A stretch of 64,000 nucleotides of DNA from Cucumis sativus (lineage: Eukaryota > Streptophyta > Magnoliopsida > Cucurbitales > Cucurbitaceae): positions 26,276,075-26,340,074 of the forward strand of contig NC_026658.2 in NCBI RefSeq assembly GCF_000004075.3, given 5' to 3'. Positions 1 to 64,000 of the stretch are shown here, one piece after another (the first letter of the stretch is position 1; each line of letters opens with the position of its first letter). The notes under the pieces were generated by a model. The model made no database searches, was not told where the DNA came from, and saw only the letters and a program-made list of their open reading frames with translations. The position numbers and the translations under genes were made by a program.

Positions 1-1468
1 AGATTATCATAGCAAATAATTAAAAAGCCACTCCCAACTGGGTTGACTGTTGAGTGTGTTAATAACAGGGAAAGAAGATACTTTGGAGCAGACCGAGTAA
101 TTGCTATTAAGTTATAATTTTAGTAGATGATTACCAAGCTTGGCTTGTGTTCGATTTAAGTTTTTTAAAAAAATTAAATGCTTTTGTTGCAATTGCCATC
201 ATTTCTGTTAAAGTTTCAAGACTCACATCATTATTTTACAGCTTTACAGTGGGAGAGCTCGCTGCTGACAAGTGGTTTACGGTAGAAATATTTTCAAAAT
301 TTTAAACAAACAAACAGTAATTGTTAGTGTTATTTTATCAAGTATTGGGTGACAGTAACTCTCCATTGCTCTCAATATTTGGTGTGACATAAAGTATAGG
401 GAAGTTAAAAGAAGTTGTTGAAAATGACAATTTCAGAGGAGTAGTTTATCTAACTCTTGCGACTCCAGCACTTCAACCCAACCATAACCATAACTGGTTA
501 TGCATGGATTTGGGGATCTAGTTTCAAAGTTTCAACCTCAGTGTGAGGATGGAAATGTTATGAAGTTAAGAATTGTATGCAATGATTGAGGGGAGGAAGG
601 GATTGGGGATGGGAAGAAGAGGATAATGGATTACACTGCAAACTGTGTCAGGTATTATTGTGGCGGAATAACTCTGTTTTTTATGAATGGAGGTGGGATG
701 GGGTTGTGGTTGTGGTTGGAGACAAAAACAACAAAGGAGGATTTGGGGTCCTTTGGTTCACAGTTGATTCAAGATTTTAGAATCCAAATATGATTTTGAT
801 GGCCCCATCCCCGTACTCGTTTTATTTTGTCATTACCCAATGCTGCGGAGTAGATATGTCTGTTCTCTGATATAATACTAATAATTTTTAGAGGCTACTT
901 TTCTGTGCCACACTCGTGATTCGGATTCATCAACACACTCTTCCTTTTTTTTTTTTTTCTTTCTTTTCTTTGCTAAATGATGGTTGTCTCCAAACATATT
1001 CCCCACCCAATAATATAACAAATCCTCCAATTCCCACACAATACACATAACACTCAACCCTTCCAATACCTAATCCAATTGCATTGCAGGTGACATCAAA
1101 TTTGAATCTCATCCATGGTGTCAAATCCAGCTAAACCTGCTCTCACCTAATTTCACCCCATCAACAGATTCTCAATCTAGAGTGACCATAACCATAACTA
1201 CGTTCTTCTTACATATTTGGTAGCCCTCTTAAATATACATTACAATTCACGTGGACAGGTGTTTTCTTTTTCCAATTGTGCTCAAGGGTTACGTAGAGAA
1301 GTGGACAATGAGATTTAAGCTTTTTAGCTAGAGAAATGGAAATCATTGATTTTAAAGAAACATTTGGTACATACAAGATTACAGATACAGATCGGACGTT
1401 ACCCTACAGACGCTTACTAAAGAAGAAAAAAAAAAAGAAAAAAAAAAAGGAAAAAGGAAAAGAGATGT
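1..1468. other. intergenic, downstream of the CUC3-like gene
   Basis: No convincing gene is seen. The short open frames here have no family resemblance, no plausible splice partners and biased composition. An A/T-rich stretch with homopurine and homopyrimidine runs (about 945-965 and 1420-1455) precedes the stop of the NAC gene on the minus strand, so part of 1200-1468 is probably its 3' UTR and polyadenylation region. Confidence 0.5.
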
Positions 1469-3799
1469 TTAAGCATCTAAAGGCCAAGAATCTCCATGGG
1501 CATGGAGGATGTTGATGTGAGGATCTAACAAAGTTTGATAGGCGGGCCTGTTGAAGGAGATTGAAGTTGATGTGTCATGAAGAGACACGTGGGCAGGCAG
1601 GGGTGGTGGTGAATTGCATTCTGTTTCAAAAAACAAGGGATGTTGATGGTAAGAACAAGGAGAGGCATTTGGCACCATCATCTTCTTGATATCCATCAAG
1701 TTTGAGTTGGCCTCTGCCTCAGCGGGATCGAAATTATGGGTTGTAAAGCTGGATGAGTCCGCTGCTTTGTTGAACTGTTGTTGCTGATGCTGCTGCTGCT
1801 GCTGCTTTAGTAGTACTGTGGAATCTTGATGTGAGAGGAGAGACTTGAAGAGAATGGATGGCGACGGAGCATACAACATGTTGTTGTTGTTGTTGGCAGC
1901 ATTCGTAATAATGGGGTTGATAGAGATAGAGGATTTGTGTAGCTGCTCGCTCGAGGAAAGGAGGTTGGATTGGGACATTACTGAGCTCATAAACCTCTTC
2001 AGGTCGTTTTCAGGAGGCTGCCGAATCTGAAAAGGGTTTTGGAAAGCCTGCAATTGCAATTGCATTGCGGCTTGAGATTGACACTCTACGAGTGTTGTTG
2101 TTGGGTTCGTCTCCAGTAACGGAGGCAACGAGTTGGAGGTTGTGGACGATGACAAAGCCGACTCCAGAAGATAAGTCTGACATTGGAACATTGAATTTTT
2201 TTTCTCTCCGTTCTTGTGAAATATTCTACAAATAACCCATTCTTCCTGCAAAGACCCGGAACAAAATAAAATAAAATAAAAAGAAGAGAAGTTCAAAATA
2301 CATTATCACAATTAATCAACATAATAGTTAAACATGGCAATATTAATATTGATCTTTAACTTAAAAGGCGTGTGTATCATATGCATGAAGGTTAAAAGAA
2401 AAAAAGGAAAAAAAGGGGGGGGGAGAAAAGCTAATAAGGACTACAGCACATTGCACCATTTCCAGAGATAAACTTAGCAGTGGTTAAATCAATCGCATCA
2501 CATCAAAAACTTACCCCCCAAAGTAAATAATAGAAGAAAGAACAGTGTAGCTTCGGAAAGAAGCAGTACTTTTATGGAATATAAAATAAGTCAACTCAAA
2601 AGAGGACAAAAAAAAAAGGGGTTAAGTGGTATTGCAGGTTAATAGCATGATTCGCACGGTGCGAGAATGCACGTGTGGTGGGTGGTGAGAGAGTTGATTG
2701 TTGGCATTACCTTGCAGGCATGGCGGTAAGAGAAATCGCCGTCTAAGCGGTACTCATGCATCACCCACTTGGTTTTCTCTCCACGTGGAGCTCTGCCTTT
2801 GTAAAACACGAGCGTCTTCTTCATCCCAAGTAAAGATCCATTTGATGCACTGTATACCTCCCTGTCTTTTCCGGTGGCTTTCCAGTAACCAGCTCCGGTC
2901 GCCCTATTTGTTCTTAACCCTGTTGGGTACTTCCGGTCCCGTAAACTGTAGAAGTACCATTCTCTTTCCCCCATTTTTGCAACATCTGAAACAACCGATA
3001 TACAACATGTTACTAAAAACCCACCATTTCTTCTTCTATTAGGCTTTTACCCATTTTCCTTTCTCCTAATTTCTCTCTCTTAGCTCCACATTTATTAGAG
3101 TCTACCAGTTTGTCGGCAGTTCAGAAACTTTTACAGGGAGAAAATAGATTTTGTAGCGTTGTTAAATGGAAAACGTAATACTGGCTACACAACCGGCCCA
3201 CTGATGCATTGAAAGTTGACAAGAACCTATCTCTAGTATTATGGCCAAGGAAAAAAATGTGAACTTGAAATAAGTGTGCCTTCCACCTGCTGGTTAATTT
3301 TAACATTCCTTTCACCTTGAACATCACAAAGTGCATCTAGACTTAATAGAAGATTAAACGAGAGAAAACGGGTTTTTCTTTTCCATCTTAACGAAGTAGA
3401 GAGAATCCGCAGCGGGAAGTCTACAATTTCAAGAAGAAACAAATATGATAAACAGATGGTAGGAACATTTTGATACAAGTACCCGAACTGGTTAATGGAA
3501 AAAAAAAAGCCTCAGTTTTTCCCAAAGAATAGTGCATGAGATAATGAGTAAGGTGATGAGAATCATGTATGTAGTGTGTGTGTGTATAGTAGGGTACCTG
3601 GAAGTTCCCATGGTTCACATCGATTAAGATCTACCTCAGCAATCTCCACACCGCAGAAGCTGCCTTTGAAAACCTTTGAAGCCAAATAAAATGTGATAAG
3701 TTCCTCATCAGTTGGGTGAAACCTGAAACCTGGAGGCAAACCCTGCTCGTTTAACTCCTCGCCATTCAGTTCAGATAAAATTTGCTCCATTGTCAACAT
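1469..3799 (-). CDS. CUC3: NAC-domain transcription factor, CUC3-like
   Basis: Plant-specific NAC transcription factor, predicted nuclear. Three exons read 3799-3598, 2985-2711 and 2245-1469 and give 417 aa (414 if the second Met at 3790 is used). All five NAC subdomains are visible: [15 protein letters not shown] (A), [13 protein letters not shown] (B), the [13 protein letters not shown]...[13 protein letters not shown] block (C), [13 protein letters not shown] with WVMHEYRL (D) and [17 protein letters not shown] (E). The C-terminal half is low-complexity, with a Gln run near the middle and a WPLDA end. The B and E subdomains resemble the CUP-SHAPED COTYLEDON 3 branch, which sets organ boundaries. 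No miR164 target or its HVPCFS translation is seen; CUC3 lacks this site while CUC1/2 carry it. The PHT1 gene nearby matches the CUC3-PHT1;9 neighbourhood I recall from Arabidopsis. NAC membership is certain; the CUC3 assignment rests on subdomain style and neighbours. Confidence 0.88.
1771..1810 (-). repeat. in-frame CAG/CAA microsatellite coding a Gln run
   Basis: A GCTGCTGCT/GTTGTTGCT-type triplet tract on the plus strand encodes Gln-rich sequence ([10 protein letters not shown]) in the C-terminal activation half of the NAC protein. It is inside the coding frame, so length changes alter only the Gln count. Confidence 0.7.
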
Positions 3800-4664
3800 G
3801 TTCGTCTGTGGATGTGCAAAGGAAAGAGTTGAGGAAATAAAGACAGAAGGGAGGAGAGAATATAAAGAAAGGGTAAATAATATAGGGATGATTATAGAGC
3901 ACTGAAACCAAAAAAGAAAGGAAAAATATGAGGAAATGAGGAGGCCAGAGAGATATAGATTTGAGATTCTTAAAATGCTTTCATGGGGACCTAGAGAAAC
4001 GCACCTGAAAAAGGCCTTCCCTTCCGGGACTAGGTAGCCAACAAAATTATATTTTATTATTGTTTTTTTTTTTCCTTTTTGTTTGGGAGAAAAAAGAGAA
4101 AGGGAAAAAGGGGCGGTTTGGTAGGAGAATGTTAAATGCGAAAGTTAGTGTGATACCTCATTTATCTGTGCGTATGGTTATTATCAGGATAAACAAATAA
4201 ATAAAAGTGAGATAACAATCTAATATATACAAGGGAAAGGACGAGTAAGGAGCTGAGAAATAATGAGATCATCATACTTTCTTTTCTTTTTATTTTCTTG
4301 AAAATCGAGATCATATATCAGACGAGCTTAATCCTTTGCTTTCCCATGCCTTCCAAAACTGCATCAACTTTTTAACCCTATAAATGTACGCATATGGTTT
4401 CATACACACACACACACACAAAATTATCAAACCAAAAAAAAAACAAAAACAAAAAACAAAAGAACAAAAAAGGTAAACCCATTGGATAATAATATTATCA
4501 ACAGTGAAAAATGAGGGTATGGAAGGAAGAAAGAGAAATGAGATAATGAAGGAGATAAAGGGGACAGAGTAGAATGGGAATAGAACTTAGGGTGGGGCAC
4601 TTGAGTCTTGATTGTAATAAATGATTTGGTGGGCTGTTTTATGCAATTCCAAGTGTGGTGGTCA

Positions 4665-4692
4665 TTGCAATGCAATGCAATGCAATGCAATG
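4665..4692. repeat. (CAATG)n microsatellite
   Basis: About five to six copies of the pentamer TGCAA/CAATG in tandem, in non-coding DNA upstream of the NAC gene. Confidence 0.85.
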
Positions 4693-5663
4693 AAATCAGT
4701 CGGCGTTGCACGTGTACGTATCATCACCTAATAATAATAATAATAATTAATTTAATGAAACACAACACACAAGAATAGTTATAGCCACTGAGTGAAGTAA
4801 AAGATAATAGAGCTGCAACGCCAAAGATTTACTGATGCATTTGTGTATTGTAATAGCCGAATAATAGGTGTAGGTTTACATAAGCCTAGCTATTTGGGCA
4901 CTGCTTTCGTTTTCTTTGAATTTCTTTGAGCTGGAACGGGGGAAATTTTCACTGTGCCTAAACCCCACACGTACTCACACACTCCTCTTCTACCCTTCCC
5001 ATTTTAATCAATTTTTTTCTTCTTAATCAATGTATGGAAAATAGGAGGACGTTGATGTGTGGCGTTGTCAAAGAGTCAGTGCAGCTGGGGACATAAGAAT
5101 TTAAGGCATGGCACACTCCAATTCAATGCACAGAGGCTGCTTATTAATATATTAATGTGTCAACACACAAAGAAAATTGGCCTCCAAAGAAATTTCTATT
5201 TTTAATTTCTATTTATTTGTAAATGGGAAGAGGAATGAATGCATGCACTAACACGTACACACGTGCTAAGGAAGGCTTTGTTTTTGTTATATTGGGAGGA
5301 TGCAAATGAAAAGACAAGTCAATGTGTATAAAGGCAACAGGTTGCGTGGGACCTCAAATTCGTCGATTTGTCGTTTTTTTATATAAAAAAAAATTCAAAT
5401 CCAACGAGTGTAGTGTATGTTTAAATAAAAATAATATACGAGGGAAGGAGTTGAAACTGTCGAGTAACTAGTAGTAAGGAGGAAGGAGGTGGATGGGTGG
5501 AGCTGGAAAGCACGAAGCACAAGCAGAAGAAAAAGTGCAACTTTTAGCAAATACAGGGACCACTCTGCAAATAATCTCATCAGATTTAGAAAGAAAATCG
5601 AAAAAATTCGAAATGATTGGGCTTTATATATAAATATATGTATTATTTAAAAGGGAAATATGA

Positions 5664-5700
5664 TTGTATTGTATTTGTATTTGTATTTGTATTTGTATTG
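5664..5700. repeat. (TTTGTA)n microsatellite
   Basis: About six hexamer units of TTTGTA in tandem, non-coding. Confidence 0.85.
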
Positions 5701-5830
5701 GGGCCGATGAGTAGAGAGAGTTGAGTTGCAGAAGGCAGATCGATTCTCTATTATTGTCTGTCATTAATGAATTTCAAAACAGAAAACGAGAGAAAGGTGA
5801 AACCATTTGGTATTGGCGATGATACGTCAT

Positions 5831-5890
5831 CTTCCTTCCTTCCTTCCTTCCTTCCTTCCTTCCTTCCTTCCTTCCTTCCTTCCTTCCTTC
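5831..5890. repeat. (CTTC)n microsatellite, about 15 units
   Basis: A perfect 60-bp tetranucleotide array, the longest simple repeat in the window. It lies in non-coding DNA between the divergent NAC and XCP2 genes and is a likely length polymorphism. Confidence 0.95.
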
Positions 5891-8705
5891 TCCCCATTCC
5901 GTGTTTGTTAATTAACAACACCAACCCTTACACTTACACTTATACTTACACACCTCAATAGTAGGGGTAGACTTGGTAATTTTTCCAAGGCAAATATAGG
6001 CTTGGTTTGGTTGGACAAAATAGAAAGCAAAAAAAGAAAAAAGAGGGGCAGAATAGGTAATTTCACATAATATCTCCCTTAAAGGGGAAAAAAAATGAAA
6101 AAGAAAAGGCCGTACAAAAGGGAGGCAGAAGAAGGAGAGGGGACCACGAGGCTGAGTCATTGGTGAAAACGGAAGGGGAAGAGAGTGGAAAAATAATTGG
6201 GGAAAGAGCAGAACACAACAGAAGAGATGAGAGTTTGAATAAATAAATGAATAATAGAAAAAGTGCAATTATTAAACAACAATTGTCTCTTATTTACTCA
6301 TATACTCTTGACTTCCACTTGCTTTTAGTTTTGTCACTCTCCTCAACTTCACATTCCCATTCATTCTCCAAGTTCTTCAATTCATTTCCCTCTTGGAGCT
6401 CCACCTCCGAAACTCTACCCTATTTAATGTAAAACTGTGGAGGAAACTATTCAAATCTGTTATTAGATCAAAAATCTCCAAGTGGAAGTGTATACACACA
6501 CGCGTGTCTGTAACCAGATGCCAGATTCAACATCGCTAGCAGTTTCTTAACAAATTAAACGACTCCTAATACTATCGTTGCATTGCAATGCATCGTACTC
6601 TCACTTCCAACACCGTTTTTGGCCTCCTTTATCCAAAAACATGGTGTTAGGCAGTTTTTAGGTTTACATTTTGAATGATAAAGAAAAATAAATTTCAAAA
6701 GCTTCATTGGTAGGTTTCAGATTTGTTAAAGTTAGTGCCTAAACTAATCTGTAGTCTGTAGGCAGAGTCATTTCATTATTTCAATTCATGGAGCTGTGAA
6801 CGTAATAATCTAAATAAGCATGCTTACCAAATATAAGCTCAACCACAAAAGTCAAACCTATGAAACTAATGTCCTTCCCCCAATTAAGGTCATGGTCGGT
6901 TGATTGGAAAGCATGGCTATCCCAATCCTTGTCACCGTCCCGTTTCATTTTCCATTTCCACAAAATTACCTATTAATTTTTACAGAGATTTTTTCCCCAC
7001 AAAGATCAGGTTGGGGCAACTAATCCTAATTTACTCTCCCTACTAATCCTAATTTACTCTCTCTGTTAAAAGTTAAATTACTTTCTATTTGAGAGAAATT
7101 TCTCAAATCTATTTCATATAAACAAAATGATTAGCCTAGTAAATTATCTAACTGTTGACATATATAAGTATATGTACTTCAACCATTCAACTTTATGATT
7201 CAAAGTCAAACCATACAAGTTACTAAACAATTGAAATTGAAATTGAAATATTTTATTTATATAACGAAAGTGTGAAAATGTATAAACATGGATACACGAG
7301 GCAAGGTAAAGTTGGAAAATGAATTCTCCATCTCTATCTACTTTAGCTTTCAATAATACTTTTCCACTCTCATTCCCCAACTAAATGAGGATTTATGACC
7401 CCATTATATGTTGGTTCATGGGCAAAATGAACACTCTATCGAGCGTAATTAAATATTTAAAAATCTTTCTTTCTAAAATTCAATTAGTTCTTTTTTTTTT
7501 TTTTTAAGAACTCCAAGGCGAAGAATCAATCTTATTTTATTTATTAAATTCCAGAGAAATTTACCTTTTCAAATATTATAATCTTTAATTTCAATTTGAG
7601 TTTCACAAATTTGATTTTGGATCCATAAGTTAATTAAATTTGCACTTTTAATTCAAATATTCACAAAATAATTCATTAGTTGTCTATGTTAATATTTATT
7701 TATTAATTAAAAAAATGAAAATAGTAAAAAATAGCAAATTTAAGGAAAACATTTACTAACACATGACAATTTCATATTCTATCAATAACAAACTTTGATG
7801 TGTTTTTATTAATAGTATTGATAAACGGTGGTAGAAGTCTATTAGTTTCTAGCATTTATAGAATTCAAAATTTTGCTATAGGTCATAAATGTTTTAATAA
7901 CAAACCTTTTCGTTATTTTTAAAGATGACCCCTACAAGAATTCGAATTAAATTTTATTATCTTTTTCAAATTAATATTAATATTTTATTTTTAAAAAATA
8001 TTACTATCTTTTTAAAAAAAATACTTAAACTCAATACTAAAAAAACATATATCTAAATTATATTATCAGAATTTAAAAGCATGTTATCTTTAAAAGGGTT
8101 TGTATTCAACTTTCATTATCCATTTAAGTTATTACAATAATGGGAAGTTTAATAATGTTTATTGTACCTAGCATATGTAAAAATGCCCCTAGACTGATAT
8201 AAAGTGTGTATCATGATTAAAAGATCAAGTTTTTTTACTTCTTCATTTGGAGGTCTTGTCTAGATGAAAGATGTTATTTTTTTCAAACACTATTAATTCC
8301 GCTTTTTACGTGACATCCTCAAGAAGAAAATAAATGTGTTTTTGTTTTAGCTGCTTTAGCATCTCTTAAAGTTAATAACCCCTAACCTTTAGGCCATTAC
8401 TGTGACCTTATAAGCGGTTCGGACCTACTTAATAACCCCGTAATAATAACTCTGTTTAGGACAAAAGAGAAGAACTTTTCCTTCAGTGTGAAGTGGAACC
8501 AAATCTTTTCAGACATTTAGCAAACTACATGAATGAGAATGACAGAAAGCGTAGATTCAAAGTCAGTTAATACACACAAACCATTCTTAAAGACTGGGTA
8601 TCAATGTTCCGATATAGATATGTATAAATATGTATATATATTATATCAACTTTGCTTGTAAGCAACACTTAGCTGCAAACAAACACATTCATTCGTTCCT
8701 CCTAG

Positions 8706-8712
8706 TATAAAT
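8706..8712 (+). promoter_or_regulatory. candidate TATA box of the XCP2-like gene
   Basis: TATAAAT lies about 105 bp before the ATG at 8812, a usual distance for a plant TATA box plus a short leader. It is a sequence match only; other TATA-like strings occur at 8625-8645. Confidence 0.35.
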
Positions 8713-8811
8713 GATTCCCTAATATCTCTTCGTTCCTCCAACCCATTCTTTCTGCCTTTTCTCCAATCAACAATATTTACAAATTCCAAGACAAGAGAGC
8801 TAGTATTAACA

Positions 8812-10139
<1,328 letters not shown>

Positions 10140-10668
10140 TGAAAACAAAATTAATTGTCCCTTAGTTTCCCATTTTATATTCCTAAGACACGGCTCTTAA
10201 CTTTTATTTCTTTGTTTTCTTCTTTCTCCCGTAAAGACATACGATTCTGAAGAATATGTGCAGACAATGATATTATGAGAGAGAACCAATGAAACATGAT
10301 ACTTCATCTGATACTGTATTCTACTTGACATTACGAATATGCAATTAGATCATATCCGAATGATTGAATGTATAGCACTCCAGCAGGGATTATAGGAAAT
10401 AGATATAGGTTGCTTTAACTAATTAGTCAATTAGAAGAAATAGATGCATAGTCTATTACAGTTACTGGTTTGTTAATTTGGTTAATAAATTCAAGTCATC
10501 TCCTCCACGATTTTTAATTACTCTACACTCTACAATGAACTTTCTAAAACTTAGCAATTTATGCATATGAAAGAAAAATGAAAATGTCCTCAAGTTTTGG
10601 TGTTGAAGTTTGTCAAGAAAAACGCAAGAACTTGTTGGCAATGACAGGCATAAGATAATATGGGTGTA

Positions 10669-10792
10669 ATACCTGGAACTGCGGCCATAGAGTATCCAGA
10701 ACGCTGCAATCCGCAATGAAAGCTCCACATTCCGATTGCCAGAAGGAACCAAAAAAGGGAGACTCGCAACATTACGGCCGCGCGCCTAGTGC
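10669..10792 (-). other. doubtful small ORF or transcript start
   Basis: A minus-strand open frame contains a hydrophobic Met-initiated segment (MLRVSLFWFLLAIGMW, start near 10774) and stops being protein-like after a possible donor CCAG|GTATTA near 10670. Upstream in the same frame lie a repeat-encoded Asp-Gly/Val-Gly tract and only a non-ATG start. No downstream exon is evident before the protease 3' end. It may be a short non-coding transcript or a chance frame; I do not claim a protein. Confidence 0.2.
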
Positions 10793-10820
10793 AGAAACAA
10801 AAACTGAATCCGGAGAGGCC

Positions 10821-10874
10821 ATCACCAACACCAACACCAACACCATCACCATCACCATCACCATCACCATCACC
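10821..10874. repeat. (CACCAA)n/(CACCAT)n hexanucleotide repeat
   Basis: Three CACCAA units run straight into about six CACCAT units, ending in CACCGTCGCCGTCGG. It is a compound hexamer microsatellite with a clear sub-type switch. The region is open in several frames because of the repeat. Confidence 0.9.
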
Positions 10875-12604
10875 GTCGCCGTCGGAGTGCCTTCTGTGGT
10901 TGTAGTGAATTTGATTGGATTCGATGATGGGCGTAAAAGCGAATGGTGACCCCAAGAGTATGGAGGAGAAGGCTCAATGCGGCAATGAAGATCATTTTGA
11001 AATGGAATAAATTAATTTTGGCGGTATGAAAGCACTTTGGGCGCCATTCATAACCTAATTAATTACAAGACTGCCTCGCTTATTATTTTAATTTTCTCCA
11101 AAATAACTTATATTTTAAAAATGGAAAGGAGAAGGAACATTCCAACTAAAATTGAATAATATTTAAAATAGCGATTTCATTTCTAAAGGTCAATTCCTTT
11201 CATCATCAAGCTTTGTCACATAATGCATTGGAAGTATATGTTTAATCTAAATAGGTTCATTAAGTCACTCTTTTTTTCTCTATAAATCCACGTGTATGAG
11301 TACGAGTGCAGGTAAACAAGTTGGTCATACCTACCTCTATACGTCTCCTTCTATATATATATATATATGATAAGACTATAAATTTTGGACCATTTTAGAT
11401 TGGCTAAACAAAATGGGTTCCAATCAATTGTTTTTAACTGATCACTTTCAATCGAAATATAAACACTCATTTTCCAAAAAAGTCTATATACAAGTTTGTT
11501 TGTTTTGTCGAAAGAAGGATGTTTATGTTAATGTAATTAAATTACTATAAGACAAAGACATCTATTAAATAATATGGACTAATGATTTTAAATAATAACA
11601 AGGCCAAAGTTGATCATCTAGGGCGGTGTTGTACTCTCTACAATTGGTTGTGGTTAGTACAGGTAGCCATTGGAGTTCGTCGTCTAACGTATGTAGACAT
11701 TGTTGTTGGAAGTTTAATTTCTCCGGAGTACGTTGTTGGTGGTTGCCACAAGAAGGACTTGAAGAGCAGTAGTGACCATAACCCTAGTATTAAATATCTG
11801 TTGATATTTACATATTTTCATAGGTTCAATATTGACACGAGGGATGAATTGTTATTTTTATTATATAATAGAAAATTTTAACGAACGCAACAAATAAATA
11901 AATAAATAAACAAATGTCATTAAGGTAGAGTACACTATAAATGACACACATGTACGTTAACTTGTCTAGAAAAATCATAATTTATATATCTACTCATAAA
12001 TTTAATTTTAAGGTTCTTATTTTTATTATTTTTAGAAAAAGGATATATCTATCGATTACGTTGACATTTTATCGATATTTTCATTGAAACTTCTGTAGAA
12101 ATAAAGTATCGATAGTCAAAGTTTTTTTGACGATAAAATTTTAAACAATGGTTATGTTGCAACGTAGTAAAAGTAGAGTGGATAGCATAGGAGAGTGAAT
12201 GAGGGATATTTTTTAAAAATAATTATTTCCAACTAATTTATATTTGAAAGTCATTTTAGGATAATTAAATAATAAAAAATTATTTATTTTTATCAAAACT
12301 AAAACGCTCATGAATTAAATCCAAACCCACAACCTTCATTTTTAACCAAATTATTATTTCTCAAATAATGATGCTCTCAAACTTTTGTTTGTAAGTCCTA
12401 ATTTATACATCTAAACACTATCTCGCAAGTCTATAGTCATAGATTTGAAATGTAATTAATGGATTAAAGATAAAAAGGAGGGCTAATAATATTACATATC
12501 TATTGTGAGAAAAAAGGAAATTAAATGATGGAATAATATGTAAACCCTGAACTAGTATGTGTGGTACGTGGTGGCGCGCGCACATCGGTAGTTGTGTATA
12601 GAAT

Positions 12605-14582
12605 CTAACGATGAAATGGTGTAGTACTTGGAATGGAGTTGGAGGTCGAACGTGATGACATTTGATCGCGTTGAGCAGTAGCAGCATGAGCGGTAGTACG
12701 GTGTAAGTTAAAGCATGATCTAAGAAAGAAAATCCCAACATATTCATCTTCATTCTCATTCTCTTCCAACGACCTTCCATTGGTCTCTCTAGTGAAGAAA
12801 TACGTGACTGCCACTCCCGCTAAACTCACCCCACCAAGCAACATCAACGAAGCCTTCATCCCAATTCCGTTGTCCTCTCGATCGTGCGAGGCCCAAAGGA
12901 ACCCCACGGCTCCAATGATGGCACCAATTTTTCCAGAGGCGCCAGAGATTCCATGGCAGGTGGACCTAAATCTAGCCGGGAACAGCTCCGCGGGGAGAAT
13001 AAAAGTGGTGGTGTTAGGGCCGAAATTTGAGAAGAAGAAGGTGAGGCAATAAAATAGCATGAAACCGTATTTATGTTTATCAGATTCCCAGAAAGAGTTG
13101 TAGGGGATGGCGATGACAACGTAACCAATAGCCATGAACAGAAAACCTATGATTTGGATAGTGACTCGACCAAGGCGATCGATGAAGAAGACGGAGATCC
13201 AGTAGCCAGGAATGGTGGAACAGACAGCTACGATGGCTTGGAGTCTGGCCTCATTTAAGGCTTGATGATAAACGTTATTGGTGGAATTTTGGTCGTGGGG
13301 AAGGAATTGGGTGTAGATTTTGGACTGGAAGAGATTGCTGCTGTAGAACACAACGTCGACCAGGAACCAAGAGGCGGCACATGAAAAGAGGTCTCGGCCA
13401 TGGCGACGAAGAAATTGGTTAGAAAAGAAATGGAAATTTGGAGGTGAAGGGGACATGGGGCTATCTTCCGTGATATCAGCCAAAGAAACATCCAACACTT
13501 TCTCCATATCCTTTGCTGCCTGTGCCACATTCCGCTCCACCAAAGCTGTGTATCTATCATCAAATATCACTAAATCATAAATCAAAGCAGGTAACACTTT
13601 TAATTACTTTTATGTTAATAATTAACAATATTTTAATTATAGACTTCACAATTTTGTTGTATGGTGAATAAAATGTCATAATACCAATTATCAAATATAT
13701 TATATATATATTACGTGGAAGTTGTTCAAGAGATGACAGTTCGATCGTATGAAGAAAGGGATGTTGAGAATACAAAATTATGATTGATTATAACAAGATG
13801 TGAATTATGATTAAAGGGAAGTCAACCCCTCAATTTGGTTGGTTCCGAGATAATTCCAAAACAAAGCTTCAAAGAAATGCACAAATAATAATTAACCTGG
13901 CAGTTTCCGGCATCATCATTCGCCAGTAATAAGTCATGGCCGCCGGAACAGCGCCCAGCATGAGGATCAGCCTCCAAGCAATATCAGCCCCCATCGGCGT
14001 ACGTTTACCTGTTGGGTAATTCGAGGCTCGATCGAATATGGAGCACACGATCATGGTCACCGTGGCACTGGCCAAAATCCCAAATCCCTGCATCGAGAAC
14101 ACCGCCGCTATGAAAGCTCCACGCGTTTTCTTGTTGGCGAACTCCGACATAATGGTCGCCGACAATGGGTAATCTCCGCCAATTCCCAGTCCTAGAAGGA
14201 ACCTGAAAAATCCAAGGCTCACAAGGACACAGCTTCTTGTGGTACAGATTGAAAACCCACACCCAATTGAACTCGCCACCATCAGCGCCAATGCCAGTCC
14301 GTACACTCTCCGCCGTCCCACTCTATCTCCGAGTATGCCAAACACCAGTTGACCCATCGCCGTTCCCAGAAGGGCCACCGCAAGCATAGCGGATTTGACA
14401 GTGGCGGGAATCTCGTATTGTTTGTCCTGATAGTAGACACGTCCGAGGATGGTCATAATGGGAGAGATGCTGAAGAGATCGTAAGCGTCGGTGAAGAGGC
14501 CCATCCCGGCGATGACGATGGCTTTGAAATGGTATAATTGGGTTTTGGCAGTGTCGAGAGCGGAAAGCACTTTGAGCCCCAT
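12605..14582 (-). CDS. PHT1: PHT1-family phosphate/proton symporter (PHT1;8/9-like)
   Basis: Plasma-membrane inorganic phosphate:H+ symporter of the major facilitator superfamily. Two exons, 14582-13897 and 13553-12605, encode 544 aa, normal for PHT1. The start is the ATG of [15 protein letters not shown]; the frame stays open upstream but has no ATG. The N-half carries [17 protein letters not shown], the family signature [13 protein letters not shown], the loop motif [11 protein letters not shown] and a run of six hydrophobic helices. A long hydrophilic central loop is cut by the intron at PETA|RYTALV. The C-half has [33 protein letters not shown] and a final helix before a longer than usual Ser/Thr/His-rich tail. 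The N-terminal style resembles the PHT1;8/PHT1;9 branch. No missing key residue is seen. A P1BS box 168 bp upstream suggests PHR1-driven induction by phosphate starvation. Upstream and divergent to it is the HMA-fold gene. Confidence 0.94.
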
Positions 14583-15815
14583 CGTAGAAACAGAGGAAGG
14601 AGTTTCTTGAGGCCGAAACTGGGTTTTAATGACGGTGGTTAAAGGAGATGATTTGATGATAAGAGGCAAGAGAAGGTTGTTTTAATTTGATTGGGGCGTA
14701 GACCATTGACCAAGACGGAGTTTTTAAGTCTCTCTTCTCCAGATACCTTGAATATGCGAATCGGAGATCATTGCTCACAATTCTTATTTCAATTATAATT
14801 GTATTAAATTAATTTGACTTCTTAAAGTATTGTTTTTGTTTTTGGTTTGGATGCTCAGAAGAGAGTTTTTATCACTGTCAGCTAATTGCTTACTCATTTC
14901 ATCTTTATCTTCGTCCTCTGTGAGTCTAACTTGTTCCATTTCATATCAGTGTTGTTGGCCTTTTAAGGGGAAGTTATGTTTGTGTGGTTATATATGAAAT
15001 TTGAAAAATGGGGGAAAAGGATTGGAAGTCTACGCGAAGTTCGAGAAGAATAATGAAGATTCTAACGTCTGAAAATTCGAGATTCATAAAGTGAAGACTA
15101 AGAAGGCTCTGATCGCTCTGTTCTTTCGAATCTCTGTCGGTTCTATGTCTATGTGTCTCTGCCTTTGTGAATGCGATCTAATCTAAGACAGCCCACCATT
15201 TCTTTTTAGTTAAGCAAATGTTGCAAGTTTTTTTATAAAGAAAATCAGTTGTGTGTTTGATCTGTCAGTTCTGAGCAGAGATTAGAAATACCAAACTTGC
15301 ATTCAAGGGTGTTATGATCATCTCTTTTTCTTTATTAAATAAAGAATCAAAGATAAAGATGGAATTTTTTTATTTTGATGGGGGAATGTAAGGCTAGTAT
15401 ATGATGTAATAAAAGAAATAAAGTGAAGTTGGACTGGTCAAAGGCAATGATTTTGAAAATTGAGCAGTTCCATCCCCACTCCCACACATTGCTTTGAGAA
15501 GAGGGGATTCCTGATCCTGAATCTTCAACACACAGTTTCTTCTCGTAATTTGGTATTTTGTGTTTTTCTTTGGGAAAAGCAGATTAGATTGAATCGAGGT
15601 TCGTTGTTGTGGAAGACCGATCATTCCCTCACTTTTCTTCTTCTAAAGCATTTGTATATAAACCCCTTCTCCCTTCTCCCTAATTTTCAACTTCAACTCT
15701 CCTCACCATTTTCTTTCTTTTCCATTACTTCTATCTGACTCCTCCAACTCTACTTGTTTACCTTCTGCATTATTCTTTTGGTTTGGTTGTCTTGTTGTAT
15801 CACACACTATTCCAC
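14583..15815. other. divergent intergenic region, PHT1 and HMA-fold genes
   Basis: This is the shared upstream region of the minus-strand PHT1 gene and the plus-strand HMA-fold gene. It carries the P1BS box at 14750-14757 and pyrimidine-rich sequence at 15640-15780 that probably is the 5' UTR of the latter. No open frame here is supported. Confidence 0.5.
14750..14757 (-). promoter_or_regulatory. P1BS element (PHR1 binding site) upstream of PHT1
   Basis: GAATATGC matches the P1BS consensus GNATATNC exactly. It lies about 168 bp upstream of the PHT1 ATG on the minus strand; the motif is near-palindromic, so strand is nominal. PHR1 MYB-CC factors bind it in phosphate-starvation genes, including PHT1 transporters. 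A chance match is possible, but the position before a phosphate transporter is telling. Confidence 0.65.
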
Positions 15816-15864
15816 ATGGAGGTACTGATTATATTTAACTGCATGCACCAATCCTTAGTAAGAG

Positions 15865-15902
<38 letters not shown>

Positions 15903-16328
15903 ATATATCTAATATATTTGTTATTGGTTTGTTTTGCATACATTGTTCAGACAGTTGAGTTGAAAGTAGAGATGGTGGGAATCCATGAGAAAAGGCTGAG
16001 AAAATGTCTATCAAAGTTGAAAGGTAAAGCCAAAACTGAACTCCTCCCAATAATTGGAAGAATTGATTTAAGAATTACATTAGCTATCAATTTAGTGTGT
16101 TGGAATAATAATCATGAATAATATTGGGCAGGGGTGGAGAAAGTGGAGGTTGACGCAAACAGCCAGAAGGTGGCGGTGAGCAGCTACATTCACCGGAACA
16201 AGATACTGAAAGCGATTAGAAGAAGTGGTTTGAAAGCTGATTTTTGGTCAGCTCAAAACGAGCTTCTTAATGCATATGCCACCACTTATGGCGCCTTCAG
16301 ATTCTCTCCCTACAACTCCTTCTTCTAG
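15816..16328 (+). CDS. small HMA-fold (HIPP-like) protein lacking CxxC
   Basis: Three exons, 15816-15821, 15951-16023 and 16132-16328, give a 91-aa protein with a heavy-metal-associated ferredoxin-like fold: TVELKVEMVGIHEKRLRKCL (strand and helix), then GVEKVEVDANSQKVAVSSY and NKILKAIRRSGLKADFW. HIPP and copper-chaperone relatives bind metal through M-x-C-x-x-C in the first loop; here this loop reads MVGIHEKR with no cysteine, and the C terminus (FSPYNSFF) has no isoprenylation CaaX box. It is therefore probably not a metal carrier or a lipidated protein; a protein-interaction role is inference. The first coding exon holds only Met-Glu. Donor ATGGAG|GTACTG, acceptors TTCAG and GGGCAG, and phases all agree. 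Intron 1 contains an AT repeat. Confidence 0.82.
15867..15900. repeat. (AT)n microsatellite in intron 1
   Basis: About 17 AT units in tandem inside the first intron of the HMA-fold gene, followed by further TATATAT sequence. Confidence 0.9.
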
Positions 16329-17247
16329 AAATCTCTCCTTTCTTATTCATCCATTTGCCACACCCTTTTTTTTTCTCTCTTTTTTGTTCATGGGTTCGTT
16401 TAGGGTATAGCATAGCCAATTAGGTTCTGTTTTTGCTTCTTCGTAATTACTTGTAGAACTATATATATATATCCAATCAATACAAATACAATGTGAGGGT
16501 TCACAGTTTTGTATTTTTATATTAGATGTTCATGTGATGTAGAAATTGAATTATATTTGTCTCTAATTTGTATTACTCACTCACATTATTATTAAAGGGC
16601 TTGAAATTGTTACACAAAAATCATTTCCCGAATTGAATAACTTTCTCTTTTGCACGCATACCCATGCAAACGAACTTACGCAGATTCTATCGAAAACCAA
16701 TGCATACACCAATACAAAAAACTTACGTCAAAAGTGTTTTTTTTTTTAAATAGTAAATGGATTGTTTGTTTAAAGATTAATTAAGAACAGAAAAGGACTT
16801 AACATAACCCAAGTTGTATCAAATCAATAAGAAGCATGTCAGGAGGAGACGTTAGGCATATGTTGGTAATTTGGTAATTAGTGAAGGAATTACTTTAAAA
16901 GACGAGACTTGTTTTTCATTATTTTCCTCACAAAATCAAAATGGTTCCTTTTCTTTCATTTTCATTTTCTTTTGACAAAACCCCAAAAATAAATAATAAA
17001 TGATGATTAAAACAGATAATTTTTAGTTGGAAATAATTAAAATACTAATTAGGGTAGCCATAGCTTAGAACAAAATTAAATTAAATTAAAGCAGAGGGGG
17101 GAAGTTAAAAATGAAAAAATGGTAGATCTATCTCTGCTTCTGTGGGTACCTCTACTCAATTTCCTTCTTCTTCTTTGGATTCTCGCCACCAAACACTTTT
17201 GTTTTGCCCTCGACGCTCATAGTTACTCCAAATTTCCACCTTAAGAT
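16329..17247. other. intergenic, HMA-fold 3' end to SDR42E promoter
   Basis: AT-rich non-coding DNA. The last 130 bases (17110-17247), with CTTCTTC-rich sequence, are probably the 5' UTR of the reductase gene. Nothing else is recognised. Confidence 0.5.
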
Positions 17248-19532
17248 ATGCATTTGAGCGCCAGTGAAGGCATTGAAGGCAACACCTTCACCGTCACCGG
17301 TGGATTGGGCTTCGCCGGCTCTGCCCTTTGCTTAGAGCTTCTCCGTAGAGGCGCTCTTCAAGTCCGAGCCTTTGACCTTCGACCAGCTTCTCCTTGGTCC
17401 GACCACCTCAAGACTCAAGGAGTCAAAATCATCCAAGGTTCATTCCTCTCTCTAGACTCTAATCATGGTCTGCTTTTACTCTTTATTTTCCGATTTCCCT
17501 TTAAGTTGTTACTCTGATCTCTCTACCATTCGCATCTACTTGAATCATCCTTCCACTATTTGTCTCGATTGAACTCCATTTTATTGTTATTATTATTATC
17601 TTTTCTGGGTTGGTTTGCCTCCCTTTCCCTGAGAATGGTCACGTCGTGAATTCCGATGATTTTATTTCCACATTCTGTAATCCGATTCTCTCTGTAGTAG
17701 TAAAGTAAAATTGAGTGCAACACGAGGCTTCTGTCGACGTTAACTCTTGCAGTCATGCAGGGGATGTTACCTGCAAGAAAGATGTGGAGAGAGCTCTTCG
17801 TGGTGTTGATTGTGTATTCCATCTCGCTGCATATGGGTTGTCAGGGAAAGAAATGCTTCAAGTTGGTCGTATTGATGAGGTGAATATTAATGGAACATGC
17901 CATGTCTTGGATGCTTGCCTGGAATTCGGTGTTAGACGGCTTATATACATGAGCACATATAATGTAGTGTTTGGAAGTCAAGAAATTGTTAATGGCAATG
18001 AGGGATTGCCTTATTTACCAATTGATGATCATGTTGATGCATATGGTCGAAGTAAATCCATTGCAGAGCAGTTAGTTCTGAAGACCAACGGGCGTCCCTT
18101 AAAGTAAGTGAATTACACACACACACACACTCTCATATAGTTATGGTTTTGATTTCTCTGGTTTGGTTTCTTGTATTTGAATTTCTCTTAGCGCAACCAT
18201 TAGGATATCTGCTGATGTGATTGAGGATTTGTGAAGATTGTATAATAACATTAGCTCAAGCTTTGCATTTGTAGGAACAGGAACGGAAAATGTCTTCACA
18301 CTTGTGCTATACGTTCTTGTGCTATCTATGGACCTGGGGAAGAGAGGCATTTTACTAGGTTGGTCTCCTTGGCCAAGTTAGGCTTGCTACCCTTCAGAGT
18401 TGGGAAACAAAGTGCTAAAACTGACTGGATCTATGTGGATAACCTTGTTCTTGCTTTGATATTGGCAAGCATGGGGCTTTTGGACGACATCCCTGGTAAA
18501 GGAAAAGATCCAGTAGCTGCTGGCCAGCCATATTATGTATCAGATGGTAACGCTGCATCCCGACTTTCTTACTTTTCAAAACCCTCTCTTCTACATTCTA
18601 CTCTCTGTATTTGCTTCAATATCCTGCTGTTATGTTTCCATCACTGGATTATTGGGTGACAGTTTTTCTATTTTCATCAGGTCATCCAGTTAATTCCTTC
18701 GAATTTGTTAAACCTCTGCTCAATAGCTTAGGTTATGACTTGCCAAATTATTACCTGCCGGTTCCTAAAGCTCTTCCCTTGGGGAAATTTTTTGCTTTAT
18801 TGTACACAATACTATATCCATGGCTGGATAGATGGTGGCTTCCACATCCCCTGATGCTTCCTGCTGAGATTTACAAGGTTATTGTTATTGTTATACTGTA
18901 TCTCAAAACATGCAAATGGTTTTACTGAATGTTTGGTCATCTAATTGCAACCAGTATATGAGGAACGATTGCACAAACAAGAGTTCTCTCCTTCACCGTC
19001 CCAATAATGCTTCCATTCTCAATCAATATAATACCAGGCATTAACCAATTCCCTTCTAAATCCTCATTGGTCTTTTTTGTTTGCATATATCATGCAGGTT
19101 GGCGTCAGCAATTATTTCTCGTATCTTAAAGCCAAGGAAGAACTGGGCTATGCCCCAATAGTTACTCCAAAGGAGGGCATGGCTGCGACCATCTCATATT
19201 GGCAGGAGAGAGAAAGAAAAAGTCTTGATGGGCCAACAATATATGTCTGGCTGTTTTGTCTTGTCGGAATGAGCATCTTGTTTTGTGCTGCTTTCCTTCC
19301 AGACGTAGGACCTGTTCCATTTTTCAAAGCCATCAGCCTTTTCTTCTTTAGGTCAATTAAAGTGTTGAGAATGGTGTTTCTTGTAGCCTTGCTGTTGCAT
19401 GTTGGTGAGGCCATTTATGCATGGTTCTTAGCAAGAAAGGTGGATCCTGCTAACTCAAGAGGATGGTTTTGGCAGACTTTCGCTCTAGGCTTCTTTTCCT
19501 TGCGTTTTTTGTTGAAAAGAGCAAGGAATTAA
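17248..19532 (+). CDS. SDR42E / 3-beta-HSD-like NAD(P)-dependent reductase, membrane-bound
   Basis: Extended short-chain dehydrogenase of the 3-beta-hydroxysteroid dehydrogenase group, closest in style to SDR family 42E. Five exons, 17248-17437, 17761-18103, 18275-18546, 18681-18877 and 19098-19532, encode 478 aa. The Rossmann motif VTGGLGFAGSALCLELL is near the N terminus, with DVTCKKDVERAL and CVFHLAAYG further on. The catalytic set is Ser128 (IYMSTYN), Tyr158 and Lys162 (AYGRSK). Then come CAIRSCAIYGPGEERHF and DWIYVDNLV. The C-terminal third adds two or more hydrophobic segments (WLFCLVGMSILFCAAFL, MVFLVALLLHVGEAIYAWFL) and a basic RFLLKRARN end, so an ER-membrane location is likely. The substrate is unknown, probably a sterol or lipid. 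It converges with the AHL gene (3' ends 457 bp apart). Arabidopsis At2g33630, next to AHL10, is the counterpart I recall. Confidence 0.9.
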
Positions 19533-19989
19533 AGGGGGGCAATCGCTTAACTTCAACAAATGTACTGTTGGCAAACGATAGATAGCTGGAAGAAATGGTA
19601 TTGGAGAGTTTGAGGGAAGAAAAAACCGGTTGTAATAATAGCATCCTCCAGCAATAATTTCTCTTGATTATAATATATGGTATCAAAGTACTAGCGGTGT
19701 AATTGAAATAAACTCATCATTTGTAATTCCATGACCATCTTCATAATACTAAAACAAAACACAGCTATTTCACAACCTTCTAATTCCTAACTGAAACTAT
19801 GGGTATCGTCTTTTGTTTCCAGAAGGCAAGGTTCCAAGCCAAACCAAACCGGAAAGAGTTACATTATCCTTTTAAGGCTTAACATAAATTGCAGGTGCAT
19901 CTAAAACAAATTAGAAAATAGAGCACCAGATTCCACGTTGTCCCGCCATATTAGCAAATCAAGTAAGTTAACGAAGCAGCTTTTGAGTT
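19533..19989. other. convergent 3' region of SDR42E and AHL genes
   Basis: Short AT-rich stretch holding both 3' UTRs. Nothing else is recognised. Confidence 0.5.
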
Positions 19990-22536
19990 TCACTTCCAAG
20001 GTATGGTGTTATTGTTGCAGGCTCCAGCACTCTGATTAAATGGACTCCCGGGCCCTCCTGAGGATTCACTCAGAGTCCCACGTGATGGAGGGCTGCTGGC
20101 CCCCGTCATTCCAGCACGGATCGGAGCAAGTTTATGGGGTGCAGAAACAGGGGGCTGTTCTATTTGGTTTACTTGTCTCAATTCCTTGTGCCCCCCATCA
20201 GTGACGAAACTCCCCACGACCACCTGGTAACCGATAGAAACCAATGTTTAATCAATAATAGAGACAAACGTGCTGTGTAAATGGGAACAATGAAAAACAC
20301 CCTAATCATCTTACACAGGGCAGTGATAGAGATGTATGAACCCTCTTAATCGGAAAGCTAATGTACCTGTACAGGAGATGCTGCCGTTAGAAGACCAGCC
20401 ACCCCACCACCTAATACTCTGCCATCTGGTCCAGATAATGAAACACTTAGCCCTCCAGTTCGACTCCGCTGGCCGCCATTCTCTGAGAGGAGATAGGACC
20501 CAGATAACGATAAAATCTCGAATCGCCCCTACATAACAGATAAATTCCATCTAATACTCGCAGACATCAAAATTATAATTGCGCTTCTAATGGCCCACTA
20601 AAACTTCTTACACAAGAAATATATTTTGGCAAAGTACTAAAAGCATAAACCTCAACCTCAGGAAACTAGTTTCCTTTCCTCAAATCCATTGGATGTAATC
20701 CTCTCAAATTCTCTTATTTCACCGTAGTTTTGATAGATAACAGTAAAACACGAAGTCCACCCACATTTTTGGAGCAACGATCAATCCGAATAAAGGAAAG
20801 AACAAATTCTATTTACATTACTCGATGATCTTCAAACAGCCATGAAGATGGGGAGGGACACTAAGAACTTCGTCAATGACTACAAATTATCATCCAGACA
20901 GGCATATGTTGGAACATTTAAAAGAGAATTTAAAATAAATCAGAGGTTCATCAGTTCATCAACTGGTCCAAAAGAACGAAATCAACAAACCTCGTAAGTC
21001 ACAGTTCCACCAGACATGGCTGGCTGACGTAGGGTCACATTGGATATTGCTCCATTTGCTGTAAGAATACAAACAGCTCTAGGACCATTCTGTGAAAATG
21101 ACATTATTTTCGAAGATACATCCTGCAAAAACATAATAAAACTTGAGATTGCAGTCCTAATTAAGATATCAAATCGAATATAACAGCACGAAGATCAAAA
21201 TGTGCCCAATGGTTTTCACATTAGCATTGATTACACCTGATTATCTTTCTCCCATGATGGACACGTGTGTAAGTTTCCATAATAAGATTTTCCTTCCACA
21301 CATTTATGGATAAACCATACTTACTCAAATCTTCAATTACGTAGAAAAAGAAAACAAAAGATAAAGCAGCTGCAACAAATTTGAAATGCCAATTAAAGAA
21401 ACATAAAACAGACAAGAAAACAAACCTCTCCAGCTTTTACGGTGATGACATGTGGGGTAAATCCAACTCCTGCTGACTCTACAATTACAATTATAGAATG
21501 GTTAACTCTAATGGCAATACCAAAGTCGAAACTGAGCTTCAAGAATTAAGACTCTATAAATGGCATGCATGTAAAGAAGACCCAATTTTAAGCACTTTTG
21601 CAGCAGAAAATAAAAAAAGTACAAGGCATCAAGGGTAGAGATATTCCTTGAATGAACTTTAAATTTTTATTTTCTTGCAATCGATGACGAGGGAAAAAAA
21701 GGACTTTATAAACTAAGGTTAGGCAGAAAGTATCCATAGTTTATTAATGCCAATAAACAGAGAAGCCATAATGGGGATTAGCACAAAACAATAATTTTAG
21801 ATATCAAGAACCAGAATCAGCTAATTGCCTCTTCTATTTTACCAAGAACCACTGAAAGTTGCATTTGTATTTATTCTTTTTTATTAGTTTGATAATCCTT
21901 TTAATCTTGGAAAACTAAATACTTAACCGTTAACCCACATGCTTAGTTAAACATTAATTAATATGGATAATGTATACATTAATAAATCTAATCACCATAC
22001 GTAACAAATTGCCCTACAATAACCAATTAACTACAAAAGGATGTGTAATCAGTAGAGTTACCCGAAGTATCCAAGTGATGTTTTTTGGTGGAGGAGCCAG
22101 GGGGTCTGCCTCTGGGTTTCTTCAAAGAAGTTGGAGAAGCTGATCTTCCCGACTGAGGGGCGGCCGTCGGAGAAGGAGAAAAACCTCCACTGGACTGAGT
22201 TGCAGCGGCAGGGCGGACTGCAGGAGCCACTGCCATACTGCCATCTGGCCCATACTTTCGAGGTCTTCCTCTCTTCCTCTTTACAGGCTCGCTTTGCGAA
22301 TTCATGTTAACGAAAGCATCACGAGCAGATCCATCGGCACCAGCATTACCAGCAACTCCGACGCTGGAGGATTGGTAGGTGGGAGAGGCCGTGGCAACAG
22401 GCTTATAGACGCCATCTGCACCAAAGGGTAAATGCATGCTCTGCATGACTGGCTGTTGTGACGGTACTGAGTTCTTTTGAAGACCGATGGTGAAGTGTTC
22501 GCCGCTGGATATCACTCCGGTCTCAGATCCCGACAT
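19990..22536 (-). CDS. AHL10: AT-hook motif nuclear-localised protein (AHL, PPC domain)
   Basis: Nuclear DNA-binding protein that binds AT-rich DNA at matrix attachment regions and works as a chromatin regulator. Five exons, 22536-22062, 21478-21426, 21122-20991, 20528-20367 and 20223-19990, encode 351 aa. Two AT-hooks are present: KRKRGRPRKYG (type 1) near residue 90 and KKPRGRPPGS (type 2) near residue 143. The PPC/DUF296 domain follows: GVGFTPHVITVKAGEDV, SFSQNGPRAVCILTANG, NVTLRQPAMSGGTVTYE, GRFEILSLSGSY and the core around GLLTAASPVQVVVGSF. Two AT-hooks plus the long PPC type put it with the intron-containing AHL clade. Neighbouring SDR42E and SWI3B-like genes fit Arabidopsis AHL10 (At2g33620, from memory). 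The leader before the ATG, up to about 23350, probably contains a 5' UTR intron. Confidence 0.93.
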
Positions 22537-23706
22537 TGTTTTCCGTCGCTGGAACTAAAATTCCATAAAAGGAAGTCCAAATCCCTGAGGAAACAAAAAA
22601 ACAAACGTAAACCCATCTTCAACATCTTCCATTTCAGAGAATCAAGAATCGTAAGCATCAAAACTTGGAGAACTTCGGAAGGAATCACAATTGACAAGAA
22701 TTTACAGCATCTACAAATTATTAAAAATAAAAAAATAAAAATAAAAATAAATATTTATATATATTTGTTTTTGGCTCCACCCGGTAATTTTATAGTGGGG
22801 GAAATTATTTAGAGTGGAAATGTGATTTTTGCAAAAAAAAAAGAAAAGAAAAGAAAAACAAAAAGAAAACGGAATTAAGAAATAGGGATTTAAAACAAGA
22901 AGAAACCCATTGTAATATTACACTGAAAAGACTCAAAAACACGTACCCACCGAACCATAAATCTCGGAACCAAATCAGTAAAAGTCGAAGAAAAACCCTA
23001 ACACCTACAAAAACATTCATAAAACTGCATCAATTTTTGGTTTTCAACTACAGATCTTGACAGTCGGCACTCCAGGAAGAAGAAGACCCACATCATTCAG
23101 TGACTAATAATTTTCCAACTTTTTTTCTTTAAAAAATTGAATTTCACAGTAAAAGATTCTGCAAAAAAAAATTTTAAAAAAACATTTAAAAATACTAAAA
23201 ATAAAAGAGAAGAAGACAGAAACTGGGGAGGGAAAATGAGGAAAAAATCCAATAAACTTACCAATTAATAAATGAAAAATAGAGGAGTTGTAAAACAAAA
23301 AGGGGAAAGAAATTGAAAGGCTTCGGAACGAAAAACCAAGCAGCTGAGCTTCAAGGGCTTTTTTTTTTTCCTGCGAGAAATGCAGAAATTCTGAATATTT
23401 TATTATTATATTATTATATTATTTTAATTCCGTAGATTTGTAATTATTATTAATGTTTTGAAAAGAAACCGGTGGGTAATTTTGGTATTTTACCCAACAA
23501 AAAAACTTCTATGAAAATCATAATTTTATTTTCTTTAGCGTTTTTTCCTTTTAAAAAAAAAAATTATTTGGGGTTGGAAATTTTCTAAGTTTTTTTTTTT
23601 TTTTTTTAATATATATATATATATATATATAGATAGACACATTCTCCCAACTATCTTTGGTGAATTTTGAAGTTTATATTTCTACTTGTGTCGTAATACA
23701 CTACAT

Positions 23707-23895
23707 TTTCTAATGTATCGCCTTAGAGACAATTGTCCGTCTATTATAGTTCTAATGCGATGGTCATCTTTATTACAATAAAAAATATCTACACCAAATT
23801 ATCACGAGAAAACATGATAAAGCATGTTATAATGTATTGCATTAGAGATGAACCGTGTGTAGCCCTTATGCAATTATCATCTCCGTCAAGATTTT
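23707..23895. repeat. degenerate tandem pair, about 130-bp period
   Basis: Two diverged copies: one begins TTTTCTAATGTATCGCCTTA near 23707, the other GTTATAATGTATTGCATTAG near 23842. Both continue into an ATGCGATGGTCATC / ATGCAATTATCATC segment. A third weaker echo (AATGTGATACAATAT) is at 23990. It looks like subterminal repeats of an old element, but no ends or coding part are seen. Confidence 0.45.
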
Positions 23896-25100
23896 AAAAA
23901 ATTACTAAAAATTGCAAATTAAATTTGAGAAAAATTGTATCGTAATAGATATTGTTATTTGTTAGGGCTATGACATACGTGACAATACTTAATGTGATAC
24001 AATATAAAATTCAGTAGTACGTTGTAACGTCAGTAGACAAATCATTAAAATTTCGTTTTAATTGATAAAATGTAGTGGAAATGAGTATCTTGTTTGGTAC
24101 AACGTTTTGTAGATTACGCATGAGAATAAACTCTTCCTATATATCAATTGTATGCTCGTAAACTATACCAATCTAAAATAATAGGTTTTATTATTTGGTA
24201 ACTATATTTTAAAGTTTCAATACGTTTTTTTTTTATACATTATTGAAATTAATTACATGAGAATCAAATTCATGGTTCATGAAATTACATTAAAATTTAA
24301 ATTATAGTGTACCCATTTAACTACCTAATTTAATAAATTAATATATACTTTGATTTCATTTTAATTTAATAAAATAGTTTATACACATATATACTTATGC
24401 TTGTTTTTAAATAAAATGTAAAATGTTTTAATTGAAAGGTTAACTATGATATACAATAAAATGTATTTTTAAAGACAGATAAACACGAGTTTTTCTCAGC
24501 TTTTTGCTCTTTATATTATATATAAATGATGATAATTTTCTTCGCACCTTACATATTTTTAAAAATAGTTTGATGGGAAAATTTGAAATTTGGAGGAGAG
24601 ATACAAGATTTAAAAGCAAAAAATTTAAAATATCATTTAAATATATTCATTATTAATAAATTAAATTCAAATTATACATGCATATTGTATATAATATATG
24701 TTAAATTATATAGGTTAACCTTGAAATTATTGGGCAAGTTTCAATTATGTTGTTAATTTCTTAATAATCCGTTGCAATGGTTAGTATGTAAGAACATAGA
24801 ACATTAAGTTATGTAATACTAATTTATTTAATTAAGAAAACAATTATGGTTGTGTTAAAAGGAACCAATATTAATTATACTTAAATGAAAGTAAATTTTT
24901 GTTTAAGACCATTAAAAATGAATTCATTTTTTTAAAAAAAAATTAAGCATAGCTTAATTGCATTAAGCCACGTAATATATTGGGAAGATATAAAGTTGGG
25001 CCGGTTGGAGAAGGCCGATAATTGGGCCCAAAAGTGCGTGTTGAGGAAGGTGGAGGGAGGGACAGGGTGGACTTTAGAAATTTGAATTTCGAAAATATAT

Positions 25101-25127
25101 TGCCGTTTGGGGAAGTAACAACGGTCA
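25101..25127 (+). promoter_or_regulatory. MSA-like elements (M-phase specific activator) upstream of CDKB2
   Basis: CAACGGTCA at 25119-25127 agrees with the core of the MSA consensus YCYAACGGYYA, and CCAAACGGCA is present in reverse orientation at 25101-25110. They lie about 120-140 bp before the CDKB2 ATG. MSA boxes bind three-repeat MYBs that switch on G2/M genes, the known timing of CDKB2. Each is an imperfect match (about 9 of 11). Confidence 0.5.
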
Positions 25128-25244
25128 AAAGTCCCTCCCAACGTTTCATACATATTTGACGCTCCCTCACATTCATCTTTCCATTCATTTTCTGCATAGA
25201 AAGGAAGAGAGCCTTTGTGAGAGATTTCACTTTCAGAGAGAAAT

Positions 25245-27023
25245 ATGGAGAAGGGGCCAACTACTGTTTCAGCCATGGAAGCCTTTGAGAAGCTGGAGAA
25301 GGTCGGAGAAGGAACTTACGGTAAGGTTTATAGGGCAAGGGAGAAGGCCACCGGCAAGATTGTGGCGCTCAAGAAGACGCGCCTTCATGAAGATGAGGAA
25401 GGCGTTCCTCCTACCACTCTCAGAGAAGTTTCTATTCTAAGAATGCTTTCTCGGGATCCTCATATTGTTAGGTAATCCCCTTCTTCTTTCTCTCTTGATC
25501 GGTTCTTTCTTACTCCAAATTTTGTTTTGTGAAACTTTAGTTTTTAGGGTTTTTTTTTTTTTTCCCTTTCGGATTTCTTATTTCTTGGATTGTCGATGTT
25601 TTTTTTTTTTGTCTCTTTACAATACTCTGACTATGGTTTCGATTTTGGGTCATTGTACGAGAAGGGGATCAACTTTTGTAGGGTTTTGTAACTTCTGTCT
25701 CTCTCCTGGGTCCTGCAAATCTGGACCTTGATCTTGTTGTTTTTTTCTTCAACGCGATGTCAACTGCCAATTTCCTTCTGATGATTGTTATAAACGATTT
25801 GTACAGGTTGATGGATGTCAAACAAGGCCAGAACAAGGAAGGAAAAACCGTCCTTTACTTGGTTTTTGAATACATGGATACCGATCTGAAGAAATTCATC
25901 AAGAGTTTTCGTCATACGGGAGAAAACATTCCCGTTAACACTGTCAAGGTACTCTCAAATGCTCTTGTAGTCCTTATTTTTGTTCAGAAACTACTGGTTT
26001 GTTGTTTCTCAATTGCGGCAATAGAATTTATAATCTCTGTTTAACTTTGTAGAGTTTGATGTATCAACTCTGCAAGGGTGTTGCCTTCTGCCATGGCCAT
26101 GGAATCCTGCACAGGTAACTCATGATTCTATTTGGGTCTCTATAACGGTGATAGTGTAAAAGTACATGCAATCTGATTCTCTTCTTGTTATATTACACAA
26201 GGGATCTGAAACCACACAATCTCTTGATGGACCGAAAGACTATGATGCTCAAAATTGCAGACCTTGGGTTGGCTCGAGCATTTACTGTCCCAATTAAGAA
26301 GTATACTCACGAGGCAAGTCTTGTTTTTGTTTTTGTTTATTTTAGTTTTGTTCTTCATTCTAGTTGTTCTTTACACAAGGCATGGCAGTGTTAAAAGGAT
26401 CTAACGTTTTGTGTGTCCTCCAGATACTAACCCTCTGGTATAGAGCTCCCGAAGTTCTGTTGGGAGCAACTCATTACTCCACAGCTGTAGATATGTGGTC
26501 TGTTGCCTGCATATTCGGTAATCTTCCTATCCCAAAATCAGTATAGTTGTTCAGTCTTTTTGGTGTTTCTGAATTCAATGTATGCAGCATTCTAAACTAG
26601 CTAGTTTTTTTTTTATATGACTTCAGCCGAACTTGCCACCAAGCAGCCTCTCTTTCCTGGAGATTCTGAGTTGCAGCAGCTCCTTCATATCTTCAGGTGC
26701 TGATGCCACTTCCTTCTTCTTGACTAACTTCGACCATTTATTTGGGACCTAAACCTTTTAAACAAAGATGTCATGGGAATTTTGTATGCAGGTTATTAGG
26801 GACCCCAAATGAAAAGGTCTGGCCTGGTGTGAGCAAACTAATGAACTGGCATGAGTATCCCCAGTGGAACCCCCAAAGCCTTTCAACTGCAGTCCCTAAC
26901 TTGGATGATAAAGGACTTGATCTACTTTCAAAAATGTTGAAGTATGAACCCTCAATGCGTATTTCAGCAAAGAAGGCAATGGAACATCCTTACTTTGATG
27001 ACTTGAACAAGGAATATCTCTGA
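25245..27023 (+). CDS. CDKB2: B2-type cyclin-dependent kinase
   Basis: Plant-specific mitotic Ser/Thr kinase acting at G2/M with A/B/D-type cyclins. Seven exons, 25245-25471, 25807-25948, 26053-26114, 26202-26313, 26424-26517, 26627-26696 and 26792-27023, encode 312 aa, a full kinase domain with little extra. The cyclin-binding helix reads PPTTLRE (residues 55-61), the hallmark of CDKB2; CDKB1 has PPTALRE. The ATP loop GEGTYGKVY (21-29) keeps the inhibitory Thr/Tyr pair. The catalytic loop [11 protein letters not shown], the DLGLARAFT Mg-binding segment (D-L-G, usual for plant CDKB) and the T-loop [14 protein letters not shown] are all intact. Intron 4 starts with GC (CACGAG|GCAAGT) and ends CCTCCAG, because no GT donor keeps the frame; it is a GC-AG intron. 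Upstream MSA boxes fit cell-cycle control. It converges with the PILS gene. Confidence 0.97.
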
Positions 27024-27730
27024 TGCTACGTAGATTTGGGTAACTTTTTAACCGGAGAAGAATGGTTGCTTTTCTCAAGCAGGAATATGGGGGGAGTATA
27101 TTGGAAGGGATAACTATTTGTTGTAACCAAAACGATGAAACTAGGTTTTAAGTCGGTATTTGCTGTGAAGAAATGACCAGCTTTTGGAAATCTCATGTTG
27201 CTATGTGAATTTGAATTACCACTTCTCTCATGAGCTCATCTTTAGTGACAAGATTACTAATTTTTCTACCCTGTTTTATTTGTGATATTAATGGAATGCT
27301 TTTTAGTGAATATGCTCAAGTCACTAACTAAATTTCATCTTTTGTGTTGTTGATTGATGATCTGTTTGATTTGGCTTTCATTCCAAGTGCTTCAAATAGT
27401 AGAGATTGGCAAAGAAGGGAAAAAAGGTGGAAGACTTTAGCCCACCTGTCGTGGCCTACTTTCTTTTTCTTTCTCTTTTTTAAGTGCTTAAAATAGTTAA
27501 TTAAAAGATACGTACGAAGACCACCTCTCCCTAACATCCGAAACCACGTAGAAATACATTGAATTTTGTAACTTCATAGAAATTAAATGAACAAATATAT
27601 CAAAAAGTGAGTTTGTTGTAAAATTCTATTATAAAATATTAAGCTCATGCATTGTGCATACATCTATAAAATCCTACTAAAGTATCCTCATGGCCTTAGA
27701 ACACGAGTTTTTATGTGGTTTGGTTGTTGA
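27024..27730. other. convergent 3' region of CDKB2 and PILS genes
   Basis: AT-rich DNA with both 3' UTRs. No further feature is seen. Confidence 0.5.
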
Positions 27731-29876
27731 TCAACCCACTAGCCACATGAACAAGGTGGACCAAAGGGTCAATGAAATTGAAGCTAGGACGTAGGTCCAC
27801 AGCAAAATAACCGAGCATTCGGCCTCTCCAGCTCCAAACAATTGAGTGATTGTTCCTGAAATCAACAACGTATTATCATTCAAAATCAGCCAGCCAGCCA
27901 AATAAAAAGAGTAAGATCTTTTGTTTACCAATGTTCATTGCTGGTGGGACTGCAAATTGAAGCAGAAGAACAAACAGATACAAGGGATCAGATCCCACCC
28001 AACCAAATTTTGCAGCTCCTCTCACAATCAAAATTCCAGTCAGAGGCAGCGCGACATAACGAACCAAAACAATCCCAACAACGATGGATTTCTTCAACTC
28101 CGATTCCGATCCTCGCAAACCTGGACGTTCACCAATGCAAAAGCATATTCAATTCTCTTTACCACTTTTGACTAAAACCACTATTTATTGTTTTATATAC
28201 TTCAGTCAGTTGATGTGTACCTCTTAGAAGGTTCCCTCCAACAATTAATGTGACAGTTGGAATGGCTCCATTTCTGCAGTCACCAAAAGATAATTATTGA
28301 GTGATCTCTGTTATTAGATCTTAGGCATTGTTTTAAGAAGAGTGAAAAGTTTTAAACAAACCCCAACAAGGCAGCTGAGTCATCGATGACACGCAAAGGA
28401 GCATCGGCACCGATCAGTAAGTTTCTGAGTTGAGGAATGAGACCAATCACAAAACCAGCAATCTGTAGGAAAGAAAAGAGAAGAAGATTAAGTACGTTTT
28501 GATTGGTTAAACCAAGTATATGTATTGTACTACTCACTTCCTAGCATTACATACCGCTCCAATTGTTGAAGGAGCAAACAATGCTTTCAAATTAAGCGAT
28601 TTGATGAATGTGGTTATTCTGACAGCAGCTGAAGCCTACCATTGCATTTACATTAAACTTAATGGGGTTAGATGAGATTTAGAATGAAAGCAATGCACAG
28701 AAGATAGGAAACATTGATCAGAAAAGCACCTCACGTTTGGATTTAGAAGAGGAGATGACTGCATTTTCCTCCAAAACCAATAATTTCTTCGAATTAGAAA
28801 CATCATCATCATCATCATTATAAACAACAAGTGGTTGATTGTGAATCAATGGTTCCTCAATGGAGGAGGTATTAGTGATGGGCAAGTTATTAGAGGCGGG
28901 ATCCGCAGTGATGTGGCTCATTGAAGAAACTCGAACAATATTGTAAACATAAGACCATAAAAAAATGGCTCCAATCTGAAAACAAAGCCAGATTGAATGA
29001 ATGATATATATTAATTAGGAGGAGAGGAGAGGAGAGGAGAGGGGTAGATCAGAGATCGAATGAATGATATGAAGAATGGAAATACCGCCATTGAAAGAGA
29101 AACATAAGCCATTCCATAAGTGGTGCACTTGTCTGAGTCCCCAAAGGGGCTTCCCTTTTCTTGACAAACGGCTGGAACAATAATAAGTAAAATGTTGCCC
29201 AAATTTCCTGTGGGAAATTAAAAATGGAAAGAGAATGAAAATAGAGGGAGAGAATATAATTTGAGTTAGTTTAGTTAATACGAACCAGCAGAGCAGCAAC
29301 CCAAGATGAGTCCACGGAGATGAGGAGGAGGTTTGGTCCATTGAATCACAATCCAACCAAATAGTGATCCCACTATGAAGGTGATGAGAATATTGAAAGG
29401 CATAAACCACCTGTGTGTATATGTATGTAAATCGATCACAAACCCACACCCACAACCCACACGATTAATGTATATATATATATATAGCATTATCAATCAG
29501 AAAGAAAACTAGCTATTGTACGAACAAGCATACATACATCTTGACCATGTTGCTGTATGTAATAGTTTCAGCAAGATTGGAGGAGACGAGGGCAGGATTG
29601 AATACGTAAAAAACCACCTAAATACAATTTGAAGAAACAAAAAAGAAAGAGCTTTCAGTACGGGAATGGAGTAGAGGAATGATAGGCCATATTGGTAGCA
29701 GTAATCAATTAAGAAAAAAAAAAAAAAAAAGTTACTCCATTCAAATGCTTTCTGGCTTCTTGGCCCAAGATGTCGATGGAAGGGAGAGCCAGAAAAGAGC
29801 CAAGCCCTGTAATCAGAAGCACTTTCAGAACGGGAATGGAAGCCAAAATCAAGAGACTCAGAAACTTCATCATCAT
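27731..29876 (-). CDS. PILS: PIN-LIKES (PILS) auxin carrier
   Basis: ER-membrane auxin-transport-facilitator family protein, thought to sequester auxin in the ER. Ten exons: 29876-29736, 29617-29538, 29410-29286, 29207-29086, 28975-28730, 28635-28555, 28462-28362, 28273-28221, 28120-27929 and 27855-27731, giving 421 aa, normal for PILS. The N-terminal half has ASIPVLKVLLITGLGSFLA, VVFYVFNPALVSSNLAETI, WFMPFNILITFIVGSLFGW, LRGLILGCCSAGNLGNILL and PAVCQEKGSPFGD. A hydrophilic loop with an Asp run (DDDDD) follows. The C-terminal half is again a membrane bundle: GAIPTVTLIVGGNLL, GLRGSELKK-like start, PLYLFVLLLQFAVPPAMNIG, GTITQLFGAGEAECSVILLW. The start could be any of three consecutive Met codons. 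Exon phases all close. The CDKB2-PILS adjacency is also found in Arabidopsis (from memory). Confidence 0.95.
28801..28820 (-). repeat. (CAT)n microsatellite inside PILS exon 5
   Basis: An array of CAT triplets on the plus strand, read as GAT on the coding strand, encodes the Asp run in the hydrophilic central loop of the PILS protein. Confidence 0.8.
29018..29042. repeat. (GGAGA)n microsatellite in PILS intron 4
   Basis: About five GGAGA units in the intron between the exons ending at 29086 and starting at 28975. Confidence 0.8.
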
Positions 29877-32800
29877 CTCACTGCACACCCAATTTTTTAT
29901 TTTTTATTTTCTTTTCTTTTCGGTTTCTATTGCTGTACAATCAATATCATATCATCATATTTGCTCTGTTTTGGTTTAACAAACAGAGATCGGAATTACT
30001 TGTTGCCATCCACTACCACAAATCATCTAAATATATCATCGCTGTGACGCTCAAAACCTGTGGACAATTCAATCTCTCACTCCTTAAAAAAAGAAAAAGG
30101 AAAAACTTTCTCACACTAATCAATTCTTTTCCAACGTCTATAATTAAATTATTATTATTTCTTTCTTTCTTTCTTTATATAAAAAGGTATTTATTAGTAT
30201 ATGAACAGCCAACGCAAGGCAAGGACGCACATATAAATATGACAGCAACAAATGTCTAACTCCAACTACTCTCTTTTCAGTTCTTTTCATTTCCCAAACA
30301 CTACCAATCTCATCTGTCAAACAAATTGGGCATATAATGAGTATTGACAGTAGAGTAGTCCTCTAATCCAAAGTCACAAAAACATACTCAAAACACAGAG
30401 GATACCAAAAACTAAATCTTTTATGGTTGATCTTCCACCCCAAAAACTATTTCAACAAGTTTAACCAAAAAAAAAATAATAATAATAACGCTAGCTAGTT
30501 TTGAAAAATGAAAACTTCTAGGTGCCATTTCTTTACTCATATTCTCTCTTGGATTTTTCAAATAGAGCCATTGACAGGACAAGTCAGAAAGAGATTACTA
30601 GGAATAAAGCAGAAAAGAAAAAGAAGGCAAGATTTGCTAAAGGAGGTATGTAACAAATAAAATCATCATAAATTTGCTTGTATTATATTATATGTTTGAT
30701 AGTGTTATATAACCTAGGAAAAACATATTAAAATAATATGATAAATTTCTGTAGCCTAAAATTTTCCTCTTTAGTGAATGGAATTAAAATGCATCTACTT
30801 TACACACTGTCAGATGCATAAATTGTCCTTTTAGACATGGGCATCTACGATCTATTTCATTATTAAATATGTGGTAGTAAGATATAGATGCATCATCAAT
30901 CAATTAACCTATCGGTTGGATAGAGATATGTTATTAATTAATATGTCAAAGTTATGTTTGTTGTTCATAAGAAATGTACCATAAATAGGGAATCAATTAA
31001 GATAGAGGATTTGATGAGGTGCCAACTTGTTAGTAGATATATTATTATTAATAGCAAGCTAATTAAGTGGAAGTTTGATTCTAGTGTAACATAGTCCATA
31101 GAATCAAATTTGTATACGTATTTATAAGGATAAAAAAGGAAGATTTGCAATTGAAAAAGAGAGCCAATGGAAAAAAAAAACCAAAAGAAATGGGTGAACA
31201 TTCATGAATATGAATATCAATATTCTATTAATTGGTTGAATGGGAGGAGAAAGCAAAATTGGAGTTAAAATGTTGGGATTGGGAGAATGGGAAAGGAGGG
31301 TGTTGATGCCCCACTTTTAATCATCATCTTCATTCAACCTTTTCTTTTTTTCTTTCTTTCTTTCTTTGAGAAAGTTCTAATTCATTTCTTCCCCTTCCTA
31401 ATTTAGTTGTCTCCTATCAACAATACGACAAAACTCTCTTAAACTATAGTCCTATTCGATGCTAAAACTTTATTTGAATTATACGAAAAATAACATTTAT
31501 TTGTTCACCGGTTAAACTAATATAACTCAAAAGTTTAAGAGTATAAAGGAACATATCCGTAAGAATTTGAGTTTTAGTAGACCCTTTTACTATGAAAATT
31601 TGGGTAGACAGTGTTTTGTTTCAAGGCATTAATATTCAATTGACAGAAAGTAGTTGTTGTCAATTAATTCTCTTTCTCTTTGCTTTGTAAATAGATGGGT
31701 GAGTGATAGATTTGAGTTTTGTTCGCTCGCCTTTAGAGTTGCTATCAAAATGAAAACTTGGAAAGTAATTATAAGATACCAAATAAAAACAATATCGTCC
31801 CTTGATATTTGCAGATAACAAGTACTTTTTTTCTTTTGTAAAGAAGATTGATCACATCCAATACATCATATTCTACTCCAAATAGTAGATTGAACCCAAC
31901 TCACTCACGTTTAATCGTGAACAAACCTTCCAACTATTGCTTCCAATATATACTAACACTTGTACACTTGTGCAAATATAAAATTAGAATTTTATATTCT
32001 ACTCTAAATAGAAACTTTTAAATTTGCTAATTTTATAATTTAAAAATGTAGTGATATTATCGGTATCATAAATAAAATTATAAAATATTTGTTAAAGGAA
32101 TTGGGTGTATGATGAGAACAAGTGGTTTAAATGTGTCCACGCATTTATGTTGAAAAATGAAATAATTCCCCTTCTAATTCGGCACACCAAACAATACATT
32201 TATTTTTTCTCTTATTTTGAAATTTACACCGCAACCCAATCTGTCTTTTAACGCAAACGTCCAATCATCAACTTTGGAAATGCTTTGGATTAATATACAC
32301 TTTTTGTTTGTTACCATTCAATTCTCATATCTAATTCACTTGGTGTGAAAATATTAGATTTGTTATACAATAAACCATATATTTTGTTGATACACACTTT
32401 ATACAACAAAATTTACAAGACTTAAACCTAAGTTTAGAGAAAATTAGGTGATAATTTTATTATTGATATTGATGTTATTTCAAATATATTATATTATATA
32501 AAGATAACTAAATAACACCTTTTTTAAAACAAAAAGAAATGTGACCTTTTCCTTAGGAAAGAACACCCCACATTCAATAATAAATAATAAAAACAACGTG
32601 GTTGTTGAACTTTTCATTGGCATTATCTGTCATCATATTCCAAAAAGTGTACACCAATTTCTTGCTCTCTTTTCCTATTTCAGTGTTTTACATTTTCAAA
32701 TGTTTCAACCACTCTTATCTACGTTTCTTTTCTAAAAATCCCTATCATATATTTATATTTATGAAGTAGGAGTATTATTTGAAATAGTAAAATATATTAA

Positions 32801-34461
32801 AATATTTACGAGTTATACTAAAATTTTGAATTTTATCGCTATCAGTGATAGAATTTGCTGTAGATTGTAAATATTTTAGTAAAATTTATTATTTTTTAAA
32901 ATAATTCTATTAAATATGTATCTTTTTTTACCGTAAAAATATAACATTTGACAAGATATTTATGTTTTGTAAAAAAATTAAGGATACTGTGAACTTTGTC
33001 TTTTATTGTTTTTGTTTTATAACGTGTAAATAATTATATATATAGTATTGAAAAAACTCTTTATTTTAGTGTTCGCACTTTTTATAGCAATTTTTTTAAA
33101 AACAAAATTGGATTCGAGTCAACTCTTTCTCGATATTACGACTGTTGTTAAAATTTAAAACATTTGGACCTATCTAAATCATGTTAATGCTTTTTTTTTT
33201 TTAATTCCAAAGTTATCCTATTTTATTTTCCTTTCTGCATGTATCCCTTTTGTCATACCTATTTCATCCACCCAAAATACATTTTCCTTCGTTCTAGGCG
33301 TGAATGCGACTTGGACAGCCCCAACGTCTTTAACAAAACTTTAGAATGCTTGGACTTAGACTTGGTTTTGATTTATTGAAACTACACTTTACTTTAAGAG
33401 TGTCAAAACGTCTACTCTTAAAAATTTAAACTTAAAAGAGAACTTGCTTCCCGATTAAAAGTAAGCAAATATTTAAGAACTTAATAACTTTATTCATTCC
33501 TTATAAATATATAATTACAAGGCTATGCTTTAAGAACTCAAAGCTTCTAAACTTTAACTACATCGCCTTATCCAGCTCTTAACGTATAGCACAATGCAAT
33601 GTTTCACTTTCTCTATGCGATCTTCTTGCTTCGCTTATCTGGAGACGGATAAACTTAAAACGTAAGTTTAATGCTTAGTGAGTGATAATATACATTCTCT
33701 CCTAACTCCCTCCTTAAACTCCTCTTCTTCTGTTTGCTTGGGTAAAGCTTCCACACTTATAAATTTCCTACCTCTTGAACTCTTAAGACCTATTTATACT
33801 AATTTTAAATTGGATTAGTCATCTTTAAATTCATCTTAGCTCCTACCTGGTTGCTTTACATGCGTAGGTATAAGAAGTCAGTGGCCCAATTATTTCAGCC
33901 AACTTACAAGCAACAAGTGTATAAGAAGTCAGCTTAATACTCAAATAGCATAAAGGTTTTGTTATGATAAAAGTTTTATGAAAAGATAAAAGATATACTA
34001 AACCAGTGAAGCAAAAATAAAGCAGCATGAGATGACATAGTTTGTGGTAATCATTAATGAATAAATAACATTACTTTGAAACACACAATATCGGATGGGA
34101 TGATTATTGTATAACAACTGCATGGGATGGGAAGGCAATTGAGTTTTAAATGAAAAACAAAATAATACCATTTTTATAATTTTCTATATGTTTAGTTGCA
34201 TCTAATAGCTAAATTTAGTTTTAAAGTACAGGCCGTTTCCAACATTGAGGCCCATTTCTAACTTGTTCGGCCCAAATCTATTGTGTTTTCCTTTTTAATT
34301 AATTAATCATATAAAAAGAAAAGAAAGTATGATAACCTCAAACTGTTTCTCAATTATTATTACAAAAGTTGTGGATGAAATGAGGAAGAGAGGAGACGTG
34401 TTCAAGAAATACACGTAATTGGTATTTGAGGATTAGCAGGTAGCAGCTGGCGACGGTGGCG
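29877..34461. other. 4.6 kb intergenic region, PILS and CCR-like genes diverging
   Basis: No supported gene. The first few hundred bases are the PILS leader and promoter. The rest is AT-rich with scattered short repeats, among them a weak relative of the 59.3 kb foldback family near 32795-32905 (with TATCAGTGATAGA) and a pyrimidine-rich block at 33590-33790 of unclear origin. None of the short frames shows a domain. Confidence 0.5.
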
Positions 34462-36542
34462 ATGGCGATGAAGGGGAAAGTTTGTGTTACAGGGGCTGGA
34501 GGGTTTATTGCTTCATGGGTGGTCAAGCTTCTGCTTTCCAGGGATTATATTGTCCACGGAACTGTCAGGGAACCCAGTAATTACTTTCTCATTCAAATCC
34601 TTATGCATGCTCTTCCTCCTCCTCCTCCTCCATCTCTTTCCAAATTCATTCTATCCAACTCCCCTACTTTCCATGATTTCATCTTCTTCCCACCACATTT
34701 CTTTGTTATTCTTTGAATGAGATTTCCTTAAATAATTTATGTGTAGGCGATGCTAAGTATGCTCACTTAACGAAATTTGATAAAGCCAACGAGAATTTGC
34801 AACTGTTTAAGGCTGATTTACTGGACTACCAGTCCCTGCGTACCGCGATTGCAGGATGTGATGGAGTTTTCCATGTTGCCTGTCCAGTTCCTTCCACAAC
34901 TTCATCAAACCCCGAGGTATAATTGTCTCATCATCAACTCTTCTTTTTTTCTTCTTTTCCTTGTGGATGTATACATCGAGGAGACTAGGAGCAATCAATC
35001 CGTAGTGTTTCATGAAGGAAAAGTTCTTCAAACAAGTATATTTGGAACGGGAGGGGCAATTCACTTTACTAGAATCATAAAGGATAAGTTCTTTATAATA
35101 TCTTTAGCAAGAGTCCATCACCAAGAAACTGGGAAATAGCAGTTTTCTCAACAGTCTAAACACCATTAGAAGGTGTAGAAACGCCCCTATTATTCCTTTA
35201 AATCCTGATGTTGCTACTTAGCTAATGGTTAGCTATGGTGTTGTATGAACTGGAATGACTTTTTTCCTTAAAAAAAAAAAAGAAGGCCTAGGTGATACTA
35301 ACCATCCAGATTGATTTTGTCAACTCACTTCAGCTATGTTGTGTATAGAGTGCTCCACTCTTTGTCTCAGTTAATATTACTCTCAGACAGAAGTGATTGG
35401 ACCTGCTGTAAAGGGCACACATAATGTGCTTGAAGCTTGTGTTGAAGCAAAAATTAAGCGAGTCGTTGTCGTATCCTCAGTTGCTGCTGTGTTTTCCAAT
35501 CCCAGTTGGCCTCGAAGTCGAGTAATGGATGAAAGTTGTTGGTCTGATACGGAGCACTGCAGAGCTTCTAAGGTACTTAAACAGAAGTACGTTTATGATT
35601 TTATATGGCTATCTATATTCATCGTTATTCCTCAAAATTGTACCAGGACTGGTATTTTCTGGCAAAAACAAAAGCTGAAAGTGAAGCCTTGGAGTTTGGG
35701 AGAAGATGTGGGCTTGACGTTGTGACTATTTGTCCTACCCTCGTTATCGGGCCAGTTTTGCAGCCAACAGTCAATGCCAGCACCTTGGTTCTTCTCAGAA
35801 TTCTAAAAGGTACTATTTGTGACACATGCGTGTGTGAGCTAAACATGCACATTTGATATCACCTCTACATTTCAGCAAGTCATCTTCAAGCAAAGAAAAC
35901 TCTACAAATTGTGGGGTAAGGTGTGTGTGGGCAACCTAGATGTAAACTTAAAGGGATAAAGATTCATGGGCAGTGCCAGTTCGGGTGACATTATCACTAG
36001 TAGGAATTATCTACTATATTCAATATTGTATGAAAATACAAATTTGATTGTTGCAATGAAGAGTGAGAGAATTGTGACTGTGCAACAACCTAGTTTATTT
36101 TCTTTATAATATATGGAAGGTCTTTTTGCAGAAGGGTCCGAGTCAATGGAGAACCGGCAACGGATGTTAGTAGATGTACGTGATGTAGCAGAGGCACTAA
36201 TTCTTTTATATGAGAAGAGGGAGGCAGAAGGAAGGTACATTTGTACAGCGCATTCAATTGAGACACGGGAGCTGGTGGATGCACTGAAGAGCAAGTATCC
36301 TGATTATAGCTATCCAAAGAAGTAAGCTTGTGAAAGTAGTATGGTCTGTTATGGGAGTTGAAAACTATATGTGGTTCCCATAACAAAAACTGATGTGGCA
36401 CTGCAGGTTGAGTGAATGGAAAGCGGAGCCAATAAGTCTGAGCTCGGAGAAACTGCAAAGATTGGGTTGGAAGTATCGGCCATTGGAGGAGACGCTTGCA
36501 GATGCTGTCCAGAGTTTCAAAGACGCCGGCATGCTGGAGTGA
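34462..36542 (+). CDS. cinnamoyl-CoA-reductase-like extended SDR
   Basis: NADPH-dependent reductase of the CCR/DFR family, cytosolic. Six exons, 34462-34576, 34747-34916, 35387-35572, 35647-35809, 36132-36321 and 36407-36542, encode 319 aa. The start is the first ATG of the frame ([15 protein letters not shown]). The Rossmann motif [17 protein letters not shown] is followed by [50 protein letters not shown] (catalytic Ser) and the Y-x-x-x-K pair in [11 protein letters not shown]. True lignin CCRs have NWYCYGK at this place, so this protein belongs to the CCR-like group and its substrate is open. [14 protein letters not shown] and the C-terminal [14 protein letters not shown] are typical. SWI3B follows on the same strand, as with At2g33590/33600 and At2g33610 (from memory). 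No defect is seen. Confidence 0.9.
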
Positions 36543-37694
36543 TGTCACTGGTCGCTCTCTTTTGCCCTCTCTCGCTCTTGGCTGCTCTTTTGTATTGTTT
36601 ATTACCATCTCTGTCTCAGTTATCACTCTGTTGTTACTTGTTACTGAAGTGAAACACTCAACCGCAATTCAGAACTTTTTTTCTAAATCACCAAAGTACG
36701 AGCTATAGCTACGTATTCAATATTTTTAGTATTCACTATTCAGACTTTTGAAAAGAGTGAGAAGATGGGAAGACTTTCATGTTTACACACAAAACCTGCC
36801 CGAATGGGTAAGCTGTATGTCAAAGCTTTCGGATTTGGTTGTTAAATCTCAATAATGCTCATGATATTTAGGATGAGTTTATTTGTGTATTTTCATTCTC
36901 GCTCTCTTTCTTTTTCTGTACATAATGAAATTCAAACCTTGATAAAGAATCAAAGTCGAAGAGGCTACAAAAACTCACGTGTGCTCGTATCCGACATTAT
37001 AGTTAAAAGAAAATTGCTCCAAAGTAAGTGACCCAAACATCTCTTTACTTTTATATATTGGGGTTGTTTGGAAACCATATACAAGTACTGGAATCCAATA
37101 CCTCTATCTACACATTAAACGGTTTTGGATTCGACTTTTTATAACAGACTCATTATGTTACACAGTTTCAATACAACCCTTTTTTCCAACATTTTATGCT
37201 TCACACTTCCTATTTTCGTTTCACTCTCGTTCACCTACTCATTCCAACCCCTTAAGTTGCAAGTAATTTTCCACCCCCAAAGAATTATCAAAGAGAATAC
37301 TTACCATCATATCATTGCAAATGTATATATAACTTTTAAGTCCAGGAGCCTCCCCTCCTAGTTTCATTATTCCTTTTATCTTCTTGTAATAGCCTATATA
37401 TCTTGATTGAATGAAGTAGTTTTTAGATATTTAAAAAGGGAAAAAGGGAAAAAGGGAAAAAGTTATTTTGAAATTTAAGTGTAAAGTTGAGCAATTGGGG
37501 AAGATGCAATGGAAAGTCTTCGATTTGAAGGAAGCAAAGCCCAGCCCAGCCCATTTCCATTTATTTGGGCTCCTTCTCCCGTCTGCTTCTCCGATTTATC
37601 GCTTCTCTCCTCGCCTGACCTTACCGACGGTTTATTTTGTTATTCCGATCTATACTCACCGGAGCTTCCTCTCTCTATTTCCTTCCCCCTTGTT
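36543..37694. other. intergenic, CCR-like 3' end to SWI3B promoter
   Basis: AT-rich DNA, then a GC-richer leader from about 37510. The frame of SWI3B stays open to an earlier in-frame ATG at 37509. No other feature. Confidence 0.5.
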
Positions 37695-40600
37695 ATGGCG
37701 GCTAATTCACCGGTCCAAGATCCTCCCACGGATGCATCTGCCAAACAATCTGCCCCTTCGCCCTCCCCCGCTCTTGTGACCCCTCCCCTTAAAATCGAAA
37801 CTCCTCCCTCCGACTCCGGTCAGACCCCCTCCGCCGTCCCCGCTCCCACCCCTCGCCCCGAGGACCTCCCTCAATCCACCTCTCCGGATCCAATTCATCT
37901 TCCCAGCTATTCCAGTAAGTATTGCATTCACTGCAACCCCCGCAGCTACTTGTTTTTAGATGCTAACTCTTATTCTCTTGCCCAGGATGGTTCTCCTGGA
38001 ACGGCATTCACGAGTGCGAGGTTCGCTTCCTTCCGGAGTTCTTTGATTCACGGTCGCCCTCTAAAAATCCTAGGGTTTACAAGTACCTTCGAAATTCTAT
38101 TGTCAAGAATTTTAGGGAATGCCCTTCCAAGAAGATCACCTTTACTGATATCCGAAAGACACTCGTAGCCGATGTAGGATCCATTCGTAGGGTTTTCGAT
38201 TTCCTCGAGGCGTGGGGTCTTATCAATTACTCGCCGTCCGCGCTGAGCAAACCCCTGAAGTGGGACGACCGGGACTCCAAGTCTAATGCGTCCGCTTCGA
38301 ACACCGGCGAACCTGGAGGTGGTTCCGCGAATTCCTCGGCTCCTAAAGACGCTTCTAAGAGAGTATGCAGCGGTTGCAAGTCTATTTGTAGCATTGCTTG
38401 CTTTGCTTGCGATAAGGTTCGCATCTACTTGCATCTTATTGAAGTTTCCTCTATCCGTTCACTTGTTTCCACGAATTAGTTTGTATTTTGTTCCTTCCTC
38501 TGCTTATTCCTACTTCGTTGTATTCTCCATGCTAGACTTGCTAGTTTCTGACTCTGTATAGATTAAGGATTTTTCTTCAAGTGGCGATGATATTGAGTTT
38601 ATATATATGCATACGTTCATAGTTGTAGCCTTCAATTTTTGGAAGGGAGTTTGGGGTAGTTTACTAGTGTCCCAAGGCAGCGGGACTGGTTTATTTGTTT
38701 AATTAGTTTTCAATATCAACCTTCAATTATTTGCATTCCCACGTTTGTATTATAGAAAGCCTTGTAGGTACAGATTGCAAATATCAACCTTCAATTATTT
38801 GCAATCTGTCAAAAGCTTCCAGACTAGTATTGTTATCTGTTCATTTTCTTAATCTTCCTGCTTAAATTTAATGATGACCTTTGCCAACATATTCTGGTTT
38901 TAGTGGATAGGTGTCTAATTGGTTTTGGTGACTTTATGAATTTGGAACTTGGGTAGGTTTGTCTTTTTTAAGTGGATATTAAATGAATTGATATGATTTA
39001 ATGTATTAGAACTAATATAATGGTCATTATTTCGTATAGTTTGATTTGACACTTTGTGCAAGGTGCTATGTTCGTGGAAACTATCGAGTTGGTGTTAGTT
39101 CTTCAGATTTTAGACGTGTTGAGATCAACGATGACACACGAACAGATTGGACCGATAAGGAGACTTTGCATCTTCTAGAAGCTTTGACGCATTATGGTGA
39201 TGACTGGAAAAAGGTTGCACAACATGTTGGTGGCAGAACTGAGAGGGAATGTGTTGCCCAATTTGTGAAGCTTCCTTTGGGGGAGCAGTTTCATGGTTAT
39301 CCAGATTCTGAACATATTGACAACAATTGTACTGTGAAGGATGAAGCCAGTGCCAATCTTACGTTGGAAAGTACTGGCAAGATTGGGACATCTATTCCTA
39401 ATAAAAGAATCCGTCTATCACCTTTGGCAGATGCAAGTAATCCCATAATGGCTCAGGTTAGTGTTGGTTTTTGTCCTTTCCTTTGAGCTTGCATTAGCTG
39501 CTTACTTGTTAATAATTCAACCAACACCTTGCATTATGGAAGTCCTATTCACATGCAAAAAGAAGCGTGTATTAGAGGTCTGACTAGCACGAGTAGTGGA
39601 AAAGGTGAAACAACTGTATCAATATTTGATGCCTTCTACTTGATTTCTTTTTATTTTATAGGGGTTTTTATCATTTTGTGGGTGGGATTGGGTTATTAAT
39701 CAATGGGAGACTAATAGAGGCCCATGCATTTTAGCTTTCAATGAATAAATTTGACTCCTCTCAGAGAAGGGAAAAAGTTAAATCAAATTACGCAAGTTAA
39801 TCGGATCATGAATTAACGTGGACAAGCCTATAATCCAAGTTAGCCCAACTACAGGTTTCCAGTTTCTTGAACTTTTAACAGCGTACTATTCTTCATTGCA
39901 TATAGGGGCAATATGGGAGCCCGTAATGTGTAGTGTAATATAATTCAAAGTCCATGTTTAGAGAGCTTTTTTTGCTTGATTTTAATAATAGATTCATTTT
40001 GTTTCACGGTTTTCAACCTATTCCTCTTTTCCTCTTTTTTCACGCTTCATGATCCAATTTTGTTCCGCCCTCGATTCATCACTCTTCACTAATTCTGATT
40101 GCATTCCAACCTCCCAAACAGCCCAATATAGCTCTCTTGTAGACCGTAGTAATTTTCCAAGAATATCTATGGTATCTAAAACTGATAGTGGACCTACTGG
40201 TCGTTTAAAACTGTCTGGTTTTCATTCTCTATATGGATAGAAAGATCATTATATGATCGATATTTATGCTCCCAGGCTGCCTTTCTGTCGTCTTTGGTGG
40301 GTGTTGAGGTTGCAGAAGCAGCTGCCCAGGCAGCTGTGATTAAACTTTCCGAGATGGACTTTGGAGGAGATGGGGAAATTGCCATACCTGTCGCTAGGAA
40401 TATAGGAGAGCAAGGTACTAGCTTTATTTCTGCTGAAAGATTTTTACTTTTATTGTTATTATTTTTATAATAATCATTCATAGGTTGTTGAAGTTGAATA
40501 TGCATGTGTATATTTTGTTTGCATTTTGAAGCTTACCCGATCATCTCATGGAGAAAAAAAAAGTGTTCTTATTCTTGTTCTCTGATTCACTGCTTTTATT

Positions 40601-42097
40601 TTTGTTGATTATAAGTTATACTTATTGTGTCACAAGGGAAAAACTAAGGGTCAAGTTGATGTAAACTCTATAGGTGACTAACTTAAGGTCTACTTGATGA
40701 TCATTTTGTTTTCAATGTTTCTTTCTTCATCGTGTCTACTAACTACATCTTTGTTTTGTAATTTGTATTATAATTTGAGTTCAACAAATGTGGGGATCAG
40801 GAATCGAATTGCAGATCTCAAGTGAATGATTTAGTGTTTTAACTGCTGATCTAATTCACGTTAGAAATATGTAATATGCTTGGTGAACATGATTTGAAAT
40901 TTTGGTAAGATTTTAATAGTTTTCTTTCTTCCTTTTACTCATTACACCTAATATACCAAAACAGCCTCCAGAAAATTCAAACAAGAATTCACTCAGTTTA
41001 AGTTGGTTAGAAAGGGAAATAGTTGCAGAAAGATCTTCAAAGGGTACACCTGGAAGAGATTTAAGTTTAGCGAAACAAAACATCGATTCAATATTTTTTT
41101 TCTTGCTAACTAAAACCCTAAGTAAGCTTTAACAACTCAAGTCTATCTTTACTTCAAAAGTTCTATGGTCTCCTGAGTCTCCTCCCAACCGTGCTCCTTG
41201 ATTAATATCTTTAACCATACGTGAAATATTTAGTTTTTTTTATTTTTGGTTTTTGAAAATTAAGTCGGTAAACGCTACTATAAATTTCTTTATTTGTTAT
41301 CTACTTTTTACATGTTTTAAAAAATCAAGCCAAAATTTTTTGAAATGTTTTTGTTTTTAAAATTTGACTAAGAATTCAGTACAAATGGTTAAAAACAAAA
41401 AAACCAAATAGTTAACAATCGGGCCACATATGGGCCAAAACTTTGGAGAATCTCTCCCTCATTTGACTTGTACATCACTGTGTGTGGGTTTAAGAATAGT
41501 GGGAACATCTTATTTGCAATTTTTGAGTATTCCTTCCAAGGTTCAAGTCTGCTATACCTAAAAGTTCCCCTTCCGCAGGAAATGTTATTGTGTATGTTTC
41601 ATATCTTTAGTAGGAATATTTTCAGGTTGGCTCCATAATATACTGGTTTTTGAGAGTTTGATCCTGGAATATATGTTAATCGTTAATGAGATAGTATGGA
41701 AATGTGATGACTCTTGGTGGTTCTGATCCAGGAAACGACGCTGCATCCCATGGAGGCAGCTGCTTGTCAAGGGGGTCTACGATGGATATGGAGAAAGCAA
41801 TATCTCATATTGTAAACGTTCAGGTAAGGGTTTGGTATTCTGGGGTAGTCGTAGGTTGAGAAGTTTACGTTATTTATTTTCTAACAATTGTTACTTGTTA
41901 TTCCCAATATATAGATGAAAGAGATTGTAGATAAGCTTAATGGTTTCGAGGAGGGAGAGTTGCAGATGGAGAAGGTATTTAAGCAATTGGACCAAATGAA
42001 AAGCATGCTTTTCGTTGATCAACTAAACCTCTTATTCAATAAAGAGTGTATTTCTACTACTGTGGAAGAGAAGAGCAATATGAATGTAAGAACATGA
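37695..42097 (+). CDS. SWI3B: SWI/SNF chromatin-remodelling subunit SWI3B
   Basis: Core subunit of plant SWI/SNF (BRM/SYD) ATP-dependent chromatin remodellers, nuclear. Six exons, 37695-37914, 37986-38416, 39040-39456, 40276-40414, 41732-41823 and 41915-42097, encode 493 aa; an in-frame ATG at 37509 would add 62 residues, but the 37695 start (MAANSPVQDPP) is more like its relatives. A Pro/Ser-rich N terminus precedes a SWIRM domain (HLPSYSRWFSWNGIHECEVR ... FTDIRKTLVADVGSIRRVFD ... WGLINY). A ZZ-like Cys cluster CSGCKSICSIACFACDK is completed across the intron by LCARCYVRGNYRVG. The SANT/Myb domain is DWTDKETLHLLEALTHYGDD with TERECVAQFVKLP. PNKRIRLSPLADASNPIMAQ is a strongly conserved SWI3B block. 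A C-terminal coiled coil (EEGELQMEKVFKQLDQMKSM) ends in VDQLNLLF. Introns 2, 3 and 5 are long (0.6, 0.8 and 1.3 kb). Confidence 0.95.
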
Positions 42098-42582
42098 TGA
42101 TTTATTATTATTCTCCTCCCTAAACCCTAAGCAATTTGAAATTGAATCACCACTGTATATCATCAGAGCGAGCCACCCTCTCTCGATAATTCATTGCAAT
42201 ATATTTGGGGATCAAGAAGATTAATGAGATTGAAATTTATTATTCTTTAAAACACATGACCAACTAAATACGAGTAGAACTCCACTGCAAAGACGCAGGA
42301 GAGGAGAAAGCAAAAGAAAAAAGAGTTCTCATCCTTCCTTCCATATTACAAACCCAAACTCTGGTAAAAAGGAAAAAAAAAGTACTTTACAGATAGCCCA
42401 AAAACTGCAGGGGGTCGGTACTTATTCATAAAAAATGTTATGCCATAAATTGAAAACTCATCAGTCATCATCAGATCATATCTATAACCCAATTCCGCTT
42501 AGCCGAAGTAGACAAGGTTTTAGAAAATCACCAAACACCGTCATTGTCACTGGTGAAAAAACACAACATAAAATGAGTTCAA
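42098..42582. other. convergent 3' region of SWI3B and PFP-alpha
   Basis: The two genes meet tail to tail within 485 bp, so their 3' UTRs may touch or overlap. No other feature. Confidence 0.5.
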
Positions 42583-45500
42583 TTATCCTTCTAGTGATGC
42601 TTTTCCGCTGAATGAACTCGAAGACATAACAGAAAGGACATCAGTCACTGACGCCATGACACTTAATGCTGCTTTCAGAACCTCCTGCGAACACCCTGGT
42701 TTCACGATGGTTCGGACCTGAAATGGCCACAAGAGGACACCAATATTTTAGCTATAGTGGTGGATAACTTTAAACAATATTTAAACAAAAACCAACGCAC
42801 CTTATCAAGGTATTCCTGTAGTTTCTTGATGCGGCCCATGTAATCCTGGTCCTCAACGCAAAGGGAAACGGGCTTAGCATCAGCACCAGGACCATCGAAC
42901 TGAAGAGGTCCAGGGTTTCTATAGAGATCGTCCATAAGAAACTGATTCGCGTTTTGTCTCAATAGCCTGTACAAATACCTTAAGAGTGAGTGAAGCTATC
43001 TACAATCATCAAACCATTAGTATAGAATTATGAAAGTCATTGGTAGTGTATGGACAGTTGAGAGGAGGATACGGATATGGACTCTTACTCGTATGCTTTC
43101 CCTTTCAAATCCACAGTTGCTGGGTGAATTGCTGGTTTGCCAATGGACGATGATCCAGGATTTTGAGCCCAACGCTTCACAGTCATCATGGCCTGTGTTT
43201 CATCATAATCAATTAGTCATGACTCACCAGACGTAAATGGCATAAATAAGAGATAAAAATCTGATGATAAGCACAATAATTCGAAGTTGGTCAAACTGAA
43301 TAGAAGGCATGAAAGGAAGAAAACCCTACTGCAATCGGGGCAGCACCACAGCGCCATTTGTTCACTGGATTTTTCAGGTTAGTTAAAGTTGCCATGTAAC
43401 CGTTCAAACCAGCAGCTAAGATATGGTAGCAAACATGGCCAAGAACCTGAATTAAATGCAACATTCAAATGTTTAATACCCATGTTCATATTAAAAGGGA
43501 AGAAACGCTTGTGAGATTCCAAGACTACTAATTATCACATACGAAGGCATAGTCGCAATCAAATTTTGAAGGTAAAGATCCCCGAGCCTGGTAACCAAAG
43601 AAGTGGCAAATTGCATTGAATTTCTTCCCCTTATAAGTCCCTTCTTTCTGTTAAAAATGCAATGAACAAAACAATCAAAGAATTTTAAGGAACCCAAGCA
43701 CAGACCAAAAGGCAAGTCCTGTAAATATCTCCACAGGGATGCTGCCCATAGAATAAAGTTAAAAGAGTAAATACACAAGATTACACCAAAAGATAAACCA
43801 AATAAGACCAAACGTAACATTACCAGACGCTTGCTAATTTCAGCCTCCACAAGATGTGCCAGAAGTTTCTCCGTCTCAATCTAAAGAAAATTACAATCAG
43901 AGGACACATCACGCATCTATGTACACAGCGAGCATCTTTTATCTAAAACAAGTATCTTAAACACAATACCTGAGATAACTGAGCAGAATCGTCTGATTCG
44001 GGATGAAGTAGCAACTGGAACAATAAAGTTACACTAATAAGACCTCACAACTAAGAGTGGAAAAATTGGAGATCCCATTGGAAGATTAAATAAAGTAATA
44101 AAGATTTAACCTGCTTCCTGATGAAAGGTGGCAGAAATTCAAATAGCGCTGATGCCCAAGGAGAGAGTTGGGAAGAAATCTTATCAACCAGAACTCCTTG
44201 CCTGAGTAAACTGTGAATTTCCTGAAAAGTGCAATAAAATTCATTATTTCAAGCAAAAACAAATCGCATAGTTCTTATGACCTAATCTGAATGGAATATG
44301 TTCTGTAGATTGTACAATAGTGTCCTTGATTTCCAAGATTGTGTAGTTCTTAAGACAAAATCAATGTGCTGCTCTCAAAACCAAAAAAGAAAGGGAGAAA
44401 AAGAACCTTCAAAAGGGCATAGATTTCAGGAATACTTTCAATAAGCCCTTCAGGCAGTAAGATGACCCCATGGTACTTGTCTGATCATAATACACAAGAT
44501 CAGATAACCGAAAACTATTACCAAATATGAGATTAGAAACAATAAATTTATAAGACCTTGTTGTGCTCTAGCCTGAACAGCATCACATATCTGTGTCGTC
44601 AAATCAAAAAGAGTAAGTTTTGATGCAGCTACCTCCTCACCAAGAATAACCTGCAAGTGAGCATAGTCATTGATGTTCAGATGATGTATGGATAAATCCT
44701 TCAAAGAACAACTCTGGTGAAAATAAAACAACGTCATGGAAGAAAATCTAACCAAATTCGGATGAGATTGAAGAGTGCACTCCAAAGCAACATGGGATGC
44801 TTTCCGGCCCATGAGTCGAATGAAATAGTAGTACTAGGAGAATCAAGGCAGATGTAAATATTCTTTGTAATGTTTACAACAGAAGCAAGCGTTTTCGCAA
44901 GGCAAACGAAAAGCAGAGAGCAAGATAAATAATATCAACCTACATCCATGTAGTTGTAGAATAATGACTTATTTTCTTACCTTCTCTGCAGACAGGGCAT
45001 CAGTGCATACATTGCTGATTAGCTGAGAATTGACCTGGTGATGAAAAAACATGGACATTAGTCTCTTACACAAGCTCATGGGATGCTGAGTGAACAATAT
45101 CCAAGATATAAAGCAAAAGTGACAACCCACAGATGTGAAAGAAATATGAGACATTTCTCAGTCAGTTAAATATACCTTGCATATGGTGTCAAAACCAACA
45201 TTTGTTTCAACAAACTGGTTCTTGAGATCGCCATTCAAAGTAACGGGAACTCCTACAACCTGCATGGTTCAGTAAAAATTTGTCATTTCAATGAAGAAGG
45301 CAAAAACACACAGCGGACAAAATATGATAGAACTTAAAAGTTGCATCTAAACTAAAGTATTGAAATATATTTAATGATTTTATCAATTTCTATAATTATA
45401 TAAATAAATAAAGCATAATAATAATAATTAGTAATGTGTATGCTATCTGCACTTGTGGAGATCACACCTTGGTGGGGCATTTAGCTTCCGCAAAGGTTTC

Positions 45501-47261
45501 AGCAAGTTGAGCAGCATCAGTATTTGACGTCACTCCTTCAGAAATACCAGATATTTTTGTTTAATATTCACGTGAATAAAACAGCAAGGCAGAGCCAGAG
45601 AACGAAATTTACCGCCAATTATGACAAGACCATCCAGTTTCAAATCTAAGCACGTTTTCAGTGCAGCATTAACCTGCTCCTTAGTTCGAATTTGATCCTT
45701 GGTTCGTCCCAATAAATCATAACCACCTAAGAAGCATGAATACCACTGATGTAAAGAATTTCTATACAGGATAGCATATCTAAATATCTGCATGGATTAT
45801 TAAAGCCCCTGCATACCTTGATTTTTGTATGTTGTAAGAATGTCATCGGTGATCTCAAGAGTTTTCTGGGAAAATAAACCTTCAGAACCACCTGTTGAAA
45901 GAAATGACAGCTTATCTCAATTTAGCAGTCTTTAAATGATAATAACACATATCAGAACAAAACTCAGTTTAATATATCCTTTCATATTAAACATAGTCAT
46001 AGATGTAGTATATGCAAACATTATCAAACACCGATATAAAGTTCTCAAAAACTCATCATCGTGTCATACTGCGCGACTATACATGTCATCAAAGTGCATG
46101 ATTAAGAAAACATTAAATAAACATATCGATATCCGGAGGAATAACTTACCCAGAAATCCAAACAATATACTGTTTGGGTTGTGGACTTTGAGAGCATCAT
46201 GAAGCCCCCAAATGACGTTATGACCTCCAGGGGATTGCCTTCCACAAAAAACTACTCCCACCCTGTTGGCAGCAAACCAATGAGAGAAGTTTTTCATACA
46301 ATATTCTATTTTGTAGCCTCAAAGCACAATTGAAACGCAAACGGCCGTACATTCACCACGTTTATGTCTATAGAAGCGCACGTAAAAGAATAGATGTAAA
46401 AACAAACGAGGGATAATTCATATAGTTGAACCAAATAACATATGAAGTTCTAGCGATGGAGTGCAACGAAAATGAATCAATAAATGCACACACCGGATGG
46501 CTGGATGTTCAGTAATAATTTGAGCATCAGGGACTTTAGCAGTCGCCCTGAGAAAGTGAGCCAATCGCTGACCGTAAGTGTGGGGAAAGGCCCGACTAAC
46601 GGTAGGGGCATCAGCAGGATCCACAGCTGTAGTGCCATCCCCGAATTCAACCCTGACCGCTGTTCCCTGTAGAACGAGATGTAAAGAAGATAAATAAGCC
46701 ACTGATCCAAATTCAACACTGAAAGCAAAATAGTTTGTCTTCAATTTCAATATCTAATATTGTCCCCTGTACTCCTGTAGTACCACAACCGTAAGCTAAA
46801 AAATCATGCAGTGGAGAAGGAGAATGAATGACGGCGGATTGGTTCGTGTATAAGTTGAATGAAAGCAATGACTAATAAAAGCGGCGGTTGAATAGGAGAT
46901 CCGGTAACAGGAAATAATAGGTACGAAGAAGCAAAAATGAAAATGCAGGTATGATAGGAATCATTTGGCAACATGAGAGTAAGAGAATTGAGATGAAATA
47001 AAAAAGTAAAAAGATGAAAAATAGACATGGAATGAGGGAGATCTGAGAAGTAGGTGGAGGGAGAGAGAAGAGGGATGAGGAAAAGATGGGATCTGAAGAA
47101 TGGATGTGGGTGACGGCAGTAGTAGATTGCATGAAAACAAATAACAACAAAAAAGGAAGAAGAGAGATAACCTGAAGACAAGGAGGAAGGTCAGGTTGGT
47201 AGAGAGATCGGATTTTCTGAAGATCGGAGAGTTGACGAGGAATGCCGTAATCAGAATCCAT
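42583..47261 (-). CDS. PFP-ALPHA: PPi:fructose-6-phosphate phosphotransferase, alpha subunit
   Basis: Regulatory alpha subunit of cytosolic PFP, which reversibly makes fructose-1,6-bisphosphate from F6P and PPi. Nineteen exons: 47261-47172, 46666-46494, 46262-46150, 45891-45817, 45726-45613, 45535-45468, 45259-45176, 45034-44981, 44833-44753, 44650-44557, 44480-44407, 44221-44111, 44014-43970, 43880-43824, 43647-43543, 43446-43330, 43192-43089, 42966-42801 and 42717-42583; 619 aa, the usual alpha length. Motifs: [16 protein letters not shown] start, [111 protein letters not shown] and [17 protein letters not shown]. At the catalytic position PFKs and PFP-beta have TIDGD; here it is TLNGD (Asn220), as in known alpha subunits, so it is unlikely to catalyse alone. 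Every exon phase agrees. Confidence 0.97.
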
Positions 47262-48615
47262 GGGAGATGAAGGATGAAGAAGAAAGAGAGAAGATGTAGA
47301 GTTAGTGAGGGTTTTGATTGTTTGAGGGTTTTGGGTTAATACGTTTCCGTCAAACTTCGAAATGAGGCAATTTATAGGCTTCACACTCACGCTAACCCTT
47401 CGCCTGTATTGGCGTTTGTTTGGTGTTTGGCGATGATACCAATTACCAACTAACCTCAACCCACACTTTTACTTTCAGCCTTTAGGCTTCTTGTTTGGTT
47501 CATAAATTTCTATTTCTTTCTCCCGCTGTGCTGTCTACACAAACTAAAAAACGTCCATTCTTTCCCCTTTTATTACCATATTGCCATATCTACCCAACAA
47601 AAACAATTATTAATATTGTTTTTATTATTATTATCAAAAGTTCAAAACCACTACAAAACAAATGGCGAAACGGATCAAATTCATTTCCACATCAACCCCC
47701 CCACTGTCTCATCAAAACCAGTTCCCCATCATCTTAACAATGGGCAACTCTGCATCCTTCTCCTAAAATCTTACTTACACTTTTCCCTAAATTATTATTT
47801 TTCCCTTCCCAAAATATATATGCACATGTATACTTTTTTTTTTTTTTTCAAAACGTCCAACATTATTCATGCCCTTCTTCCATAAACGTTTCATTGTTTA
47901 CCTTACCTTTGAAAATGTTGAACCAAAAGGTAAAAACAACATGATAGTGATTGTGGTACCTGTTTGAATGAAACCTAGAAAACCATGTAAATATGTCCCC
48001 TCGAGATATCTTAATAAATAAGTTAAACTCACTTTTCTTTATGGATGGATACACATGTTCAATCAATCCATCTTTTTACAAAAATTACGACCCCTACACT
48101 CCTTGGATCACCTTTCCAACAAAGAAATTATATATAGTAAAAGACCATCCACCCTCCCACCTGTAAAACAATGGGCAAATGAACGGTGCTTTGTTCCGAA
48201 TTGCACTTTCTATTCAATTGCAAACGAGAAAAAGTTCACTTTTTCAATCAATTTAAAATAGATGTTGAATTAAATATTAATAAAGACGGAAAGAAACCGT
48301 AATTTTAGACGACTCTCAACTTATGGGAACAATTCTAAATAAACAAGCATAAGTTAAAATGGATGACTGCGGCTGCAACCCTTTCAAGCTGACAACCATA
48401 TATGGTTTTCGATGATAACATAAACTCAGCAGCAAAATATACGGCATCCGATCCATTCTCCCCATTTGTTTGTCTTTATGATGGCATATCTATTTCCATT
48501 AAATATAGAACACAAGTCAAAGTTAAGATAATGTTTCCTTTCGTTTGTTCATCCCATTCAGTGTCCATCCAGCTTAACCATCGAAGCAACACTACACTTC
48601 TAAATCCTACGACAT
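47262..48615. other. intergenic, PFP-alpha promoter to bZIP60 3' end
   Basis: The first 150 bases (to about 47420) are the probable PFP-alpha leader and core promoter. The rest is AT-rich with C-rich patches near 47690-47720. No gene is supported. Confidence 0.5.
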
Positions 48616-51600
48616 TTAAATTGAAATAAGAGCCGAACTAGCCCCAAGTATCGCATCCAACATACTTGGTTTCATCCTTGTTCTCGCCGCTTTGCACCTC
48701 CTAGATTGTAATGATGAGTATGAGTATATGGAATTGTTATTTTCTCTCTCGTTGAGAGGCGCGCTTCCTGGACCTTCTTTTTCCATTCTCACTTTTGGAA
48801 CAGGTTCCAGAGTTGATTGTGGAAGTGGAGGGAGGGTGAACAGGCAAACGGTGCCCATTAACCACAGCAGGGAACCCAACAGCAGGGATTCTGCACGAGA
48901 GCAACGAATATTAATTACATCATTCATTTGACTTCGTATATCAGGCTACACGATTGTTCAATCAACCAACAGATCCAGTTATCATCATCTAAAAACTGAT
49001 GGCCAGATTACTGAAAATAATAGGTGGCCGTTCCTCTGAAAAATTGAACACGGAAGAAGGATAGAGAACAAACACGAGTAGAATTTTAAGAGAAACTAAA
49101 TCTATTTCACAAACTTATAGTGAAATGGAAAAAATGCAATGCCACATTAACTTAAAAAAAAAACAGATTATTCTACTATGAGAGTGTAGACTCCAAAGTA
49201 GAAGGAAAGTGTCAGATTCATGTTATAGGCACACATCTATAAGGTAGTGTATTTGTGAATGGAGCATAGAGCACTACGATCTGTTTTTCAGGGTTATAAG
49301 CTCAAGTCCACATTATTTCCTGTTTATGACATTAAACTTGATTTGGCAGTTGGATCAATCAGACAATATTGGCAAATAATGTGAACTGCAAAGATATGTG
49401 GAACTATCAAATTCTACTCTATCCGACACAAGGAACTTCAATAGAAAGTAACAGAGAGAAAAATGAGTTTTACCATGAAGCAAAACTATATAACACACTT
49501 CAAAACATAAATTGCTTCATGCAAACATTTGACAAAGTAGTTATTGTATAGAAGCACAAAAACTGAAAGGATCTTCTGATTTAAATACTAAAAATTCCAG
49601 ATCTTAAAGTTACTAGTTCATTTTAGGGGCACTTGCAAAAATGACAAAACAAGTTACAATAATTAAGTCTATAGTACAAATACTTTATTATTTGCAAAAA
49701 TGGCAATAAATAAAGCCCAATAAAGCCCAACCCACACATATAAAAGTCTGGATTTGATTATTTTTGCTATATTTGCAAAATCACAAACCTTGAGGACATT
49801 TTTGCAAAATACCTAAACTAATTTGCCACTCAATACAATTTCCCTTCATTTTAATTATGAATTTTATTATATAACACTAGGCAGTAGACATGTGTTAGAT
49901 AGCAAAAGAGACTAAGACAGGTAGCTTAATTGTCCAGAGGACCGAGGCAGAGTCACAGGCGCCTTCTTAGGTCCATAATATCTCACTAGCCAAGTTTACT
50001 CAGAATTGACACCCCAAACGTTTTCCTTCACAATTTTCACTTTTTGCAGTGGTTTGTAGCCACCCTCCAAAACAAGATGTATAGAATTAGTAAAAAATTT
50101 AGTTTCACTCTCCTACCTCCAGCAACAGAAGGAAAGCACCACCAGCTATATCGGCCTCTAAATAAAATGAGAAATGTAGTCGGATAAAAAGACAGCAAAT
50201 GCCCTATACTTGAATATATTCTTCAATGCATAGGCAGTCCTTTAAAAGAGGCTAATGTCTATATGTGTGTTAATTAAAACCATACTTACACAGAAAATAA
50301 AAGGAGTATCGCGTAGATCTCTTTTGACAGCCATTTGGATTTTCATTGTCTACCTTTTAGGAGAGTTTTGCCCAATTTTTTAAATTATAAAATCATTTTT
50401 AAAGACAAATGGTGTCTTAGATGTTCTTCATCCACTTATTCTAAAGGCGGCAAAGGTCCATGACAAAACGGATGCGGAAAATGTTTGTAACTTTACCTTT
50501 TAAACTTTTCAATGATTTCTCCTATGTTGACATCCAAACAACCAGCAGCACACACAAATTCATTTGGCTATATATGAAATAGTAAGGCGCAAAGGAAAAG
50601 ATAACCGTACCCAACAAGAGCACAGCAGACTCCTGCTTGGTCATTGAAACACCAGAAGCACCTCCCATCTGTAGACTAAAGCGTAAGGCTTGATTCTCAG
50701 CACAGTAACACTGAAGCAAACGCCCCAATCTCCGGCATTCACCTTCAAGAAATTTACTCTTCATCTCTAGATCCTTTACGTACATCTTTTTCCTCTCCCT
50801 AGATCTTACTGCGGCATCCCTATTTCTCAGCTGCCTGTAAAATTCAAATTCATATATTGTAGTTACCCTTTGAACCACATTCATATATTATGACAGCTGA
50901 TATCCAAATGTAAAATGATCGCTGGATGTTTAATTATTTACTATCCTCCTTCGTTGTTCATATCACAGAGTCAACTTCACCCCCATACGATCGAGGCATT
51001 TACTACCCGCATTATCGGTGTTTCAAACATACATGATAACTTCGAATTAAGCATCCTAAATGTCCACAAACTTCAATTAATATTTGGGTGAAATGGTGAC
51101 TTATTGGAAGTAATTGTTAATCTCAAAAGAGAAAATTAAATACATACAGTACCACTACAAATAGAAGACTCGAAAAAAAGGTTTTCATGGCAGAAACTAT
51201 AATTGTTTAAAGAAACTGTAAATTAACACGGGGAAACCACATAATTGATTACAAGTAGTAGAATGCCATCTCGTAAAAGATTCAGTAACAATACCTTCTT
51301 CGCTTCTTGGAGACAGCATCATCATCTTCACCTACACTCTCATCGATGCTCGCTGCGTCGACCTTCTCCTTCTGGGAATTGTTGGAGTCATCACCGCAAT
51401 TGGAAGCATTGGAAAGAACATCGACAACAGCATCAACCCCAGAGGACCTCCCATGTGCATCTGCAAGTACATCAGCCACAAAACTACCACAGCAATCGTC
51501 TGTTGGTGCGGCGGGAGAAACCTTATGTACATCCTCTTTCTGGGAATTGGTTAAATCGTTACCACAGTCGGAGGCATTGGAATCGAAGTCGATTACGGAG

Positions 51601-51851
51601 GGTTGTTCATGAGAGTCTACGAGAAGGTCAGCCAAAAAACTATCACAGAAATCATGAGAAGGAGTAGGAAGGGAAGGGGCGTTGTCTTCATCGTCATTCA
51701 ATAAGGCGTTTTCTATATGGTTGATCCAGGAAGAAATAGAGTCGGGGGATGCCGAGTCCTGGACAACAGGGAATTCCACCTCCGGGAATTCATCAAAGAA
51801 GTTGCAATCAATCTGCCCGATTAAGTCAGAGAAGTGGAGATCCTCATCCAT
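48616..51851 (-). CDS. BZIP60: bZIP60-type ER-stress transcription factor, IRE1-spliced
   Basis: Unfolded-protein-response bZIP factor. Three exons, 51851-51295, 50834-50611 and 48890-48616, encode the 351-aa unspliced form. An acidic N-terminal half (MDEDLHFSDLIGQIDCNFFD) precedes the basic region QLRNRDAAVRSRERKK (N-x7-R) and a leucine zipper. A transmembrane segment (SLLLGSLLWLMGTVCLFTL) then holds it at the ER, with a lumenal tail ending LDAILGASSALISI. The mRNA carries two hairpins with CTGCTG loops. Known plant bZIP60 mRNAs lose 23 nt between such loops by IRE1 cutting and tRNA-ligase joining; here the same cut removes 50625-50611 plus 48890-48883 (15 + 8 nt). The new frame stops at 48739-48737, giving 303 aa with no membrane segment and a basic tail GKRRSRKRASQRERK. 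Intron 2 (1.72 kb) lies inside the IRE1 segment. Duplicated SNASDCGND/SNASNCGDD blocks mark an internal N-terminal repeat. Confidence 0.95.
48868..48890 (-). promoter_or_regulatory. IRE1 hairpin 2 of bZIP60 mRNA, 3' cut site
   Basis: After intron removal the mRNA reads GGAATCC-CTGCTGTT-GGGTTCC: a seven-base-pair stem (one G-U) with CTGCTG in the loop. The first G comes from the end of exon 2 and the rest from exon 3, so the stem forms only after normal splicing. The cut would fall between 48883 and 48882. Confidence 0.8.
50611..50639 (-). promoter_or_regulatory. IRE1 hairpin 1 of bZIP60 mRNA, 5' cut site
   Basis: On the coding strand GAGT-CTGCTGT-GCTC forms a short stem with a seven-base loop CTGCTGT, the CNG|CNGN loop that IRE1 cuts. 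The cut would fall between 50626 and 50625. The exon ends 15 nt later at 50611. Confidence 0.8.
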
Positions 51852-52128
51852 TAAAGGGAAAAAAGGAAAGGTGAGAGTATATACAGAGGGAGGGAGAGGG
51901 AATTGTATGTATTTGAGAAGTTGGAAGAGAAGAAAGAAGGGGAGGTCAGGGTTGGGGGTAAAAGGTTAATTGTCAAATGGGATTTGAGAGAGAAACTTCT
52001 GCGAAGGCGGAGAAGAAAACGCGTGTTTTATTAGAACTTAGGGAGCAAGTAATTGAAGGTTGAAAGAAATAGGGTACAGAGAGTGTAGATTCGTTACAGT
52101 GGTCCTTTTCATCTGACGCCTGATCATG

Positions 52129-52151
52129 TGACGTGTGTGGCTTAGAATTGG
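52129..52151 (-). promoter_or_regulatory. ERSE-like CCAAT/CACG pair upstream of bZIP60
   Basis: On the minus strand CCAAT (52151-52147) is followed 11 nt later by CACGTCA (52135-52129). The ER stress response element is CCAAT-N10-CACG, so the spacing is one base longer than consensus. CACGTCA is also an ACGT-core bZIP site. It is about 280-300 bp before the bZIP60 ATG, where autoregulatory ERSE-like boxes would be expected. Confidence 0.4.
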
Positions 52152-53436
52152 AGCATGACACGTAGGATTCTTAACTTTGCGTACTCCATCATTCACCCAA
52201 TAAAATGATGCTTACTGGCACCCTATTGTCCACCTGTCTTAACTTTCTTTACACCTAGGCTGAAGGACCCTCACCCTCAGCCAAAGATTCTTTTTGTTCC
52301 ATTCCGATCAAGTAATTTAATTTCAATTAAATGCGTGTACAGTTTTTTTAAAAACTTGCCAATTTGAACAAGACCAATTTTGCACTTCTCAATTATGCTA
52401 CTCAAAAAGTAAAGTTAAAAGGAAAATATCATTAACGATGATTTTGGAAGTTGAGACGAGTACAAATTATAATGATTTTACATTAACTAATATTCTATTA
52501 GCAGTTAAGTTTAAAGACTTCTCCCGAAAGAAAAAAAGTGAATCGGCTTAAAATACATTATTAAAAGAGTGGGTAAATTTACTCATTTTTCTATGTTTAA
52601 AAAAATCACTTTTAACAATGGATTAATAATGTATAATAATGATGTGAAAATATTAAATTTAAATGTTTTCTTCAATAATAAAAGTGAAATACATTTTTTT
52701 TCTCAAGAAGAAATAAAATAAAAATAAGAGTGAAAGATACATAATTAATTATCACGGAATTGAACATTAATTCCTAAAAAAAAGTAATAACAAAAGTCCA
52801 TACATTTAGACCTTGCAAACCTGATCTGACGACAAACCAAAACACCTTAGGTGTTGAAACTTCAAAATACAAACATGAGACGTAAAAACAATACTAAGCT
52901 AGTAAATAAATCATACAGACTTTAGTATAAAAAGGAAGTGGACGAGTAAAGTTAAAGAATAAAAATTGAGAATTTAGGAGGTCTATTAAACGGAGACTAA
53001 CAAAATGTGTCTATTTAACTCCTCCTGAAGCTTCCTCGTCAAAAATTTGAACTCTTCAGTTCAGTTCAGACTTCAACAAAACCCTGTCCACTGAAAATCT
53101 ATTGGCATGCCAATAATAAAATACATTTTGGACAGGAACATTCTTAGTTAATCTGCAGCCAAGCCAAGACAACCACCCAGCACAAGAAAGAAATTCAGAT
53201 CTAAGCAGCAAATAATTAATAAACAACCTGTATTAGGCATACTCAAGTCAATACTAAAATCAATAGAAGCTCCTTGGCAAAAAGATCAAATTAAAATAGA
53301 AACAAATTGACAATGCCGCCTCTTGTTGCACGCAGGGAACTGGGTAGATCCACATTCAACAAGTCCTTGTTAGTTAAGCCCTCCAGACTCCCCAACGGTA
53401 CTTGTGAAGGATTGTTTCGTGTTTCCATGGCCATGG

Positions 53437-53570
53437 CAATCTTCCTCTCCCTCATTCACAAAGCCATCACTGTTCTGTTTCCTCCATTTCTTTTTTAGTA
53501 CAACAATCTTCCTCTTCCTCATTCACAAAGCCATCACTGTTCTGTTTCCTCCATTTCTTTTTTAGTACAA
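53437..53570. repeat. 67-bp tandem duplication
   Basis: Two head-to-tail copies, 53437-53503 and 53504-53570, differing at about one base (TCTCCC versus TCTTCC), with a short partial third start (CAA). The near identity says it is recent. It is non-coding. Confidence 0.88.
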
Positions 53571-54374
53571 CAAACGGATGAGTAGTTATGCTCACCTTAA
53601 TTTGTTATTTAGTACTTTGAAAACCCAAGGCCATAATTTGTTCAATTCCACTATACTCCAATCAATTTATCATGTACAACCTTACTAACTTGAACTTCAT
53701 GGGTGGGCTATTACAACCCACCCATGTTTAGTGATCCAATTACAGTAATAGGTATTTTTAACTATTATAATCTACAATTAAATATAACATTACTATTTCA
53801 AACCCCCTCTTTGCTTCAGTGTATGATCTTGCAACTCAAACATGAATAATAATGACTATCCTAAGATAGTTTGCACACCAAACAAAAACTATTAAAACTC
53901 TTTCACTATAGTAACTAACACAATGCCTCAAGTCAGCGTAGTTGTACAAATAGAATAGTTAGATATAGAAGTAACAAGGCCATACGCAGATAGATGCCTT
54001 ATTCAACAATCATCAATTTGCATAGCACACTCAATGAGTTTCCCATCTTGTTGTTGCCTGGGTCAGAAACTCAAGCAGGAGAGTGGATAGGAAATGATGG
54101 GTTTTAAATGGGTAAGATGAGGCACAAGTTAAAGCATATGGATGATGAAGTGCAGATAGAAATAGTTAAGAGATCATATCCGACAATATCAACTAGAAAG
54201 TTAACCAAAAAGGCTACTCTACTTGATATCACACCCACGGCTTTGTCTAGAAAAGATTTCTACTTCCTATTCAGGCAGAATTATGTGGTGTAAGTAAGGG
54301 TAAGGTACATAATTAAATGACAGAGAGAGCGCAGAACAATTACCAAAATAGAAAGAAAAAAAAATACGAAGACG

Positions 54375-55205
54375 TCACTGCTTCTCCTCCCTTTCTCGGT
54401 TCCACTGTTCAATACGGGCACGTCGCTCTTCGCTACCTTCTCTCACAATGACAGGGCTTCGGCTTCGGCTTCGTCTGGGGCTACCTTGTCTTCTCCTTCC
54501 CCCATCCCTATCATGACGCTCCTTGCTCCGTCCGTTTCCGCGATAGTCACGGTCTCTGTAATCCCTTTCACGCCTATCGTGCTCTTTCCGGTTCCGCGGA
54601 CTCAAACTTCTACTCCTGCTCCGGCTCGCCCTATATCCCCGGTACCTACCGAACAGCTTCCTTCTCAAATCCTTCCCAATCATCTTTACGTGCATAAAAT
54701 TGCAATATCCCCCTCGGTTGCAATTATTCTCCTCGTACTGGCGGCACGTGGCTTCGCGGAAATCAGTTACGGGAGAAAAATCTGCGATAATGGGTCGACC
54801 TGAGTAAAACCGCCCTTGCAAGGCTTGGAGTGCGGCGGCAGCCTGGTCCTCCTCCCTAAACTGAACGTAGACATTTCCAATCATGTGGTCGGCGAGATTA
54901 TCACAGACATTAAGGCTCTCGATCTCACCGAACTTGCCAAGTTCCTCGTAAATGTCTTCGTAGAAATCTTCGAAGTGTTCCTGAATCTTTCGGGGATCTA
55001 TGGGCTGGCCCTGAGCATCAACGCCCGGGGTGATCATGTCGGGGCGCTGGTACATGTTGGATAGGAGAAGAGTAGGGGAAATAGTAGGGCGGTTGTGGAG
55101 GCGAGAGCAGCGATCTCCATGGCGGCAGGCGCCGATCTTGAAATAGAAAGGGCAGTTGACACGGTCCTTCTCGGTGCCAAATATTGAGGCCAAGTGTTCA
55201 GCCAT
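54375..55205 (-). CDS. U2AF35: U2AF small subunit (U2AF35)
   Basis: Small subunit of the U2 snRNP auxiliary factor, which recognises the AG at 3' splice sites together with U2AF65, in the nucleus. One uninterrupted 276-aa coding exon, as usual for plant U2AF35. Order: first CCCH zinc finger ([20 protein letters not shown], near residues 18-37), a U2AF-homology RRM ([20 protein letters not shown] ... [20 protein letters not shown] ... [13 protein letters not shown]), second CCCH finger ([19 protein letters not shown]) and an Arg/Ser-rich tail with [12 protein letters not shown] and [10 protein letters not shown]. The start ATG at 55205 ([20 protein letters not shown]) is the family's usual start. 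No defect is seen. GC-rich coding and an intron in the 5' UTR are likely but not shown. Confidence 0.97.
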
Positions 55206-56285
55206 TTGAGATCAGATGAGAGAGATTTCAGCAACAATAGTCGACCTGATTGAAATGAATTGGATGAAGAAGAAGTGGAATTGAAATTAAAAATGAAAAG
55301 GGAAAACGGAAGCGAAAGCTCAATTGGAGCTTCCAGGAGAAAAGAAACCCTAAATTGGAGAAATGGATCCCAGATGCGTAATTCGTAAATCAAGGACTCC
55401 GGAAAGGTATTGCTTATGTTCTCGCATAGCAGACATGTTATTTTCTTTATTTTATTTTATTTATTACATTGCTATTATTTTCCAAAGTTAAAGACGTGTC
55501 TTTTCTTCCTTTTTTTTTTTTTCTAACTAAACTTTTATTTATAAAATCAAAACGCCACATAGGCCATCAAAAGGACACTCATTTACATCAAGTTTTTGTA
55601 ACAAAAAACGTTCTCCATTCACAACTGTCTTGCTTTATCTATCTTATAGATTTTGTTGTATTTGTAATTGTCTCCAATTCATTTACCATAATCATAGGTA
55701 AGATAGGGGTAAGATCATCATGATATATTCGTTCGAATAAATTTGAGTTACTAACACAACGCCCAACTCAATCCAATTCATAAACTTGAACTAAACACTT
55801 TTAAAACAGTTGGTTATATGGTGAAACTAGGCAAAACAACCATCCACAGGGAAGCAACCTCCTTCGAATTACTCCAACTAAAGATGCATTGGAAGTCATA
55901 TCCAATCAACTCCCAAGAAAGCAAGGTTGTTTTCAGAAACAACACAAAACCCAAAACTAGAACAACTAAACAATGAATCAAATTGTGTTTTAAATTTTTT
56001 TAAAACAATGAACGCTGGCTTTGACAGACTCAAAACGAAGAGAACTTGGACACGATTTCTCAGCAATGGACCGACACACGATATTCAAGTTGGAATATTA
56101 CAATTTACAACAAACAAAGCTGAACAATTGTTTGATCATCGGAAGCTGTTAGAAGGGAAATTGCGCAATGGATTCTGCCTCAGCAAGTCTGTTTCCCTGT
56201 TTATTGAATATTAAAAAAAAAGGTTGTAAATCGTATATCATCCTCATGCAAAAGAGAGCACTGGACATGCTGTGGTAACGACTTC
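55206..56285. other. intergenic, U2AF35 promoter to BUBR1 3' end
   Basis: 55206-55420 is probably the U2AF35 leader and core promoter. The rest is AT-rich with short frames lacking any domain. Nothing else is seen. Confidence 0.5.
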
Positions 56286-58966
56286 TCACCTTTTATAATT
56301 GCGTCCATCAACCTGCCTAAGGTGCGTGGTTGACGATTTTCCACCTTCATTGAGCTCCAAGTTATGCGCCGGCCTATGATAAGAGGAGTTGATGTGAAGT
56401 TAATGAACTATTGGCTCTTGATTAAACTAACTGTGAATAAAAAAAATATGAGCTTACTCTTCACATTCTTCATCTACAAACACCTCTAACGATGCACTTG
56501 TACTCGCTCCCCCAACCCTGGATCCAATCCTTTGTGGTATCTGATAAGAGAAACGTTGATGGTCATATAAACTTAAAAAGTATCGAATCTAACAATAGTA
56601 ATAAAAGAACTGTGTCATGATGACATCGGACCTTGTGTGAAGTCCATTTGGAAGGAAGTGCGTTGTTTTCTTTATTTCTCTCCCTTCGACTCCCTAGTAT
56701 TGTCCAAGAATTCAAATGTGTCTTTGACGCATCTAGCTCGAGGTGTGAAGTACTCACGACTTTTGAATCATCATAAACATCAAGTGGAGCTAGATATGGC
56801 CTATCGTTGAGTTGCAATAATGTCAATAGGAGAGAAACCATAAGAAGTGAACAACATTATGAAAGGACCCCCCCTCCCCAGCAAAAAAAAAAAAAAACTA
56901 AAAACTAAATATTAGTAACAAAGCAACTTCTGATGTTATTGCTGTTTGTACTAAAATCTCTCGGTGCAAGAGCGGTCACCTTTCTGCTTTCATGTTTTTC
57001 CTGGTCGGCTGGAAATTGCCCATTGTATGAGGCCCTGCAACGGAAGAAAGCCTAAGAAAGTGGATAGTTATAGAATGCAAATAAAAGCAATTGAACGTAC
57101 GGTGCTCGGGATTGGAAAGTACAGTTCCAAAGCTACGAACTGGCAGGCTCTTTTCCATCGACTCCTAAATAAAACAGGTACACCGGATAGTCAAATGTTT
57201 GAACTACATTTTATCCAAATAGAAATAGTTAAATAAGTCTGAGTTTTATAATGAATCAATGATCCAACATGTAAGTTCGGTTAGTAAAGTGAATTGAGCT
57301 AAATTCTAAACAAACACTTGCTTACTTCGGCTACTTTTGGTCTTTGCATTGAGCGTGTAAGAAACATTCTATAAACATCCTTCAATTTGTCCATTGGCTG
57401 AGCGTTCCTACACATCAAAAGAGTTAAATTACAACTGTACCAAAAAATGCATGGCAATGGAATTTTAAAAAGAAATTATAAAGAGTTTACAATTTGTATG
57501 ATGTAAGAAATATAAGCTAAAGACATATACCTCAAAACAAAAGTAGAGCAATTCATCAATATTGATTTTTTGGAATCAAATCCATCATTGCATCATTGGA
57601 AGGGGAAAGGAAAGAAGGAAGGAAATATCCATTGCTGAAGCATGAGGGGAAAACAACTAACTTCTATCTTGTTTATATATTATGTTGTGATCAAACCAAA
57701 CAAGAAAATCTACCGACCACCATAGAATGATAAAAATTTCTCTTCTTCCACATAAATTAACCACACAAAAGTGTGAATCAAATGAAAATAAATGGTTGGC
57801 AAACCCAGTATCAAGACCAACGCATAAAAACCCACTTTTTGCTTCACTTCCAGTTCGTACTTGCAATAAGAAGCAGCGAACCCAGAATTTACAACACATT
57901 TTTCTCAATCAGCAAAACAAACGCTAACTTGCTATTGGTTAGGGGGTCCAATTCAATAGGAAATGCCAAGGTTCTAACTCGAAACTCACCTTGAAATACC
58001 AAGATTAAAAATGTCATTTGCAGCCTTTGTTTTAGCTTTAGATTCCAAATGCAGAGCATACGATATGTAATATGCAGAATGTGTAGTCCCAATCGCATTC
58101 GCATGCAGAAAATTAAATATGACTTCCGCATCGAAACAATTTTCAGCCTGCAGCAGTTAGTTATCAATCAGCAAAGAATCAAAGACCCCGAGTTCTGATA
58201 TAATTGTGAAACAATAATAGAACATGATTTAAAAAGGGGAATCAGACTCACATATTCGAGCCACACTTTCAAATAACGGAGATCTTCCTTGTAGCGGTCT
58301 GAATGCCAAAATGTCCGCACACATTGTTCGTATATCAAAACTAGTCCAGAGAAATCACCGCCAGCTGGATATGCTTCTTGAACCCATTTAATACACCTTT
58401 AACCAGTAGGTTTTGTTTGTAAAAATGGCATGGGAATCAGAATGTATAGATCGAACGAGAATGAGATGCAAGATACAATTAGTTCAGTAAATCAAATGTT
58501 AGGAAATTCGGGAGGTATATGTTCAATATACACGTTAGCAGTTCATGGACCGGTATATCGTAAGTCGAAAAAAAAAAAGGAAACAGAATGAAATGAATAT
58601 ATATCAACGGTCTTTTTCGAAATGAGAACTCACTCGAGCCATGGCTGCAGGGGATCGTCGCCTTTGTAGTCATCGATGGCCTCAATCAATTTCCTGAAAG
58701 AATATTGCAAAACAGATAAAGAAGAGAGAACGAGTACCGTGGAAGTTGAGGAGAGACAGAGGTGAAAACCTTCGATTTTCAAGGAGGGATTTCTTGATAT
58801 GATTATCGGTGTGCGATTTGAGGGCATTGTTCAAGATGCTGATATTGCGACCCCTCTTCAGAGGTCTGACGTTCTCCTTGAAGAGTTCCCAGTCGTTCTG
58901 AGTCTTACGCTTGGAGCAAAGGAACTCAGTTTCTGGGTCCAATTCCTGTATCCTAGCGTCTTCCAT
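56286..58966 (-). CDS. BMF2: spindle-checkpoint protein BUBR1/MAD3-type
   Basis: Mitotic checkpoint protein that, with MAD2 and CDC20, holds back the anaphase-promoting complex until kinetochores attach. Ten exons: 58966-58770, 58693-58634, 58396-58252, 58147-57990, 57407-57326, 57164-57101, 57034-56980, 56800-56632, 56540-56458 and 56373-56286, giving 366 aa. The frame is open further upstream but the first ATG is at 58966 (MEDARIQELDPETEFL). A first KEN box (residues 30-32, in WELFKENVRPLKRGRN) is followed by the MAD3/BUB1 TPR-like domain: DDYKGDDPLQPWLECIKWVQ, YEQCVRTFWHSDRYKEDLRY, LKVWLEYAENCFDAEVI, IFNLGISR. A second KEN box (297-299, in RERNKENNALPSKW) and the conserved LEVFVDEECEE end the molecule. 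No kinase domain is present, so it is MAD3-like and not BUB1. Exon 7 (RPHTMGN...) is the least certain part. Arabidopsis At2g33560 is the counterpart I recall. Confidence 0.93.
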
Positions 58967-59283
58967 AGGCGTTGCCTTTTCCTCTACCACCTCACCTCTA
59001 GTTCTAACTGACGAGTGACGACGAACTGAGTTGCTACTACGACGAACAACCTGGTCTCCCTCCGAGTCTGAGATGCTACTACGCTCCACAACTTTCAAAT
59101 TTCAAATTTCGAATCTTCAACACCCAAACGTCTCTCCTCTCGTTTCTCTGTCTAAATACACCTAGGTAAATGGGCCGAGTGGATTGCGCTTATGACTAGA
59201 GATCCACAAAACCGCGGCCCAAATCTATCAAAAAGTCGATCCCACCTTTTTAAAAATGGATAGTCCTAAATTTAGGAATTAAA

Positions 59284-59470
59284 TTGAAAATAATTAAGTA
59301 TGTAGTAATATTTAAAAAAAATTACAAATATAGCAAAATTTGTCAAAATCTATCACTGATAAATCATGTCGTAAAAATTGGTCTATTACCAATAGATCGT
59401 TTATCAGCGATAGGTTTGCTATATTTACAAAAAAATTTAAATGTTGTTATATCCTTAATTATTATTTTTC
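59284..59470. mobile_element. MITE-like foldback element, copy 1
   Basis: The unit opens with TTGAAAATAATTAAGTATGT followed by a (T)AGCAAAA-type inner end, and closes with the same sequence in reverse complement (TTGCTATATTTAC ... CTTAATTATTATTTTTCAA), so it has terminal inverted repeats of about 50 bp. The centre holds CTATCACTGATAAA, ATAGATCG and TATCAGCGATAG palindromic pieces. It is non-coding and diverged. Confidence 0.75.
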
Positions 59471-59520
59471 AAATGGTCATCCATTACAATTATCCTTTTA
59501 AAAAATGTATAAAAGTGTAT

Positions 59521-59710
59521 AACACAATTTTAAAAAATTTACAAATATAGTAAAATTTTATCAATGATATGATAGATCATGCTGCAAATATTGGTCTATC
59601 ACTGATATACCATATGAAGTTTATCAGTGATACAAGTATATCAGTGATAGTTTTGCTATATTTGCAATTTTTTTAAAATGTTGCTATATTCTTAATTATT
59701 ATTGCTAAAA
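59521..59710. mobile_element. MITE-like foldback element, copy 2
   Basis: Same family as copy 1, with a shortened left end (TTTTAAAAAATTTACAAATA) and a full right end (TTTTGCTATATTTGCAA ... CTTAATTATTATTG). Its centre has extra CTATCACTGATA / TATCAGTGATA units, one of them duplicated. Confidence 0.72.
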
Positions 59711-59784
59711 TAGTCATTGATTGCAATTTTCCTTTGAAAAAAAATCAAATATAAGGAAGTGATAGTTGCAAATTTAGCAATTAA

Positions 59785-59991
59785 ATTCAAAATAATTAAG
59801 TATATAGCAACATTTTAAAAAAATTGCAAATATAGTAGAATTTGTCAAATTCTATCAATTATAGAGTCTATCACTAATAGACCATGTTATAAAAATTGGT
59901 TTATCATCGATAAATTATATGGATTTGCAATAGTTTTGCTATATTTGCAATTTTTTTAAAATGTTGTTATATTCTTAATTATTATTCTTCA
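59785..59991. mobile_element. MITE-like foldback element, copy 3
   Basis: The best preserved copy. The left end (TTCAAAATAATTAAGTATAT continuing to TTGCAAATATAGTAG) is the inverse of the right end (TTTTGCTATATTTGCAA through TTAATTATTATTCTTCAA) over about 50 bp. Its centre has CTATCACTAATAGA and TTATCATCGATAA. Confidence 0.78.
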
Positions 59992-60024
59992 AATGGTCAT
60001 CAATTACAATTACCATATAACAAA

Positions 60025-60145
60025 ACTAAAGTTGATAGTGGTATAATCTATCAATGACAGACTAATATTTGCAACACGGTTTATCGGTGATAAACTTCTA
60101 TCACTTTTACAATTTTGAATCTAATTGATAAATTTGCAACTATTC
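60025..60145. repeat. partial foldback-element relic, copy 4
   Basis: Only the central part is recognisable: GATAGTGGTATAATCTATCA, ATGACAGA, TTTATCGGTGATAAAC and TTTGCAACTA. The inverted ends are missing or too diverged. Confidence 0.5.
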
Positions 60146-61827
60146 CCTTCTACAAAGTTATCTAACTAAACCCAACCCAATCTAACTAATAATTAGATAG
60201 ATGTATAGAATTTGAAAAGTATAAATAAATAAAATTTGGAGACAAATAAATAAATTATTTATTTATACTTTTCAAAATTTATTTCTTTTAAGGCAAATTG
60301 TTGTATAGATAAATATATTTATAATATAACAAAAATTCATGATTTATCGAAGATTTATTAATGACGTTATATTAGTGTCTACTATATCTATTTCGTTATA
60401 TTTAAAAACAACTCATTTTAACTAGGTTTTTTTAACGTTAGTTTAAAAAAATTATGTTTGGTATAACCAATATACATGACAAAAATATATTATTTACTTT
60501 AAATTTGTATTGGTTTCTCAGGTTATAATAAGTCATAGTAAGTACAAAATAACAAATGTCATCGTCGTTCGTCGTTCGTCGTTCATACTCACGAGTAGAA
60601 ACAAAAACTATTTGACGTGACTTACACCCTTGTTAAAATTGGACATTGGTAAGTCTTTAACTTTTTTCGTATATTTGATCGTGTCAAATTATCATCCACG
60701 TTAAACCAACTTCCCTCGCATACTCTAACTCAAGATAAATTGAAAAGTCATATTAATCAACTACCAATATAATTATATTTAAGTTATTTTTTGTTACAAC
60801 AAAAAAAAATTAATCTATAAACATAGTAAACAATAAATTGTACGGGTTAAAATAATGCGAACCATTGCTAAAACACCATTAATTATATGTTCATAGAAGT
60901 TGGTTGCAAAATTGTACTCCAACCTCCTAGTGCAAAATAAAACATTGACAATGATTTATTGTATTTTTATAGATTTCTGTTGTGCGTGGTCGAAAACTTG
61001 TCATTCAACAGGCATGAATATGAATACAAATCTAAAGTGAACAGAATGACATGTTGGTTTGTCGATAAATCAATATATTTCACATTAATGTTTATTAAAA
61101 CATACATTTATTTTAAAATACTTGTCATTTACAAGCAACGAAGTTCAATATAATGTTATTAGGTTTACTCATTCAAATGTTTTTCTAAATCGGTTTGATG
61201 TATTTAAGTACCGAATTTTATTATTATCGTCATATACGTGTCTATCTAATTTATGTAACAAGTGTTTGATACATGTCTAATAAATATTGATCTTATCATA
61301 ACTTTGTATACTAGTGTCTAATACATGCATTACATTAATAATAAATATAAAAGTTTTAAAGACATACAAACAAACAGATTCCCAAGAAAACGAGATTAGG
61401 GGACAATTAAGAGACGATCGAATGCAAAATCATAAAAAAAATTTAAGTTGAGAATTTAAAATTTACGAGTCTAGAAGTGTGATGTATAAAGAAATAACAA
61501 CAAAAAAACGAACCCTTAAATAAATAAAGTATATTTAGTTTTCTCATAAAAAAGTTTTTATTTATTATTGTTACAATAAAGTTGCAAATTTTAGCTTCCA
61601 AAATTGGTGATTTTATTTTAGAAAATCATAGTTAATATAAATATTTGCAAATCATAGCAAATTTTTATTACATTAGAAATGTGTAGGCGTAATTGTTCCA
61701 ATAATCTATGGTTTTTGCGATTTGGCAAAGGAAAGAAAAGGAAAAAAAAAAAAAAAAAAAAGAAAATCTTAAAACTGGTATTTGATGGGTTTGGCTCAAT
61801 GATGAGTCCGTCACCAGAGAGATTGCA

Positions 61828-62236
61828 ATGGCGCTAGTTCAGCCACACACTCCAGCTTCTTCAATTTCATCTTCATCCGCTTCATTGTTCGGAACTTATC
61901 TTCAACAATTCCGTCCGCTCACCACAACCCTTAATCTTCGAAGCAACCACTCTATCTCTCATCGTTCCACCTGCAGAGCTTCCTGGCAGGAGGTTTGTAA
62001 GAAAGTTATCTACCTGTATCCAACTCTTATCTGATTTCTGACTCCTTCTTTTCATCCTGCTCTAGCTTGCAGGTGTTCTAATATTCTCTGCAATTCCTTT
62101 CACGGCGGTTAAAGCCATTGCTAATAGCCCACTTGGAGGGTCGCTCCAGAGACAATTGGAAAAGAAGAAAAATTCTGCCGTAGCCAACTCTTCCAAGTTC
62201 AAGGCTCTTGCTGAGGAGGCTAGAAAAGATAGGTAA
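61828..62236 (+). CDS. small plastid-targeted protein of unknown function
   Basis: Two exons, 61828-61992 and 62066-62236, give 111 aa. The first 50 residues are a typical chloroplast transit peptide: Ser/Thr-rich, no acidic residues, ending in [12 protein letters not shown]. The second exon starts with a hydrophobic stretch ([18 protein letters not shown]), then a Lys/Glu-rich helix ([13 protein letters not shown]) and [15 protein letters not shown] before TAA. I do not recognise the family with certainty; an envelope or thylakoid membrane protein is a guess. The acceptor must be CTCTAG|CTT at 62065, because the CAG seven bases later gives an immediate stop. The last codons AGG TAA also form a donor (AG|GTAATC), so a third exon in an alternative transcript is possible. 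Confidence 0.72.
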
Positions 62237-64000
62237 TCGGGTAAGCTTATTTATTGGTGCTCAAATCTTTCTATCTTAAATTCGTAGTTATTATTGACCT
62301 GTTCATGTTCATCCAATTATTAAACCTGCTACATTTTCCCTTAAACTGGCCGGTCATTTACACCGTCGAAAACTGTTCCGAGGACGCACGAATGATTTGG
62401 TGACGTCAATGCCAAGTTAGACTACTCAGTTTTTTAGAATAATTGCATACACGTTGAATTAAGATCTGTCTAGTACATATAGGACTTCGAGCTGCATGGT
62501 AGTATCAGTTATGTTCAAAGTGAGTAGATCGTGACCCAGAAAACGATTGTTAAAGAAGATCGTAGAAACCAACGAGTCCCTGGTTAAACAACTTATTGGA
62601 ATCATTTTGAACTTGCTTCAGGTATGCACATAATATCCTTAAGCTCGAAGTTCGTTAAAACGCACAAACTAAAGGCTGTTCTAGGCAACACAATTGAGAC
62701 ATAATCAACTGGTTTCATTGTCATGGAAACTTGGTCTGTTGGAACAGTGTAAATAGTAACCGCAGAGGCAATTATCCAGTAACTGTTTAAATTAGGCTAT
62801 GATTTTGTAGCATACAGTAACAAGTACTTGAAACATGAATTTGGGCACTGGAACCACCATTCTTTACCAACTAGATGACAGTTAAACTTTCTTTTGAACA
62901 AGATACAAAATGTGACAATCAAACTCAGCGATTCATTGCTGGTAAGTGCTTGCATTAAGAGACTGGATGCCTTTCATGTAGCTGCTTTGGCCGGAAGGTA
63001 CGTATTCCATCACAGCCTCCTCAATCTCCACCTCATTCTACCCAGGCCTCCACGGTCGCATTCAGATCTGTTCAGTGCTCATATTTGTATCATTCTCTTC
63101 ACTCACCTTTCTCACTCTCCTGCAAATATGCTAAATCTGTGGTTAACTGCTGCCACCATTGAACTTGTTATGCCACCTGAGAGGGTTCTGATTCATCTAG
63201 AAAGTTTCCTCCCAAAGTTTTGAAAAAATCAGTATAGTATGAGCTTTTTTTGCTGTGTTATTATAGATGCCCTTCCACTGGACTTCTGTAGAGGAATGAA
63301 AGTCTAAACTTCATAAGGGCTCTTGATTTAGATGATTGTTCTGCAAACAAGCAGTCGTTTGTAAAGCGTTGAAGGTTGATACTATTTGACTATTTAACTA
63401 CTTGATTATATCTTATATTCCGAATACTTTTGTGAAACAGAAAACTTCATACATAGGATGATGGTTTTAAGGATGGAAGGCTTTGACCATGTTAACAATG
63501 ACATCCTACCTAGTTTTCTTGACACCCAGATGCTTTAAGGTCAGGTAGGTTGTCCCATGAGACTATTCTATGTGTACGGTAGCTAACCTAGACACTCACA
63601 AATATCACATAAAGAAAAGAATAAAAGGATGGAAGGCTGCAGACCATCTCTCTATACTGCTATCTAGTTTATGTTTGGTTGAAAAGATCCATTTACATTC
63701 AACTACGTGTTTACCTCGGGGAAAAATTGTAAGTACTTATGTTCCATTTTTCTCAAGGGCCTGTAACTTCTACAGAGCAGGCTAGCAGCTACTTTCCATT
63801 CAGGATTCTGTAATCCGTCCTAAACAGTGTTTGGAGGTACCCGATCTATCGATGTCACAAATGCTCTAAAAAGTAGCGACAGATTAGTATAAGACAAGTG
63901 GTCTTGAATAGGACGTTGAGTACATGAGCGAACACCTTTTCTTATAGCGATAGGTCTGTCCATATCTTCTTTTGATGTCTTGTATACTATTTTAGAGACA
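62237..64000. other. 3' flank, no confident gene
   Basis: The open frames here (for example 62894-63223 on the plus strand) show no domain. The stretch is less AT-rich than the other spacers and could hold 3' UTR, alternative 3' exons of the plastid-protein gene, or an old repeat. I see nothing I can name. Confidence 0.4.

Follow-up and report, generated by a model that had tools for sequence, protein, structure and literature searches.

The locus analyzed here raises the question of whether an ordinary intron can lie inside the short intron that IRE1 removes from the bZIP60 mRNA of cucumber (Cucumis sativus) and, if so, whether IRE1 cutting depends on prior splicing by the spliceosome. Both were proposed in a first-pass annotation of the window, that is, of the whole stretch of 64,000 nt that was analyzed. 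The gene is read from the minus strand, and its coding parts and introns are as follows:

51295..51851, minus strand: coding part of exon 1 of bZIP60 (gene model)
50835..51294, minus strand: intron 1, GTATTG...ACAG (minus-strand reading and gene model)
50611..50834, minus strand: exon 2, with the basic region, the zipper and the first 15 nt of the IRE1 intron (gene model)
48891..50610, minus strand: intron 2, spliceosomal, 1,720 nt, GTACGG...GTGCAG, nested in the IRE1 intron (gene model)
48616..48890, minus strand: coding part of exon 3 in the unspliced frame, with the transmembrane segment; the IRE1-spliced frame stops at 48737 (gene model)

Six combinations of exon ends were tried, and a single one provided GT donors at both introns together with an open frame; the others gave 311 aa with a non-GT donor at intron 2 in one case and stops at 187-190 in four. 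The ends of intron 2 join the frames of one conserved protein, and the exon 2/3 junction is contiguous in protein, with few substitutions, in all of the best 120 of 363 relatives. The ordinary intron of about 1.7 kb that had been placed inside the IRE1 intron is thus a GT-AG intron of 1,720 nt at 50610-48891. The deduced protein contains a bZIP domain (Pfam bZIP_1, E 1.9e-09) and, in the unspliced frame, a transmembrane segment C-terminal to the zipper with a maximum 19-residue hydropathy of 1.95. Its closest named relatives among the matches listed are the bZIP60 proteins of Benincasa and Cucurbita, accompanied by an unnamed Citrullus product, with 94-95% over residues 180-290, which bears out the assignment of the gene to bZIP60. 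A search of the cucumber genome (226.6 Mb, 88 contigs) with the protein as query returned the three bZIP60 exons and one weak match (E 6.2e-5, 40% identity), and the 20 candidates scored gave no sign of a second bZIP60 gene or of a retrocopy. The RNase domain of IRE1 (PF06479) was detected in two pieces at each of two C6 loci, with a fifth fragment containing a stop, and a scan of the window against Rfam at gathering thresholds gave 0 matches.

The elements of the IRE1 site are distributed over exons 2 and 3, with a slash marking the cut within each loop:

50615..50635, minus strand: 5' IRE1 hairpin, predicted fold with a 7-bp stem and the loop CTG/CTGT at 50622-50628, cut between 50626 and 50625
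50611..50625, minus strand: first 15 nt of the 23-nt IRE1 intron, CTGTGCTCTTGTTGG
48883..48890, minus strand: last 8 nt of the 23-nt IRE1 intron, AATCCCTG
48871..48890, minus strand: exon 3 part of the 3' IRE1 hairpin, predicted fold with the outer two G at 50612-50611 and the loop CTG/CTGT at 48879-48885

The motif CTGCTGT is accordingly present on the minus strand at 50622-50628 in the 5' loop and at 48879-48885 in the 3' loop, each on a stem, and the cuts are 23 nt apart in the mature mRNA, where 15 nt and 8 nt are joined to CTGTGCTCTTGTTGGAATCCCTG. The location of the two loops on separate exons, with 15 + 8 = 23 nt between the cuts, was confirmed to the base, and the positions 48883-50625 assigned to the element by the first-pass annotation coincide exactly with both cut points. 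By itself the motif is frequent, with 8 occurrences in the window versus 4.5 expected and at least 8 in 7 of 100 shuffles. The twin site is nevertheless not a chance repeat, because the 20-nt 5' site is matched exactly just once in the 226.6-Mb genome; five further matches carry three mismatches each, and the reversed control of this pattern gave five matches. A third CTGCTGT on the minus strand (48864-48870) starts 15 nt downstream of the 3' loop and lies outside the predicted twin hairpins.

The computed excision of the 23 nt shifts the reading frame, whereby the product changes from 351 aa to 303 aa, loses the transmembrane segment and gains a basic tail with the new end KRRSRKRASQRERK. The junction that results contains the full 24-nt site (24/24 nt) of a primer for the spliced form of Arabidopsis bZIP60, the sequence of which is printed in PMC9302528. 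A protein search for the IRE1-spliced form gave no match among just 11 candidates.

The first-pass annotation had suggested comparing the position of intron 2 with that in bZIP60 genes of other angiosperms. A 121-aa ORF that reads from exon 2 into intron 2 was used as query against 5.8 billion proteins and yielded 118 matches among 125 candidates, with P0121 representing the window's own ORF. The position proved to be shared by grass-like and many eudicot-like sequences, as 88 of the 118 matches diverge into the intron at the exact split codon, a number that is an existence count and not a prevalence, since the query enters the intron, the length filter favours exon fragments and species may be represented repeatedly. 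These 88 sequences read ESAVLLL- or ESAVLT-type residues, then Gly and then leave the family sequence, the Gly being due to the final G of exon 2 and the GT of the intron, which together encode this residue. The remaining matches continue into exon 3 (14 of 118), are odd (3 of 118; P0148, P0199 and P0222) or stop before the site (13 of 118), the split-codon class being assigned by pattern, with P0153, P0175, P0180 and P0237 placed by eye. The residue after Gly, tabulated for 87 sequences, is M in 40, K in 27, T in 12, E in five and another residue in three, in agreement with GTATG, GTAAR, GTACN and GTGAR, which are common plant donors. The cucurbit-like matches P0122, P0123, P0133 and P0138 read GTV after the split, and P0130 reads GMV.

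The exon 2 parts of the read-through sequences (58-72 aa) are 100% identical to proteins of Cucurbita, Citrullus, Alnus, Fagus, Daucus, Nicotiana and Melia, and 98% identical to those of Ziziphus and Pistacia, while the grass-like ones share about 83-93% identity with Digitaria and Paspalum. Named records whose sequence enters the intron or terminates at the split codon stem from Pterospermum (P0161), Digitaria (P0216) and the orchid Platanthera (P0179). The shared position, like the anatomy of the site and its reading frames, is thereby directly observed. No copies of the exon 2 ORF were confirmed in viral and prokaryote genome contigs.

P0186 reads through the whole of an implied 220-nt intron into exon 3 with no in-frame stop, and retention of this intron would lead into the IRE1-spliced frame, giving a soluble-type C-terminus without IRE1. 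The idea that read-through tails serve as a second membrane anchor was set aside, the hydropathy of the window's own tail being just 1.42. A value of 1.6 is reached by 39 of 74 read-through tails of at least 19 residues; U-rich plant introns would yield hydrophobic tails anyway.

Because grass-like and many eudicot-like sequences, the groups compared here, have the same intron position, we infer that in the simplest history the intron was already present in ancestral angiosperms and was lost in the Brassicaceae including Arabidopsis. Intron positions are often conserved passively. The legend of Figure 4 in PMC4398384 locates the 23 bp of Arabidopsis 'within the second exon', and PMC4393087 presents a PCR across the site on Arabidopsis genomic DNA beside RT-PCR products with peaks of the unspliced form, a picture that is compatible with an intron-free IRE1 site. 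The intron may also have been lost outside the Brassicaceae, or the sequences concerned may be transcripts with a retained intron 1, because five of the 14 contiguous sequences among the 118 matches have intron-1-like sequence upstream (P0146, the Eucalyptus model P0153, P0173, P0174 and P0175), as perhaps does the grass-like P0183. Among these, P0174 reads LLWLLGVNIIC, which resembles the LLWLLGVNFIC that an Arabidopsis primer encodes.

Since the second stem was thought to need the last base of exon 2, the first-pass annotation had confined the 3' hairpin to the mature mRNA and made IRE1 cutting dependent on prior splicing. Folding of the respective sequences showed that the 5' hairpin is located wholly within exon 2, from -25 to -5 relative to the exon end with the cut at -15, whereas the 3' stem includes the GG that ends exon 2. 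A 3' stem that forms only after splicing was ruled out, because the terminal AG of the intron replaces the last G of exon 2: in the unspliced RNA this acceptor supplies the nearer G, a single outer pair is lost, and the predicted stability of the hairpin changes from -8.1 to -5.8 kcal/mol with 6 of 7 pairs kept. The requirement for prior splicing is not supported as it was worded, although both hairpins are predicted to be weaker in the unspliced RNA, which speaks in its favour. With 60-nt flanks, the mean pair probability of the 5' hairpin is 0.68 in the mature versus 0.02 in the unspliced RNA, and that of the 3' hairpin 0.83 versus 0.03; with 100-nt flanks, the 3' pairs reach 0.21-0.31 in the unspliced RNA. 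The mature pieces of 48 nt and 78 nt have z values of -2.21 (6 of 200 shuffles as stable) and -1.74 (10 of 200), respectively.

One further fold is predicted for the pre-mRNA:

50604..50626, minus strand: predicted hairpin that pairs the donor of intron 2 with the 5' IRE1 loop region, -11.2 kcal/mol

Of five pieces folded, two show the pairing of donor and loop: a 48-nt piece of -15.8 kcal/mol (z -3.85), whose stability none of 200 shuffles reached, and an 87-nt piece with a shorter helix (z -2.65), whose stability was reached by 2 of 200. In silico replacement of the donor by GTAAGT, GTATGT, GTATGA, GTGAGT or GTACGT, followed by shuffled downstream sequence, allowed the 5' hairpin to form (medians 0.84-0.94, n = 100 each; 0.89-0.94 for the first four), whereas the donor GTACGG with shuffled downstream sequence gave a median of 0.02 (10-90% range 0.00-0.62). 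When only the GT was kept and the rest shuffled, 6 of 200 sequences attained the real value of 0.02, as did 7 of 200 random pieces of intron 2. The 5' hairpin of the unspliced RNA is thus predicted to be weak because the GTACGG donor pairs with the IRE1 loop. As regards the 3' hairpin, the real value was equalled or undercut in 13 of 200 shuffles and in 33 of 200 random pieces of the intron, and the low medians of these controls (0.22 and 0.25) suggest that loss of the outer pair weakens this hairpin in any intron context. In cucumber, folding hence predicts that the IRE1 sites are favoured only after splicing, and the reason originally offered would not be the whole cause.

The effect of the donor on the IRE1 loop would at best be cucurbit-specific, because donors of the GTATG or GTAAR type are implied for 67 of the 87 tabulated relatives, and in most relatives, given their implied donors, the 5' hairpin should persist in the unspliced RNA. 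As a general feature, the hairpin between donor and IRE1 loop was rejected, since the five other donors leave the 5' hairpin formed and GTACGG does not.

These folding data bear on the possibility that IRE1 is indifferent to the nested intron. If both loops of an intron-retaining RNA were cut and the ends ligated, 1,743 nt would be lost and the final, active mRNA would be the same, and since both routes lead to the same product, any dependence on prior splicing becomes a matter of kinetics and compartment. The earlier statement that retention places the two sites 1.7 kb apart is correct in its distance, with 1,743 nt between the cuts, but distance alone is no bar: a HAC1 intron of 626 nt is spliced in Candida parapsilosis, and HAC1 introns of up to 848 nt are reported for its clade. 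The completeness of the 5' hairpin in exon 2, the pairs retained by the 3' hairpin and the behaviour of the 5' hairpin with four other donors also speak for indifference. Against it, the native 60-nt flanks weaken both unspliced hairpins, the 3' hairpin attains only low medians even behind shuffled or random intron sequence, and RNA with a retained intron often stays in the nucleus. Altogether, indifference of IRE1 appears possible but rather doubtful.

Another proposal is that the nesting works as a control, either by an exon junction complex that splicing of intron 2 leaves behind and that covers the IRE1 site up to its removal by the first ribosome, or by regulated retention of intron 2 that withholds the substrate. 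The exon junction complex is deposited about 20-24 nt upstream of a junction, and the geometry would fit, as the interval from -25 to -5 occupied by the 5' hairpin includes AGGAG of its 5' strand at -24 to -20. The wide occurrence of the intron position and a stop 29 codons beyond the split in the retained-intron ORF likewise agree with a control function. Passive conservation of intron positions is frequent, however, and the intron is not essential, given that Arabidopsis splices bZIP60 without it; a working control is therefore considered unlikely. In its boldest form, which we regard as distinctly improbable, nuclear splicing in many flowering plants would license the bZIP60 IRE1 site through an exon junction complex placed on the 5' hairpin, so that cutting follows only the first round of translation. 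The Brassicaceae would have lost this checkpoint along with the intron, and the GTAC-type donor of cucurbits would pair with the IRE1 loop and turn recognition by the spliceosome and by IRE1 into mutually exclusive folds.

A GT is also present 5 nt upstream of the intron 2 donor, at the end of exon 2 (50615-50611). Use of this donor (CTT/GTTGGG) would remove 5 nt and allow the spliceosome to bypass IRE1, as removal of 5 nt and of 23 nt yields the same frame and hence the active C-terminus. The sequences P0148 from Anisodus and P0222 from Chenopodium read ESAVLLIPAVGFP, as expected from such a donor, but they are possibly annotation artefacts: P0148 also has an odd upstream join typical of automatic gene models, and another Chenopodium protein, P0221, is canonical at the site. 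With a donor that moreover departs from the usual consensus, a bypass of this kind is very unlikely.

We consider it highly probable that the IRE1 site of cucumber bZIP60 is a composite, split into 15 and 8 nt by an inherited phase-1 spliceosomal intron of 1,720 nt, with the order of the two reactions set by cellular compartments and no dedicated switch. The spliceosome is nuclear and IRE1 resides at the ER membrane, which is a further reason for placing the spliceosome before IRE1. The spliceosome would first join exons 2 and 3 in the nucleus and thereby create the compact twin-hairpin site. Upon ER stress, IRE1 would cut both loops and an RNA ligase would join the ends; the loss of 23 nt would change the frame and turn a membrane-tethered bZIP factor into a soluble one with a basic tail. 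Whereas the split itself is read directly from the gene, we infer the cleavage, the ligation and the order of these events.

The surroundings of the site include a segment of about 230 bp in intron 2 (49621-49852) that has at least 39 further genomic matches at 78-88%, with 40 of 503 candidates scored, and contains a 12-nt inverted repeat; it resembles a small transposon whose insertion made the intron longer. An ORF at 54375-55205, on the same minus strand and about 2.5 kb upstream of where bZIP60 starts, encodes CCCH zinc fingers and an RRM and resembles the splicing factor U2AF35. A bZIP60-like protein of Hibiscus (P0090) is named 'U2 snrnp auxiliary factor, small subunit', so that the two genes are perhaps neighbours in Hibiscus too. 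Between the U2AF35-like ORF and bZIP60, a 67-bp unit occurs twice in tandem at 53437-53573 (98% matches).

The IRE1-mediated splicing of bZIP60 is itself well known. A spliceosomal intron inside the IRE1 intron was not found mentioned in the literature searched, with some central papers falling outside that search, and as the nesting is readable from an annotated gene it may be noted somewhere. Much of the IRE1-bZIP60 pathway was worked out in Arabidopsis, which is devoid of the nested intron; if the split site is ancestral, Arabidopsis is the exception, and reporters and assays based on it are missing a possible layer comprising exon junction complex placement, intron retention and splice-site choice inside the IRE1 site. 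Lineages with and without the intron provide a natural experiment on whether the nuclear history of an mRNA affects its later cytoplasmic splicing. In practical terms, a PCR across the bZIP60 site on cucumber genomic DNA spans the 1.7-kb intron, unlike in Arabidopsis.

When compared with known systems, animal XBP1 differs in that its IRE1 intron lies within one exon. XBP1 is also a twin-loop substrate of IRE1 with frameshift splicing, and its IRE1 intron has 26 nt. The fungal genes HXL1 of Cryptococcus neoformans and HAC1 of Candida parapsilosis likewise have IRE1-cut introns in a bZIP mRNA; HXL1 additionally has an ordinary intron, but its 55-nt conventional intron lies upstream and its 56-nt unconventional intron downstream of the bZIP domain, and they are not nested. 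Maize ZmbZIP60 and other monocot bZIP60 mRNAs employ the same twin-loop mechanism (PMC3369818), with an IRE1 intron of 20 nt versus 23 nt in cucumber. Grass-like ORFs enter the intron at the homologous split codon (ESAVLT-G), and, judged from a comparison of the protein sequences, the codon missing in monocots would be on the exon 2 side, so that their site is probably split 12 + 8. Arabidopsis bZIP60 (At1g42990), which IRE1 splices, shares with the cucumber gene the excision of 23 nt, a spliced junction identical over 24 nt and a frameshift that drops the transmembrane segment; its 23 bp lie in one exon (PMC4398384), whereas those of cucumber are split 15 + 8 by an intron of 1,720 nt.
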